A stretch of 64,000 bases of DNA. It comes from Pseudohongiella acticola (lineage in GTDB: Bacteria > Pseudomonadota > Gammaproteobacteria > Pseudomonadales > Pseudohongiellaceae). The DNA lies in assembly GCF_001758195.1 (NCBI RefSeq), contig NZ_MASR01000001.1, forward strand, positions 1,054,001 through 1,118,000. Reading direction: 5' to 3'. The notes beneath the pieces are model-generated. The model saw only the letters and a list, made by a program, of their open reading frames with translations. It was not told the origin of the DNA and did not search any database. Made by a program: the position numbers and the translations under genes. Shown piece after piece: positions 1 to 64,000 of this stretch. Position 1 is the first letter of the stretch. Every line of letters starts with the position of its first letter.

Positions 1-834
1 ACGATTGTCTTCGTAATAGGGCTCGGCGACCGGCCTGTCTTTGATGTAATCCATATTGCCGCCGAGGCGATCTTCCACAACGGCGGTAATGCCGATGCTC
101 AGCTCGCTTGAATCATCCAGATAGAAAAATGCGCGCGGATTCAGCGTCCATCGCTCAAATTGAGGAATAGCTGACAAGCCGACATCCGACGGATCATAGG
201 CAGTGTTTTCGTTCCATGAAGCGAAAAGTGTGGTACCTACCTTGTCGCTGCGCGAAGCGTGAAAAGCACTGGCATCGAGTCCACCCGCCGAGGTTCGATT
301 TAGTAACATGCTGGTCTCTGGCTCGTAATCAGGCACTTTGGTGATCAGATTCACTAAACCCGCTATTGCGCCGCCTCCATACAAGGTAGAAGAGGAGCCC
401 TTGATGACCTCAACTGCCTGCAGATCCAGAGGCGCGATCTGGAGCAACCCAAGTCCACCGGCAAAACCCGAATACAATGGCAAGCCATCGCGCAACATTT
501 GTGTGTAGCGGCCGTCCAGCCCCTGGATACGGATACTCGAGTTAAATGTGGTCGCCGAAGTCTGTTGAACCTGAATGCCGGTGCTTTCATTCAACAACAT
601 CCTGATGTCACCAGGTTTCATGTTCACCTTTTCACCAAGCTCTTCACCCGAGATTAATTCCACTCGTGTTGGCAAATCTTCCAATGAACGACGGCTTCGG
701 GTAGAGGTCACCAGGATTTCTTCGACTGCCTCTTCCTGGGTATCTTCATCATCATCAGATTGGCCATACGCATCAGGTTGAACGATACAAAATACTAATA
801 CTCCACACACTAACGGGGACCAAAAAGACTGCAT
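1..834 (-). CDS. TonB-dependent outer-membrane receptor, N-terminal part (runs off the window)
   Basis: The reading frame is open from an ATG at 834 to the left edge, giving 278 residues of N-terminus. Residues 1-25 form a signal peptide. An acidic linker and a TonB-box-like EEILVTS follow at about 38-44, then a plug domain (about 50-160) with the typical pattern RIQGLDGRYTQMLRDGLP, GSSSTLYGGGAIAGLVNLIT. The beta-barrel begins after that and is cut off. Such receptors import metal chelates or other scarce ligands using TonB energy. The gene is divergent from a CadR/PbrR-like regulator, and the promoter between them points at this gene (see 933-963). This suggests metal-responsive expression; the ligand is unknown. 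Confidence 0.93.
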   Translation of the reverse strand, partial: MQSFWSPLVCGVLVFCIVQPDAYGQSDDDEDTQEEAVEEILVTSTRSRRSLEDLPTRVELISGEELGEKVNMKPGDIRMLLNESTGIQVQQTSATTFNSSIRIQGLDGRYTQMLRDGLPLYSGFAGGLGLLQIAPLDLQAVEVIKGSSSTLYGGGAIAGLVNLITKVPDYEPETSMLLNRTSAGGLDASAFHASRSDKVGTTLFASWNENTAYDPSDVGLSAIPQFERWTLNPRAFFYLDDSSELSIGITAVVEDRLGGNMDYIKDRPVAEPYYEDNR

Positions 835-932
835 GATAAGAGCTCCTTTATGAACTGCAATTTTGGCTGACATCTGAATCAATGATGGAGGAGTCAGCTT
901 TGTAGAACGCCGCTTTGGTGGCAATGGCCGAC

Positions 933-963
933 ATTTAAAACCCTGTAGCTACTCCAGGGTCAA
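933..963 (-). promoter_or_regulatory. MerR-type metal-responsive promoter/operator facing the TonB receptor
   Basis: On the minus strand there is a -35 TTGACC (958-963) and a -10 TTAAAT (933-938) separated by exactly 19 bp. That over-long spacer is the hallmark of MerR-family promoters. A dyad with arms ACCCTG (940-945) and CAGGGT (955-960) fills the spacer, as at known pbrA and cadA promoters. The regulator encoded at 998 is the obvious ligand. The second cadR locus in this window (50216-50246) has the same -35, spacer length and -10. Confidence 0.88.
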
Positions 964-997
964 TAGGGTATTATCTGGAAAAATTATAGAGGTGAGC

Positions 998-1429
998 ATG
1001 CGGATAGGACAGCTAAGCCAAGCAACTGGCATAGGGATTGAAACAATTCGCTACTATGAGAAAGTTGGGTTGCTGCCCGACCCTGCACGATTGCCGAATG
1101 GTTATCGCGATTATGGCCCTGGGCACCTGGACAGATTGGCATTCATTCGCCAATGCCGCTCTCTGGATATATCAATCGCTGATATAGCGCGTTTGCTCGA
1201 TTTTCGACATGGTAGTCCAACAGATTGCGATGCGATCAATCAGCTGGTCGATGAACATCTGGCTCAGATTCGTACTCAAATTGTCAGCATGCGTGCGCTA
1301 GAGAGCCAGCTCATTGAGTTGCGTAAACGCTGTTCAAAAGGAAAGAGAACGCCTGATTGCGGTATTCTCAATGAATTGACAACCTCAGCCCGTGGCAAAA
1401 TGGCAATCAAACGGTTCCCTTCACATTGA
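998..1429 (+). CDS. MerR-family transcriptional regulator, CadR/PbrR-like
   Basis: This is a metal sensor of the Cd/Pb/Zn branch of the MerR family, about 143 residues. The N-terminus (MRIGQLSQATGI, then ETIRYYEKVGLLPDP) is the winged helix-turn-helix. A dimerisation helix follows. The metal-site cysteines are all present: one in PTDCDA (near residue 77), one in KRCSKG and one in DCGIL near the C-terminus, the three-cysteine pattern of CadR/PbrR. I chose the ATG at 998 over the GTG at 992 because GAGGTG sits at proper distance and homologues begin MRIGQL. It would bind the dyad at 940-960 and control the divergent TonB receptor. The czc block on the other side is convergent. Confidence 0.9.
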   Translation: MRIGQLSQATGIGIETIRYYEKVGLLPDPARLPNGYRDYGPGHLDRLAFIRQCRSLDISIADIARLLDFRHGSPTDCDAINQLVDEHLAQIRTQIVSMRALESQLIELRKRCSKGKRTPDCGILNELTTSARGKMAIKRFPSH

Positions 1430-1476
1430 TTAGCAACTGATCAACCTCACAGCCAATCACAGTCTATGGTGTCATT

Positions 1477-2385
1477 CTATCCGTGCCCATATATCTTGGT
1501 ATCCTGGTGACAGTGATCAGGGTGTTCAAACTCCAGCGTGGAATGCCGTATGTTGAACTCCGCCTCCAGCGCCTTTTTTAGCCGATGTTTGGTCTGCTCA
1601 AACTGATCCCAGGCGCCGGCATCAATGACTACATGAGCGTCTAGCGAGGCTTCATGCTCACCCATTTGCCAGCAATGCACATGATGAACATCAACCACGC
1701 CTTCGATCCTGGTGAGTACCTGAATGACAGCGTCCGTATCAATATTCAAAGGGCTCCCCAACATCAATGTTCTGATACTTCCACCGATTTCTGTCAGGCC
1801 AAGATAAAGAATATAGCTTGCGATGACGATGGTGATGACAGGGTCAACCCAACGCAGGTCGTAGAGCAGGATGAAAACACCGCCAATGATCACGGCGACT
1901 GATGCGAGCGCATCGGACAGATTATGCAGAAACAGCGCACGGATGTTGACGCTGTCTTTCTGCATTGAATAGGTGAGTAAGGCTGTCAGCGCATCCACGG
2001 CCAGAGCAATACCGCCCAGCCAGATGACCCACCAACCTTTGACTTCCGGGGGATCCAGTATCCGCATGCCACCTTCGTATATCAGGTACATCCCGATGAT
2101 AATCAAGGTGGTGTAGTTTATCAGGGCTGCAACTACCTCAATTCGCCCATACCCAAAGGTCATCCTGGCGTCCGCCGGGCGACGCGAAATTTTCCGGGCG
2201 GCAAACGCAATGACCAGCGCTGCCATGTCCGAAAAGTTATGCAAGGCATCGGCAATAAGCGCCAGGCTGCCGGCAAAAATACCGCCCCCGATTTGCGCAA
2301 ACGTCAGAATAGCATTGGCCCAGATGGCGATGGCAACGCGCTTATCCTTCGATTCCGGGGACATATGGTTGTGTTCGTGACTCAT
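1477..2385 (-). CDS. czcD: Cation diffusion facilitator (CzcD/ZitB-like Zn/Co/Cd exporter)
   Basis: A 302-residue inner-membrane antiporter that exports Zn, Cd or Co from cytoplasm to periplasm. It starts with a His-rich tail (MSHEHNHM) and has six predicted membrane segments. The canonical transport-site pairs are visible: HNFSD in TM2 and HNLSD in TM5, the HxxxD/HxxxD zinc arrangement. A cytosolic ferredoxin-like C-terminal domain (VHHVHCWQMGEHEASLDAHV) and a His-containing tail complete the family pattern. It is the last gene of the first czc operon, 63 bp downstream of czcA on the same strand. It would feed the periplasmic pool that CzcCBA then expels. Confidence 0.93.
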   Translation of the reverse strand: MSHEHNHMSPESKDKRVAIAIWANAILTFAQIGGGIFAGSLALIADALHNFSDMAALVIAFAARKISRRPADARMTFGYGRIEVVAALINYTTLIIIGMYLIYEGGMRILDPPEVKGWWVIWLGGIALAVDALTALLTYSMQKDSVNIRALFLHNLSDALASVAVIIGGVFILLYDLRWVDPVITIVIASYILYLGLTEIGGSIRTLMLGSPLNIDTDAVIQVLTRIEGVVDVHHVHCWQMGEHEASLDAHVVIDAGAWDQFEQTKHRLKKALEAEFNIRHSTLEFEHPDHCHQDTKIYGHG

Positions 2386-2448
2386 TGGATCACCCTCGTC
2401 CTAGTCGCTGGAAAATTGCCCCCGGCAAGGTCGCTAGGGGCAAAGCAA

Positions 2449-6581
<4,133 letters not shown>

Positions 6582-6596
6582 AGTGATTGTCCTTTT

Positions 6597-7892
6597 TCAG
6601 CGATCAGCCAGCGGCTGGGCTGTCAGTTGTTCGATCAAGGCCTGGTTCAGCAGTGCTGTTGCCGCGGTGTCGACCAGAGCACGCTGTGCGGCGAGTAATT
6701 CACGTTGTGCGGCCATCCATTCCACATAGCTGTAGCGCCCGCTTTCATAAGCTTCGCGGGTTTGAGTTAGCGCCTCGCTCAGATCAGGTAGCATCTCGTT
6801 GCGGATCCGCTCCACGGCGGCTATGCTTTGCTGCCTTTGTTGATAGGCATCAAACAGATATGAATGCAGGTTCAGCAGCGTGGTCTCGCGTCGATACCTG
6901 ACTTCGTCGCGGGCCGCTCGTGCCGCGCGTACTTCGCCACGGTTACGTTGGACTGGGAACAGTGGCACGGAAAATCCAGCTGTAAATGCGAAGTCATCAG
7001 TATCTTCCCTGCGTCGGACACCCACTTGCCAGCCAATGTCGCTTTCGGACTGGCTACGGGCCAGTTGAATCTCTGCTTCGCGCACTCGCTGTTCACTGGC
7101 ATAGACCTGAATGGCAGGGCTGTCGCTGACGCGCTGGAACAAGGACTCAAAACTGTCGGAAGACCCGAATTGAAACAGATCACCCTGCAACTGACCGAAC
7201 TCTACCGAAGTGTCCCCCCACAACAGAGCCAGTGCCATCTTTCGGCTAACCAGCTCCGATTGCAGGCGTGACTGTTCAATCTGCCTTTGCGTCAGCGCAG
7301 CCCTGGCCCGCAATACCTCAGCCTGGGATGTAGCGCCCTGATTGGCACGCCGGGTAACGATATCAAGTGTCGACTGAGCCAGTGAAATTGCATCAGCGGC
7401 AAGTTGAAGTTTCTCCTGCAATGCCAGGGTGGCAACAAAACGCTGAGTGACTTGCCCCAGCAGGTCAAGGGTTTCGGCCCGACGTTCCGCCTCTACAAGT
7501 TCTCGCCGCGAATCGACTGCACTGACTCGTGCCTGCCGCTGCCCGCCAAGTTCAAGAGTTGACGACAGTGTCAGGGTAAGCTCCGCGCCCACCAGGCCGC
7601 GCGCATCGGCGGTACCAAGAAAGTTCTCGACCTCTGCACCGACTTCCAGTGCCGGGTTCAGGTTGGCCGTTATTCGGCGTCCCTGAAGCCCATCAAGACG
7701 CAGGTCAAAGACCTGTAACCGCGGGTTTTGCGCCATGGTGCGGGACATGGCATCGCTCAGGGTGAGCGTGCTATCTGCCGCGTGGACGGCGGTGACATTG
7801 AGCGGATATACAATAACCGCCCACAACAATAGGTAAAAAATACGATACGACAATGCGCATCTCCCCGCATACACGGGCAATTTGGCAGGCAT
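6597..7892 (-). CDS. czcC: CzcC-type outer-membrane efflux protein (TolC family), copy 1
   Basis: A 431-residue TolC-like channel that completes the CzcCBA tripartite pump. The start is preceded by GTAGGAG. A long signal sequence ends near AVHAA at about residue 39. Two internally repeated OEP units with long alpha-helices follow (LDLLGQVTQRFVATLALQEKL; QSIAAVERIRNEMLPDLSEA). A typical AYESGRYSYVEWMAAQRELLAAQ block lies near the C-terminus. It is the second gene of the operon, after the small His-rich protein at 7956-8300. The paralogue at 46115 shares the same domain order and the AYESGRYSYLEWM signature. Confidence 0.94.
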   Translation of the reverse strand: MPAKLPVYAGRCALSYRIFYLLLWAVIVYPLNVTAVHAADSTLTLSDAMSRTMAQNPRLQVFDLRLDGLQGRRITANLNPALEVGAEVENFLGTADARGLVGAELTLTLSSTLELGGQRQARVSAVDSRRELVEAERRAETLDLLGQVTQRFVATLALQEKLQLAADAISLAQSTLDIVTRRANQGATSQAEVLRARAALTQRQIEQSRLQSELVSRKMALALLWGDTSVEFGQLQGDLFQFGSSDSFESLFQRVSDSPAIQVYASEQRVREAEIQLARSQSESDIGWQVGVRRREDTDDFAFTAGFSVPLFPVQRNRGEVRAARAARDEVRYRRETTLLNLHSYLFDAYQQRQQSIAAVERIRNEMLPDLSEALTQTREAYESGRYSYVEWMAAQRELLAAQRALVDTAATALLNQALIEQLTAQPLADR

Positions 7893-7955
7893 GAGAATGC
7901 TCCTACGAAAGTCTGAAAAACAGCTATTCCCTGATCAGGGAAGATATAAGCAGTG

Positions 7956-8300
7956 TCAGGCGATCGGAGGGCGCAGCAGTGGGGGGTGGATGCCTTTCAG
8001 CAAGCTGGCTCGATAAACCAGTACAACTGAAGCTTCGGCAATAGCAGGAAGAGATGTCTGTGGTATCACCAACCCCATATGGAAACAGTTATGGTTGTGA
8101 TGACAATCAGCGCTGGAGTGATGAGACTCGTTTTGAGAAGAATTGCTTTTGTGCACTTCTCTTTCGATATCAGCCGACGCCAACGAGTGCTCATGGTGCG
8201 GTGCTGACGCGTGGTGAAGCTGCTCTTCATAGGCAATAGAAACCAGTGACTGCAAAGCAATCATTAGCGTTATTGCGATAATGAAACAGCGTTTAATCAT
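7956..8300 (-). CDS. Small His-rich exported protein, CzcI-like position, copy 1
   Basis: A 114-residue secreted or membrane-anchored protein. The ATG at 8300 follows GGTGGAG, so I prefer it to the GTG at 8309. An N-terminal hydrophobic segment (about residues 2-20) resembles a signal peptide. The middle is very rich in His (HHASAPHHEH, HHSSADCHHNHNCFH), a likely Zn/Co/Cd-binding stretch. It ends PPLLRPPIA. A protein in the equivalent place before the second czc operon (47503) is only weakly similar in the middle but ends FSPFRPPIA, so the C-terminal RPPIA is conserved. By position and composition it resembles CzcI-type regulators or chaperones of czc operons; the exact role is not established here. 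Confidence 0.75.
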   Translation of the reverse strand: MIKRCFIIAITLMIALQSLVSIAYEEQLHHASAPHHEHSLASADIEREVHKSNSSQNESHHSSADCHHNHNCFHMGLVIPQTSLPAIAEASVVLVYRASLLKGIHPPLLRPPIA

Positions 8301-8463
8301 AAACTCCACCTAAACACAATCGTGAGTCTAACAGAACCACAATACTAAAGAAAGATCTCCAAATTCTACACGATTCCTGCAGGCGGGTTTTGACCCAGCC
8401 TTGAGTGCTGGTAATAAGGTCGTCGACGACGACACATTTCTGTTTATAATGAATAAGGGTTGA

Positions 8464-9054
8464 ACTCATGTAGATCATGCACGAGAATCGCGAGCACTCA
8501 AATGGTTGTTAGGTATCAACGCGGCTAAGTTTGCTCTAGAGTTAGCAGTCGTCTGGATAGCGTAGTCTACTGGCTTGATCGTAGATTCGTTAGATATGTT
8601 CGCAGATGCCGCAGTTTACGGGCTGGCACTATATGCAGTGGGGCGCGCCAGCAGCTTGAAGTTACATGCAGCCCATCTGCCGGGCCTTTTACAGATGCTG
8701 CTCGCGTTGAGCGTACTTAGTGAGGTCGTGCGACGTTTCTTTTTGTGTAGTGAGGATGTTTCCGGATTGATGACAGGCTTTCGGGTGCAAGCGTTAACAG
8801 CCAACATCGCTTGTCTCACAATAATCCATCGCGAAAAAATCAGCGGCTCACATATGAATGCCAACTGGATTTTCTCGCCCAATGACTTTATCGCCAATTA
8901 TGGCGCCATTCTCGCCGGTGTGTTGGTCTGGCCAGTATCAAGTTATCCAGACATGGTGATTGGTTTTATTATTGGTTTCATCGTATTAAACGGTGCCTGA
9001 CGCATTCTTCAGCTTAAAAATTATCACGTTGGACATTTTTACGTGCTTCTATGA
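8464..9054 (+). pseudogene. Decayed HMA-CDF cation transporter, copy 1 (transporter domain only)
   Basis: In frame this stretch reads RALKWLLGIN, then a TAG stop, then STGLIVDSLDMFADAAVYGLALYAVG and onward to FIVLNGA, a TGA stop, and RILQLK. It aligns end to end with the membrane part of the intact protein at 49286 (RWLLGINALLF, STGLIGESLDNFADAAVYG, GIVLNGARRILALKG). Two nonsense codons (near 8563 and at 8998-9000) and loss of the N-terminal HMA domain make it non-functional. It lies divergent from the first czc operon. It is probably a relic of an ISPpu12-like passenger gene, although I found no flanking inverted repeats. Confidence 0.85.
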
Positions 9055-9182
9055 TGAGCACTACCTTGAACAACACGTTAATTCCCCCGTTTACAATAGA
9101 ACCATCAAGCGGGGCGTAAATATCCCTTAATTGAGGACTCGATAGGCTGCCTGTGTAGATCGTGTCGAATCGTGTTTGACAG

Positions 9183-9293
9183 CTAGAGCCTAGATAGAGA
9201 AAAGGGTTCGGCGATTTCGACCACACCCGCACCTGCAACAACGGAGGTGGCTCCTATCAGGAACCGGCGCCGAGGCTCATTCTCTTCAGTCAT
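9183..9293 (-). pseudogene. Possible truncated Rieske (PetA-like) N-terminus with twin-arginine signal
   Basis: A 36-codon frame from an ATG at 9293 reads MTEENEPRRRFLIGATSVVAGAG. This closely resembles the twin-arginine signal anchor of ubiquinol-cytochrome c reductase iron-sulfur subunits (RRRFL followed by a GATSVVGGxG-like helix). The similarity fades after about residue 24 and the frame stops at 9183, with no Rieske cysteine/histidine boxes following. I read it as a 5' gene fragment left by rearrangement. It could instead be a very short exported peptide. Confidence 0.45.
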
Positions 9294-9300
9294 TTCATGC

Positions 9301-11661
9301 CTATCCTCTGTTTATTTGCTGCCTTACCACTGTGGCAATGGACTGCGCATCAGACTGATTCGCTCGTAATAAACCTGACGTATCCAAAGTGCCGCCTTGA
9401 TTGCAGTATCCAAAAGCGATACATCGATCAACGCCAAGATCCAGAGGGCGGCAGACACCGAGCAATATTTCCGGTCGCAGGTGTGATACAAAAATTCGCA
9501 AACGAATGTCATCGGGAAACAGGCTCGTGTGGGCAGCCACATCGCTGACATAAGTCTGCTCATAAAGGTCTCGCGGTTGGCGAAAGCGACCCGGTTCCAA
9601 CAGGTACGTTATGCGGCATTGAATACCTTGTTTAGACAAAGTGCGTTTTACCTCCTGACAAATGCCTAATTGATAGGCGCCTACCGCGACCAGTTGTACC
9701 GGTGCACCGTCAGTCTTATCCAACGTCAATGCGCCCTGCTCTGCCAACTGGGCTGCCTGCTTGGGTGTGAATACTGTAACAACGTCATTTTTGGGAATCG
9801 TCATCCCCCAGATTTGACCCTGGGTCTGGTAACAGGCATCGAGGCAGGCGACAGCACTATTGGCATCGGCGGGATACACAACTCTCGCCATATCGCTCAT
9901 TTCCCCCAGCAGTACCTCGCCAAAGGCGGAATCCTGATGGGATTGTTCATTCTTTCCGTTCTCCCATAGATGCGAGGTGGCAATCACCGGCACCGACAGC
10001 CAGCCCGGCGGTCGCCCCAGCGCTTTTTGATGGCGCGCAAAAATGATTTCCTGGCGCACTGCACCGATCATTTTCATGGCGAAGGCTTCATAGCTCACCA
10101 CCAGGTTCAGACCGCCTTTGTTTCCCAGCGCCGCGTTTACGACCGCCTCTTCATTGAGTGCGGTAATCACCGAGCCGTGAATGGATTCGGCCACACCCTG
10201 TTCTGGCTTCAGCACCCGGTGCTTGAGCAAATCCAGTGTCTTGCCCATCCGGTTGCTACTCAGCTCATCCGGGTTGCCGATACGGACCCGCCTATCGGGA
10301 TTACCAAGGTGCCATTCGCAGAATCGCGCGTCCACCGCTGCCATCGGCGATATCGGGTCGCCCTCGGTTTGCCATTGTGGTTCTGTGGGAGATTGAAGCA
10401 TGACGTTGCGCATACACAGGGCATGATGTTTTTCTGATACGCGATTATCGGCCTCATGCTGCGCAATTTGTGAGATAGCCAGTTCCAGCTCACTTCGCGG
10501 AAGAAATAATTTGGCCGCATGTTCGTTAAACAAGTTGCGGGAGTGTTCATCAATACCGGGGTTACCCGGTAGGGGCGTGCCGTGGGCGGCATTGGTACCG
10601 GCACCGTAAAAGCCGTAGCCTTTTTCTGTTTCCGCTATTAGGTAAGGCAGCTTCACCGGATAGTGCATATGGCCTTCACGGATGTGCGCGCTGCAGGCTT
10701 CCAGCCGCGCTTCGGATTCAAAAATACCCCAGACAAACGCCGCCGGATCACGCCCGTCGATGGCGATGGGGTGAAAATCATTGTGTTCCAGATGTTCGTA
10801 AAACCAGGACAAACCACCTTGCTGATACATTGTGGAACGCTGGTCAATGCGCCTGCCATTGGCAATCATCACCGGTGTCACCAGCCCGCAATCCTCGGCG
10901 CGCCACCAGCGGCTGGCCCAGTCGCTACCGCGCTGTTCTTCAAAGGCACCGTCACTTAAAAACGCCACTAGCCTTTCGCCGGATAAGGGCATATGCACGT
11001 ATTGCAGTTCAGCGAAGCCCAAATAGCCGCCCTCAATCAGGCCACCGGCGGTGTGAGGACTCACATGGCTACCCAGAGGAACGCCGGGGCGACCATCATC
11101 CGTTTTGGCGTAGCTGTAAAAATCCTGCGCTAGCTGTGTCAGCCCCTGTTCACTCAACGGATAGCGTTCAGACTGCTCCGGATAGAGGTTTTGCAACAGC
11201 ACGTTGACCGAATCGATGGCGGCCACACAGTGCCCTTGTCCCATCAACCAACTGCGGGTGATACCGGCCAGGCGATTGGCAGCCATATAGCCCACATAGG
11301 CAGGCACCATATTCAGGGAGCCGCCGGTATGCCCCTGAGGGTTAGTTTTAAAATCTGATGGCCCGAGTGCGCTGCCGCTGAAATCCACTCTGTTGCTATA
11401 GGTCATATGCACCACCAACCACATGGACGCGCTGGCAAGGCGATCTGCGGCAGACAATATATCCAGCACTTCATCGATCTGTTTAAACCGTCCTGTACAC
11501 AGCAGTTGCTGGCAAAGATCGAACACTCTCACCTGCGTTTCGTCCCGGTGTTGGATCACACCATAACCTTCCGCCCAGCGCGCAAAGGAAGGATAGGTAT
11601 CTCGATATAACTTTGCCCGCTGTTGTGTCCGATGATCGTTTTGTTGATCTATGGCATACAT
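9301..11661 (-). CDS. Phosphoketolase-family thiamine-diphosphate enzyme (divergent)
   Basis: A 786-residue protein of phosphoketolase length and layout. Phosphoketolases use thiamine diphosphate and phosphate to split xylulose-5-P or fructose-6-P into acetyl-phosphate plus a triose- or tetrose-phosphate. Supporting segments are GPSDFKTNPQGHTGGSLNMVPAYVGYMAANR, GSHVSPHTAGGLIEGGYLG, LSDGAFEEQRGSDWA (in place of the usual GDGEAETG thiamine-diphosphate motif) and MIANGRRIDQRS (in place of LHLNGYKI). The changed cofactor motif puts it in a divergent branch; such proteins are sometimes annotated as xylulose-5-phosphate 3-epimerase, so substrate and reaction need caution. Acetate kinase lies 36 bp upstream in the same transcript, which favours the acetyl-phosphate route. 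Confidence 0.8.
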   Translation of the reverse strand: MYAIDQQNDHRTQQRAKLYRDTYPSFARWAEGYGVIQHRDETQVRVFDLCQQLLCTGRFKQIDEVLDILSAADRLASASMWLVVHMTYSNRVDFSGSALGPSDFKTNPQGHTGGSLNMVPAYVGYMAANRLAGITRSWLMGQGHCVAAIDSVNVLLQNLYPEQSERYPLSEQGLTQLAQDFYSYAKTDDGRPGVPLGSHVSPHTAGGLIEGGYLGFAELQYVHMPLSGERLVAFLSDGAFEEQRGSDWASRWWRAEDCGLVTPVMIANGRRIDQRSTMYQQGGLSWFYEHLEHNDFHPIAIDGRDPAAFVWGIFESEARLEACSAHIREGHMHYPVKLPYLIAETEKGYGFYGAGTNAAHGTPLPGNPGIDEHSRNLFNEHAAKLFLPRSELELAISQIAQHEADNRVSEKHHALCMRNVMLQSPTEPQWQTEGDPISPMAAVDARFCEWHLGNPDRRVRIGNPDELSSNRMGKTLDLLKHRVLKPEQGVAESIHGSVITALNEEAVVNAALGNKGGLNLVVSYEAFAMKMIGAVRQEIIFARHQKALGRPPGWLSVPVIATSHLWENGKNEQSHQDSAFGEVLLGEMSDMARVVYPADANSAVACLDACYQTQGQIWGMTIPKNDVVTVFTPKQAAQLAEQGALTLDKTDGAPVQLVAVGAYQLGICQEVKRTLSKQGIQCRITYLLEPGRFRQPRDLYEQTYVSDVAAHTSLFPDDIRLRIFVSHLRPEILLGVCRPLDLGVDRCIAFGYCNQGGTLDTSGLLRANQSDAQSIATVVRQQINRG

Positions 11662-11697
11662 GGAATTTCCTCAATCAGTCAACGACTGAAATTCATT

Positions 11698-12840
11698 CTA
11701 AAAAGAAAAGTGGTGTTGTATGGAGCGCAACATAGAATCCGCCTCATCGGCGGCCACCACCCAACACTGCACTGGTGATGCTGGTTGCGATAAAATCAGT
11801 GGTAAAGCAGACTGAACCAGAGGCTCTTTTAATGCAATACCCAAGTGGGAAAGACCGGACAACAAGCGGCAGCAAATATCGACGTTGTTTTCCGCAATAC
11901 CGCCGCTAAGCACGATACCGTCCAGCCCGCCCAGAATGGCGAAATACGCGCCCAGTGTTTTCTGGAATCGATAACGGAAAAAATCAAACGCCAGCTGGTG
12001 TTGAAACTGTTCGCTCGCAAACAAATCCGCCATGTTATCGATTCCGCCGGACAAACCCCGCCAGCCGGATTCGCAATTGAGAACCCTGTCGGTATCCTCG
12101 GGCGTCCAACCCTCCTGCCACTGCAACCAGGTCAGCAAACCGGGATCGATATCTCCGCTGCGCGTGCGCATCAACAACCCTTCATTGGGCGTAAAGCCCA
12201 TGGTGGTATCGACTGGTTTGCCGTCGCGGATGGCGGCCATGGAACAGCCGCTTCCCAGTTGCGCAGTCACCAGGGTGTAGTGTTCGGCCTTGGGCTTCAC
12301 TGCCTCCCAGTGTTTGACCATGGACTCATGAGCAAAACCGTGAAACCCGTAACGGCGTAATCGATATTTCTCAGTGAGTGCGACGGATAGTCCATAAATC
12401 TGTGACAGCACCGGCAGGTCGCTGAAAAACTCACTATCGAAAACCGCAAAAACGGGAATGGAAAATCGGGTATTCCGAAGCTGCTCAATCAGTTCAATGG
12501 CCGCCTTATTGTGCAGTGGCGCCAGTGGTATCAGGGTTTGCAGTTGCCGAAAGTTATCGTCGTTGATGGGGAGAGGTTTAAGATATTCAGAGCCCCCGTG
12601 TACGACTCTGATAATCACCGCGCGAACATCATGATTTGTCAGCACATCGGTCAGCCAAGGGGGCGCGCCAGGATAAGTCTGCGCAGCTGATTGGCCGACA
12701 CCTGCTTGCCCAATAGCAACAGGCACCGTTGCACCCGCATATTCAAGCGCCGAGACGTTATGCGTGCTCCACTTGATGGATGAACTACCCGGATTCAACA
12801 CCAACAGAACCGGTTTGTCATAGCGCGGCAAACTGCTCAT
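11698..12840 (-). CDS. ackA: Acetate kinase family protein
   Basis: A 380-residue ASKHA-fold kinase that would convert acetyl-phosphate plus ADP to acetate plus ATP. Visible motifs are LVLNPGSSSIKWS at the N-terminus (phosphate-binding), FAVFDSEFFSDLP (usually VAVFDTAFH), RRYGFHGFAHE, AQLGSGCSMAAI and GFTPNEGLLMRTRSGDIDPG, and SGGIAENN near the end. The first Asn of NPGSSSIK and the RTRSGD block are intact. Several positions differ from standard AckA, so it is a divergent branch. It sits directly before the phosphoketolase-family gene, a pairing that turns pentose phosphate into acetate and ATP. Confidence 0.88.
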   Translation of the reverse strand: MSSLPRYDKPVLLVLNPGSSSIKWSTHNVSALEYAGATVPVAIGQAGVGQSAAQTYPGAPPWLTDVLTNHDVRAVIIRVVHGGSEYLKPLPINDDNFRQLQTLIPLAPLHNKAAIELIEQLRNTRFSIPVFAVFDSEFFSDLPVLSQIYGLSVALTEKYRLRRYGFHGFAHESMVKHWEAVKPKAEHYTLVTAQLGSGCSMAAIRDGKPVDTTMGFTPNEGLLMRTRSGDIDPGLLTWLQWQEGWTPEDTDRVLNCESGWRGLSGGIDNMADLFASEQFQHQLAFDFFRYRFQKTLGAYFAILGGLDGIVLSGGIAENNVDICCRLLSGLSHLGIALKEPLVQSALPLILSQPASPVQCWVVAADEADSMLRSIQHHFSF

Positions 12841-12851
12841 CAGCTGGATAA

Positions 12852-13115
12852 TCAGTCGGATGACTGCAAGCGGTTATAAATGGCCGCCAGCAACCACCCG
12901 GCGATACCCGCTACCACGAACCAGGCCACCAGCCCGATAACGACACCAGTGAGAGTCAAGTGCCAACCCATCTCATTCAGTTGCATATGCACCATTTCTC
13001 CGGACATGGACAACATCATGGAAGGCATTAACATCACCAGCAGACTGCAAGCCAGCCACAGTATCGCCGCGGTAATCGCGCTGGCCATCCCGAATTTGAA
13101 CGCATTAAGTGTCAT
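12852..13115 (-). CDS. DUF5676-type small membrane protein
   Basis: An 87-residue protein with two predicted transmembrane helices (about residues 10-35 and 52-78) joined by a Met-rich loop (MLMPSMMLSMSGEMVHMQLNEMG). The C-terminus GWLLAAIYNRLQ fits the DUF5676 pattern. Its function is unknown. It sits 11 bp upstream of acetate kinase on the same strand, inside the metal/nucleotide array. The Met-rich loop could contact copper, but that is inference. Confidence 0.8.
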   Translation of the reverse strand: MTLNAFKFGMASAITAAILWLACSLLVMLMPSMMLSMSGEMVHMQLNEMGWHLTLTGVVIGLVAWFVVAGIAGWLLAAIYNRLQSSD

Positions 13116-13162
13116 GATTATTCCTCCGTTTATGGTGGTGTATCTGTGAGAAATTAGTGTCT

Positions 13163-13330
13163 CTACAAATCCCCGAACCGGTTGGCAGACTGCGCCATAC
13201 GCATCATTTCGTGCTCTTCCAGGGACCGGAGTGATTCCATCAACTCTTTGGCAGAGGGGATATCCGCCCTGGAGGCGAGATAGCGATACAGTTCAATCAC
13301 CTGCTGGTGTTGATCGACTATCACCTCCAT
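13163..13330 (-). CDS. Short helical protein, homologous to the C-terminal third of the protein at 29112
   Basis: From an ATG at 13330 this encodes 55 residues (MEVIVDQHQQVIELYRYL and onward, ending NRFGDL). It aligns with the last ~55 residues of the 29112-29570 protein (VIDFHEQVIELYRTLLRKAEIPEAAELM, ending RMDDL), including HxQVIELYR and IPxAxELM. The N-terminal two-thirds is missing. An in-frame ATG at 13387 would overlap the preceding RNase gene by 35 bp and adds unrelated residues, so I prefer 13330. It could be a working mini-protein coupled to the upstream gene or a truncated relic. Ribosome-binding sequence is weak. Confidence 0.55.
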   Translation of the reverse strand: MEVIVDQHQQVIELYRYLASRADIPSAKELMESLRSLEEHEMMRMAQSANRFGDL

Positions 13331-13352
13331 GATTTGCGGATTATCTCTTCGA

Positions 13353-14708
13353 TTACAGGCGCAAAATGTCACGATAGCCCGCGACATTCACCGCAAACGC
13401 GGTGTGCTCCTGCAAGTGCACCCGCATACCTTCAAGGGCTTCCGGGTCACCGTGAATCAGTTGAATTCGAGTAGTATCGGTCAGCGCTGACTGCTGTAAC
13501 CACTGGGTCAGTTCGAGGTAGTCTGCGTGCCCCGACAAACCGGAGATGACTTTGACAGTGGCTCTCAACGGTACCCAGCCTCCGTGGATTTTCACCGCAT
13601 CAACACCCTCCAGCATTTTTGCGCCCCGAGTGCCGCCCGCCTGATAACCGGTAAACAGCACCGTGGTTTTAGAATTGCCTAACAGGCGTTTAAAGTGGTG
13701 GAGAATACGGCCTCCTGTTGCCATGCCACTGCCAGCGATAACAATATGGGGGAAAGCATGTCCGGCAATCGCCTTCGATTCGTCCACCGTGCGGGTATAG
13801 GTCACGCCATCGCATAGGCGGTAGCATTGCTCGTGACTCAACCGGTGCTGATCACTGAACTGGCAGAAAATATCCGATACTTTGATCGCCATGGGGCTGT
13901 CGAGATAGATGGGCATTTTGGGGATATCGCCCTGATCCATCAGGGTCGCCAACAGATGTTGCAAGGCCTGCGCCCGCCCTACCGCAAAGGCCGGGACTAG
14001 CAGCACGCCGCCGCTTTTGGCGACACGGTTAACAATTTCCGCCAACTGCTGAAACGGATCTTGGGTGTCGTGCCGGCGGTTGCCGTAGGTGGACTCCATC
14101 AACAGCAGATCCAGCTCCGGCAATGGTCGAGGGGGGGTCATCAGCACATCATCGAAGCGACCGACATCACCAGAAAAGCCGATTCGTTTCCCTTCCGCTT
14201 CAACGATAATGCTGGCGGCGCCGAGAATATGACCGGCAGGCTGTAAATAAAAACGGATATCCCCGACCTCGATCTGTTCATCAAACTCCACAGACTGAAA
14301 TAGCCTCATGCTGGCTTCCGCCGTTTGACGGTCGTAAAGCGGCTCAGGGTGCGCGTGCTTGCCCAATTTATGTTTGCTGTAATACTTGGCGTCTTCCTCC
14401 TGGATATGGCCGCTGTCGGCCAATAAAATCTGACACAGGGCCTTAGTGGCGTGATGGGTAAACACCGGGCCGCGAAAGCCGCGCTTGTATAGCACCGGGA
14501 TATAACCGGAGTGATCCAGATGTGCGTGAGTGAGCAGCACCGCATCCAGTTTGTCGATGTCCAGGGGCAAGGTTTGCCAGTTGCGTTCCCGCAGCCACTT
14601 GTAGCCCTGGAACAAACCGCAATCGACTAATACGGTTGTCGTTTCAGTTTCCAGCAGAAATTTTGAGCCGGTAACGGTCTCGGTGCCGCCGACAAAGGTA
14701 ATTTTCAT
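13353..14708 (-). CDS. Metallo-beta-lactamase-fold beta-CASP RNase (CPSF/Ysh1-like)
   Basis: A 451-residue zinc-dependent nuclease of the RNA-processing MBL/beta-CASP group. Motifs run in order: LTHAHLDHSGYIP (HxHxDH, motif 2), PAGHILGAASI (motif 3), SGDVGRFDD (motif 4), MESTYGNRRH, then a beta-CASP domain (IVIAGSGMATGGRILHHFKR; FTGYQAGGTRG) and the C-terminal SGLSGHADYLEL (RMMBL). All metal ligands look intact. The start ATG overlaps the prs stop by 4 bp, so the two are translationally coupled. In this array it could supply nucleotides from RNA to the neighbouring phosphorylase; the RNA substrate is unknown. Confidence 0.92.
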   Translation of the reverse strand: MKITFVGGTETVTGSKFLLETETTTVLVDCGLFQGYKWLRERNWQTLPLDIDKLDAVLLTHAHLDHSGYIPVLYKRGFRGPVFTHHATKALCQILLADSGHIQEEDAKYYSKHKLGKHAHPEPLYDRQTAEASMRLFQSVEFDEQIEVGDIRFYLQPAGHILGAASIIVEAEGKRIGFSGDVGRFDDVLMTPPRPLPELDLLLMESTYGNRRHDTQDPFQQLAEIVNRVAKSGGVLLVPAFAVGRAQALQHLLATLMDQGDIPKMPIYLDSPMAIKVSDIFCQFSDQHRLSHEQCYRLCDGVTYTRTVDESKAIAGHAFPHIVIAGSGMATGGRILHHFKRLLGNSKTTVLFTGYQAGGTRGAKMLEGVDAVKIHGGWVPLRATVKVISGLSGHADYLELTQWLQQSALTDTTRIQLIHGDPEALEGMRVHLQEHTAFAVNVAGYRDILRL

Positions 14709-15631
14709 AATGATTTTCCTGGCAATTTAAGCATGCTGATAACGGGCGCAATCAGTTGCGACGTAATATCAATAGCGTTGGAAGGATGGGGGATGGTATT
14801 GGATGTGACCAGTTGGCTCAGGCCTGAGGCCAGTAAGGTTTTATCGGAGTGATCGGCAAATATGCCGTGCACCGCCACGCACTGAATGTTGTCGATACCT
14901 TTGGACCGAAGTGTTTTAACGCATTCCAGGATTGTTTGCCCGCTGGAAATAACGTCGTCGATAATCACTGCCGTTCTATCCCTGAATTCGTTGATGTCGG
15001 GCAGCATCACTTCGACTTGGCGATCCCCGAAGCGCTGCTTTTCCCCAATCACAAAAGGATGTTGACTAAAGGCAGCAATCTCATCAACCCATTGCTCGCT
15101 TTCGCTGTCGGGCCCTACCAACAGTAGGTTGCTTTGCGTTTTGAGCCAGTGCGCCAATGCCGGAGCCCCTTGCACAACACGACTGGGTATGGAATAGATT
15201 TCATCCAGAGAATGATAGCGATGCAAATGTGGATCGACCGTAACCAGCCAATCAGCATGTTGAGAAAGGCACTTGGCAAAAATACGTGAAGTAACCGCTT
15301 CCCCATCGACAAAACGGCGATCCTGACGCATATAACTGAGGTAAGGCGCCACTAACCCCACTTGCGACGCTCCCAGCTCCCGCAGTGTTTCCAATAAAAA
15401 CAACAACGGCAGATATTTGATGTTTGGGTGTGACAGATCAGCCACCACAATACAGGCGCGATTTTCTACATCAGATTGAATACGCAGATAGGACTCCCCA
15501 TCAGGAAACTGCCGAGCGTTAAACTCGCCAGGTTGACCACCAATCGCGTTACTGAGTGACTCAGCCAACGGATGATTGTTCAGGGAAAACACCACTGGAG
15601 ATTTATCTTTCACAGCCATCGCCTCGCTCAT
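14705..15631 (-). CDS. prs: Ribose-phosphate pyrophosphokinase (PRPP synthetase) family
   Basis: A 308-residue enzyme predicted to interconvert ribose-5-P plus ATP and PRPP plus AMP. Features are the RQFPDGESYLRI N-terminal strand, APYLSYMRQDRRF, the signature VDPHLHRYHSLDEIY, and the PRPP-binding loop AVIIDDVISSGQTI. The catalytic flexible loop after GPDSES is short, as in archaeal and plant class variants rather than the common bacterial type. It overlaps the phosphorylase stop by 4 bp at its start and the RNase start by 4 bp at its end, so three genes are tightly coupled. A housekeeping prs is expected elsewhere; this copy is accessory. Confidence 0.9.
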   Translation of the reverse strand: MSEAMAVKDKSPVVFSLNNHPLAESLSNAIGGQPGEFNARQFPDGESYLRIQSDVENRACIVVADLSHPNIKYLPLLFLLETLRELGASQVGLVAPYLSYMRQDRRFVDGEAVTSRIFAKCLSQHADWLVTVDPHLHRYHSLDEIYSIPSRVVQGAPALAHWLKTQSNLLLVGPDSESEQWVDEIAAFSQHPFVIGEKQRFGDRQVEVMLPDINEFRDRTAVIIDDVISSGQTILECVKTLRSKGIDNIQCVAVHGIFADHSDKTLLASGLSQLVTSNTIPHPSNAIDITSQLIAPVISMLKLPGKSL

Positions 15632-17136
15632 CGTTCCTTCTCGACCGTAAAAATTGTCGATTGGCGATAAAACGCCATCGCATACTGTTGCTCTCCGATC
15701 GTATCGGAACAGAGCGTAAATAAAGGTTGTCCGACGGTGACCTTGTCGCCGACTCGAGCATGTAGACGCAACCCCGCGGCGGCTGTAGCCGGAGCGCCTG
15801 CCAGCTTCGCCAGACGCGCGAGTTGCCGGTTATCGATAGCGCTAAGTGTGCCCGCAGTTGTGGCCGCTTCGAGATGTTGGTAGCTGGCGTCAGGCAGGGC
15901 TTTCATCCCACCCTGCGCGGCCAAAATGCGCTGGAACTGCTGCCAGGCTTTACCTTCATCCAAAATCGCGGTTGCTCTTTCCAGACCTTGTTCATATCGC
16001 TCTTGATATGCGAGTGAAAACAGATGTGCAGCCAGAAACAAGGCGCGCTCCCGAAGATCCTGCGGTGCATTTCCCTCGCACTGCAATACCGCCAGCACAT
16101 CCCGCGCCTCTTCTACCGGGCCGATTCCAAGCCCAACCGGTTGGCTACCATCTGTAATAAGGCAGCGAATTTGAATACCACAGGCAGCTCCCACCTGGGT
16201 AAAAAGTGAGGAAAGGCGCTCGGCGTCTTTTTGCGAACGCACCTTAGCGGTAGGGCCAACGGGAATGTCTATCACCGTATGCGTGGAACCGGCAGCGATT
16301 TTTTTGGATAAAACCGAGGCGATCAACTGCCCTTCACCATCCAAGTCCAGCGCCCGTTCAATGCGAATTAACAAGTCGTCGGCGGGGCTCAGGTTGACAG
16401 CGCCACCCCAAACAAGACAGGCATGGGTTTCAGCTACTACACGTTGAATCTCATCGAGCTCCAGATTGACGGAAGTCAAGACCTCCATGGTATCCGCAGT
16501 ACCGGCAGGAGAGGTGATCGCACGCGACGAGGTTTTAGGGATGGTGAGTCCAACAGCGCTAACAATGGACACCACTAGAGGTGTGGTGCGGTTGCCCGGC
16601 AGCCCACCGATGCAGTGCTTATCGAGAATCATGGTTTCGCCAGGCCATCGCAACCGCTTACCACAGGCCACCATGGCCTGGGTGAGACTGATGATTTCTT
16701 CCACGTCTAAATGGCTACCCGCGCACACACTGAGGAAACTGGCGATTTCGATATCCGAATAGCGGTGGTCGCTGATGTCCTCGACGATAGCGGTAATCTC
16801 TTGATCACTGAGTTTGTGCCCAAATATTTTTTTGCGAACCCCAGCGAGCGATGTCACCACCGGTGCATGACCGACAATAATCGCAGCGCCATCGATGGCA
16901 CCCAGGCGGCGCATGGCAATTTTGGATAACCCTGCACTCCCCGAAACCAATACCTGTTCGTCCACCACATTCAACGTGGCGATAACACTGTTTTCCCCGT
17001 ACCGCAGCATGACACGGCTGTTGGCAATGAACCCTTCGGAGCGGCAGATATGGCAATCGCTACGCATATATACCACCGGTTCCTGGTGAGTGTTTATGCC
17101 CATGTCTGCTGCTTTAAGCTCGTTTATGGCATTCAT
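15628..17136 (-). CDS. AMP phosphorylase / thymidine phosphorylase family protein
   Basis: A 502-residue nucleoside/nucleotide phosphorylase. The length and an extra ~85-residue N-terminal domain match the archaeal AMP phosphorylase branch rather than ordinary DeoA (about 440). The core contains GKRLRWPG, ILDKHCIGGLPGNRTTPLVV and PKTSSRAITSPAGTADTMEVL, the phosphate- and base-binding loops. A C-terminal barrel-sandwich domain follows (RVGDKVTVGQPLFTLCSD). AMP phosphorylases release ribose 1,5-bisphosphate and base from AMP. The N-terminal segment RSDCHICRSEGF has two Cys in a CHIC arrangement. The ATG overlaps the upstream stop by 1 bp (TAATG). Substrate (AMP versus thymidine or uridine) cannot be fixed from sequence. 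Confidence 0.85.
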   Translation of the reverse strand: MNAINELKAADMGINTHQEPVVYMRSDCHICRSEGFIANSRVMLRYGENSVIATLNVVDEQVLVSGSAGLSKIAMRRLGAIDGAAIIVGHAPVVTSLAGVRKKIFGHKLSDQEITAIVEDISDHRYSDIEIASFLSVCAGSHLDVEEIISLTQAMVACGKRLRWPGETMILDKHCIGGLPGNRTTPLVVSIVSAVGLTIPKTSSRAITSPAGTADTMEVLTSVNLELDEIQRVVAETHACLVWGGAVNLSPADDLLIRIERALDLDGEGQLIASVLSKKIAAGSTHTVIDIPVGPTAKVRSQKDAERLSSLFTQVGAACGIQIRCLITDGSQPVGLGIGPVEEARDVLAVLQCEGNAPQDLRERALFLAAHLFSLAYQERYEQGLERATAILDEGKAWQQFQRILAAQGGMKALPDASYQHLEAATTAGTLSAIDNRQLARLAKLAGAPATAAAGLRLHARVGDKVTVGQPLFTLCSDTIGEQQYAMAFYRQSTIFTVEKER

Positions 17137-17504
17137 TAGCGTTTCCCACGCGCACTAGGTGGTGACTTATGGCAGCTCCAAGGTTCATGGCTAGCATTTT
17201 CCTTTATGTTGCCATCAACAAATTTGTAATAATCTTCTTTATAGTGCGTCCACCAGTCATGACTCACGTCAACGCCGTAGTTTTTCAAAGTCTCTTCTAT
17301 ATCATCCAGACAAATCCTGGAGGCGTCATAAGCGAGATTCAGCACATGATTTTTTCCGTCAAAGGTAACCGCATCAAGACCATAAAGCTGATCTACCTCG
17401 GCAATAGCCGCTTGTAGCTTTCTCTGGCCGACAGATTCCAATTTTAAATGGCGCCTCACCAGATTGACTTCGGAGACACCCAATCTATGTTTTCTATCTC
17501 TCAT
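17136..17504 (-). CDS. HMA-like small protein without the CxxC metal motif
   Basis: A 122-residue soluble protein. Residues ~8-80 have the look of a beta-alpha-beta-beta-alpha-beta (ferredoxin-like) fold seen in HMA domains (VNLVRRHLKL, LDAVTFDGKNHVLNLAYDASRICLDDIEETLKNYGV), but there is no MxCxxC. The tail is rich in His, Trp and Lys (DVSHDWWTHYKEDYYKF; EPWSCHK). Function unknown; it may bind metal with His residues. It is coupled (1-bp overlap) to the phosphorylase downstream. A decayed second copy lies at 24858-25162, with the same WW and YY landmarks. Confidence 0.7.
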   Translation of the reverse strand: MRDRKHRLGVSEVNLVRRHLKLESVGQRKLQAAIAEVDQLYGLDAVTFDGKNHVLNLAYDASRICLDDIEETLKNYGVDVSHDWWTHYKEDYYKFVDGNIKENASHEPWSCHKSPPSARGKR

Positions 17505-17648
17505 TTATAGTTTCCTCGGACAGACAAAGTGGGCAAACAATCCATCTATTTTTTGTTTAGGGGCGGGTTTGTTTTTCAGGCTCGGATTCATGCTCCATCA
17601 TCGTTACACCAATAGGGGGCGATTAGTTTTTTCATCGGAGTACCCTCA

Positions 17649-18299
17649 TTAGTTAGAAACAGTTTTATCGACGTTTAATTTCGGAATCCATGCCGGCGTG
17701 ACTTCCATATAGCGGCGATAGTCATCACCGAATTCCTTCAATGCCATGCGCTCCTCACGCTTAGCGAGTCGCACGTAAACCACTACCAGAACCGGAAACA
17801 TAATCACGGTAAGGATCGTCGGCCACTGCAACAGAAATCCAAACATGATCAGGATAAATGCGGTGTACTGCGGGTGGCGGAAACGGGCATACCAGCCGGT
17901 AGTCGCTAGCGACCGAGTCTGCTGCGCCTTGTGCAGTACACCCCACGCCGAGGCCAGCAAAAAGAAACCCAAAATGATCAGAACATTACTGGCGATATGC
18001 AGCGGATCCCAATGTGGGCTGCCTTCAAAACCAAGCAACGTGTGCAACAGGTGGCCGTTTTCGTGGGACAGAAAATCAATGCCAGGATATTTTTCCGCCA
18101 ACCAGCCGGAGAGAAAATAAATGGTTAATGGAAAGCCATACATCTCAGTAAATAGGGCAATAACAAACGCCGAGAAAGCGCCAAAGCTTCGCCAGTCGGT
18201 TTTGGTTTGCGGCTTGGTAAAGCTGAAGGCAAAGAAGATAAATATCGCCGAATTGAGTATCACCAGCGTCCAAAGGCCGTAAGCAGATTCACCGTGCAT
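17649..18299 (-). CDS. Isoprenylcysteine carboxyl methyltransferase-like membrane protein
   Basis: From ATG 18299 this encodes 216 residues with about five membrane helices. The C-terminal half has the family signature GWYARFRHPQYTAFILIMFGFLLQW, followed by REERMALKEFGDDYRRYMEVTPAWIP. This is the S-adenosylmethionine-binding RHPxY and EE/YxxY arrangement of ICMT/PEMT-fold enzymes. I reject the upstream start at 18443 because it would run into the next gene. Homologues often sit next to copper ATPases; the methyl acceptor is unknown. The decayed copy of this block at 24.3-25.2 kb lacks it. Confidence 0.82.
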   Translation of the reverse strand: MHGESAYGLWTLVILNSAIFIFFAFSFTKPQTKTDWRSFGAFSAFVIALFTEMYGFPLTIYFLSGWLAEKYPGIDFLSHENGHLLHTLLGFEGSPHWDPLHIASNVLIILGFFLLASAWGVLHKAQQTRSLATTGWYARFRHPQYTAFILIMFGFLLQWPTILTVIMFPVLVVVYVRLAKREERMALKEFGDDYRRYMEVTPAWIPKLNVDKTVSN

Positions 18300-18324
18300 G
18301 CTTCTCCTCCTGTAATGTATTGGG

Positions 18325-18618
18325 TTAATGGTGGTGACGATTTTCGTTTTCTCGGCGGCCTTCTTCCAAACCACGTTGATAGGCATCGTGCTCGGATTCA
18401 TCCTCGTGCTGGCCATGGTCACCATGACCGCCATGCCCCCCATGTCCTCCGTGCATAAATAAATGCATAAACGGACAGGCTAAGAGAATCAAGAAAGGCA
18501 AAAACTGCCAGACGTGCTGCCGGTGCTCAATCAATAGGAAATAGCTTGCCGCTGCAATTAAACCCAAGGCGGCCAGACCTTTGGGGGTCAACCAGAACGA
18601 TGGTTTTTGGGTTGCCAT
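18325..18618 (-). CDS. DUF2933 small His-rich membrane protein
   Basis: The ATG at 18618 is preceded by AGGTGTGAC. The 97-residue product has two short hydrophobic segments (GLAALGLIAAASYFLLIEH; FLPFLILLACPFMHLFMH), then a Gly/His-repeat tail (four HGGHG-like units) and an acidic, Arg-rich end (EGRRENENRHHH). This matches DUF2933 proteins found beside copper and silver exporters. The His-rich tail is a probable metal sink. It lies 66 bp downstream of the P-type ATPase. A decayed copy lies at 24475-24768. Confidence 0.82.
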   Translation of the reverse strand: MATQKPSFWLTPKGLAALGLIAAASYFLLIEHRQHVWQFLPFLILLACPFMHLFMHGGHGGHGGHGDHGQHEDESEHDAYQRGLEEGRRENENRHHH

Positions 18619-18684
18619 GTCACACCTCATTAATGAAATTGAAATGTTCCGCCTATTGGGCGGCACTGTTTACCGGTTGTCAGA

Positions 18685-21219
18685 TTATTTATCCACATTC
18701 AGTTTTACCCGCTTGAGGCGCAAAGAATTGCCGATCACCGACAGGGAGCTGATGGTCATAGCGATCACCCCGATCATGGGATGGAGCAGGCCCACGGCGG
18801 CAATGGGGATGGCCGCCAGGTTGTAGAACCAGGCCCAGAACAGGTTTTCCACTATCTTGCGGAAGGTCGCCCGTGACAGGCGAATGGCTTCCACCACCTT
18901 GGACAGTTCGCCTTTCACCAGGGTGACATCCGCCGCTTCGATGGCGACGTCGGCGCCGGCACCGATGGCGATGCCCACATTGGCCTGTTTGAGTGCCGGC
19001 GCGTCGTTGATGCCGTCGCCCACCATGGCCACCAGCTGGCCATATTTGTCCTGCAGCTTTTTGATGGCGTCTACCTTGCCTTCCGGCAAGACACCCGCCA
19101 GCACCTCGTCGATGCCCACCTGATCGGCGACGTGTCGTGCGGTGCGTTCGTTGTCCCCGGTGATCATGACGGTATGAATGCCCAACTGGTGAAGAGCGGC
19201 AATGGCAGCTTTCGAGTCTTCCTTTATGGTATCGGCCACGGCGACAATGCCGGCCGCGCGGTGTCCGACGGCCACCAGCATGGCGGTCTTGCCCTCTTTT
19301 TCCAACCGAACCAGGGCCTCTTCCAGGTCGCTCAGCTCGATATCCGCTTCATTGAGAAGCCGGCGGCTGCCGACGCGAATGAGCTGGTCGTCGACCCGGC
19401 CTTCCACACCACGGGCAGTGATGGCTCGAAAATCCCTCACGGTGGGAACTTCCAGGTTCTTTTCCCTGGCGCCCTCCACGATCGATTGTCCCAAAGGGTG
19501 TTCGGAGCCAGCTTCCACTGATGCGGCGAACCTAAGTACATCGGCCTCATTAAAATCGGCGGTGGCGATGACATCGGTAAGTGCCGGTTCGCCTTTGGTG
19601 ATGGTGCCTGTTTTGTCGAGGACCACGGCCTTTATATCTTTCAGCGACTGGATGGCTTCGCCGGAGCGAATCAGAACACCGGATTCTGCGCCGAGTCCCG
19701 AGCCGACCATGATGGCTGTGGGAGTGGCCAGCCCCAGGGCACAAGGACAGGCGATTACTAAGACGGAAATTGCCGCCAAAACCCCCAACATTAGGGGCGA
19801 AAGCTCTGGGTTGACCCAAGGCAGGAACTCGGCACCCCAGTAGAGAATTGGTCGCAGCGGCTCAGCGAACAGCACCCACACCACAAGGCTCGTCAAACTG
19901 ATGACAATAACTCCCGGGACAAATTTTGCGGTCAGTTTGTCGGCAAATTCCTGTATGGGCACCTTTGAACCCTGTGCCTGCTCCACCAACCCGACGACCT
20001 GTGACAGGAAGGTATCGGCACCCACCCGGGTGGCCCGCACCTGAAGCATGCCCTCCTTGTTGATGGTCGCACCAATCACCCCGTCGCCGGGCCCTTTTTC
20101 CACCGGCACTGACTCCCCGGTGGCAATAGATTCATCCAAATGGCTGCTACCCTCGACGATTTCGCCGTCGGTCGGTACCTTGGCGCCGGGCCGGACCACC
20201 ATGATGTCTCCCACTTGTAATTCTGCCACCGGGACTTCAACTTCCTGCCCGTCCCGCAACACAGAGGCGGTCTTGGCGCCGAGCTTCAGCAGCTTTTTGA
20301 TCGCCTGCGACGCTCTACCCTTGGCCCGGGTTTCAAGGTAGCGGCCGAGCATGTGGAATGTCATGATGGTGGCGGCCATCTCAATAAAGGAGGTCATGGG
20401 ATAAACAAATCCCACCAGTCCAATCAGATAGGGTGGCAGGCTGCCCATGGAGATGAGCACGTCCATATTGGCGGTGCGGTTGGTGAGGGAGCGCCAAGAT
20501 GAGCGGTGAGTGGCCCAACCACCCCGGAGGAACACCACGGGAAAGCCGAGCAGGGCCACCCAGGCCAGATAGCCTGACACCGGCACCCAGAGCATGTGTA
20601 CCATCATCAGCACCATGATCAGGGTGGTGGGTATGGCGGCGAACCACAGGCGCTTCCATGCCTGGTCGAGGTAGCGCTCCTCTACAGCTTCGTCCACTGC
20701 TGTGTCCGCTTGGGCCCGGCTTTCACTAACGCCTGCCACTTCGTATCCCGCCTTCTCAATGGCAACTTTGATCCTTTCCGCATCCACCGTTGCCACATCA
20801 AAACGAACCGTCACCTTGTGATTGGCAATATTGGTGGAAGTATCAGTAATGCCAGCAAGGCGCTTGACGGAGCTGGAAACAAGCCCAGCACAGTGATCGC
20901 TACCCATGCCTGGTACCATGAATACGGCTTCGCCGATTTTTCTGGAGGGTATGGATGTTATACTATCCACGTCGTAGCCAGCTTTTTCAATGGCGCTGCG
21001 GATCTGGTTGTCGCTGGTCAGCTTGGCGTCGAATTCAACCTGGACACGGTGATTGGCAATATTGGTGGTGAGGCTGATGATACCCGGCAGCCGCTCAACC
21101 GAAGTGGTGATCAGACCAGCGCAGTGGTTACTCCCCATGCCTGGCACTATCAGTTGAACGAACTTACTTTTCGGGCTGTTGACTGATTTCGACGAGGGAA
21201 AAGCTGTGGGGTGATCCAT
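18685..21219 (-). CDS. copA: Copper-type P-type ATPase (P1B) with two MGSxHC-variant HMA domains
   Basis: An 844-residue Cu(I)-exporting-type ATPase. Start ATG 21219 has GGAGAG just upstream. Two N-terminal HMA domains come first (about 20-85 and 95-160), but the usual GMxCxxC is GMGSNHCAGL in the first and GMGSDHCAGL in the second, leaving one Cys plus His per site. Eight membrane helices carry CPC (VIACPCALGLATPT, about residue 490), YN in TM7 and MTISS in TM8, the P1B-1 Cu(I) ligands. DKTGTITKGEPALT (phosphorylation), HPLGQSIV and GDGINDAPAL are intact. It follows a MerR regulator and an HMA protein in one array. Confidence 0.93.
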   Translation of the reverse strand: MDHPTAFPSSKSVNSPKSKFVQLIVPGMGSNHCAGLITTSVERLPGIISLTTNIANHRVQVEFDAKLTSDNQIRSAIEKAGYDVDSITSIPSRKIGEAVFMVPGMGSDHCAGLVSSSVKRLAGITDTSTNIANHKVTVRFDVATVDAERIKVAIEKAGYEVAGVSESRAQADTAVDEAVEERYLDQAWKRLWFAAIPTTLIMVLMMVHMLWVPVSGYLAWVALLGFPVVFLRGGWATHRSSWRSLTNRTANMDVLISMGSLPPYLIGLVGFVYPMTSFIEMAATIMTFHMLGRYLETRAKGRASQAIKKLLKLGAKTASVLRDGQEVEVPVAELQVGDIMVVRPGAKVPTDGEIVEGSSHLDESIATGESVPVEKGPGDGVIGATINKEGMLQVRATRVGADTFLSQVVGLVEQAQGSKVPIQEFADKLTAKFVPGVIVISLTSLVVWVLFAEPLRPILYWGAEFLPWVNPELSPLMLGVLAAISVLVIACPCALGLATPTAIMVGSGLGAESGVLIRSGEAIQSLKDIKAVVLDKTGTITKGEPALTDVIATADFNEADVLRFAASVEAGSEHPLGQSIVEGAREKNLEVPTVRDFRAITARGVEGRVDDQLIRVGSRRLLNEADIELSDLEEALVRLEKEGKTAMLVAVGHRAAGIVAVADTIKEDSKAAIAALHQLGIHTVMITGDNERTARHVADQVGIDEVLAGVLPEGKVDAIKKLQDKYGQLVAMVGDGINDAPALKQANVGIAIGAGADVAIEAADVTLVKGELSKVVEAIRLSRATFRKIVENLFWAWFYNLAAIPIAAVGLLHPMIGVIAMTISSLSVIGNSLRLKRVKLNVDK

Positions 21220-21359
21220 GTATCTCTCCAATTTTCAGACCATTTTTTACGGAAGAGGCAATCTCTTTTCAATTTATTAAGCAGCTAACAAACCAGATTT
21301 CACGCCTGTAGCATGCATAGGCTTACCAACTGCTAGTTACTCCAACCATCAGCCATAAA

Positions 21360-21677
21360 CTAATTGATTTGGGTCGAAGGAAAACCCGCTCGATCCAACG
21401 CCTCTATCAGAGCGCTAGACTCGACCATGCCAACGACCGAAGCGACACCCGTCGCCAGGTCCATACACGCATCGTTTACGCCGGAAACAGTGCGTAGCGT
21501 TTGCTCAATGCTTTTTACACAACCACCGCATGTGGCGCCTTGCACCTGTAATCGCTGTAGGGGGATATCGCTATGTGAGCCAACACTGCTACCAGTAGTA
21601 TCTACAGTGGATGACTTGCTGGCGCAGCAACAGCCGTCCCGGTGATGGGTAGGACTCTCGAAATTCTGTGTATTCAT
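21360..21677 (-). CDS. Heavy-metal-associated (HMA) domain protein, putative copper chaperone
   Basis: A 105-residue protein. Residues 1-40 are Cys/His/Ser-rich and disordered-looking (HHRDGCCCASKSS). Residues ~40-105 form an HMA domain with the metal loop GATCGGCVKSIEQ, and the rest (VNDACMDLATGVASVV) fits the fold. The usual Met before the CxxC is Ala-Thr. It probably passes Cu to the ATPase downstream or to the MerR sensor upstream, from which it is 19 bp away. The triple Cys in the leader is uncommon for a simple chaperone. Confidence 0.85.
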   Translation of the reverse strand: MNTQNFESPTHHRDGCCCASKSSTVDTTGSSVGSHSDIPLQRLQVQGATCGGCVKSIEQTLRTVSGVNDACMDLATGVASVVGMVESSALIEALDRAGFPSTQIN

Positions 21678-21696
21678 GACAAATCCTTATGTTAAT

Positions 21697-22101
21697 TTAC
21701 TGAGCAAACTCTTCAATTAGGTGACAGATCATATCGCCGGTCGGCACCTTATCCGGCTTTTGGCTCCACTCGATCGCGGCCTGTTGCATGCGTTCCCGAA
21801 GTTGCTGAGTCTCCGCGAACCGTTGCTCAGTTTCATTCAGGCGGTGTTCAATCAAGCGGCGCACGGTTGGGCAAGGAGACTTTTTCTTATCCGCGTGGTT
21901 CAAGATTTCCTGAATATCCTCAACGGAAAAGCCCAGTTGCCGTGCACTTAGCACGAATCGCAAGCGGTTGTAATCACTTTCGCTGTATTCCCGATATCCA
22001 TTGGTTTTGTTCTTACCCGGTTTCAGAATCTTGATCCGGGTATAAAACCGCACGGTATCGGCCGTAACTCCTAAACGCCTGGCCATTTCGATAACTTTCA
22101 C
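21697..22101 (-). CDS. MerR-family regulator of the copA/nucleotide array
   Basis: I choose the GTG at 22101 because GAGGAGG lies 5 bp upstream and the product then begins at the helix-turn-helix (VKVIEMARRLGVTADTVRFYTRIKIL). It has 134 residues. The effector end has KKSPCPTVRRLIEHRL and DMICHLIEE, two Cys spaced about 40 apart, which suggests a metal or thiol sensor, though not the classic CueR CxxxxxxxxC loop. A near-perfect 21-bp palindrome inside a 19-bp-spacer promoter lies ahead of it (22238-22268), so it probably autoregulates and drives the whole minus-strand array. Confidence 0.88.
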   Translation of the reverse strand: MKVIEMARRLGVTADTVRFYTRIKILKPGKNKTNGYREYSESDYNRLRFVLSARQLGFSVEDIQEILNHADKKKSPCPTVRRLIEHRLNETEQRFAETQQLRERMQQAAIEWSQKPDKVPTGDMICHLIEEFAQ

Positions 22102-22237
22102 ACAGCCCTCCTCGCAGCTCAGTCTGACTATCGCAAGATTCAGATTAACCCCGAAGCTCTGTTCCTTGCCTTGATATGAGTCAATCATCAGTTCCAAACC
22201 CGAGAGAAAATCCAAAGACTTTATCCGGCTTTTTGCA

Positions 22238-22268
22238 ACCTTACACCTGTGTCCAAGACACAGGTCAA
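22238..22268 (-). promoter_or_regulatory. MerR-type promoter/operator of the 22.1-9.3 kb array
   Basis: Minus strand: -35 TTGACC (22263-22268) and -10 TAAGGT (22238-22243) with a 19-bp spacer. The palindrome 22245-22265 has 9-bp arms ACCTGTGTC and GACACAGGT around a 3-bp centre. TAAGGT as -10 is usual for mer and cue-type promoters. The first gene downstream is the MerR regulator at 22101. Confidence 0.9.
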
Positions 22269-22477
22269 GAAATTTTCATTAACAGGCATCAAGTTTCTGT
22301 ACTCAACACTACACGCCGCTCGATCTGTAGCCTTTACGCCGTCAACCGTCAATATTGGCCAGATATCCTGTCACGTCGCTTCCGCATTGAATCGACCCAT
22401 ACCCAACTCCCAAGCGGCACTTAGACTTGTACATTGTCATCGTAGAACGAAGTTTCTGACCTTAGGTTGACCCGTGT

Positions 22478-22504
22478 ATTACATTGCTGTAATGAACGTG
22501 TAAT
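22478..22504. promoter_or_regulatory. CopR/CusR-like box, apparently without a target gene
   Basis: ATTACATTGCTGTAAT (22478-22493) followed by GTGTAAT (22498-22504). The copR/copA box at 35581-35607 has the same two elements with the same spacing, differing by C/T at one base of the palindrome and in the intervening bases. No intact gene begins just downstream on the plus strand; the nearest on the minus strand is the MerR gene about 380 bp away. It may be the surviving promoter of a lost copper gene. Confidence 0.6.
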
Positions 22505-23196
22505 CCTGTTTTCTGACTCGTCGGAACGCACGTTGCTCCCAGCGCAAAGCGGCAGAACCGTCAGCAAAAATTTCAAAGGTTCAAAAACCAGAATCCACAA
22601 AGGCGAAACCACTCACGACACAGGTATAGGGGTTGCTATACCAGCGGAATTACCAGTCTTATCAGGCCTTTTCGGGGACGCCGAAAAATGCATATGAGAG
22701 CCGCGCTAGCAGTGGTCCCGGCACGGTATAGAACATATCGCAAGCGTTGTGACTCATAGTATTTATATAATATGACCTGGTGGCCCCAACTATTCCCTAG
22801 ATTGAACAGGCCGACGCACAGTGATTTGTCGAAAAAGAGCCTTAGTCGCAATGACCAGTTGGGCACTTATCACAGGCTTTGAAGTAAATCACTACTGTCG
22901 GCATTTTGGTGACAGTGCATTGTCGAAACTGTGAGGCTAAGTCCGGCCGCCTAATCACCACGGCCATTCGAGTTGATAGGGTGGGAAGTGACTGCAGGAA
23001 CTGGAATCGTATGATCCAGATCCGCTATCGAGACGAACGAGCCATGATTGAGCGCGTTTGCCCATGCGCGAAGGTGAATGGACCTTCTCACCCTTTCGAG
23101 AAGCATTTTATGCATCCTCTCAGCGCTCCTACTTTGGCCAATTGCCGGTCCACTTTCAAATACCATATTAATTTATGAAAAAAGAATTACCTCAAA

Positions 23197-23212
23197 ATTA
23201 CATTTTTGTAAT
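23197..23212 (+). promoter_or_regulatory. CopR/CusR-like box upstream of the glutaredoxin-MauE gene
   Basis: ATTACATTTTTGTAAT, a 16-bp palindromic box matching those at 22478 and 35581 (ATTACATT, two variable bases, TGTAAT). It lies about 105 bp before the ATG at 23318, and a plausible -10 (TATAAT, in gttataatc) follows at about 23245. This would place the redox gene under the CopRS system encoded at 35665-37747. Confidence 0.65.
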
Positions 23213-23317
23213 CTCCAGATCATGTTTAAGACAGAATAAAATCGTTATAATCAGGCTGTTTAAGCCGTCTTAACACTATTTATTCTGCTAAGTCAGTCGA
23301 ACAAGGAGGAATCACAA

Positions 23318-24070
23318 ATGTCAGACTCCAAGACAGCTGAACTGTACCGAATGGTAACGGAGGACCATGTGTGTCCTTACGGCTTAAAATCGAAACACCT
23401 ACTGAAAACTCAAGGACTTCAGGTGGAAGACCACCACTTAAAAGACCGGGAAGAAATCGAGGCATTCAAGGCCGAACACGATGTAGATACCACCCCACAG
23501 ACATTTATCGATGGCGCCCGGATTGGTGGTTATGATGAACTACAGACTTATTTTGGTAAAGAACCCACAGATGAGGACGAAACAACTTATTGGCCTGTTA
23601 TCAGCCTTTTTACCACTACTTTCCTGATGGCATTGGGAGCAGCTTCGATCGCTGAAGGACAATGGCTGTCCCTACGCACTTTTGAATGGTTCATCGCGTT
23701 TTCAATGTGTGCTCTTGCGTATCTAAAGATTCGGGATGTGGAAAGTTTTTCGACCATGTTCCTTAACTATGATCTTCTAGCCCAAAAATGGGTACCGTAC
23801 GGGTACGTATACCCCTACGGAGAGGGTATTGCCGGCGTGCTTATGATTGCCGGGGTGCTAAACTTTGTTTCGATCCCCATCGCCTTGGTCATAGGCACAG
23901 TAGGTGCCATCTCGGTTTTTAAAGCCGTCTATATTGAGAAACGAGAACTCAAATGTGCTTGCGTCGGAGGCGAAAGCAATGTGCCATTGGGTTTTATATC
24001 ACTCACGGAAAACCTCATGATGCTCGGCATGGGGGTATGGATGCTTGTCAAGCATAGCACTCTAGGATAG
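23318..24070 (+). CDS. Glutaredoxin-MauE fusion membrane protein
   Basis: A 250-residue fusion. Residues 1-80 form a glutaredoxin-like domain with HVCPYGLKSKHLL (CPYG in place of CPYC, so only one active-site Cys) and the cis-Pro loop TTPQTFIDG followed by GGYDEL. Residues ~90-250 form a four-helix MauE/DoxX-like membrane domain (GEGIAGVLMIAGVLN; CACVGGESNVPLGFISLTENLMMLGMGVW). The CxC plus the glutaredoxin Cys could relay electrons or thiols across the membrane. AAGGAGG precedes the ATG. A CopR-like box lies upstream, so copper control is likely. Substrate unknown. Confidence 0.88.
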   Translation: MSDSKTAELYRMVTEDHVCPYGLKSKHLLKTQGLQVEDHHLKDREEIEAFKAEHDVDTTPQTFIDGARIGGYDELQTYFGKEPTDEDETTYWPVISLFTTTFLMALGAASIAEGQWLSLRTFEWFIAFSMCALAYLKIRDVESFSTMFLNYDLLAQKWVPYGYVYPYGEGIAGVLMIAGVLNFVSIPIALVIGTVGAISVFKAVYIEKRELKCACVGGESNVPLGFISLTENLMMLGMGVWMLVKHSTLG

Positions 24071-24302
24071 AAGCGACCAACAGGTTCTCAACGTAATGTG
24101 CTTTCGAGATGCCGAATTGGCGACTTCCTCCTTCACACAACAAAATCTTCGGCACATTGGGGAATCGCAGTCTCTAAGCCTACACGAAGGGCAGGTATGG
24201 CAGACCTTTCTACAGCGTCCGATTTCTAAATTGTAGTTAAGGCTTAATGGACCTTGACTGACGCCTTAGACAAAGCTTTGTAGTTCACAAAATGAAACAT
24301 AC

Positions 24303-24407
24303 CAAGGGCTGATACATTCCATGATCGGGGGGGGGACGATTGCCATGACCACCAACTCCCTGTCGGTGATCGGTAATTTTTGCGTCCAAAGCGGGTAAGG
24401 CTGGATA
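24303..24407 (+). pseudogene. C-terminal remnant of a copper P-type ATPase
   Basis: The frame reads QGLIHSMIGGGTIAMTTNSLSVIGN, then with one base shift RPKRVRLDI. The intact ATPase at 18685 ends GLLHPMIGVIAMTISSLSVIGNSLRLKRVKLNV. A G-run (nine G at 24327-24335) marks an insertion. Only the last ~35 codons survive. The orientation is opposite to the intact gene. Confidence 0.82.
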
Positions 24408-24474
24408 TAGTCTATATGACGGATTTGATACCAAAGTGAAAACCCCGTCTAATGGACCATATAGAAAATATTCT

Positions 24475-24768
24475 ATGAAAAAAAGACCAAATATAGGGTG
24501 ATGATCACAGTCTACACGGCATTACAACGAGCATTCTCGTAGGTGCAGTGCTATGCTTTATCTTCGCTGAACATGGCGCCAAGTCCTTCAGTATCTGCCT
24601 TTGATGATTATGCCGCATTGCCCACTGATGCACATCTGCATGCACAAGGCACACTGCGATGCGCACGATCATGATCATGCCAACGTTGGGCATAATCACC
24701 AAAATGAAGAAGAGGCTTCTTGCCGCCGCATGGAAGAAAAACGCAGGCAAGTGGATCTAAAACTGTGA
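24475..24768 (+). pseudogene. Decayed DUF2933 gene
   Basis: From ATG 24475 the frame soon stops (TGA near 24499). The following segment reads ILVGAVLCFIFAEHGAK, then after a frameshift QYLPLMIMPHCPLMHICMH and a His-rich acidic tail (HDHDHANVGHNHQNEEE) ending EEKRRQVDLKL. The intact protein at 18325 has YFLLIEHRQHVWQFLPFLILLACPFMHLFMH and a His-rich tail. The order after the copA relic is the same as in the intact locus. Confidence 0.82.
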
Positions 24769-24857
24769 TCGTGATACCTGAAAAATCATGGCTTCCCTAT
24801 CTGGGTTACCGTTTTGTGTTCCGGATATCGATCAAGCTAGCTGCCAGGAGCCTGACA

Positions 24858-25162
24858 ATGAGCAACAATGAGTATCGACTGAGTGTTTCGGCAGTTAAAC
24901 TCATTAATAGTCACCTAGGCCTTTTTGAACCGGCTAATGCCGTAAATTTGAGCGCAGCGATTGCAGAGACTGGCCAATTATATGGTCTGGATGAGGTCGA
25001 TTTCGATCAAAAATATGCCAAGTCTAATTCTACATACGACACATTTCAGCTGCACGTGCAAAGGGTGTAAGAAAGTTTGGACAATCACGTTATTCAACTG
25101 ACGCGGGTCTGGTGGGCACAAGTCAAGATTGACGATTACTTGTTCTGCTTCCGGCTATCCGT
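24858..25162 (+). pseudogene. Decayed copy of the HMA-like gene at 17136
   Basis: MSNNEYRLSVSAVKLINSHLGLFEPANAV and ETGQLYGLDEVDFD align with RKHRLGVSEVNLVRRHLKLESVGQRK and EVDQLYGLDAVTFDG of the intact protein. The frame is then lost; ESLDNHVIQLTRVWWAQVKIDDYLF in a shifted frame matches EETLKNYGVDVSHDWWTHYKEDYYKF. It is the third relic in a row that keeps the gene order of the intact array but on the opposite strand. Confidence 0.8.
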
Positions 25163-25180
25163 AAATTCGGTCGACTCATT

Positions 25181-26122
25181 ATGAATACCTATCCAAAATT
25201 TACCAATGTTGCCTGGATGCTAGTGGTTACTCTGCTTTGGGCCATCTGCTTTCCGTTCATCGTGACCGGGCTACCGGATGCCCCACCCTTGCTGTTTGCT
25301 GCTTTGCGTGCTTTTCTGGCCAGTGGAATACTTTTTGCGGTGTACATGGTAAAGCGCGTGCGCGAGCCATATCTTTTTAACCTCCAGGACACTGGCCAGT
25401 TGGGCCTCATCGGGTTGTCGTACACGGCGATGGGCTTTGGCGGCATGTTTTTAGGGGCCGGTCATCTGTCTCCAGGGCTGGCAACTGTTCTGGCAAGTAC
25501 GCAGCCATTGATTGCTGCGGCAATCGCCGCCGCTTGGCTGGGGGAAACTTTGAAGACCAAGGGCATAGCCGGGCTGTTCGTCGGTTTTTTGGGCGTCGCC
25601 TTGCTTTCTTGGTCCGGATTTGGCAATAACAATGCCGGTTTTTTGTGGGGAATCATCTGGGTTCTTATGGGCGCTTTTGGAGTGGCCATTGGCAACATCC
25701 TGTTAAAAAAGCGTGGCGGGGGATCAATTGCCGCACCCATGGCTGTCCAATTGTTAATAGGCGGCGGAATACTTTTGCTTGCATCTGCGATCAGCGGTGA
25801 ACAATGGGATATTCGGTGGACATTTCGATTCACCGGTTCCTTGCTCATTCTATCTGCTTTGGCGACAGCCGCCATGGTATTCTTGTGGTTCGGGCTACTG
25901 GCTCGTGCGCCTTTGAATCAACTGAACGTTTTCAGCTTCCTGACCCCGGCGCTTGGCCTGCTTATTGGCTATTTGTTCTTTGATGAACGGCTGCAACTCG
26001 TCCAGATCTTGGGAATCATTGTGATCATTTTTGGTATTGCCTTAATGCACACTAGCGACGCTGTCCTAGATCCTACCCATAAAGCAGGGCTTTCTTCGCC
26101 AATTAAACCACTAGGCTCGTGA
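25181..26122 (+). CDS. EamA/DMT-family permease
   Basis: A 313-residue inner-membrane protein with ten predicted helices in two EamA repeats. Segments typical of drug/metabolite transporters are ALRAFLASGILFAVYM, LASTQPLIAAAIAAAWLGETLKTKGIAGLFVGFLGVALL in repeat 1 and FLTPALGLLIGYLFFDERLQLVQILGIIVIIFGIAL in repeat 2. It probably exports a small organic molecule or metabolite; the substrate cannot be read from sequence. It begins right after the decayed copA-DUF2933-HMA block and is intact. Confidence 0.9.
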   Translation: MNTYPKFTNVAWMLVVTLLWAICFPFIVTGLPDAPPLLFAALRAFLASGILFAVYMVKRVREPYLFNLQDTGQLGLIGLSYTAMGFGGMFLGAGHLSPGLATVLASTQPLIAAAIAAAWLGETLKTKGIAGLFVGFLGVALLSWSGFGNNNAGFLWGIIWVLMGAFGVAIGNILLKKRGGGSIAAPMAVQLLIGGGILLLASAISGEQWDIRWTFRFTGSLLILSALATAAMVFLWFGLLARAPLNQLNVFSFLTPALGLLIGYLFFDERLQLVQILGIIVIIFGIALMHTSDAVLDPTHKAGLSSPIKPLGS

Positions 26123-26209
26123 ATGAATCGACAAAGAAACAATGACTGAAACAACATTTACCCAATAATGAGTACACTTTTTCACCACAATGAAAAGAGG
26201 AAACTAGCT

Positions 26210-26491
26210 ATGAACAGTTCGAACGCACCTGGGATCCATTTGCGTATCATCCCGTTAGGCAACACCCTGTCACTTCTGCTGGTAATCAGCTACCTGCTGT
26301 GCGTTGGCTTTGGCCTAGTCGCCCCGGGACAGATGCGCATGTATGAGGCGTGGGCACCGTTGCTACCTGGTTTTGAATGGCTTACGTGGACGGGATTTTT
26401 AATTGGATTGATAGAAGTCTATCTGTACGGTTGGTATATTGCCGTCTTGTTTGTCCCTTTGTACCTCTGGTCCTCAAAAGACAGACATTGA
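26210..26491 (+). CDS. Small two-helix membrane protein (DUF5676-like)
   Basis: I choose the ATG at 26210, preceded by AAGAGG with a 9-bp gap, giving 93 residues. Two membrane helices (LSLLLVISYLLCVGFGLVAPG and LTWTGFLIGLIEVYLYGWYIAVLFVPLYLW) enclose a periplasmic loop (QMRMYEAWAPLLPGFEW). The pattern resembles DUF5676-type proteins such as the one at 12852, but the match is loose. Function unknown. Such proteins recur in copper islands. Confidence 0.65.
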   Translation: MNSSNAPGIHLRIIPLGNTLSLLLVISYLLCVGFGLVAPGQMRMYEAWAPLLPGFEWLTWTGFLIGLIEVYLYGWYIAVLFVPLYLWSSKDRH

Positions 26492-26649
26492 AATTTTTTG
26501 ACGCCCATAATGCTTTTTCCTTGTCGTGGTTCCAACGGCATTTGTTCTGGCCAACTAAATCTGGCGCGTGGCAGCAACACGTGAGCTTCAAGACCGGGCG
26601 CATTGCTGTTAAAAGTGTAGCTACTTGATCATTTCGAAAAAAGCCTTCA

Positions 26650-27201
26650 ATGAGTAAACCGGAAGGGAATCACCAAACAGAGAAAGGTATGATCAAAAGA
26701 GTATTCGGGGACGCAATCGACGGTCCGGAACACAGATACATCCCCCGTTTTCCAGAGCTTCCTCTAGCGGGGTTCGGGTTTCTGACGCATTTCTTATGGG
26801 AAATGCTTCAGGTGCCTTGGTATAGCGGAATGGCAGAGGCATCCCACGCTTCGGTGGTTTGGTTATGTACACGCGCCACAGGCGGTGATGTCGTGATTCT
26901 TTTAATCAGCTTCTGGCTGGCATCGGTAACCTGCAGTAACCGACAATGGCTGCTCAGAGGCGATCGAAAACCTGCGGTCGTCCTGATTATCACGGCTCTC
27001 GTCGTCACTGTCGTCCTAGAATGGCTAGCGATTGGTCCACTGGAACGATGGACGTATGCCGACTCTATGCCAATTATCCCGATGCTTGACGTGGGTTTGA
27101 CCCCTGTGTTTCAGTGGCTGTTGTTGTCACCGGTGATAATGTGGCTGGCGCGCCGACACATGCTTGGTTACACCGCCCTCTTACCGTGCAAACCAAGCTA
27201 A
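26650..27201 (+). CDS. Hypothetical polytopic membrane protein
   Basis: A 183-residue protein I do not recognise. It starts with a soluble, charged tail (about 1-35). Four or five hydrophobic segments follow (LAGFGFLTHFLWEMLQVPWYSG; VVILLISFWLASV; AVVLIITALVVTVVLEWLA; LDVGLTPVFQWLLLSPVIMWLA). The conserved-looking HFLWEMLQ and GPLERWTYADSMP resemble small membrane proteins seen beside copper genes. It follows the two-helix protein by ~160 bp on the same strand. Confidence 0.6.
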   Translation: MSKPEGNHQTEKGMIKRVFGDAIDGPEHRYIPRFPELPLAGFGFLTHFLWEMLQVPWYSGMAEASHASVVWLCTRATGGDVVILLISFWLASVTCSNRQWLLRGDRKPAVVLIITALVVTVVLEWLAIGPLERWTYADSMPIIPMLDVGLTPVFQWLLLSPVIMWLARRHMLGYTALLPCKPS

Positions 27202-27757
27202 TCGCGCGGGATTATTGACCGCAAGACAGGGGGAGAACGAACGCAGCTATGATATGAGATGACCGAGTTCGTCTTTTTAGCGCTCCTTTCATGGTCTGAT
27301 AGAGGCGGTGATCAGTGTTCGCAGCTCTCCTGCTCTGCGTTTTCCATCTTCTGCTCCGTCATGCCCTGCATTAACTCAATATGATCCCGTCTTTCCTCAT
27401 TCTCCATACCTATGCGCTCGCCTTTACGCTGTCATCATGCATGCGATGGTCTTGGCTTTGCCCCTGATTCCCCCGTTTGCCGCTGTCCGCCTGGCAAGGT
27501 CTCGGCCAGCATCGGCGTCAGGGGCATTATTGAATTAGCCAACAGTGCTTGCAGTAAAATTTCTATTTTGCGGTCTCCATATAAGTAAGTGTTACTGAAC
27601 TCACTCTCGTGCATACCGCTGGAATTGTGACTATGCAATAAACTGAAACTCTGAATGCTGAGGGAGTTGAGCCACCGACTTTTGTGCGCAACAATGGGGT
27701 GATTACGACAAAAGCTGTACAATACCTCTCTGCATCAGTTTCCAGGAGAAGCAGGCT
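27202..27757. other. Intergenic stretch with weak minus-strand frames
   Basis: This 556-bp gap holds no gene I can support. A 31-codon minus-strand frame (27407 to 27312) is rich in Met and Glu (ELMQGMTEQKMENAEQE) and could be the tail of a Met-rich periplasmic protein like that at 51937. A 95-codon minus-strand frame (27722 to 27435) begins at TTG after GAGAGG and contains MHESEFSNTYLYGDRKIEIL; its coding status is uncertain. Confidence 0.4.
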
Positions 27758-29041
27758 TTGTACTCTATCGATAATTCTTCAGACCGAGCAGAAGCGGAAA
27801 GGTTGAACCAGCACTGCATTTGCGTCACACTTGACCAGTCAGCAATCGTTCACAATATTGCCGATCAACTGGGTGACAACGCCGACGAAATCCTCTCCAG
27901 CGCTGCTTGGCAGCAATTTTTCTCGAGCACCGCAGTGTTTATCCGTGAGCAGATACTGGAACAAATGAAAGGCATTGTCCATGCTCTGGAAGCTGTGGCC
28001 ACACTCCCCGACTATCGTCGTCGTGTATTATCGTGGGCACCACAGAGCGCGCAGGTCGACTCGGGACCATCAGGCGCATTTATGGGCTACGATTTCCACT
28101 TGGGAGCGGATGGTCCTCGCCTTATTGAAGTAAATACCAATGCCGGTGGCGCATTCCTCAACGCCGTAATGGGACATGCCCAGATTCAATGTTGTGGTGC
28201 ATCAACACGCATATCAGGCGCGGAGAGCTTTGACTCTGCCGTGGTTGCGCAATTCGACAGTGAATGGCGCGCACAGCGCGGCAGCGGCCGACCCAAAACA
28301 ATAGCCATAGTGGACGAGCAACCAGCCGAACAGTACCTGTATCCCGAATTCAGACTGGCACAACAGTTGTTGCGGAACAATGGGTTCGATGCATTAATAC
28401 TGTCTCCCTCAGATCTCCGGTATAAGGATGGCGCACTGTATAGCGGCGACAAACAGATCGATATGGTATATAACCGCCTGGTGGATTTCGGACTGCAAGC
28501 TCCTGAGCAGGCGGCCCTGCGCTCGGCATGGCTGGACGGCAGCGCTGTCATCACGCCCAATCCTTTTGTTCATGCGCTTCGCGCAGACAAGCGTAACCTG
28601 GCACTGTTATCTGATCGTGATACCTTGCTCGACTGGGGGCTAAGCCGCGAACATTCTGAATTCCTACAGCATGGCGTACCGCGCACCGTGCAAGTGAATG
28701 CAACCAACGCCGATGAGCTTTGGCAGCAGCGAAAGCAATTGTTTTTTAAACCGGTGGCAGGTCATGGCAGCAAAGGTGTCTACCGCGGCAGCAAGCTGAC
28801 CAAAGGTACATTTGCCCGTATTCTTGACAGCGATTATATCGCTCAGGCTTATGTACCTCCTTCGGAACGAGTGGTTTTGGTTGATGGAGAACAGCAGATG
28901 CTCAAGGTTGATGTGCGTCTTTACACCTACAAGGGCGCCGTTCTATTGGCTGCAGCGCGGCTCTATCAGGGGCAAACAACCAATTTCCGCACACCGGGGG
29001 GTGGTTTCGCCCCGCTGCTGCTGTTAAATTCAGCTGAATAG
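27758..29041 (+). CDS. ATP-grasp-like enzyme of unknown substrate
   Basis: A 427-residue cytoplasmic protein beginning at TTG 27758 with AGGAGA upstream. It lacks a signal peptide or membrane segments. The middle carries RLIEVNTNAGGAFLN, a Glu-x-Asn-x-Asn block as in ATP-grasp Mg sites. The second half has QLFFKPVAGHGSKGVYRGSKLTKG (nucleotide-binding Lys and glycine loop) and LKVDVRLYTYKGAVLLAAARLYQGQTTNFRTPGGGFAPLL (ATP-grasp C-terminal Mg/ATP segment). The order suggests a circularly permuted ATP-grasp. Family members ligate a carboxylate to an amine or thiol, as in peptide or glutathione-like synthesis. A product that binds copper is conceivable but is only inference. I do not recognise a named family. 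Confidence 0.6.
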   Translation: MYSIDNSSDRAEAERLNQHCICVTLDQSAIVHNIADQLGDNADEILSSAAWQQFFSSTAVFIREQILEQMKGIVHALEAVATLPDYRRRVLSWAPQSAQVDSGPSGAFMGYDFHLGADGPRLIEVNTNAGGAFLNAVMGHAQIQCCGASTRISGAESFDSAVVAQFDSEWRAQRGSGRPKTIAIVDEQPAEQYLYPEFRLAQQLLRNNGFDALILSPSDLRYKDGALYSGDKQIDMVYNRLVDFGLQAPEQAALRSAWLDGSAVITPNPFVHALRADKRNLALLSDRDTLLDWGLSREHSEFLQHGVPRTVQVNATNADELWQQRKQLFFKPVAGHGSKGVYRGSKLTKGTFARILDSDYIAQAYVPPSERVVLVDGEQQMLKVDVRLYTYKGAVLLAAARLYQGQTTNFRTPGGGFAPLLLLNSAE

Positions 29042-29111
29042 GCCTTGGCTCTGCTAAGTTCCGAAAACCGTGATTAATTGGGAGTCGTGTTGCCAGAATC
29101 AGTAATCACGC

Positions 29112-29570
29112 TTACAAATCATCCATCCGTCCGAGTTGCCGAACCAGCAGCTTTGTTTCATTCTCCTCCATGTCGAGCAGCAGTTGCATCAGCTCTGCAG
29201 CTTCTGGGATCTCTGCCTTGCGCAGCAGAGTGCGGTACAACTCAATGACTTGCTCATGAAAATCGATGACTTCAGCGCTGATCGCATCAGCATCCATTTT
29301 CGCGTAGTGATCATCACAATCGAGATGTGTCTTAATCGGATTATGAGGAATGTAATCGTAGACATACGTCTTTGCCGCCTTGGGATCAGCCTGATGTTCA
29401 AAGCCAGCCACCATTTTTTCCATGGCAGTTTCACAGGACGCAAGATACTCCAGCAGCATGGCCGTGCGCTCTTCATGGTGCAATTTCGCACAGTGTGACA
29501 GGCATTGCGCCAGTTGCGCATGCAATGAGCGGGACCATTCGATCAGATCGAAAAACGTTTTGATTTCCAT
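29112..29570 (-). CDS. All-helical protein, ferritin- or hemerythrin-like in look
   Basis: From ATG 29570, 152 residues of mostly alpha-helix. His and Glu/Asp recur with helical spacing (HCAKLHHEERTAMLLEYLASCETAMEKM; HLDCDDHYAKMDADAISAEVIDFHEQVIELY; MEENETKLL), like metal-binding four-helix proteins, although I cannot place it in ferritins or hemerythrins with certainty. An alternative ATG at 29615 adds 15 residues. A shorter homologue of the C-terminal third lies at 13163-13330. Function unknown; a role in metal or stress handling is suggested by company only. Confidence 0.6.
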   Translation of the reverse strand: MEIKTFFDLIEWSRSLHAQLAQCLSHCAKLHHEERTAMLLEYLASCETAMEKMVAGFEHQADPKAAKTYVYDYIPHNPIKTHLDCDDHYAKMDADAISAEVIDFHEQVIELYRTLLRKAEIPEAAELMQLLLDMEENETKLLVRQLGRMDDL

Positions 29571-29645
29571 GCCAGATGTTTCCTTGATAAATATTACGTT
29601 ACGTTCGCTGATCATTATTAATTCAGCGATTAGATACCAGGTTAT

Positions 29646-29888
29646 TCACTCATCATGTCGCCGGGCTTTCTCCGCCGGCCATTGAGCAAAAGCAAGAAAG
29701 TACAACAGAACCAGATTCACCAAGGGTATCAGTATCAAAAATCCTAAAAAACCTGGATACCCTGTACGTTGACATATACGCCACGCCGGGATCACAGCCA
29801 CAATTGCGATTACCAGCATCCACAGCCAGTGCCCTGCCCACATTGTATTTCCCGCCATTTCATTCCCCATCATGGTGCTATCCTCCAT
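29646..29888 (-). CDS. Small two-helix membrane protein
   Basis: An 80-residue protein with a Met-rich N-terminus (MEDSTMMGNEMAGNTMWAGHW) and two membrane helices (LWMLVIAIVAVIPAWRICQ and GFLGFLILIPLVNLVLLYFLAFAQW). It ends with a charged tail (AEKARRHDE). It resembles small membrane proteins annotated as unknown in many proteobacteria. It follows the APC permease by 14 bp and may share its transcript. Confidence 0.7.
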   Translation of the reverse strand: MEDSTMMGNEMAGNTMWAGHWLWMLVIAIVAVIPAWRICQRTGYPGFLGFLILIPLVNLVLLYFLAFAQWPAEKARRHDE

Positions 29889-29902
29889 TTCATTTTTCGT
29901 TT

Positions 29903-31261
29903 TTAGTGATGACCTTCATGAGATTCGTCACCCCCGGCATCTCGTGCCTCCGAAGTTCTCTTGAGAAAGATTTGCTCGGCAACTGCAATCACGATCATTG
30001 CAACAACTGCAACCCCGATTACGAAGGGGTCCGTGTTCAGCTTAACCCAGACGAAACCACCAAGCGCGAGCAAATCAAGCAGAATCGCCACAACAGGCAC
30101 CCAAGCATTGGCATTTATATCCTCGCGTAAATAACGCAGCACTCCCCAATGGATGGCAATGTCCATGATCAGGTAAAACACAATACCCAGCGCAGCTATT
30201 CGGGACAGATCGAAAAATGCAGTTAAAACCAGCCCCAAAACTACGGTGTAGACCAGTGTGTGTTTCTGTATACTGCCGGGCATACCAAAGTGGCGATGCG
30301 GAACAAGCTTCATTTCTGTCAACATCGCTAACATGCGCGACACCGCGAATATACTGGCCAGAATTCCCCCGGCAGTGGCCATCATAGCGATGGCTACCGT
30401 GAACCATACGCCATAATCACCCAGCGCTGGCCGCGCGGCGGCGGCAAGCGAATAGTCTCGTGTCTCAATGATCTCGGCAAGCGAGAGGTTGCTGGCAACG
30501 GCGAACCCAACCAAGGTATAGATCACTACACAGGCTGCGATGGAAATCACTATGGCACGTCCGACGTTCCGTGTTGGGTCCTTAACTTCCGAGCCACTAT
30601 TGGTAATCGTGGTGAAGCCTTTGAAAGCCAAAATACCCAGAGCGGTAGCGCCCAGAAAGTTGCCAACAGCGCCTGCCTCTCTTGAGCTCGAGAAATCAAC
30701 AGCGAGGCTGTCTGCTATCCATACCCCCACTAGCCCAAAAATCAGTATACCGCCGATCTTCAGGATGCCAATAAAAGAGGCGACACCCTGAATCCACCGA
30801 TTCCCGGACAAATTGACCAAAAATGCTGCAACTATGAGAGACACGCCTAACACGGGAACCATCATGCCAGTGTCGTCACCACCAAAGAGTTGCATGGTAT
30901 AAGCGCCGAATGTGCGTGCCAGAAAACTTTGCGCAATCACCATTGAAAAGTACATTAACAAAGCATTGAACGCGGTAGGTAGTCGGTTCCCGTATGCCTT
31001 GTGCAGGTACATACCAATGCCACCGGCAGACGGATAGGCATTGGATATCTTGATGTAAGAATACGAACTGAAGCTCACGATTACCGCGGCAGCCAGAAAT
31101 GCCAACGGAAACAATACGCCCGTCATTTGTGCCATCTGCCCTGTCAACGCGAAGATACCTGCACCTATCATGACACCAGTGCCCAGCATCACGATGCCGC
31201 CCAACGTTAAACTGTCTTTGGCGTAGCTTGATTTGCGTTCATTTTTGTCGTCGGATACCAT
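29903..31261 (-). CDS. APC-superfamily amino-acid permease
   Basis: From ATG 31261 (AGGAG 10 bp upstream), 452 residues and about twelve membrane helices. The N-terminal LGGIVMLGTGVMIGAGIFALTG is the TM1 substrate-site signature of APC amino-acid/polyamine transporters. GFTTITNSGSEVKDPTRNVGRAI in TM6-loop is also typical. A His-rich tail (ESHEGHH) is present. It probably imports or exchanges an amino acid; the substrate is unknown. It lies downstream of copD but is separated by ~90 bp. Confidence 0.9.
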   Translation of the reverse strand: MVSDDKNERKSSYAKDSLTLGGIVMLGTGVMIGAGIFALTGQMAQMTGVLFPLAFLAAAVIVSFSSYSYIKISNAYPSAGGIGMYLHKAYGNRLPTAFNALLMYFSMVIAQSFLARTFGAYTMQLFGGDDTGMMVPVLGVSLIVAAFLVNLSGNRWIQGVASFIGILKIGGILIFGLVGVWIADSLAVDFSSSREAGAVGNFLGATALGILAFKGFTTITNSGSEVKDPTRNVGRAIVISIAACVVIYTLVGFAVASNLSLAEIIETRDYSLAAAARPALGDYGVWFTVAIAMMATAGGILASIFAVSRMLAMLTEMKLVPHRHFGMPGSIQKHTLVYTVVLGLVLTAFFDLSRIAALGIVFYLIMDIAIHWGVLRYLREDINANAWVPVVAILLDLLALGGFVWVKLNTDPFVIGVAVVAMIVIAVAEQIFLKRTSEARDAGGDESHEGHH

Positions 31262-31352
31262 GGTCAACGCTCTCCTGTATTAGCGGATTAGCCTGTCGGG
31301 CCGGATTCGAGATTTAATTTATGCCTCCTCCCCTTGCGCACGGTGGACGGCA

Positions 31353-32231
31353 TTAAGGTCCAACATTCGTAGTCAAATGGACCGTCATGGCCAGTATCCC
31401 CAGCGCCATTACCATTTCCAACCCAATAGAGCGAGCCAGACTTTGTCTGCCAGTGTCTACGTACAGACGAGAGACAAGAAAAAATTTATTTAAAGCGCCC
31501 AGCGTCAACAGAGCAACCACAGCAAGTAGTTTAATAAGCATGGCTTGACCATACGGGGTACTGAACAATTGGTCGATTGAGGACAGTAGCTGAGTCAGCA
31601 AATACACGCCCGCAGTGAGCAACAAAGCCACTAAATAGATGGCAACCCGACCAAATTTTTCCATGACAGTCTTTAACTTTGCACTCGAAACATCTGCGTT
31701 GCACAAAAGCCACAAGGGATACAAAGACCCTATCCACAGAAGAGCGGCTGCAACATGAATCACAATGCTCAGACGGGGAAGAATGCCAAGTTCGGCGATA
31801 TGCCCCATCATAGTAAACGAAAAAAACAGTGATGCCAGAGCGCTAAGGCCAAACACAACGTACAGGTAGTAGAGCCGAGATCGTTCACGATATTGCCACA
31901 TTAGCATCGCGGCAATCGCGATCGTAAAACCGGCGAACCTTGTCCCTGTGGCATAGCCGAGTGGTGACTGACCGATGATCACAGCCATTTGAGGATCAAA
32001 CATGCCACGCAACCCGTTTTGATTGATTGCGCCGAGCTGCGTTAGAAATGTCACCATTGTCGCCACAGCTCCAAGCATTGCCCCAAGGATGATATAGCGA
32101 CGCATTCGCCCGCTGATGTCGTCTCCGAAATCCCGGCTCAGATAAAGACTGAATGTACCACCAGAAACAGTGCTTGCGCCAACCAGGACAAGCAATTTAC
32201 TGACCAAGGACCAGATATCCCAGGGGCTCAT
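31353..32231 (-). CDS. copD: Copper resistance protein CopD
   Basis: A 292-residue inner-membrane protein with about eight helices, the CopD/PcoD family, thought to move copper across the inner membrane with CopC. Segments include FAGFTIAIAAMLMWQYRER, LGILPRLSIVIHVAAALLWIGSLYPLWLL (the HxxxAxxWxG type motif) and a C-terminal ALNKFFLV with MTVHLTTNVGP. It starts 1 bp after the copC stop, so the two are co-expressed. Length fits the family. Confidence 0.9.
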   Translation of the reverse strand: MSPWDIWSLVSKLLVLVGASTVSGGTFSLYLSRDFGDDISGRMRRYIILGAMLGAVATMVTFLTQLGAINQNGLRGMFDPQMAVIIGQSPLGYATGTRFAGFTIAIAAMLMWQYRERSRLYYLYVVFGLSALASLFFSFTMMGHIAELGILPRLSIVIHVAAALLWIGSLYPLWLLCNADVSSAKLKTVMEKFGRVAIYLVALLLTAGVYLLTQLLSSIDQLFSTPYGQAMLIKLLAVVALLTLGALNKFFLVSRLYVDTGRQSLARSIGLEMVMALGILAMTVHLTTNVGP

Positions 32232-32232
32232 A

Positions 32233-32688
32233 TCAGTGAGCGTGCCCGTGTTCGGAGTGCCCCATATCGGATGTGTCCTCGCTCTGCATATTTTGCATAT
32301 GATTGCCGTGCGCAGACATCGCGTCCGACGTCAGGGTGAAATCAGAGCTGCCGTCCATCGTGTGGCCGTCAGCCCCCATAATTGTCCATTCCACCTCGTA
32401 TTGTCCTTGTTGAAGGTTTGTCAGTGGCACAACAAATTGACGCTTCGTGTCGGCGGTGGGATTAAATCCAATATCTATTGAGTGTTGTCCTGCATGCAAA
32501 AGGGCCAGACGCAAAAGTCGAACATCTGCATTAAAGTTTAGTTCCAATGCAGATAGCGGCATATTGATCACGGCACCCTCCGCTGGAACGATTTCGGAGA
32601 GCTCTGTATGGGCCCGCAACGCACCCGTTTGCAACAAAATCAAGCTCGACAGTAAAATTGTCAACCGGTTTACTTTTCTCATATTCAT
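32233..32688 (-). CDS. copC: Periplasmic copper-binding protein CopC
   Basis: A 151-residue periplasmic beta-barrel protein. A signal peptide (about 1-26) ends at ALRA, so mature protein starts with HTELSEIVPAEGAVI. The N-terminal His is the expected Cu(II) ligand. VEWTIMGADGHTMDGSSDFTL gives the second His/Asp site (GHxxxG). The C-terminus (HGNHMQNMQSEDTSDMGHSEHGHAH) is Met/His-rich and could bind Cu(I). It sits between copB and copD. Confidence 0.92.
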   Translation of the reverse strand: MNMRKVNRLTILLSSLILLQTGALRAHTELSEIVPAEGAVINMPLSALELNFNADVRLLRLALLHAGQHSIDIGFNPTADTKRQFVVPLTNLQQGQYEVEWTIMGADGHTMDGSSDFTLTSDAMSAHGNHMQNMQSEDTSDMGHSEHGHAH

Positions 32689-32709
32689 TTCCCGATAATG
32701 TATTGATTG

Positions 32710-33675
32710 TTAAAACCAGAACCGAACACCCGCCACCAGGCGAGTGTCACGCACCGGCGCCCCCTCTGCTCTTTGGTAGTCAGCAGTTTTACCATAACTC
32801 CCTGTCCACTCGAATCCGAAATAGGGCGCGAATTGACGTGAAAACTCATAACGTAGCCGCATTCCTAAAGCAGAAGTTGAAAGACCGCTTCCCACCCCAT
32901 TCGATAAATCGTCGTTACCATAAAACGTCAATTCGGCTCGTGACTGCAAAATTAACCGCTGCGTAAACAATAGTTCGTATTCAGCCTCGAAGGTCAGCGC
33001 TGAGCGCCCACCTTCCGCAATATATGCCGTTGCATCAAGTTCGAACCAGTATGGTGCGAGTCCTTGGATACCAAATGCCAGCCATTGGCGATCCTCACCC
33101 TCATCATTGTTATCGAAACGCACACCCAGTTGTGTGTCGAAATAGGCATTCAGGGCACGCGCCCAAAGCAGGTCTGTCTCACTTTCCTTTAATGTGCCCT
33201 CCTCGACTTCGCCTTCTAGTTTGACAACAGCTTTGTTGTAGGTGGACCCATACCAGCCTTGAAGATCAAACACAGCGGTCTTGTTGTCTGGATCATATTC
33301 CAACCGGTCGCCCAACACTGACCAGAACTGATGCTCATCGGCCAGTTTCAGTTGCCGTGGACCTGGTCGGGCGTAGGGCCCCTCAGTTAGCGAATAACCA
33401 TCGGAGTACGCATGGGGGTCTCGCGCGTCCGCAGGTGCTTCCGCTCCTTGCATCTGCATCTGACCGTGGTTCATAACGCCATTATTAGTCGCAGGACTTT
33501 CCGAAGAAGCCGTTGCCACCTCTGAGTCCGCATGCCCTGCATGGGCGTCTACCATCGGGTTCAGGTTATGCCCGGCATGTGGGTCATTCGGCTGCGCCCA
33601 AAGCGCAACTGGCATGATCAACGAACCAAAAACCATCAAGACTCTACTAGAGCTGCAAATGTTAATTTTATACAT
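32710..33675 (-). CDS. copB: Copper resistance outer-membrane protein CopB
   Basis: The ATG at 33675 overlaps the copA stop by one base (TGATG), giving 321 residues; longer starts are rejected. After a signal peptide (to about ALWAQ, residue 26) comes a Met/His-rich stretch (PHAGHNLNPMVDAHAGHAD; NHGQMQMQGAEAPA). The rest has many alternating beta-strands and ends with aromatic RFWF, as in outer-membrane barrels. CopB is thought to bind and sequester copper in the outer membrane. Translation is coupled to the multicopper oxidase. Confidence 0.92.
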   Translation of the reverse strand: MYKINICSSSRVLMVFGSLIMPVALWAQPNDPHAGHNLNPMVDAHAGHADSEVATASSESPATNNGVMNHGQMQMQGAEAPADARDPHAYSDGYSLTEGPYARPGPRQLKLADEHQFWSVLGDRLEYDPDNKTAVFDLQGWYGSTYNKAVVKLEGEVEEGTLKESETDLLWARALNAYFDTQLGVRFDNNDEGEDRQWLAFGIQGLAPYWFELDATAYIAEGGRSALTFEAEYELLFTQRLILQSRAELTFYGNDDLSNGVGSGLSTSALGMRLRYEFSRQFAPYFGFEWTGSYGKTADYQRAEGAPVRDTRLVAGVRFWF

Positions 33676-35465
33676 CACGATACAACCACCTCCCGGAACA
33701 TGCCTGCGTCCATGTGAAACAATAAATGGCAGTGCCAGGCCCAACGCCCAAGGTCATGAGGGGTGGTGAGAAAGCTTATTCGTTGTGCCGGCTGCACCGG
33801 AATCGTATGACGCCGCACAAGGAAGTCACCCTGGTCGTTCTCCAGGTCGCTCCACATCCCATGCAGGTGCATGGGATGGGTCATCATGGTGTCGTTTTGC
33901 AGAATCACCCGAATCCTCTCTCCATGTTTCATTGATATCGGGGTACTCTGGCCGAACTCTAGTCCATCAAAAGACCAACTATACCGTTCCATGTTGCCCG
34001 TCAAATGCAACTCGATCTCCCGAGTCGGCAGTCTCTGATCAACTGGTCCGCCGATAGTCTTCAAATCGGCAAGGGTTAACACACGTCGACCATTTTGTCG
34101 AAGACCAACGCCCGGGTCGTCTAAATTGGTACGGGGCGTATGGACAAGCATATCTACAGATGGCCCGTATTCGGAACGCGCGTGGTTGACGCTGGACGAG
34201 GGTATGGCTAAAGGATTGGAATGCATGACATGCTGACTGTGGTCCATCGACATTTCACCGTGGTCCATGTCCATACCCATGTCATTGTGATTCATGCCGG
34301 CGTGATCCATCGAACCCATCATATCGCGCATTGCCAGCCATTCTACGGCATCAAGCGCCGGTGTCGGTGCCGTAAGTCCATGCCGAACTGCGAGTGTGCC
34401 TCTGGCGTAGCCGGTACGCTCCATGCTTTGCGAAAAGATCGTATAGGCGTCATTTTCGGGCTCTACCACCACATCATAGGTTTCCCCGGGCCCAAACCGA
34501 AACTCATCAACAGAAACTGGTTCGACATTTTGACCGTCGGCCTGGACTACGGTCATTTTCAAGCCAGGAATTCGAATATCATAAAAGCTATTGCCAGCAG
34601 CATTGATAAATCGCAATCGAACTCGTTCGCCGGGTGAGAACAGGCCCGTCCAGTTGCCTGCTGGTGTTTGACCATTCATCAGGTAGGTTAAGGTTGAGGC
34701 AGATAGATCGCCCAGATCAGTAGGATTCATGCGCATCTGATTCCACATGCGACGCTTGTTGAGAGCACCCGCCAAGCCTAGCGTCGATACGTCGCGCATA
34801 AAACCAGGCACAGTAGGCTGATTGAAGTTGTAGACATCGCTTTGGACTTTCAGTTTGCTAAACACCCGCATTGGGTCTTCGTCAGTCCAATCGGACAACT
34901 GCACCACATAGTCTCGGTCTGCTCGTATAGTTTCGCCGTCACGAGGCTCTACAATCAAAGCACCGTACATTCCCGTAATTTCCTGAAAACCGCTATGAGA
35001 GTGATACCAATATGTTCCGCTTTGCTGAAGCGTGAACCGGTACTCAAAGGTTTCTCCAGGCGCTATGCCGTCAAAACTTATGCCCGGCACTCCATCCATC
35101 TGGTAGGGTAAGATGATGCCGTGCCAATGAATGGAAGTCGCTACTGCAAGGTGATTGGTCACACGAATGGTGACTTCCTCACCTTCGCGCAGACGCAATG
35201 TCGGCGCCGGTATAGAGCCGTTGATAGTCGTTGCCATACGGACTTCACCGGTAAAGTTCACCGGCGACTCAGCTATCACAAGCTCAATTTGATTGCCGCT
35301 GAGCACGGGCGCCGTACCCGTGTGAGTCAACGTCGCGCCTGCCCGGCTGGCAGCCTGCAACACTGCGGGAAAGGCCGCCAGCACGCCACCAGCAGCCAAG
35401 CCCTGTACGAACCTTCGCCGGTTTACATTGATTGGGAATGGCAATGGTTGTTCAGACTTTTTCAT
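33675..35465 (-). CDS. copA: Periplasmic multicopper oxidase CopA (PcoA type)
   Basis: From ATG 35465 (AGGAG upstream), 596 residues. The N-terminus has a Tat signal (VNRRRFVQGLAAGG). Three cupredoxin domains follow with copper ligands HWHGIILPYQMDG and WYHSHSGFQ (domain 1) and HPMHLHGMW and WAWHCHLLFHMDAGMFREV (domain 3), the full type 1/2/3 set. A Met/His-rich loop before domain 3 (GMNHNDMGMDMDHGEMSMDHS) is characteristic of Cu(I) oxidation. It would oxidise Cu(I) to Cu(II) in the periplasm. The gene is divergent from copR; both may use the box at 35581. Confidence 0.95.
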   Translation of the reverse strand: MKKSEQPLPFPINVNRRRFVQGLAAGGVLAAFPAVLQAASRAGATLTHTGTAPVLSGNQIELVIAESPVNFTGEVRMATTINGSIPAPTLRLREGEEVTIRVTNHLAVATSIHWHGIILPYQMDGVPGISFDGIAPGETFEYRFTLQQSGTYWYHSHSGFQEITGMYGALIVEPRDGETIRADRDYVVQLSDWTDEDPMRVFSKLKVQSDVYNFNQPTVPGFMRDVSTLGLAGALNKRRMWNQMRMNPTDLGDLSASTLTYLMNGQTPAGNWTGLFSPGERVRLRFINAAGNSFYDIRIPGLKMTVVQADGQNVEPVSVDEFRFGPGETYDVVVEPENDAYTIFSQSMERTGYARGTLAVRHGLTAPTPALDAVEWLAMRDMMGSMDHAGMNHNDMGMDMDHGEMSMDHSQHVMHSNPLAIPSSSVNHARSEYGPSVDMLVHTPRTNLDDPGVGLRQNGRRVLTLADLKTIGGPVDQRLPTREIELHLTGNMERYSWSFDGLEFGQSTPISMKHGERIRVILQNDTMMTHPMHLHGMWSDLENDQGDFLVRRHTIPVQPAQRISFLTTPHDLGRWAWHCHLLFHMDAGMFREVVVS

Positions 35466-35580
35466 AGGAGCAGCTCCTTTCGCCGATGCCTTTATCGTCA
35501 ATACGTTTATAGTGCCGATACAATCCAGTTGAGAGTTGACAAGGGTAGCGAAATCGACCTGTCCAGAGGATGACGTCTAC

Positions 35581-35607
35581 ATTACATTGTTGTAATCGTC
35601 GTGTAAT
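35581..35607. promoter_or_regulatory. CopR box between copA and copR
   Basis: ATTACATTGTTGTAAT (35581-35596) and GTGTAAT (35601-35607) form an inverted plus half-site arrangement. It lies in the 200-bp divergent region, about 70 bp before copR and 115 bp before copA. A likely copR -10 (TATAGT, about 35630) follows. The same box recurs at 22478 and, in part, at 23197. Recognition by the CopR encoded next door is the simplest reading. Confidence 0.75.
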
Positions 35608-35664
35608 CTGACTGTCGGATGCAGTAATCTATAGTGGCAAGGCACTAATCAGGAGAGGCACGCT

Positions 35665-36357
35665 ATGCGATTGCTCGTAGTGGAAGACGAAACAAAGACT
35701 GGCAACTACATTCGCCAGGGCCTATCTGAGGCTGGCTTTGTCGTTGAGCTAGTTCGCAACGGCCTGGACGGATACCACTTGGCCATGACAGAGTCTTTTG
35801 ACCTGATTATCCTCGATGTAATGCTCCCGGATGTAGACGGGTGGCGCATCATGCAATCTTACCGAGATGCTGGGCATCAGACCCCTGTGTTGTTCCTTAC
35901 TGCTCGGGACTCTGTCGATGATCGCGTCAAAGGCCTGGAATTGGGCGCCGACGACTACCTTGTCAAACCCTTTGCATTTGCCGAGTTACTGGCCAGGATA
36001 CGAACTTTACTCCGCCGACGATCCATGGCTTCACCAGCAGAGCAGATTCAGGTGGCGGACCTGACACTTGATCTGCTCAAACATCGTGTATCACGCGCAG
36101 GCAAGAGAATACTCCTGACCCAGAAGGAATTTTCGCTATTGGAACTCCTGGCGCGTCGCCCAGGTGAAGTGCTACCGCGCTCACTCATAGCCTCCCAAGT
36201 GTGGGACATGAACTTTGATTCAGACACTAACGTTATCGATGTAGCGATTCGCCGCCTGCGCGCCAAGATCGACGACAATTTTCAGCCTAAATTGATTCAT
36301 ACCGTTCGTGGGATGGGATACAAAATGGACCTGGAATCCAACGATGAAACCCATTAG
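35665..36357 (+). CDS. copR: Response regulator CopR (OmpR/PhoB family)
   Basis: A 230-residue two-component regulator. The receiver domain has EDE (phospho-acidic pocket), [13 protein letters not shown] with the phospho-Asp, FLTARD and [13 protein letters not shown] with the conserved Lys. The C-terminal winged helix ([52 protein letters not shown]) is PhoB-like. It controls copper genes in response to the kinase that overlaps its 3' end by 14 bp. The RBS GGAGAGG precedes the ATG. Confidence 0.95.
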
Positions 36358-37747
36358 TCGATACCCACTCCCCCTTGCTGCGCGAGTCATGCTGTTCGTT
36401 GGCCTGACCATTGGTCTGAGTTTTATGCTGATTGGCACTCTGGTGCTGAATGCTGTGGAGCATCATTTCTCCGAGCAAGATGCTAGTGAACTTGTAGTAA
36501 TGTCCAGCGCCGTGACGAATGCACTGGAAAATGCAGGAAATCAGCCCGATCGCCTGCGCGCGGCCCTATCCAATGCCATCTCCGGTCATCATGGTGTGTA
36601 TTTTCAAGTAAGAAATAACAACGAAGAGATCCTGTACCAAACTGTCGGAGCAGAGTCGGGTTTGGCGCAAGCGGGAAGTATCCTGACACCAACCGATGTG
36701 ATACAACCTGGCAATTTACAAACCTGGCGCGATGGCACCAAGACGTACAGAGGGGTGCTCAGCCAGCTAGAAGTCTCTGGACAGAACTACACCATCATTA
36801 GCGCTATTGACATGAGCTTTCACCTACAGTTTCTGCAAGACTTTCGGCAAAGCTTATTGATTATCATGAGTCTGGCTGGCGTTATAACTTTATTGGCCGC
36901 AGGTTATGGTGTACATCAGGCCCATGCCCCACTACGTGGTCTGTCTGCAAAAATGGGCGACATTCAAGCAGACAAACTACACGTGCGACTCGATCCATCC
37001 GCAATACCGTCGGAGCTGAAAGATCTGGTGACATCTTTTAACCATATGATCGGTCGTTTGGAGGACAGTTTTACTCGCCTATCGCATTTTTCCGCTGACA
37101 TTGCTCACGAGCTAAGAACCCCCCTTACCAATCTTATTACTCAGACCCAGGTTGGACTAGGCAAGGCCAGAACACTCGAGAATTATCGCGAACTATTATA
37201 CTCCAATCTTGAAGAGCAGGAACGGCTAGCCAAAATGGTCAATGATATGCTTTGGCTTGCGAAAAGTGATCATGGCCTGCTCAAACCCGAGCAAGTACCC
37301 CTCAACCTGACCAACGAAGTTAATGAACTTTTTGATTTTTTCGAAGCACTGGCAGAAGAGAGAAATATCCGCCTGACCTTGGAGGGCCGCGCACCTATGA
37401 CCATGGGAGACCGCGCCATGCTGAGACGAGCTATTTCCAACTTGTTGTCCAATGCCATCCGGTACACTCCACCGGGGAAAGAGGTGAAAGTTTTGCTCGA
37501 CAACGCTTCTCACCACGAAGTGTCGCTTAGTGTACAGAATCCTGGCCCCATGATTCCCGCCGAATACTTGTCCCATTTGTTTGACCGCTTTTATCGAGTT
37601 GAACCCTCTCGTGTAAGACAGGGTGAAGGCGCAGGTCTGGGGCTGGCTATTGTCAGATCCATCGTTGAAGCACATGGTGGGCATGTGGAGGCTACTTCTG
37701 TCCGGGATAAGACGTCTTTCACATTCTTTTTACCGGTAAAATCCTAA
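36344..37747 (+). CDS. copS: Heavy-metal sensor histidine kinase CopS
   Basis: From ATG 36344, 467 residues. TM1 (about 12-37) and TM2 (about 165-185) flank a ~125-residue periplasmic sensor domain. HAMP follows, then the phospho-acceptor box [19 protein letters not shown], the N box [13 protein letters not shown], and G boxes ([20 protein letters not shown]). It is a CusS/CopS-type sensor of periplasmic copper or silver. It overlaps copR by 14 bp. No Met-rich sensing loop stands out. Confidence 0.94.
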
Positions 37748-37925
37748 AATTGTTCCTGCCGCTAGGTTGATTCGAATTAATCGCCTCCTATCTGGGCCGC
37801 TATCGTCCAGTCTACTTTCTTGCTAGGATTCAAGTTCGAATAGGAGTTGATACTGGATGAGATCGAACAACACTCTTATGCGCCGACCGCGGTAAACCGC
37901 AGCTGCAGATGGAGCGGAGGCAAGG

Positions 37926-38939
37926 ATGAGTTCTGACAGCAGTTGGTGGAATCTTCTGCCGTGGGCGGCGGTTTTGTTGGCTTCGCTCTGGACGGCTCAC
38001 TGGGGCGCGGAGCAGTTTGCGCGCCCGCTCAGGAAGCTGCGCCGGCAGTGGGGTATCTCCGTCGCCGCTGGTGGGGCTCTGGTTGGACTTGCTGCCGCAA
38101 GCCCTGAGATCGGCATCAACGCTAGCAGTGCGTGGCGAGGCTCTGCCGATGTCGGGTTTGGCGTTACACTCGGCAGCAACATCCTCGCCATTCCGCTGAT
38201 GGTAGCGACGGCCTATTTGGCCTCGCGCACCAAGAGACTACCCGGCGATAGCGAGCACCGCGAGCATTTACAGCAGCGGCTGCTCAGAGTCGAGCGTAGC
38301 GCCGTGACGGTGCAGGCATTGCCCTACCTTGCCATTATCGGGCTCTTCGCCCTACTAACCGTGCCCGCGCCCTGGCGAGGGCTGCAGCCGCTCGATGCGC
38401 TAATTCTTCTCGGTGCCTACGCCGTCTATCTGGCTCAGGCGCTGTTTCGGAAAAAAGTGCGCGGCGAGCGCGTGGAATGGCAAGGCAAGGAGATTGCCTT
38501 CGCCATCGGTGGTGTGGCGGCAGTGGCGGGCGGCACCTACTTTGCCGTCATGGCGACCGAGCGCATCGTCGAGACTTTAGGTATTTCAAGGATCATTGGC
38601 GGTCTGTTCATTACCTCGCCGGTGGCGATGATGCCGGAGATGGTGGCGACCTGGGCGCTGGTGCGTAGCGGCCAGACCACATCCGGCGTCACTAGCGTGG
38701 TAGGCGATCACGCGGTAGTGTTGACGCTGGGGCTAGTGCCATTAGCATTGGTCTCGCTGCCCATCGAGGACATGGGACTCTTTGTTACGAGCCTCGTCTT
38801 CATGTTTGCGATGGGCGCATCCTACGGGGGATTCATCCACTTCGGCGCGTCAACGCACGGATTTCTGCGCTGGCAGGTGCTGACGCTTCTCGGTTTGGGT
38901 CTTTGTTACGTCGCCGCAGCCATCGCGTGGGCACAATAA
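37926..38939 (+). CDS. CaCA-family cation/calcium exchanger-like protein
   Basis: A 337-residue integral membrane protein with about ten helices in two inverted repeats. Repeat 1 has ALVGLAAASPEIGINASSAWRGSADVGFGVTLGSNILAIPL (the alpha-1 GNxxxxxx region). Repeat 2 has IIGGLFITSPVAMMPEMVATWALVRSGQTTSGVTSVVGDHAVVLTLG (alpha-2). The acidic Glu of SPE and MPE in each repeat match the ion-binding positions. The codon use looks more GC-rich than neighbours, hinting at separate origin. Start is preceded by GCGGAGGCAAGG. The transported ion (Ca, Na or a heavy metal) is not certain. Confidence 0.82.
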   Translation: MSSDSSWWNLLPWAAVLLASLWTAHWGAEQFARPLRKLRRQWGISVAAGGALVGLAAASPEIGINASSAWRGSADVGFGVTLGSNILAIPLMVATAYLASRTKRLPGDSEHREHLQQRLLRVERSAVTVQALPYLAIIGLFALLTVPAPWRGLQPLDALILLGAYAVYLAQALFRKKVRGERVEWQGKEIAFAIGGVAAVAGGTYFAVMATERIVETLGISRIIGGLFITSPVAMMPEMVATWALVRSGQTTSGVTSVVGDHAVVLTLGLVPLALVSLPIEDMGLFVTSLVFMFAMGASYGGFIHFGASTHGFLRWQVLTLLGLGLCYVAAAIAWAQ

Positions 38940-39349
38940 GGCTCCGTGGGGATCTAGAGAGCGCAGCAGTAAGGATTGGTGGCGCGCCCTCTCGCCCCGG
39001 TGCCGCCAGCCTGCCAGCGGCATCCCAATCGGCAGGCTGGTCGTTGCCGTGACTTGGAGACCGAATGTGCAGAAGTCACGCCCTTGGGGACCGCCGCCGA
39101 CAGCACATGATCGCGCCACATGTAGAGGATACGGCCATGGCAGGTCCGAGGAGTTTATCCTTCAGTTTGCTTGGACATTTCTAATGACAAATCGGCTTAC
39201 AGGCAAGGCCGGAGATTCGATGTGTCGGTCTCTAGATCCTGCGTCGGTACGTACCGAATCCGACAGACCAAGGCAACCAATGTGGTGGCGGGTGAGCTAA
39301 ACTCCAAGCCGAGCAAAATATTGAAATTTAGTATACCAAAGCGTGTAAT
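38940..39349. other. Gene-free stretch after the exchanger
   Basis: No coding frame with support. A strong hairpin sits at 39006-39040: arms CCAGCCTGCC and GGCAGGCTGG, ten perfect pairs around a 15-base loop. There is no T-run, so it may not be an intrinsic terminator. The rest looks like rearranged, degenerate sequence before the IS3 fragment. Confidence 0.5.
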
Positions 39350-39492
39350 TTAGCACGAGCAGAAGTCCTCGATTACATTGAAGTGTTTTATAATCGAATC
39401 TAGCGCCATAGTCACCTGGACGGTTTATTCCCGGAGGCCTTCTAGGCAACCTCTTCGTGAGGCTTCAAAGTGTCCTAAAAGTGGGGGGAATT
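39350..39492 (+). mobile_element. Degenerate IS3-family transposase C-terminal remnant with possible end repeat
   Basis: In one frame 39350-39460 reads LARAEVLDYIEVFYNRI, stop, RHSHLDGLFPEAF, stop. This is the OrfB tail of IS3-type transposases (D-Y-I-E-x-F-Y-N, RRHSHLG, SPEAFE) broken by several stops. The sequence TGTCCTAAAAGTGGGGGGAA at about 39471-39490 resembles an IS3 terminal repeat (usually TGTCTAAAAAGTGGGGG). It is dead. It adjoins the decayed HMA-CDF copy. Confidence 0.7.
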
Positions 39493-39601
39493 CTAAGCCA
39501 ATATGTTAGATTGTTTCGATCCACTCTATTTGGCTGGAGATTCATAGTGCAAAAAGAACGTGGTAGCTCGTTCACTTCTGGACCGAAAACTGGGCGGAGA
39601 T

Positions 39602-40151
39602 ATGACAAGCGCATCGCTCAGTGTCTTCACAGTCGCGAAGATGAACTGTCCGTCTGAAGAACGAATTATCCGCCTTTCACTTGCCGGTTTAGCTAGCACG
39701 GAGCTTGAAAATCATCCACGATGGGGAGGTGGGGCCCATATACGCCAAACTGGAGGCCCTTGAAATGGGTCCATAGCTTATCGAAACAAGTGTTGCTGAC
39801 CCAGAAGATCTCGACACAACGGAAGATTCTTCAGACTCTGATGCTCAAGCGGCCAAGAGTCTATATTTGTTGCTCGCAGTAAATGGCTTCATGTTTCTAT
39901 TCGAGATGACCGCGGGTCTGGTGGCTCAGTCCAACGGCCTAATAGCTGATTCTCTGGATACGTTTGCCGATGCAGCTGTATACGGTCTTGCTCTCTATGC
40001 TGTCCGTCGCAGCCTGCGCCTATAGTTGCGCGCTGCGCATCTCGCGGGTTTGCTCCAGCTGCTACTGGCTGTTGGCGTGTTGGTAGAGGTCGTGCGGCGC
40101 TCGGTACATTCTGATGCTCAAAGAATGACCGGTCTCTTTTTCCTACACTGA
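39602..40151 (+). pseudogene. Decayed HMA-CDF cation transporter, copy 2
   Basis: Begins MTSASLSVFTVAKMNCPSEERIIRLSLAGL, matching the HMA domain of the intact copy at 49286 (SVYAVPKMDCPSEERMIRLALNGF). After a deletion and frameshift it reads IIHDGEVGPIYAKLEALEMGP, stop, then SLYLLLAVNGFMFLFEMTAGLVAQSNGLIADSLDTFADAAVYGLALYAV and RSLRL, stop, LRAAHLAGLLQLLLAVGVLVEVVRRSV. At least two stops and one frameshift kill it, and its C-terminus is missing. Unlike copy 1, it keeps the N-terminal metal-binding part. Confidence 0.85.
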
Positions 40152-40158
40152 TCACGCT

Positions 40159-41406
40159 TCAATTCTCCCGGACATCGGTTATTACGAAGCCGCGTCGAGG
40201 CAGCGCAGGTAACCGCGACCAGTCGATACGCAAATCCTGTTCAGGCACGTGATAGCGAATACGGCGTGTGAGAATATCCACCGCCTGTTTCATGAGCGCG
40301 ACAGTAAACCATTCCCCTGGGCAGCGATGGTCGGAGTGGTGATCCCCGCCGCCTTGCGGCAGGAAATTGAAAGAACTCCCAGCCCATTGCCGGAATCGTT
40401 CGGGCTCGAACTGCTCTGGCCTCTCCCAGGTTCGAGGGTCGTGGTTGGTCCCGTAGAGGTCAAGGAACACTCGTTGACCTTCCGGAAATCGATAGCCATT
40501 CCACTTGAACGCTTTCCGCGTCCTCGCCGCCACGGCTGGGAAGAAGGGGTAGTACCTGCGCACCTCCTGGACGAAGCGGTCTCGGTAGCCGTCACCCCCT
40601 GCAGAAAGTCTCTCCCGTAAATCGGGCCGTGTGTGCAGAACGTGAGCGACAAAGACGATATAGACGGAGACCGCGACCGTTGGTCTGATCACGTTGATCA
40701 ACTCGACAGCGGCAATGTGCGGGGGCAGGAGTTTGCCGTCCAGGTCCCGATGCCACGCAACCGAGTGGGCAGCGGATCGTTCTGGTGGCTGAATACAGCC
40801 ACCCCAGATCTGCTCGATGACATCTTCCATCCAGTGATTGACCCGCTTTCGCGCCCACCGGGACCGTAAATGCCTGAAGCCCACGGTTCCCGCACGGTCA
40901 AACAATGCGGCAGTATCTCTGGTTCGAGCATCGATCTTCAACTCGGCCAGCGGAAGTCCTGCCCAGGCGCACCCGGCACGCATCAAAATCTCGTGAAGTT
41001 CGGAATAGAGCACGATCTTCTGCATTGATGCCCATCTCTAGGTACCAAGTCGCCATTCCCCGGCGCTGGTCTGCAGCAGATGCTCGATGCGTTCATGTGT
41101 CATCAGCGTCATGAATAGCTGTTTGCGGTGCCGGTGCGCGTCGTCATCGAGGCCCTGCACACCACCTTGTCCGAGCAGTGTCTTTTGAATCGCCTTAGGC
41201 ATCGCACCGTGGCGCACGAAGCGGCTCGAATCGTAGAACAGTCTTGCTGCCTCTGGGCCTGTCATACAGATCACCTGACGAAGCCCAAGTCGCGTTTCAA
41301 ATAAATCGGCCTCAAGGTACCTGCATTGCTTGGAGATAAATCTGTATGGGTCCCTGACCAACGCCAACGTGCTGTCGAATCTCGGACCCCGCGGAATTTT
41401 TGACAT
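40159..41406 (-). pseudogene. CYP152-type P450 (fatty-acid peroxygenase) interrupted by one amber codon
   Basis: Start ATG 41406 has GAGGAA upstream. The first part reads IPRGPRFDSTLALVRDPYRF to HRHRKQLFMTLMTHERIEHLLQTSAGEWRLGT, then TAG at 41038-41040, then RWASMQKIVLYSELHEILMRAG in the same frame on to the end. The second part has ELINVIRPTVAVS, EVRRYYPFFPAVAAR, LYGTNHDPRTW and the heme loop LPQGGGDHHSDHRCPGEW. These match CYP152 peroxygenases (P450 BSbeta type), which hydroxylate fatty acids using hydrogen peroxide. Everything except the stop looks intact, so the mutation is recent, is a sequencing error, or is read through. Confidence 0.85.
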
Positions 41407-42030
41407 ATGCTCTATTCCTCGACAGATAAGGAGCATTAATCAACCGACTTCCCGTAGTTTGCTCCGGTTAGCCGCGACCGCTTTTCTGAAAACATTGTGC
41501 CAATCCGAAAGCGGACAAGTGGGCGCGCTACTTCAGTGAGGGCGATCGTCTGGCCGAGCCCCGCTGATACGAATACTAACACTACAAACCCGTCCGTGAA
41601 ACTCAGAACGGAACAGTGCGAGTCGTCACTCCCGTGCACCTCAGTGATCGTATCATATACCGCGGCGGCGGTCAGCAGCCCGGCAGTAAAGGACAAAGTG
41701 GCCAATTGGAGAAGGCTACTCTGACTCCTGATCAGATAGTACGGAATCAGCGTCGCCCCAACGGCCGGCCCCCAAAAGCAGCGGATAACAGCAACCTCCT
41801 AGACCTAGTCAGGCGTTTGTCTTTCATGTTGGCGACGATGGAACAGTCCTCCGGGAAGTCAGGAAGCGCTTTTCCCAACACCAACGACCTGTAGCATTCT
41901 GTTACGCACGGCTTTCGATGGGGCGGAAAATCCGCCCCGCTAATCCTCCGCTGAAATTGCTTAACGCGGGTAACAGCGCCAGTATTATGACTGACTGTCC
42001 AGATCTGGTCCATTTGACTCACGTGAAAGT
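41407..42030. other. Region upstream of the P450 with a doubtful small frame and a hairpin
   Basis: A minus-strand frame, 41705 to 41436, encodes 89 residues with two hydrophobic stretches (LSFTAGLLTAAAVYDTI; GFVVLVFVSAGLGQTIAL). Its stop overlaps an in-frame ATG of the P450 frame (TAATG). I cannot match it to a family and rate it uncertain. The remaining bases up to the czcA2 end carry only short frames and the hairpin at 41920-41938. Confidence 0.4.
41920..41938. terminator. Hairpin downstream of the second czc operon
   Basis: GGGGCGGA, AAA, TCCGCCCC: eight perfect pairs with a three-base loop, about 90 bp beyond the czcA2 stop. No clear T-run on either strand, so it may be a weak or Rho-assisted terminator. 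Confidence 0.45.
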
Positions 42031-46102
<4,072 letters not shown>

Positions 46103-46114
46103 AATTTAATCCTG

Positions 46115-47431
46115 TTAGTTGGTATGCTCAGCAAGAGGAGAAAGTAAAGGCTCAGCCGTTAATTGCTCGACGTCCGCGCCATAGCGCAAAGCGGCGGCCG
46201 CTGCATCGATAAGGGTCTCGCGCGCGCCAATGAGTTCCTGGCTGGCAGTCATCCACTCCAGGTAGCTATATCGCCCGCTCTCATAGGCGGCTCGTATCCC
46301 AGACAGCGCCTCTGTCAGCAAGGGAATCGTGCGGCTTTGTAGTGTATCAATGGTGGTGAGTGCCTGCTGCCGGTTCTGGAAGGCATTGAAGAGCTGAGTA
46401 TGCATCCTGACCAATACAGCTTCGCGTCGTATCTCTACCTCATCGCGCGCTGCCATCGCCGAACGTATGGCACCCTGATTGCGCTCTGCACTAAACAGCG
46501 GAATGCTGAAGCCTGCAACCAGGCCGACGTCGCCAGTCTCCTGAAGCCGTCTGGCACCCACAGACCAACGCAGATCAGCCGCTGACTGCGTGCTGGCGAG
46601 ACGTAGCTCCGCCTCGCGCAGGCGCTTTTCACTGGCAAATACCTGAATGAACGGGTTCTGCTGGACTCGCGCAAAGAGGTCCTCAAAGCCCACCGTTTGC
46701 TCGATCTGATAAAGATCTCCGGTCACGGACGCAAAGTTGGGATTTGTTTCACCCCACATGGCTGCCAAAGCAACCTGAGCATAGAGAAGCTGATTCTGCT
46801 CGGCAGACACAAGGAGTTCGGCCTGTGACAGCGCGGCTCGAGCCCGTAGAACCTCCGCATCGGGCGTGGCTCCGACCGCTGCGCGATCCTGCACAATCTG
46901 CAGTGTTTGGCGAGCGAGGCTTTCTGCATCCAGCGCCAATGCAAGTCGTTCCTGTGCCGCCAGCGTGTCGATGTATCGACGTGTAACCTCGCCCAACAGA
47001 TCCAGCGCCTCAACCTGACGTTCTGCGTCCAACTGGCCCCGTCTGGCGCCGATGGAGGCAACTCTCGCTACACGCTTATCGCCAAGCTCAAGCACGGAGG
47101 AAAGAGAAACCGTCAGCTCGGCACCATCAATGCCTCTGAAATCGCCAGTGCCACCGATGTTCTCGATATCGGCACCAACTTCGAGCGGCGGGTTGAGAGA
47201 TGCGGTTTCAAGCTGTCCCTGAAGCGCCTCATCGCGGAAGTCGAAGGCCTGCAACTGAGGATTCTGGGCTAGAGTACGCTTTACGGCTGATTCAAGAGTG
47301 AGTGTGCCATCAGTCGTGGCGGTAAGCGCTCCGTGGCTAAATATTAAAGCAATGCTAATGAGGAGTGGCCGCGACCGGATAGCGAGCCATGTCGCCAACT
47401 CGATAGCCGACGCCTTATAAAAGAAATTCAT
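46115..47431 (-). CDS. czcC: CzcC-type outer-membrane efflux protein, copy 2
   Basis: A 438-residue TolC-family protein, paralogous to 6597-7892. Signal sequence about residues 15-38 (PLLISIALIFSHGALTA). Two OEP repeats with LDLLGEVTRRYIDTLAAQERLALALDAESLARQTL and a C-terminal AAYESGRYSYLEWMTASQELIGARETLIDAAAAAL. The similarity to copy 1 is clear but lower than between the two CzcA proteins, as expected for outer-membrane components. 12 bp separate it from czcB. Confidence 0.94.
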   Translation of the reverse strand: MNFFYKASAIELATWLAIRSRPLLISIALIFSHGALTATTDGTLTLESAVKRTLAQNPQLQAFDFRDEALQGQLETASLNPPLEVGADIENIGGTGDFRGIDGAELTVSLSSVLELGDKRVARVASIGARRGQLDAERQVEALDLLGEVTRRYIDTLAAQERLALALDAESLARQTLQIVQDRAAVGATPDAEVLRARAALSQAELLVSAEQNQLLYAQVALAAMWGETNPNFASVTGDLYQIEQTVGFEDLFARVQQNPFIQVFASEKRLREAELRLASTQSAADLRWSVGARRLQETGDVGLVAGFSIPLFSAERNQGAIRSAMAARDEVEIRREAVLVRMHTQLFNAFQNRQQALTTIDTLQSRTIPLLTEALSGIRAAYESGRYSYLEWMTASQELIGARETLIDAAAAALRYGADVEQLTAEPLLSPLAEHTN

Positions 47432-47502
47432 TGTAAAATCCTGCGTAAAGATTTATGCAACACGAGCCGAGCGCACTCAGCTCGCCATTGAAGGCAGCAG
47501 GA

Positions 47503-47859
47503 TCAGGCTATGGGAGGTCGAAAAGGAGAGAAAGGGGAATCTGAAGGGAAGAACATTTCGTAACCAACCACGGCCACCATCGGCGCGGCCAGAACATTGT
47601 GTTCATAACTGCTGACCACTGCAGCGCAGGCAACACCATGGCAGTGACAGTAATGGTCACAATCATGCGGATCTGAAGGGGATAATCGATCAAACTTTTC
47701 TAAACCGGAGTTCTCATAGTCAGAATCATCTTGCTGATCAAGGCTAACGTCAAAGCGCGACGCGCCCGACTGATGAACCTGATGACCATCCGCCATAGCA
47801 ATAACTGACTGCAGGGTAATCAGTGCTATTAAAGAGATTGACAACCAATATTTCAACAT
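47503..47859 (-). CDS. Small His/Asp/Cys-containing exported protein, CzcI-like position, copy 2
   Basis: A 118-residue protein with an N-terminal signal or anchor segment (residues 4-22) and a His/Asp/Cys cluster in the middle (DPHDCDHYCHCHG), a plausible metal site. It ends FSPFRPPIA, mirroring PPLLRPPIA in the copy-1 protein at 7956; the middle parts have diverged. It is the first gene of the second czc operon, 71 bp before czcC. A periplasmic metal-binding or regulatory role like CzcI is inferred. Confidence 0.75.
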   Translation of the reverse strand: MLKYWLSISLIALITLQSVIAMADGHQVHQSGASRFDVSLDQQDDSDYENSGLEKFDRLSPSDPHDCDHYCHCHGVACAAVVSSYEHNVLAAPMVAVVGYEMFFPSDSPFSPFRPPIA

Positions 47860-47945
47860 TAACGCCCGTTTTTCACCCCATTAAGAGCTAGGGTCTGTCG
47901 ATAATCATCTATGTTACCTGATATGTATTCCCATGAATAGCGGGT

Positions 47946-48418
47946 AGCAGGACAACCATAGCATAGATCCAATATCTGAGGCTACCGTGAGATACGCAAG
48001 CGTCGTTGCCCTGGTTGTTCCGCGGTCAGTTTCTGCCGGATAGCCAAGCCAAAGATACCGATGATCTCATCCGCAAATGGCCCATCCGGACGTGCACCCA
48101 AGATCAGATCTGACTCTTCTTCCACCAGCATCTTGAAGCCATAGACTGTCTCTGCAGTCTGGCGAGCCGTAAACCAGTTGGGCGTGAGCTGACTTTTCAC
48201 GTCGAACTTCAGACCTTGGCCGCGTGCTTGAGATTCATTCAGCCCAACCGAGGCGATGGGCGGCGGCGTGAAGCCACGCTCGATACACCCCGCTCGTCAG
48301 GCGATCAATGGTTACCTTCCAACACATTCATAGTGGCAACTTTGGCATCGTGACTGGAGACGGGGCAGCGATGGACCTGCTTGAGCGGCGTCACCCGCCG
48401 CATTGGAAATGCTCTGTA
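47946..48418 (-). pseudogene. C-terminal half of a pyridine-nucleotide-disulfide oxidoreductase (cut by the ISL3-type element)
   Basis: Reading the minus strand: LQSISN, AAGDAAQAGPSL, after a shift PVSSHDAKVATMNVLEGN, then FTPPPIASVGLNESQARGQGLKFDV, TAETVYGFKMLVEEESDLILGA, ADEIIGIFGLAIRQKLTAEQ, and after another shift TTLAYLTVASDIGSML. This is the FAD/NAD and dimerisation end of a glutathione-reductase-like flavoprotein. Several frameshifts and a small deletion make it dead. Its left boundary is the end of the element at 48427, and the missing preceding part is at 50777-50929. Confidence 0.86.
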
Positions 48419-48426
48419 GATATTTA

Positions 48427-48450
48427 GGGTTTACGGATTTAATGGTTGAT
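48427..48450 (+). repeat. Terminal inverted repeat (transposase end) of the ISL3-type element
   Basis: 24 bp reading inward on the plus strand, starting GGGTTTACGG and ending AATGGTTGAT. It pairs with the repeat at 50749-50772 with five mismatches. The outside eight bases are GATATTTA. Confidence 0.85.
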
Positions 48451-48471
48451 GGGGCACCTTCACCCCATCAA
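48446..48471. terminator. Hairpin just inside the element end
   Basis: TTGATGGGG (48446-48454) and CCCCATCAA (48463-48471) make nine perfect pairs around an 8-base loop. It lies directly after the stop of the lspA-transposase frame and may end transcription of the passenger genes. Confidence 0.55.
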
Positions 48472-48484
48472 TCTGATACCACCC

Positions 48485-49282
48485 TCAGATGGTTGATAGA
48501 TCGACCCCGTAGTTGAGCTCCTTTGCGAAGTCCTGCAGTCCGTAACCGATGGTTTTCTTGTAGAAAGGAGAGATCTTCGCAGTCGGTGCCTTTTTCTTGT
48601 GCTTCGTGGTGTAGAGCATTCGTGCCCGCATCACCTCGAAGGAGTATCCGCGCCCTTCACGGTTCTTGTCCTTGGCCAGTCGGTTGATGGACTCCGTGTA
48701 AGCGTTGGTGACGGGCATGTCCGTGTCGAAGTAGGCCGTGAACTCTTCGCGCCAGTTTCCGACTGGCCTGATCAGATCGCTCGAGACTTCCTTTTGGCCC
48801 TTCGGGGTGGTGGCTATCCCCTCGTCCACGGCGGCTTCTGCCTGGAGCCGTGTGGTGGCATCCCAGATGTCGTAGAAGGGGCTCCATTTGTTCATGCTGA
48901 CGATCTCGACCTTTTGTCGGTCTTTCAGCTTCATTGGGTAGCTGGTCAACACGTCCTGGCGGCGGGTGGCCAACAGGTCGAGCAGGGTTCGTTCCTCGCC
49001 TTTTTGACGATTTTCAAGGATCAGCTTGATCAGAAAAATTGAGACCACTACCGCGATTCCGATAAAAAAGTAGCGCTGCCAGCCTCCACCATTCGCAAAA
49101 AGACTGAATGCGGCACCGGTGTTCCATAGGTGCACCCAGTTAAAGAACGGGGTCACCGAAACATACTCGCCATAGGCCATTGATTGCTGCACCAGCCACT
49201 TTACAGCCTGATCAGACGCTGCCAGCAGGCCCGATATGGACAACAGGGCATACGGCGAGAGCTTTTTGCCAATAATGAGCAT
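48485..49282 (-). pseudogene. Chimeric frame: truncated LspA fused to a truncated ISL3 transposase
   Basis: One open frame of 265 codons. Residues 1-96 are the N-terminal two-thirds of signal peptidase II (ASDQAVKWLVQQSMAYGEYVSVTPFFNWVHLWNTGAAFSL to LILENRQKGE). The second catalytic half (the usual GGALGNLxDR and FNxAD regions) is gone. Residues ~97-265 are ISL3 transposase C-terminus (LLDLLATRRQDVLTSY; IVSMNKWSPFYDI; then after an internal deletion NWREEFTAYFD, VTNAYTESINRLAKDKNREGRGYSFEVMRARMLY). Neither part should be active. It starts 3 bp after the transporter stop. Confidence 0.88.
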
Positions 49283-49285
49283 TAT

Positions 49286-50182
49286 TTAACCCTTCAACGC
49301 CAAAATGCGTCTGGCACCGTTAAGTACAATGCCCCCCGCGATGGTGCCGATAATCAGATCCGGATAATTGGAACCGGTCCACGCGACCAGGGCGCCGGCG
49401 GTGATGACCCCCAGGTTGATCACCACGTCGTTGGCCGAGAATATCCAGCTTGCCTTCATGTGCGCCCCGCCTTCCCGATGTTTGGATATGAGCAGCAGAC
49501 AACTGGTATTGGCAATCAATGCGACGAATGCGATAGCCATCATCACCAGCGATTCAGGCTCACTACCGAATACAAAGCGTCTCACCACCTCTACGAGCAC
49601 GCCCACAGCCAAGATCAGTTGCAGTACACCAGCAAGATGCGCGGCACGTACCTGCATTTTCACGCTATGTCCAACCGCATAAAGGGCAAGCCCGTACACC
49701 GCCGCATCGGCAAAATTGTCCAGGGATTCTCCAATCAGGCCGGTGGACTGGGCGATCAGACCGGCAGTCATTTCCACCACGAACAGAAGTGCATTGATGC
49801 CGAGCAACCAGCGCAGGGTCCAGGATTCTTGCTTAGCAGAAGCTGCCGAGAACTCGTCAGCCTTGATGGTCTCCGGATTTGCAGCGACGGTTTCCTGAAG
49901 CGAGGCTCCTAGCCCCAAGGTCTTCAGTTTCGAGGTGACGGGCTCGACTTCGCCGTCATGCACGACCTTCAGCCGGCGGTTCGACAAGTCGAAGGACAGC
50001 GCCCGAACCTCCTCAAAGCCGTTCAGGGCCAGGCGAATCATTCGCTCTTCTGATGGACAGTCCATCTTCGGCACGGCGTAAACGCTGACCCATTTCCCCG
50101 ACGCTTCGGAGGAGGCCTGAATATCAGTATCCGCCGCAGGCGTTACATCGTCGCCACAGGGGCGTCCGCAGTTTTTGCTCAT
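49286..50182 (-). CDS. HMA-CDF fusion cation transporter (intact copy)
   Basis: A 298-residue protein: a Cys-containing leader (MSKNCGRPCGDD), an HMA-like domain (about 30-100, VYAVPKMDCPSEERMIRLALNGFEEV, with a single Cys in MDCxxE), then a six-helix CDF membrane domain. TM2 has GESLDNFADAAVYG (DxxxD, not HxxxD) and TM5 FSANDVVINLG (NDxxxN), unlike the CDF at 1477. This is the CzcD-like passenger type found in ISPpu12 elements. It is divergent from cadR and has the cadR-type promoter at 50216-50246 before it. Two dead copies lie at 8464 and 39602. Metals are probably Cd, Pb or Zn, from the regulator. Confidence 0.9.
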   Translation of the reverse strand: MSKNCGRPCGDDVTPAADTDIQASSEASGKWVSVYAVPKMDCPSEERMIRLALNGFEEVRALSFDLSNRRLKVVHDGEVEPVTSKLKTLGLGASLQETVAANPETIKADEFSAASAKQESWTLRWLLGINALLFVVEMTAGLIAQSTGLIGESLDNFADAAVYGLALYAVGHSVKMQVRAAHLAGVLQLILAVGVLVEVVRRFVFGSEPESLVMMAIAFVALIANTSCLLLISKHREGGAHMKASWIFSANDVVINLGVITAGALVAWTGSNYPDLIIGTIAGGIVLNGARRILALKG

Positions 50183-50215
50183 GATACGACTCCACTTGAC
50201 TGTGATCGGGCAATC

Positions 50216-50246
50216 ATTTAAAACTATATAGTCGCTATAAGGTCAA
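50216..50246 (-). promoter_or_regulatory. CadR-type promoter/operator of the HMA-CDF transporter
   Basis: Minus strand: -35 TTGACC (50241-50246), 19-bp spacer, -10 TTAAAT (50216-50221). An imperfect dyad in the spacer (CTATATAG and related CTATA repeats) is the CadR/PbrR site. Elements, spacing and divergence to cadR are the same as at 933-963. Confidence 0.88.
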
Positions 50247-50277
50247 TAGCGTAGAGAATTCGTTGCGGAGGAACCCG

Positions 50278-50685
50278 ATGCGTATTGGTCAGTTGGCGCA
50301 GTTGGTAGGGGTCGAAACACAGACGATCCGCTTCTATGAACAGCAGGGCTTGTTGTCGCCGCCTGATCGGCAAGACAACCGTTACCGTGTCTATACCGAG
50401 AAGCATGGTGAGGAGCTGGCCTTCATCCGTCGCTGCAGAATCCTGGGCCTGTCACTGGCTGAGATTCACGAACTACAGAGCTATCAGGACGATCCTCATC
50501 AGCCTTGTACCGCCGTCAATGCCTTGCTCGATGATCACATCTCTCGTGTGCGGTCGCAGATAGCCGCTGTGCAAGCGCTTGAGAAACAACTCGTTTCACT
50601 GAGAGCGAGTTGCAACGATAACCGGGAAGTTGAGGCGTGTGGGGTTCTTGCTGGAATTAGCGAAGGAAACATGCACCAGCAGTAG
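50278..50685 (+). CDS. cadR: MerR-family regulator CadR/PbrR
   Basis: From ATG 50278 (GCGGAGG upstream), 135 residues. Winged helix (MRIGQLAQLVGVETQTIRFYEQQGLLSPP), then a dimer helix. Metal cysteines lie in HQPCTAV, RASCNDN and EACGVL, the CadR/PbrR three-Cys arrangement. It binds the divergent promoter at 50216-50246 and responds to Cd, Pb or Zn by family. It differs from the regulator at 998 by many substitutions, so the two loci are old relatives rather than a recent duplication. It is inside the ISL3-type element. Confidence 0.93.
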   Translation: MRIGQLAQLVGVETQTIRFYEQQGLLSPPDRQDNRYRVYTEKHGEELAFIRRCRILGLSLAEIHELQSYQDDPHQPCTAVNALLDDHISRVRSQIAAVQALEKQLVSLRASCNDNREVEACGVLAGISEGNMHQQ

Positions 50686-50748
50686 GTGAGGCATCAACCA
50701 GATAATCCGATGAGATGCCGATTTGTCTCACTCTCATGCAGAGGTAAA

Positions 50749-50772
50749 ATCAACCATTTAATCGGCTTACCC
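50749..50772 (-). repeat. Terminal inverted repeat (regulator end) of the ISL3-type element
   Basis: 24 bp read inward on the minus strand, starting GGGTAAGCCG and ending AATGGTTGAT. It is the partner of 48427-48450. The eight bases outside are GATATTAG. Confidence 0.85.
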
Positions 50773-50776
50773 GATA

Positions 50777-50929
50777 TTAGTTAAGTCTGGGCCGACCGCA
50801 TTCTACAGCAATACCTGCAGCACCAGGTTTGAGAGAGTCGAGAGCTGGGGCTCTGACAGCCTCATGGATGACGCAGTCGGCCTCTAACTCCTGCTTCCCG
50901 CTTCGGCTGTATGTGTGAACCTTGTATCC
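50777..50929 (-). pseudogene. Middle fragment of the interrupted oxidoreductase
   Basis: About 50 codons read [39 protein letters not shown] and end GRPRLN before the element. In glutathione-reductase-like proteins this is the segment before the LNEYLQSVSNPAVYAAGDA region. The C-terminal half continues at 48418 with LQSISN. Its upstream side is fused without a break to P-type ATPase sequence (50930 on), showing an earlier deletion. Confidence 0.8.
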
Positions 50930-51365
50930 GGGATCAGTCCAATTTACAGTGCCCCCGATCAGCCTATCACCCTTGGCTTTTTGCACGGGCATTGGTTCAC
51001 CGTTAACCATCGACTCGTCTACGTGGCTCTCGCCCTCTGCCACGGCTCCATCAACTGGAACTTTCTCGCCTGGCCGACTGCGCAAGCGGTCACCAACCTG
51101 TATGGCTTCTACCGCGATTCCTCTTGCCCTCCTGCGGTCAGGTGATTGGCTGTCTTTGTTGCCAACTCTAACAGTGCCTTGATGGCTCCGCCAGTACGCT
51201 CACGCGCCTTAAGCTCCAGTGTCTGGACCAGCAGCATCAACACAACAATCACTGCGGCCGCTTCAAAATAAACCGGTACTACGCCAACCGACCCGAAGGC
51301 GACGGGGAAAATGCCCCAGGGCCTGTTACCGTATTTCCGGGAGCATGGGACAGGTATGGATCAGG
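50930..51365 (-). pseudogene. Remnant of a copper-type P-type ATPase
   Basis: Minus strand from 51365: [12 protein letters not shown] (an N-terminal heavy-metal-binding box), then a jump to [56 protein letters not shown], a frameshift, and [42 protein letters not shown] to GGTVNWTD. This is the early membrane and actuator region of a CopA-like ATPase, with the TGE loop present as NGE. An internal deletion, a frameshift and loss of the CPC and DKTG parts make it dead. Confidence 0.82.
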
Positions 51366-51524
51366 GCAGCTGCGCTCCCGCCAATCGGGACCGATGCGGC
51401 CTCGTCTCCATCATGCGTTTCCTTGCCGCGATGACAGTTTCCCGTGTGATGGGTTCTTGCTAATTTTGCCGACGCGGCAGTCTCAAACCATATTGATATC
51501 TACCAGACGACTTGGTTATATTCC

Positions 51525-51755
51525 TTACCCACCCGACTCCCCGTCGTCGTCTCCGGAGTTCTCCGTCATCCCACGCATCATAAAGAACATTATCGCAGGG
51601 CAGAGGAAAAACAGCAGAATGAGAAACATTGTGCTGGCGGGAAATTGGCGCTCCCCCAAAAATAAAAACCCCACAACTGCTCCGACTGCGATTACCACAG
51701 ACCATAATAGCCAGTTGTTCATAGTGCTCTTGTGTTGCTTATCGTGATCACCCAT
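51525..51755 (-). CDS. Small membrane protein, DUF2933-like
   Basis: From ATG 51755 (GGGAGA upstream), 76 residues. Starts with a polar His/Lys stretch (GDHDKQHKSTMNN), has two short hydrophobic segments (WLLWSVVIAVGAVVGFLFL; FLILLFFLCPAIMFFMM) and an acidic tail (ENSGDDDGESGG). The CPxxxFFMM end of the second helix resembles the CPxMHxxM of DUF2933, without the His-rich tail. It lies downstream of the cus operon beyond a hairpin. Function unknown. Confidence 0.65.
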   Translation of the reverse strand: MGDHDKQHKSTMNNWLLWSVVIAVGAVVGFLFLGERQFPASTMFLILLFFLCPAIMFFMMRGMTENSGDDDGESGG

Positions 51756-51851
51756 GATGCTCTCCCAAGTTTCGATATGTGACTGGTTGCTGCCCACCAA
51801 GAAGGCCTGACGCCAAGAAGCTACAGTTCGTAAATCTCAAACCCCTTGGTC

Positions 51852-51884
51852 GCCGACCCGGCAGCATTTGCCACCGGGGTCGGC
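51852..51884 (-). terminator. Hairpin after the Met-rich protein gene
   Basis: GCCGACCCGG (51852-51861) pairs with CCGGGGTCGGC (51874-51884) with a one-base bulge. It lies ~55 bp past the stop at 51937 on the minus strand. There is no strong T-run, so terminator function is probable, not sure. Confidence 0.5.
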
Positions 51885-51936
51885 TGGATCGACTCAACTA
51901 ATTTCAGGGCAGTTCTTTTACAGAGCTGATTGCGGT

Positions 51937-52266
51937 TCAATTATCATCCCGCATCATCCCATCCATCATCTTCTGCATCATGTCCATGCCATGTTGCATG
52001 CTCTCCATGTGCACTTGCATGAGCTCAGCGCGCCGTTCAGGATTCTCCTCCTGGCGGATTTCCTCCATCGTGGTCTTCATCCCCTGCATGTGCTCCTGCA
52101 TAGCAGTCTTTTGCTCCTCGTTCATCATATTCATCATGCCATCCTGCATCATCGAGCAATGTCTGCTGTTGCCAGACTCTCTAGCTTCACGCTCTTCAGA
52201 ATCCTGGGCAAACACAGGCACCGCGAGCACCAGCGCAGTAGCGCCGAAAACAGTAGATAGTTTCAT
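51937..52266 (-). CDS. Met-rich periplasmic protein of the cus operon
   Basis: A 109-residue exported protein. Signal peptide to VFAQ (residue 21), then a helical chain with 23 or so Met in MxxM and MM patterns (HCSMMQDGMMNMMNEEQ; MQEHMQGMKTTMEEI; MQHGMDMMQKMMDGMM) plus His. Such composition suits Cu(I)/Ag(I) binding in the periplasm. RBS GGAGGAAG precedes the ATG. It is downstream of the CusF-DUF411 gene on the same strand, so likely co-induced. Confidence 0.78.
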   Translation of the reverse strand: MKLSTVFGATALVLAVPVFAQDSEEREARESGNSRHCSMMQDGMMNMMNEEQKTAMQEHMQGMKTTMEEIRQEENPERRAELMQVHMESMQHGMDMMQKMMDGMMRDDN

Positions 52267-52326
52267 CTCTTCCTCCTGAAAAATTTCAGTTTAGGTTAAG
52301 TCATCGTATTGGGTGACGGCTTTTCA

Positions 52327-53151
52327 TTAAAATTGATCTGCCAGAAATTTCACGCTCGCATAAATCTCACTGGAACCATCCTTTTTTAGCAGCAAAATAT
52401 CGTAAGGCGTGAATTTACCGCCCGCCTCCATGCCCGGACTGCCCAACGGCATGCCGGGTACTGCCAGTCCAAGCGCCCCGGCTGGTTTCTGCGTCAGGAA
52501 CTGCTCAACATATTTCGCCGGCACATGGCCTTCAAAGACGTAACCTTCTGCTGAGACGGTGGTGTGGCAGGACTGGTGGACGGGCTTGATGCCCAGACTC
52601 GTCTTTTTGGCATTGAGATCCTGCGGATGATGAACTTCGGTGCTGAAGCCATGCTTGTCCATGTGCTCCAACCAGCCCGCGCAACAGCCACAGGATGGAT
52701 TCTTGTAGACCCCGAGCGTATTGACGGGCCCGATCTCAACGACCACCTGCCCCCCTGCTTCCGGGCGAACAGCCATAAATTCAACTTCCGATCCCTCCTG
52801 TAGTTGTGACATGTCCACGTCCTCGGCCACATCGAACGTCATGGTCATCGGCGGCCATTGCCACTGCGCAATGGCCTCATGAGCTAGCGTCACTTTTCGG
52901 TTTTCCTTCTCCATACCGACGACAGTTCCTCGGCCTTTGACCGGCTCCCCGCTCTCGGTGTCATTGTCTGTCATGGGCATCGACATCTCTTGAGGCGCCG
53001 CCTGTGCGAGCATCATTCCGCGGCGAGTCTCCGACGAGAGAGTCTCTTTGTCCGGCATGACCGACAGGTGCGCCTGCGCCTGTAGAGTGCCAGACACAGC
53101 AGAGCCGATACCGAGTAATCCCATGGCCGTAAATAAACAAAGCTTTTTCAT
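52327..53151 (-). CDS. Fusion of a CusF-like domain and a DUF411 domain
   Basis: From ATG 53151 (GGAG 7 bp upstream), 274 residues. A signal peptide (1-25) is followed by a Met-rich spacer. CusF-like domain, about 70-140: GTVVGMEKENRKVTLAHEAIAQWQWPPMTMTFDV, with the His, Trp and two Met that bind Cu(I)/Ag(I). DUF411 domain, about 145-270: VYKNPSCGCCAGWLEHM, SLGIKPVHQSCHTTVSAEGYVFEGHVPAKYVEQFL, GLAVPGMPLGSPGM. CxCC and HxxxxHxP features are present. It sits next to cusA. I know the two domains as separate proteins; the fused order is noteworthy. Confidence 0.87.
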   Translation of the reverse strand: MKKLCLFTAMGLLGIGSAVSGTLQAQAHLSVMPDKETLSSETRRGMMLAQAAPQEMSMPMTDNDTESGEPVKGRGTVVGMEKENRKVTLAHEAIAQWQWPPMTMTFDVAEDVDMSQLQEGSEVEFMAVRPEAGGQVVVEIGPVNTLGVYKNPSCGCCAGWLEHMDKHGFSTEVHHPQDLNAKKTSLGIKPVHQSCHTTVSAEGYVFEGHVPAKYVEQFLTQKPAGALGLAVPGMPLGSPGMEAGGKFTPYDILLLKKDGSSEIYASVKFLADQF

Positions 53152-53212
53152 TTGCATCTCCATTTCAGGTTATCAAACATCAAAAAATAGTCCTGCTTTC
53201 TCTTTCGTCCAT

Positions 53213-56200
53213 TCACTTGTGAAGCTGCGCGCGCAATAGCCATTTCTGCCACAAAAAGTAGACCGCAGGCAGCACCAGTAAAGTCAGCACCAGGGTGCTG
53301 ATCATGCCGCCTACCATCGGTGCGGCGATTCGCTTCATGATTTCTCCACCCGTGCCGTGCCCTTGCATGATTGGCAGTAAGCCCGCCGTGATGGCAGCGA
53401 CCGTCATCACAATGGGTCGCAGTCGTTGCAGCGCGCCTGCGGCTATCGCCTCACGTAGTCCATCTACTGACGCACCGCCGTTTTCTTGTGCCTGTTCAAG
53501 ATAGCGGGCCCGGTACTGGTTCAAGTAAATAAGCATAATCACGCCGATCTCAACCGCAACACCCGCCAGTGCGATGAACCCGACGGCGACGGCAACCGAC
53601 AGATCAAAGGCTAGCCACCACAGCAACCAGCTGCTGCCGGCAATTGCCATTGGCAGCGTAGCCATGATGATCAACACTTCACCCAGCCGTCGAAACGCCA
53701 GATACAATAGAAAGGCAATGATAAGTAGAGTCAACGGTACCACCAGCGTCAGCCTTTCTTTGGCGCGTTCCATGTATTCATACTGACCGGACCAGGTCAG
53801 CGAATAGCCGGCTGGCAATTCCAGATTTTCCGCCAGGTGTTGCTGTGCGGCCTGGACGTAGGAGCCAATATCGCGCTCAGCGATATCCACGTAGACCCAA
53901 CCGGTCGGTCGCGAATTCTCGCTTTTGATCATCGGTGGTCCGTCTTCTATTTCTATCTGTGCCACATCACCCAAGCGAATGCGCTCGCCTTCTGACGTCA
54001 ATACGGGCAAGTCCCTGATGGTATCGATAGAGCCGCGAACTTCCTGCGGATAACGCACGTTGATCGGGAAGCGCTCAAGCCCTTCAATGGTTTCGGAGAC
54101 GTTCATGCCGCCAATCGCAGAAGAAATAACCGCCTGCACGTCGTTGATATTCAAACCATGGCGGGCAGCTGCCGCCCGATCAATGTCCACGGTGACATAA
54201 CGTCCCCCAGCAACGCGCTCGGCAAACACGCTTGCCGTCCCCTGTACCTGCGGCAGTAGTGCTTCAATATCTGCACCAACGCTCTGTATCACAGGCAGGT
54301 CAGGGCCCCCGATCTTGATCCCTACCGGCGTCTTGATACCGGTGGCCAGCATATCGATGCGGGTCTTGATCGGCATGACCCAGGCATTGGTGACGCCCGG
54401 TAGATCCACCGTGCGCTGGATCTCCTCACGGATGCTCTCGATGGTCATGCCCTCACGCCACTCCGACTCAGGCTTGAAGCGTATGATGGTCTCTATCATG
54501 CTCAGGGGCGCCGGATCAGTGGCCGTATCGGCACGCCCGATCTTGCCGAACACCTGTGCCACTTCGGGTACAGACTTGATCAGGCGATCTGTCTGCTGCA
54601 GCAATTGTGTTGCCTCACCAATGGACAAGCCCGGCCGGGTGGTGGGCATGTACATCCAATCCCCTTCATCCAGTGGCGGCATGAACTCTGACCCGAGTCG
54701 GGACAGTGGCCAGATTGCTGATGTCATCACCAGGATACCGGCGGCGACCATCACCCATGGCGCACGCATGACCAGCCTGATTACGGGCCGATAAATCCAG
54801 CTTAGAAGTCGATTCACCGGATTTCTGTTCTCAGGCATGATTTTGCCTCGGATCAGATAGCCCATCAGCACCGGTACAACGGTTATCGACAGAATAGCGG
54901 CGGCAGCCATCGCGTAAGTCTTGGTGAACGCCAGCGGTGCAAACAGCCGCCCCTCCTGTGCCTCCAGCGTGAAAACTGGCAGAAAGCTGAAGGTGATGAT
55001 CAGCAGCGAGAAAAACAGGGCCGGACCCACTTCGGCAGAGGCTTTCGCAATAACACCCCAGCGGTCGGTTTTTGCCTTTTCGGGATCATGCTCCAGATGT
55101 TTGTGCACGTTCTCGATCATCACAATAGCGCCATCGACCATCGCGCCAATGGCAATGGCGATACCGCCCAGCGACATGATGTTGGCGTTAAGATCCTGGC
55201 CGCGCATGATCAGCAGTGCTGCCAATATCCCAAGCGGCAGTGTGGCAATGGCAACCAGTGATGAGCGCAAATGGAATAAAAACAGCGCGCAAATAAAAGC
55301 GACCACCGCAAACTCTTCAAGCAGCTTGGTGTATAGGTTATCGACCGACCTGCCAATCAGCTCTGAGCGATCATAGGTGGGAACAACCTCCACCCCGTCC
55401 GGCAGGCTTCCCTGTAGTTCAGCGAGCCTTTGTTTCACGGCGGCGATGGTGGCCTGTGCATTCTCACCAGAACGCATGACAATAATGCCACCGGCAACCT
55501 CGCCTTCCCCGTTCAGATCCGCGACCCCGCGCCGCAACTGCGGACCCGTCTGCACCTGGGCAACATCACCCAGCAACACCGGTGTACCGTCCTGTGCCAC
55601 TTTTAACGGAACGGCCCGAAGGTCATCCAGACCTTCGATGTAACCTGTCGCTCTGACCATGAACTCCGTTTCCGCCATCTCGATGACAGACCCGCCCACT
55701 TCCTGGTTGCCGGCCCGAATCGCCTGGTTCACAGCGGACAAGGTCAGGCCATAGGCGCTCAGGCGATCCGGATCCACAATCACTTGATACTGCTTGACCA
55801 TACCACCGACGGAGGCAACCTCCGACACCCCTGCCACGGTTTGCAGCTCGTACTTCAGGAACCAGTCCTGGATTGCGCGTAGTTGCGACAGGTCACGCTG
55901 ATTGGTTCTGTCCACCAAGGCATACTCATAGACCCAGCCTACGCCGGTGGCGTCCGGGCCAAGCGCCGGCGTTACGCCGGGGGGCAAGCGGGAACTGACC
56001 TGGCTCAGATATTCCAGCACCCGGCTACGGGCCCAGTAGGGATCCGTATCGTCATCGAAAATGATGTAGACGTAGGAGTCGCCGAAAAAAGAATAACCTC
56101 GCACTGTCTCCGCGCCGGGCACCGAAAGCATGGCCGTGGTCAGCGGATAGGTAACCTGATCCTCGACAACCTGTGGCGCCTGGCCGGCAAACGGGGTACG

Positions 56201-56347
56201 GATGATAACCTGCACATCGGACAGGTCAGGTAAGGCATCGACCGGCATGGTGCGCAGATTCAAAAGACCGGCAATGGTCAACAGGAGGGCGGCAACCAGC
56301 ACCAGCCCGCGATTGCGCAGGGAAGCGCGAATGACAGCTTCAATCAT
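53213..56347 (-). CDS. cusA: CusA-type copper/silver RND efflux pump
   Basis: A 1044-residue inner-membrane pump. TM4 carries IAIGAMVDGAIVMIENVHKHLEH, the monovalent-metal (HME4) relay, unlike the two CzcA pumps. Met-rich transport sites are seen in EFMPPLDEGDWMYMPTTRPG and METAL-lining Met positions further on. Strong matches are MLSVPGAETVRGYSFFGDSYVYIIFDD and the C-terminus. It starts 4 bp inside the cusB stop. It exports Cu(I) and Ag(I) with CusB and CusC. Confidence 0.95.
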   Translation of the reverse strand: MIEAVIRASLRNRGLVLVAALLLTIAGLLNLRTMPVDALPDLSDVQVIIRTPFAGQAPQVVEDQVTYPLTTAMLSVPGAETVRGYSFFGDSYVYIIFDDDTDPYWARSRVLEYLSQVSSRLPPGVTPALGPDATGVGWVYEYALVDRTNQRDLSQLRAIQDWFLKYELQTVAGVSEVASVGGMVKQYQVIVDPDRLSAYGLTLSAVNQAIRAGNQEVGGSVIEMAETEFMVRATGYIEGLDDLRAVPLKVAQDGTPVLLGDVAQVQTGPQLRRGVADLNGEGEVAGGIIVMRSGENAQATIAAVKQRLAELQGSLPDGVEVVPTYDRSELIGRSVDNLYTKLLEEFAVVAFICALFLFHLRSSLVAIATLPLGILAALLIMRGQDLNANIMSLGGIAIAIGAMVDGAIVMIENVHKHLEHDPEKAKTDRWGVIAKASAEVGPALFFSLLIITFSFLPVFTLEAQEGRLFAPLAFTKTYAMAAAAILSITVVPVLMGYLIRGKIMPENRNPVNRLLSWIYRPVIRLVMRAPWVMVAAGILVMTSAIWPLSRLGSEFMPPLDEGDWMYMPTTRPGLSIGEATQLLQQTDRLIKSVPEVAQVFGKIGRADTATDPAPLSMIETIIRFKPESEWREGMTIESIREEIQRTVDLPGVTNAWVMPIKTRIDMLATGIKTPVGIKIGGPDLPVIQSVGADIEALLPQVQGTASVFAERVAGGRYVTVDIDRAAAARHGLNINDVQAVISSAIGGMNVSETIEGLERFPINVRYPQEVRGSIDTIRDLPVLTSEGERIRLGDVAQIEIEDGPPMIKSENSRPTGWVYVDIAERDIGSYVQAAQQHLAENLELPAGYSLTWSGQYEYMERAKERLTLVVPLTLLIIAFLLYLAFRRLGEVLIIMATLPMAIAGSSWLLWWLAFDLSVAVAVGFIALAGVAVEIGVIMLIYLNQYRARYLEQAQENGGASVDGLREAIAAGALQRLRPIVMTVAAITAGLLPIMQGHGTGGEIMKRIAAPMVGGMISTLVLTLLVLPAVYFLWQKWLLRAQLHK

Positions 56348-57843
56348 TGCGTGTCCCCCTGTGTTGGCATCCCAGCGCGGCGCAGCTCAGTGATACTGTA
56401 GCCGCCATCAGGCATCGGCATGAAATCGAATTCGATGTCATCGCCTTCTGCGAAGCTCGACAGGTCAACGGTTGGCATGATTTGGAACCCCATGGTCATT
56501 GGCGGCCAATTGAGGGCGGGTATGGGACCGTGGCTTAGCGTCACTCCATTGTCGTTGATGCTCTGAATAGTGCCGATCCCGGTCAAGGTCTCCGGTGCTG
56601 TTTCAGTGTTTTCATCCTGACTATCGGACTGTTCAGGGTCAGATACAACCGCATTAAGTCGCGCCATGGCCTGTTCGCCGTTCGCTTCAGAGTCCAGCAA
56701 AAACTGACCCGAAGTGACGATCTCCGTGCCATCGCTCAGTCCGGCCAGAATTTCAATCCGATCGCCGCTGACAACACCGGTGCGAACCGGCTGCACATTA
56801 AAGCGACCATTGCCCGCCGCAGTCAATACACGGGCACCCTGGCCGGACCGAATGACGGCTTCCCTTGGCACACTGATAATATCCGGACGTGGCGGCCCTT
56901 CGACCCGGACGCTGGCAAACATGTTGGGTTTCAGCCTGTGCCCGGGATTGTCAAGTGCCAATCGCAAACGCAGACTTCGGGTGACGGGGTCAAGTTCGGG
57001 ATAGACAAGTGCCACCTGGCCCTGCCACGTTTCGCCAGGGAAGGCCGGAAATTCGGCAGTGACCGGCAGCCCCAATTCCATCCAGGGCATCGTGGTTGCC
57101 GGTACCTCAACATCTATCCATATCTGGTTGAGTGAGGCCAACGTCAAGATGTTATTGGTGGGCGTCACGTAACTGCCTTCACGCGCACCAATGCCTGACA
57201 CCACTGCGTCTGATGCAGCGCGATAAGCAAGCCGGGCACTGACTTCATTATTGCTGGCGAGCTCTGCCACTTGCTCCTGTGTCACCCCAAGTGCAAGCAG
57301 CCGCTCCTCGGCCGCTCTGCGCAGAGACGAATTTCCGGCTGCATTCAGGTATTCGCGCTGAGCGCTGACCAGTCGTGGTGCAAAAAGCTCATACAGGATT
57401 TGGCCCGCTTCGACACGATCACCGACGCTAGCAACATTGAACTGCTCCAGCCATCCTTCGGCCCGGGGATGCAGCATCTGGATAGTTGATTGGTCCCACG
57501 CGGTATAACCAACTGCGTCAACTTGCTGTTGGAATTCACCCGATGTTGCCATCCCCAGACGCACGCCCAGATTCTGCTGCACAGTAGGGGAGATGGAGAC
57601 ATCGGCGCCATCGTCACCTCCCTCATAGACCGGCACCAGGTCCATACCCATGGGAGAGAGACCGGGCTCATCCCGTCTATAATCAGGATCCATCGGGGCT
57701 ACCCAATACAGAGGTTGTCTTGATGCCGAAGTTGTCTGTGATTCAGTCATGCCGTCTTGTTCAGGCATCAAAAAAATATAGATGGCCAAGCTTGCCAGCA
57801 CTGCTGCAACAACCCCGCCAACAAGCATGTTTCGTTGACTCAT
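56344..57843 (-). CDS. cusB: CusB-type adaptor with a C-terminal CusF-like domain
   Basis: A 499-residue periplasmic adaptor. N-terminal anchor (residues 8-27). A heavy-metal-binding segment, YWVAPMDPDYRRDEPGLSPMGMDLVPVYE, precedes the adaptor body (about 80-400, MLHPRAEGWLEQFNVASVGDRVEAGQILYELFAP, with barrel-sandwich and beta-barrel). The last ~75 residues are CusF-like: GTIQSINDNGVTLSHGPIPALNWPPMTMGFQI, with the W and two Met. The gene overlaps cusA by 4 bp. Two CusF domains (here and at 52327) thus serve one pump. Confidence 0.94.
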   Translation of the reverse strand: MSQRNMLVGGVVAAVLASLAIYIFLMPEQDGMTESQTTSASRQPLYWVAPMDPDYRRDEPGLSPMGMDLVPVYEGGDDGADVSISPTVQQNLGVRLGMATSGEFQQQVDAVGYTAWDQSTIQMLHPRAEGWLEQFNVASVGDRVEAGQILYELFAPRLVSAQREYLNAAGNSSLRRAAEERLLALGVTQEQVAELASNNEVSARLAYRAASDAVVSGIGAREGSYVTPTNNILTLASLNQIWIDVEVPATTMPWMELGLPVTAEFPAFPGETWQGQVALVYPELDPVTRSLRLRLALDNPGHRLKPNMFASVRVEGPPRPDIISVPREAVIRSGQGARVLTAAGNGRFNVQPVRTGVVSGDRIEILAGLSDGTEIVTSGQFLLDSEANGEQAMARLNAVVSDPEQSDSQDENTETAPETLTGIGTIQSINDNGVTLSHGPIPALNWPPMTMGFQIMPTVDLSSFAEGDDIEFDFMPMPDGGYSITELRRAGMPTQGDTQ

Positions 57844-57875
57844 GATTCTTCTCTCTTCATTAGATTCAATAATAT

Positions 57876-59201
57876 TTACAAGGACGCAGGATCAAGAGGC
57901 CAGAGCTGTCCGCCGACCAGTCGATCAATTTCAGCGTGCGCCTGGTACTGGCTGGCCAGGGAATTGGATAGCAATAACCGCGCTTCCAGCAGGGCCTGCT
58001 CAGCCTGAATGACATTGGAGAAGTCTGCGATGCCTTGCTGATAGTCAGACTGCGACGCCGCGAGAGTTTGAGTTGCCTTGGGTATCAACTGATCACGGGC
58101 CAGTTCAATTGCATGATGCGCCTCCCTTGCCCAGGACAGCTGCTGCGCAAGCTCGGATAGCAGCTGGTTCCTCAGGTAATTGATGTCTGATTGCGCGCTG
58201 TTGTAGCGATAATCCGACGCTGCTTTACGTGCTGATCGTTTGCCGAAATCCAGTGGTATGTTCACCGACACACCTACCTGGAGACGCAGATCACTGGCGT
58301 TCCACAACTCGTTGTAGCCCACATTGACCTGTACATCAGGGTAGTCATTTTTATACGTCAAGGCGCGATCAGCCCGCGCGGCATCCACATCGGCCCGAGC
58401 CGATTGCAGCGCAGGATGTGCTTGCTCCAACCAGTTTCTTAGTATTTCCTCGGATGGCAACGCCGGGGGTCGGGGTTCGCCTTGAGCGGCGGCGATCTCA
58501 GCAATTGCTGGACGATTGCGTAACGCGTTAATACGTGCCCTGATGCGTTCCAATTGCTGTTCAAGAACGATGCCACGATGATCAGCCCGGATCTGAGCCG
58601 TTTGCACCTGAAGCAGATCCTGTTGCAGACCGGCGCCGCTGGCGTATTGGGTCTCAATCACGTTCTCCAGCTCTGTAAGTAGCCTCTGCTGTTCACGGTT
58701 GATGGTTAACGCCTGGTGAACATCCCACCAGCTTGCCCAATGCAAACGGCCAGCTGCGATCAATTGCAGTTGCAGATCATCTGTTGAGAAGTGCGCCGCA
58801 GCACTTTGCGCCTGCGCCACTTCCGTGCGCAATTGGCGCTTACCCGCCCACGGGATATTCTGGCTGAGTTGAATAACCTGGCGCACCCCCAAGGCATTTC
58901 CCAAGGCGCTGGGGATGTTCTGTCCAATGGTTGCCGGTGCCACCGAGTAGCTGACTCGGGGATCGTCAAGCGCGCCGGCATTGACGATTTCCTCGTTGCG
59001 GGCAAGCGCTTCCAAACGCTGAGCAGCCAGACCGGGGTTTAGTTGGAGGATGTCCTGAATCAGTTCCTCGGACGTAAGGCCTTCGGTCTCTTGTGCGGCT
59101 ACTGGCAAGAAAACGAGTGAGGCCGCCAGCGCAAGTAAAAGCAGGCCGGACTTAAATCCGGAAACGAAAAATAATCTGATCCGTGTTTGAGGATAATGCA
59201 T
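57876..59201 (-). CDS. cusC: CusC-type outer-membrane efflux protein
   Basis: A 441-residue TolC-family channel. Signal peptide about 18-37 (LLLLALAASLVFLPVAAQ). Then an OEP domain with GVRQVIQLSQNIPWAGKRQLRTEVAQAQ (the GxRxAxAS type N-terminal strand) and FSNVIQAEQALLEARLLLSNSLASQYQAHAEIDRLVGGQLW near the end. It lacks the lipobox Cys typical of E. coli CusC. It precedes cusB by 32 bp. Confidence 0.92.
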   Translation of the reverse strand: MHYPQTRIRLFFVSGFKSGLLLLALAASLVFLPVAAQETEGLTSEELIQDILQLNPGLAAQRLEALARNEEIVNAGALDDPRVSYSVAPATIGQNIPSALGNALGVRQVIQLSQNIPWAGKRQLRTEVAQAQSAAAHFSTDDLQLQLIAAGRLHWASWWDVHQALTINREQQRLLTELENVIETQYASGAGLQQDLLQVQTAQIRADHRGIVLEQQLERIRARINALRNRPAIAEIAAAQGEPRPPALPSEEILRNWLEQAHPALQSARADVDAARADRALTYKNDYPDVQVNVGYNELWNASDLRLQVGVSVNIPLDFGKRSARKAASDYRYNSAQSDINYLRNQLLSELAQQLSWAREAHHAIELARDQLIPKATQTLAASQSDYQQGIADFSNVIQAEQALLEARLLLSNSLASQYQAHAEIDRLVGGQLWPLDPASL

Positions 59202-59283
59202 TGTTGAACTCCGATGTTGAACAAAAAGCAGGTCCCGCAGGAATATCCTGCCGGTCTGACTCGGTCACAAATACGGAGTGCTG

Positions 59284-59733
59284 TTAAATGCGGTAGCGCT
59301 GGGTTGCCTGGTAAACAGGCAGAGGGGTGGGGAGATGCTCACCATTGGCTGAGGCAAAAGATGTACTGACGCGCGGAACGCGCAGAACAGTGAGAATAAG
59401 CAGTGCAATGGCTGGCGTCAGGTCTTGTAATCCCTGTTTATCTTTCACCAACACATGGTCGTTACCCGGGTCGGCATCGGCCTCGGGCGATGGCTTGATC
59501 TGCAGCGATGCCTTCAGAGTGAAGCAATTATCCGTAGGCATTCCTGCGGAATCTGGCACCTGGATTTCCGGGCTGTTCTGCCTGACAAGGCAGCATTCAT
59601 GCACAGGTTCCTGCATGTCGGGCATATCGGGCATCATCGTGCAAGCGAAAGCTGACTGAACGTTCAGCAGTAGACTGGCCACAAAAAACCATGTCAATAA
59701 TTGGTATATATTTCGATTGCGATGTTTGATCAT
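59284..59733 (-). CDS. Exported Cys/Met-containing protein at the head of the cus operon
   Basis: A 149-residue protein. A signal peptide or anchor (residues 12-30) ends at SAFAC. The mature start has CTMMPDMPDMQEPVHECCLV, a Cys/Met cluster suited to Cu(I) or Ag(I). A second hydrophobic stretch (LTPAIALLILTVL, about 105-118) may be a membrane helix. The C-terminus is polar, ending PVYQATQRYRI. It is the first gene of the cus operon (82 bp before cusC). It plays the same positional role as the small exported proteins heading the two czc operons. Function unknown. Confidence 0.72.
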   Translation of the reverse strand: MIKHRNRNIYQLLTWFFVASLLLNVQSAFACTMMPDMPDMQEPVHECCLVRQNSPEIQVPDSAGMPTDNCFTLKASLQIKPSPEADADPGNDHVLVKDKQGLQDLTPAIALLILTVLRVPRVSTSFASANGEHLPTPLPVYQATQRYRI

Positions 59734-60039
59734 AACGGCAACGTTTAATTTAAACTTGACATGTGGGAAATCGACATATCAGGTCTACCAGAATACATTT
59801 ATCAGCAACAGATGTAAAGCTAGCACGTTACCCATTGGTGTAAAACTGACATGTAGCCTGCTGGTAGTGACATTCACAGCAGGCTCGGGGCACGTCATCC
59901 AATGTCAGAATCCGGGGAGTCTGTTCTGACTCCTTTTCCTGGGCCACACGCTCACTCAAGCCCAGGGTGGCGCCCTAGGGTTCTGTGAAAATGCACCCGC
60001 TATGGCGGAGGCGCCGTTGTCAATAATGGCAATATGGAG

Positions 60040-60122
60040 AGGCAATTTATTTGCACGCTTACTCTACACTCGGCCACCAAAGCCGCTTTTTCTTCGGGTG
60101 TGTATCGTAGGCTGCGCTGCAC
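60040..60122 (-). mobile_element. Possible transposase OrfA fragment
   Basis: Minus strand from 60122 reads VQRSLRYTPEEKAALVAECRV, which resembles the N-terminus of IS3 or IS66-type OrfA proteins (RRYTPEEKAALVEEC). It is about 25 codons and then loses similarity. It could be coincidental. The rest of the gap between the cus operon and merR (59734-60130) holds no gene, only a CCTGGGC/GCCCAGG hairpin near 59938-59966. Confidence 0.4.
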
Positions 60123-60130
60123 CCCGTCGG

Positions 60131-60586
60131 CTAAGGGGTGGTGATCGGTTTAGCAGGAGCAACTACATCATACTGTGGTATTCCTTCGTGCAGCGACGCA
60201 ATCAGGGGGCAAGAGACATTGCCCTGCTGCGCGTGGCATTGACCGACCATTTCACTCAACACCGTCTCAATCCGCTTCAGTCTGGTGATCTTCTCTTGTA
60301 CGCGCTGTAACTTGTGCTCGGCAAGAGCACTGGCTTCCTGACAGTGAGCGCCGTCCTCCAGCCGAAGCAGGTCGCTGATCTCATTGAGACTGAAGCCCAA
60401 CTCTTTCGCCGTTTTCACGAACATCAACCGGTCTATATCGGTGGAATCATATCGGCGAATGCCACCCAGCGGTCGATCTGGCTTCTTTAACAGGCCTCGA
60501 CTCTGATAGTAGCGGATTGTTTCAATATGTACGTCAGCAGCTTTAGCCAGGCCGCCGATGGTCATTGTAATTAATTTGTTCTGCAT
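60131..60586 (-). CDS. merR: Mercury-responsive regulator MerR
   Basis: A 151-residue MerR. Helix-turn-helix [38 protein letters not shown]. The three Hg(II) cysteines are in [15 protein letters not shown] and NVSCPLI, the diagnostic MerR set. It is divergent from merT and overlaps none. The operator at 60591-60621 lies between them, with the -35 box starting 5 bp from the merR ATG. It represses without Hg and activates merTPAC with it. Confidence 0.95.
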
Positions 60587-60590
60587 GGCA

Positions 60591-60621
60591 TTGACTCCGT
60601 ATCCAACTACGGATGTAACTT
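60591..60621 (+). promoter_or_regulatory. mer promoter/operator
   Basis: Plus strand: -35 TTGACT (60591-60596), 19-bp spacer, -10 TAACTT (60616-60621). The dyad TCCGTA (60596-60601) / TACGGA (60608-60613) is the MerR site, nearly the Tn501 pattern. It drives merT onward. Confidence 0.94.
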
Positions 60622-60658
60622 TAGCCTAGTGAAGAAAATCATGAAAGGAGCAAGCATC

Positions 60659-61009
60659 ATGTCAATGTCGAATTCAGGGCGTGTCCCCCTAGCTGCGGGA
60701 GGTATTGCTGCGCTTTTGGCCTCGGCCTGCTGCCTTGGGCCCCTGGTGCTGATTACGCTGGGAATTTCCGGCGCCTGGATTGGTAACCTGGTGGCCTTGG
60801 AGCCCTACCGCCCGCTCTTCATCGGCATTGCAATTGTGGCTTTGCTCTTCGCGTGGCGCCGAGTCTTTCGACCACCACAGAAGTGCGCGCCGGCAGAGGT
60901 ATGCGCCGTGCCTCGTGTCCGCGCGGCCTACAAGGTGGCTTTTTGGGTCGTATCGGTGCTGGTACTGATTGGCCTGGTATTCCCTTACGCTCTTCCACTG
61001 TTCTATTAA
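60659..61009 (+). CDS. merT: Mercuric ion transporter MerT
   Basis: From ATG 60659 (AAAGGAG upstream), 116 residues, three membrane helices. TM1 has SACCLGPLVLITLGISGAW with the CC pair that carries Hg(II). A cytoplasmic CAPAEVCAV pair follows in the loop. It brings Hg(II) from MerP to cytoplasmic MerA. It is the first structural gene after the operator. Confidence 0.94.
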   Translation: MSMSNSGRVPLAAGGIAALLASACCLGPLVLITLGISGAWIGNLVALEPYRPLFIGIAIVALLFAWRRVFRPPQKCAPAEVCAVPRVRAAYKVAFWVVSVLVLIGLVFPYALPLFY

Positions 61010-61023
61010 TAGGAGATTTTCCC

Positions 61024-62752
<1,729 letters not shown>

Positions 62753-62809
62753 GAGAGTGTACGAGGTTGCATGAAATCATCCTTGAAATCGGTAATAAAG
62801 GAAGACAGT

Positions 62810-63250
62810 ATGTTCAATAACTTGTCTAACATGATAGTCCGCATTGGTGACAAAGCTGGCTTTAGCGGGGCCCTGGTTGCAGGAATAGGATGTTCCGCGT
62901 GTTTCCCCGCACTGGGCGCTATAGGCGCGGCTTTGGGCTTAGGATTTCTCAGTCAGTGGGAATCGGTACTCGTGAGCTGGGTCATTCCGCTCATAGCCGT
63001 TCTGGTGATGGTCGTCAATGTGTTGGGGTACTTCAGTCACGGGCAGTGGCCTCGTGCAGCGCTGGGGTTGATTGGCCCGATATTAATATTGATCGGAGCC
63101 ATAACGATGAGTGAATGGTATTTCTATCCGGGGCTTGGATTCATGCTGGGTGTCTCGGTCTGGGATATGGTTTCAGCCCGAAATAAACGATGTGAACCGA
63201 AAAACACGGGGGGCAGGTGCGAGCACAACGAGGAGAAAACAGGTGACTGA
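62810..63250 (+). CDS. merC: Mercury transporter MerC
   Basis: From ATG 62810 (AAAGGAAG upstream), 146 residues, four membrane helices. TM1 carries VAGIGCSACFPALGAIGAALG, the Cys pair of MerC. A cytoplasmic tail has RCEPKNTGGRCEHNEE, another Cys pair. A second uptake route for Hg(II). Its 3' end overlaps the next frame by 8 bp. Confidence 0.88.
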   Translation: MFNNLSNMIVRIGDKAGFSGALVAGIGCSACFPALGAIGAALGLGFLSQWESVLVSWVIPLIAVLVMVVNVLGYFSHGQWPRAALGLIGPILILIGAITMSEWYFYPGLGFMLGVSVWDMVSARNKRCEPKNTGGRCEHNEEKTGD

Positions 63251-63449
63251 CCAAACGTATGATTTAGTCGTGATTGGCACCGGCACTGCCGCCACCGTCA
63301 CCGCGTTTGGTTGCCGCAAAGCCGGTCGGTCGGTAGCCATCAATGACCATCGGCCTTATGGTGGCACCTGCAGGCTGCGCGGCTGTGACCCGAAGAAGAA
63401 GCTGATCGCGGCCACCGAGGTAATCGATGGCTACGAGCGCATGAAATGA
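63243..63449 (+). pseudogene. N-terminal stub of a pyridine-nucleotide-disulfide oxidoreductase
   Basis: From GTG 63243: VTDQTYDLVVIGTGTAATVTAFGCRKAGRSVAINDHRPYGGTCRLRGCDPKKKLIAATEVID, with FAD-binding GTGTAA and the redox CRLRGC pair, then ERMK and a stop at 63449. Full-length relatives run ~450 residues; the rest is missing. It is the same family as the broken gene at 47.9-50.9 kb. It would have been the gene after merC. Confidence 0.8.
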
Positions 63450-63507
63450 CACTCCGCTGAAGTCGCCAATCTTCGGAAAAGCTCATAGAACGAAAACTGG
63501 AGGAACT

Positions 63508-63723
63508 ATGACTAAGATGTTCGAGAAGCTGTTTTTTCTAATGCCAGGACTCTTAATGCCCACTCTTATTCTTGCCCAAGAGCCCGATCGCATGGGCGAT
63601 GGCATGATGGAAGGCTGCATGATGCCGGGCATGGGTATCTTCATGGCAGTTATCTGGGTTTTTCTGATTGTTCTGCTGGTGGTTGCCATCTTGGCACTGA
63701 TCAAATATTTAAGGAAAAAGTGA
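63508..63723 (+). CDS. Small Met-rich membrane protein
   Basis: A 71-residue protein. Signal or first helix (residues 6-22), a Met-rich loop (DRMGDGMMEGCMMPGMG) with one Cys, then a strong membrane helix (IFMAVIWVFLIVLLVVAILALI) and a basic tail (KYLRKK). GGAGGAAC precedes the ATG. Small Met-rich proteins like this recur in copper islands. Function unknown. Confidence 0.65.
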   Translation: MTKMFEKLFFLMPGLLMPTLILAQEPDRMGDGMMEGCMMPGMGIFMAVIWVFLIVLLVVAILALIKYLRKK

Positions 63724-63724
63724 T

Positions 63725-63907
63725 AAGCTGGAAAAGTATCTACTGGCGCATTGGGTTGAACGCTATAACGCGACTCATCCACATAAGGGCCTTGAAATGA
63801 AATCGCCACGCGAATATCGTGTGCTATCGATGGAGATATCACAATCATGTTGGCAGCCTGATAAGCAATTGAGCGAGCACATTTCAAAGTTCTCTGCTGC
63901 CCACTAA
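63725..63907 (+). mobile_element. IS3-family transposase C-terminal fragment
   Basis: Frame reads KLEKYLLAHWVERYNATHPHKGLEMKSPREYR, then about 28 more residues to a TAA at 63905. This matches the tail of IS3 OrfB (W-x-x-x-Y-N-x-x-x-P-H-x-x-L, SPREY). The catalytic core is missing, so it is a relic. It marks the end of the mer segment; 63908-64000 holds nothing I recognise. Confidence 0.8.
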
Positions 63908-64000
63908 GCTGTAGCAATGCCAATCTAGCCGTTGATTTCCTTTGAACGTATCTACGAAACAGCGACCCAGCAATAGGGGCTTAGTTTCAAAGCAAGCGCA

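Follow-up and report, generated by a model that had tools for sequence, protein, structure and literature searches.

A decayed copy of ISPpu12 within the remnant of an oxidoreductase gene in Pseudohongiella acticola

What becomes of an insertion sequence that carries its own metal-resistance genes, and can the gene that it interrupted still be read? The question is raised by a locus in a 64,000-nucleotide stretch of the genome of the marine bacterium Pseudohongiella acticola (contig NZ_MASR01000001.1, positions 1,054,001 to 1,118,000 of the forward strand), called the window here. The original prediction, made from the DNA letters, held that an ISPpu12-like element with cadR, HMA-CDF, lspA and transposase genes had inserted into an oxidoreductase gene that could be put together again from its flanks, and that the element had then lost transposase activity.

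Identity and remains of the element

The element is ISPpu12, a member of the ISL3 family, by its sequence, its ends and its passengers: as predicted, sequence, ends and gene order match those of the copy on the TOL plasmid pWW0 (NC_003350). Its parts, and the short target copies that flank it, are as follows.

48427-50772, no strand assigned: ISPpu12 relict, 2346 bp, delimited by blastn to the pWW0 element
48419-48426, no strand assigned: left 8-bp target copy, GATATTTA, read from the sequence (6/8 against the right copy)
48427-48450, plus strand: left terminal inverted repeat, 24 bp, from alignment to the pWW0, L014 and L015 copies
48485-49282, minus strand: in-frame LspA::TnpA chimera, 265 aa, with LspA residues 1-96 and TnpA residues about 172-211 and 300-429
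48877-48893, no strand assigned: zone of deletion 1, inside tnpA, where the two flanking alignments overlap
48996-48997, no strand assigned: junction of deletion 2, tnpA to lspA, from alignment to the pWW0 element
49286-50182, minus strand: HMA-CDF cation transporter (CzcD-like), 298 aa, open and full length, 96% identical to the pWW0 protein
50278-50685, plus strand: MerR-family regulator cadR/TnpR, 135 aa, open end to end, 92% identical to the pWW0 protein (NCBIfam TIGR02047, 197.7 bits, cut-off 151.45)
50749-50772, minus strand: right terminal inverted repeat, 24 bp, from alignment to pWW0
50773-50780, no strand assigned: right 8-bp target copy, GATATTAG, read from the sequence (6/8 against the left copy)

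The pWW0 copy measures 3372 bp and, like that of the window, has the order tnpA-lspA-CDF, a divergent cadR/tnpR and 24-bp ends. Three of its blocks align with the window copy by blastn: positions 1-466 (94.2% identity), 718-838 (90.1%) and 1596-3372 (95.2% over 1778 aligned bases). The passengers (lspA, HMA-CDF transporter, MerR-type regulator) stand in the ISPpu12 order at 90-95% DNA identity in the aligned blocks, with lspA cut to 96 of 170 residues. The window copy differs visibly from pWW0 in the cadR-CDF intergenic region and lacks a net 1026 bp, through two internal deletions that cost lspA its C-terminal part and tnpA most of its length. Plasmid copies from Vibrio rumoiensis (L014) and Methylophaga thalassica (L015) have the same passengers and ends but, unlike that of the window, keep the full 3372 bp, at 99.3-99.5% identity to pWW0. 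In all, 470 of 72,556 plasmid records match 48419-50780 by megablast, 199 with one place covering at least 80% of it; the 30 matches listed have genes for an ISPpu12-family transposase, for lspA or signal peptidase II, for a cation transporter and for cadR.

Aligning the ends to ISPpu12, a check suggested alongside the original prediction, matched both of them to the ends of pWW0. The left repeat departs from the pWW0, L014 and L015 copies by a single change (A to T at position 5). The two window repeats, about 24 bp long and starting with GGG, pair at the predicted 19/24, against 21/24 in pWW0 (a value also tabulated in PMC3056050), and none of 200,000 random 24-mer pairs from the region reaches at least 19/24. 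The 8-bp flanks, the degenerate repeat of the prediction, agree at 6/8; two 8-mers drawn at random from the region do so with a frequency of 0.0052. At L014 the duplication is exact (8/8, AATATTTC); at the pWW0 and L015 copies there is no 8-bp duplication.

Of the four genes placed between the ends by the original prediction, cadR and HMA-CDF are open and full length, and lspA and the transposase gene survive as one in-frame remnant. Its LspA part is 99% identical to pWW0 and its last 130 TnpA residues 89%. Missing are the GNLIDR and FNLAD stretches of LspA, which we take to hold the catalytic aspartates, and TnpA residues 1-171 and 212-299, presumably the DNA-binding end and two of the three catalytic acidic residues. 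Because it lacks the LspA stretches and the first 171 TnpA residues, the chimera should be inactive as either protein, and the loss of TnpA 1-171 and 212-299 should leave the window copy unable to transpose itself. The transposase gene tnpA is thus broken by the two deletions, and the predicted loss of transposase activity is probable. The remnant covers PF01610 over positions 155-240 of 240 only and scores 55.7 bits with NCBIfam NF033550, against a cut-off of 180; as a full ISL3-type DDE transposase gene is absent, the element is filed as an ISPpu12-derived relict and not as an autonomous member of the family.

The interrupted gene and its surroundings

The flanks of the element hold the following remnants.

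47959-48425, minus strand: 3' piece of the oxidoreductase remnant, aligned by tblastn to homologue residues 288-426 and 433-448 and interrupted by stops and gaps
50780-50938, minus strand: 5' piece of the oxidoreductase remnant, aligned by tblastn to residues 235-287 of the intact homologue
50943-51273, minus strand: P-type (copper-type) ATPase remnant adjoining the 5' piece, from DNA matches to plasmid P-type ATPase genes

The intact reference is a 448-aa NAD(P)/FAD oxidoreductase of Halomonas sp. KO116 (WP_035557901), found via the left flank and continuous across the insertion point. The right flank ends at its residue 287 and the left flank starts at 288; thus, the element sits between consecutive residues, and insertion into an oxidoreductase gene, together with the uninterrupted homologue that was to be sought for it, is borne out. 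Closing the gap around the left target copy yields RPRLN-K-YLQSISN, and around the right one RPRLN-stop-YLQSISN; at this point the homologue reads LSLN/EHLQSTSN, the slash marking the insertion. The predicted joined sequence, RLN-(E)YLQSISN, is therefore right in RLN and YLQSISN and wrong in E, in place of which K or a stop is found. The idea that the host gene can be reconstructed did not survive: residues 1-234 of 448 are missing, with the ATPase remnant where they would be, and stops and gaps interrupt the 3' piece, so the joined flanks yield only a fragment. Pfam matches are Pyr_redox_dim in an ORF at 47982-48200, within the 3' piece, and, for the ATPase remnant, E1-E2_ATPase in an ORF at 50777-51085. 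The oxidoreductase gene may have been whole, or may already have been a remnant, when ISPpu12 arrived.

Other genes of the window, all on the minus strand, deserve a record of their own. A second, diverged HMA-CDF fragment (39618-40101) is 71% and 79% identical to two pieces of ISPpu12 and is perhaps an older relict of a similar passenger. Next to it, an ORF at 40159-41025 matches the CYP152 fatty-acid peroxygenase model at positions 129-415 of 416 only (385.7 bits, cut-off 600) and is a probable N-terminally truncated P450. Farther right lie a single 278-aa protein with a CusF domain and a DUF411 domain (52327-53163) and a CusB-like adaptor whose C-terminal residues 398-475 give a CusF-like match (56344-57843).

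The insertion in sister genomes

Is the insertion peculiar to this genome? A search of 56 genomes with the region gave a match in nine, the own genome included. In six of the other eight the match has 65-74% identity and is confined to the CDF gene (with 27 bases of the cadR start in G013); the remaining two, G011 and G012, both Pseudohongiella, carry the island. G012 contig C2 is NZ_LWHM01000010.1 of Pseudohongiella nitratireducens SCS-49 (record L040, 100% over 7001 bases). The right side of the island is 97-98% identical to the window (9.0 kb of G012 C2 at 97%, 7.4 kb of G011 C117 at 98%) and the left side 94% (7.2 kb of G012 C27, 8.2 kb of G011 C119), against recA identities to the window genome of 86% for G011 and 82% for G012. 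On these figures, the island probably moved between Pseudohongiella species with the insertion already inside it.

Both sisters share the right junction of the window to the base, and with it a right-repeat variant found in G011 C117 and G012 C2 and absent from pWW0 and G012 C26. Their left sides (G011 C119, G012 C27) are built differently: ISPpu12 position 619 directly adjoins window position 48270, so that the element has lost its left end, together with 156 bp of flank, and the interior is not removed as it is in the window. The losses are complementary, since G012 keeps ISPpu12 839-1595 and the window keeps 1-466; with the insertion shared and the deletions different, the ancestral copy must have been longer. 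The sister contigs break inside the element, and the left and right halves are therefore only presumably parts of one element. In G012, lspA matches in shifted frames (C2, C26 and C27, the three stretches read over lspA) and tnpA carries a stop. Could ISPpu12 instead have inserted separately at the same site in each species? The several copies in G012 allow for more than one insertion, but the identical junction base, a right-repeat variant missing from the other G012 right end read (C26) and 94-98% identity of the flanking island make this scarcely credible, and a single shared insertion is the reading followed here.

Additional copies in P. nitratireducens are an observation in their own right. 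Contig C22 (L046), 6.3 kb long, starts (1-766) and ends (5508-6273) within ISPpu12, with the left termini facing its interior; with both contig ends inside the element, further copies must lie in this genome. The same 8 bases, AAAATTTT, flank the right end in C26 and one left end in C22, which are probably the two sides of one copy.

An island without the element, which would have told against the original prediction, did not turn up: both related islands (G011 and G012) carry the insertion. Among plasmids, the right flank matches 65 records, all at 60-80% identity and none covering 80% of the query, and the 20 listed are P-type ATPase genes; the left flank matches five, with at most 54% of the query covered and no uninterrupted island. 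Among 293 genomes drawn from the order, the left flank matches three, own genome included, again with no uninterrupted island; the right flank matches 28, own genome included, and the whole query is matched only in the own genome and G012. G011 has the island yet gives no match in this sample, and was thus probably not drawn. A 24-base right-flank pattern finds one record in genome_contigs, with the insertion present. Nor does the window's deletion junction recur: it has no exact match in genome_contigs or viral_contigs, and a 251-bp query across it is covered to at least 80% in none of 230 matching plasmid records, in collections from which the own genome may be left out.

Probable history, decay and likely present role

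The history that these observations suggest runs as follows. A full or longer ISPpu12 inserted, with a probable 8-bp duplication, into an oxidoreductase gene or its remainder, within a copper/metal-resistance island ancestral to those of the window and its sisters, as the ends show together with the flanks and the right junction common to all three. The island would then have been transferred between Pseudohongiella species, as its identity well above that of recA implies. In the lineage of the window, two internal deletions truncated lspA at its C-terminal side and took out most of tnpA, and the resulting copy is predicted to be immobile; in the sister lineage, another deletion took the element's left end and 156 bp of the adjoining flank. 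What remains is likely a stationary, metal-responsive CadR/TnpR-CDF efflux unit, a role suggested by the regulator and transporter, both of which have kept their open frames in the window and in G012 C2. We hold this history to be very probable; the imperfect 8-bp duplication (6/8) and the sister contigs that break inside the element count against it.

Is the efflux unit kept because it works? In PMC4447125, no Cd, Co or Zn resistance is reported in any transconjugant tested for the CZC module of ISPpu12a, which counts against the transporter function assumed for the relict. The relict may also be under no selection, with cadR and the CDF gene open merely because too little time has elapsed. 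The low divergence from pWW0 favors this, as do the inactive module in that source and the missing statistical separation of the genes by dN/dS, the ratio of nonsynonymous to synonymous change. Measured to pWW0, the ratio is 0.25 for CDF, 0.31 for cadR and 0.73 for the tnpA remnant, values that speak for the history given above; two points count against that history, a contrast between tnpA and the CDF and cadR genes that is not significant (Fisher p = 0.07) and an lspA remnant that, at 0.10 (one nonsynonymous and three synonymous changes), gives no sign of relaxation. Against an absence of selection stand the broken lspA and tnpA beside an open regulator and transporter in the window, and the same pattern at two other loci. 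One is G012 C33, in which the transporter (88% protein identity) and regulator (82%) are open, the lspA piece is decayed, TnpA has no tblastn match within the 9.0 kb read and the tnpA end of ISPpu12 is matched, at 75%, by a stretch of 102 bases; the other is L049, where LspA ends at residue 69. Absence of selection is thus a reading that we take seriously, if one that we judge somewhat doubtful.

A wider survey gives a mixed picture. With the CDF gene as query (E up to 1e-100), 369 genomes of the class yielded five genomes, own included, with five places besides that of the window. The regulator is full length at four of these (L049, L050, L051, L053) and has no match at L052, a locus that begins close to a contig end; LspA is full length at two (L050, L052) and reaches 165 of 170 residues at L051; TnpA runs unbroken up to the limit of the locus at two (L050, L052). 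CDF is full length at three and cut at L052 and L053, which speaks for the absence of selection; because CDF was the query, the survey cannot test its retention. In plasmids, at least 80% of the cadR-CDF stretch is covered in 239 of 284 matching records; among the 40 listed, some keep the regulator side only or the CDF side only, which argues against a strict rule of retention. As a separate observation, the class genome G523 (contig C30) holds two ISPpu12 copies about 8 kb apart (L051, L053); the lspA/tnpA part is broken in both, at different places, and in L053 the CDF gene is also cut.

The evidence leans towards loss of mobility with a retained regulator-pump pair; it comes from few loci, and at two of them the pump is itself cut. 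A stronger version would have ISPpu12 decay in one direction, with lspA and tnpA lost first and the regulator and CDF pump persisting. The element would then seed immobile metal-efflux units, and the regulator of such a unit could still act in trans on any live ISPpu12 that shares its cell. TnpR regulates transposition according to the title of a paper cited in PMC4133298. We nevertheless consider one-directional decay unlikely, the more so because the CDF gene is cut at two of the five other surveyed places. It is highly improbable that the 265-aa LspA::TnpA chimera functions as a new membrane protein: the frame did stay open through both deletions, from the start of lspA to the stop of tnpA, but GNLIDR, FNLAD and TnpA 1-171 and 212-299 are missing, the junction was absent elsewhere in the genome, plasmid and viral contig searches, and dN/dS is higher in the tnpA part than in any of the other three stretches.

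The window copy is a well-supported, decayed example of a known element with a cadmium/zinc-type pump, in a context of a known kind; since ISPpu12 and its passengers have already been described, the gain is modest. The locus is nonetheless a clear case of a cargo-carrying insertion sequence that is dying: one insertion in three genomes with two different deletions, which shows that the insertion is ancestral and shared although no empty site is at hand. It also gives a hint, from counts that are small and mixed, that lspA, the odd passenger of ISPpu12, is expendable and that the regulator-pump pair tends to persist.
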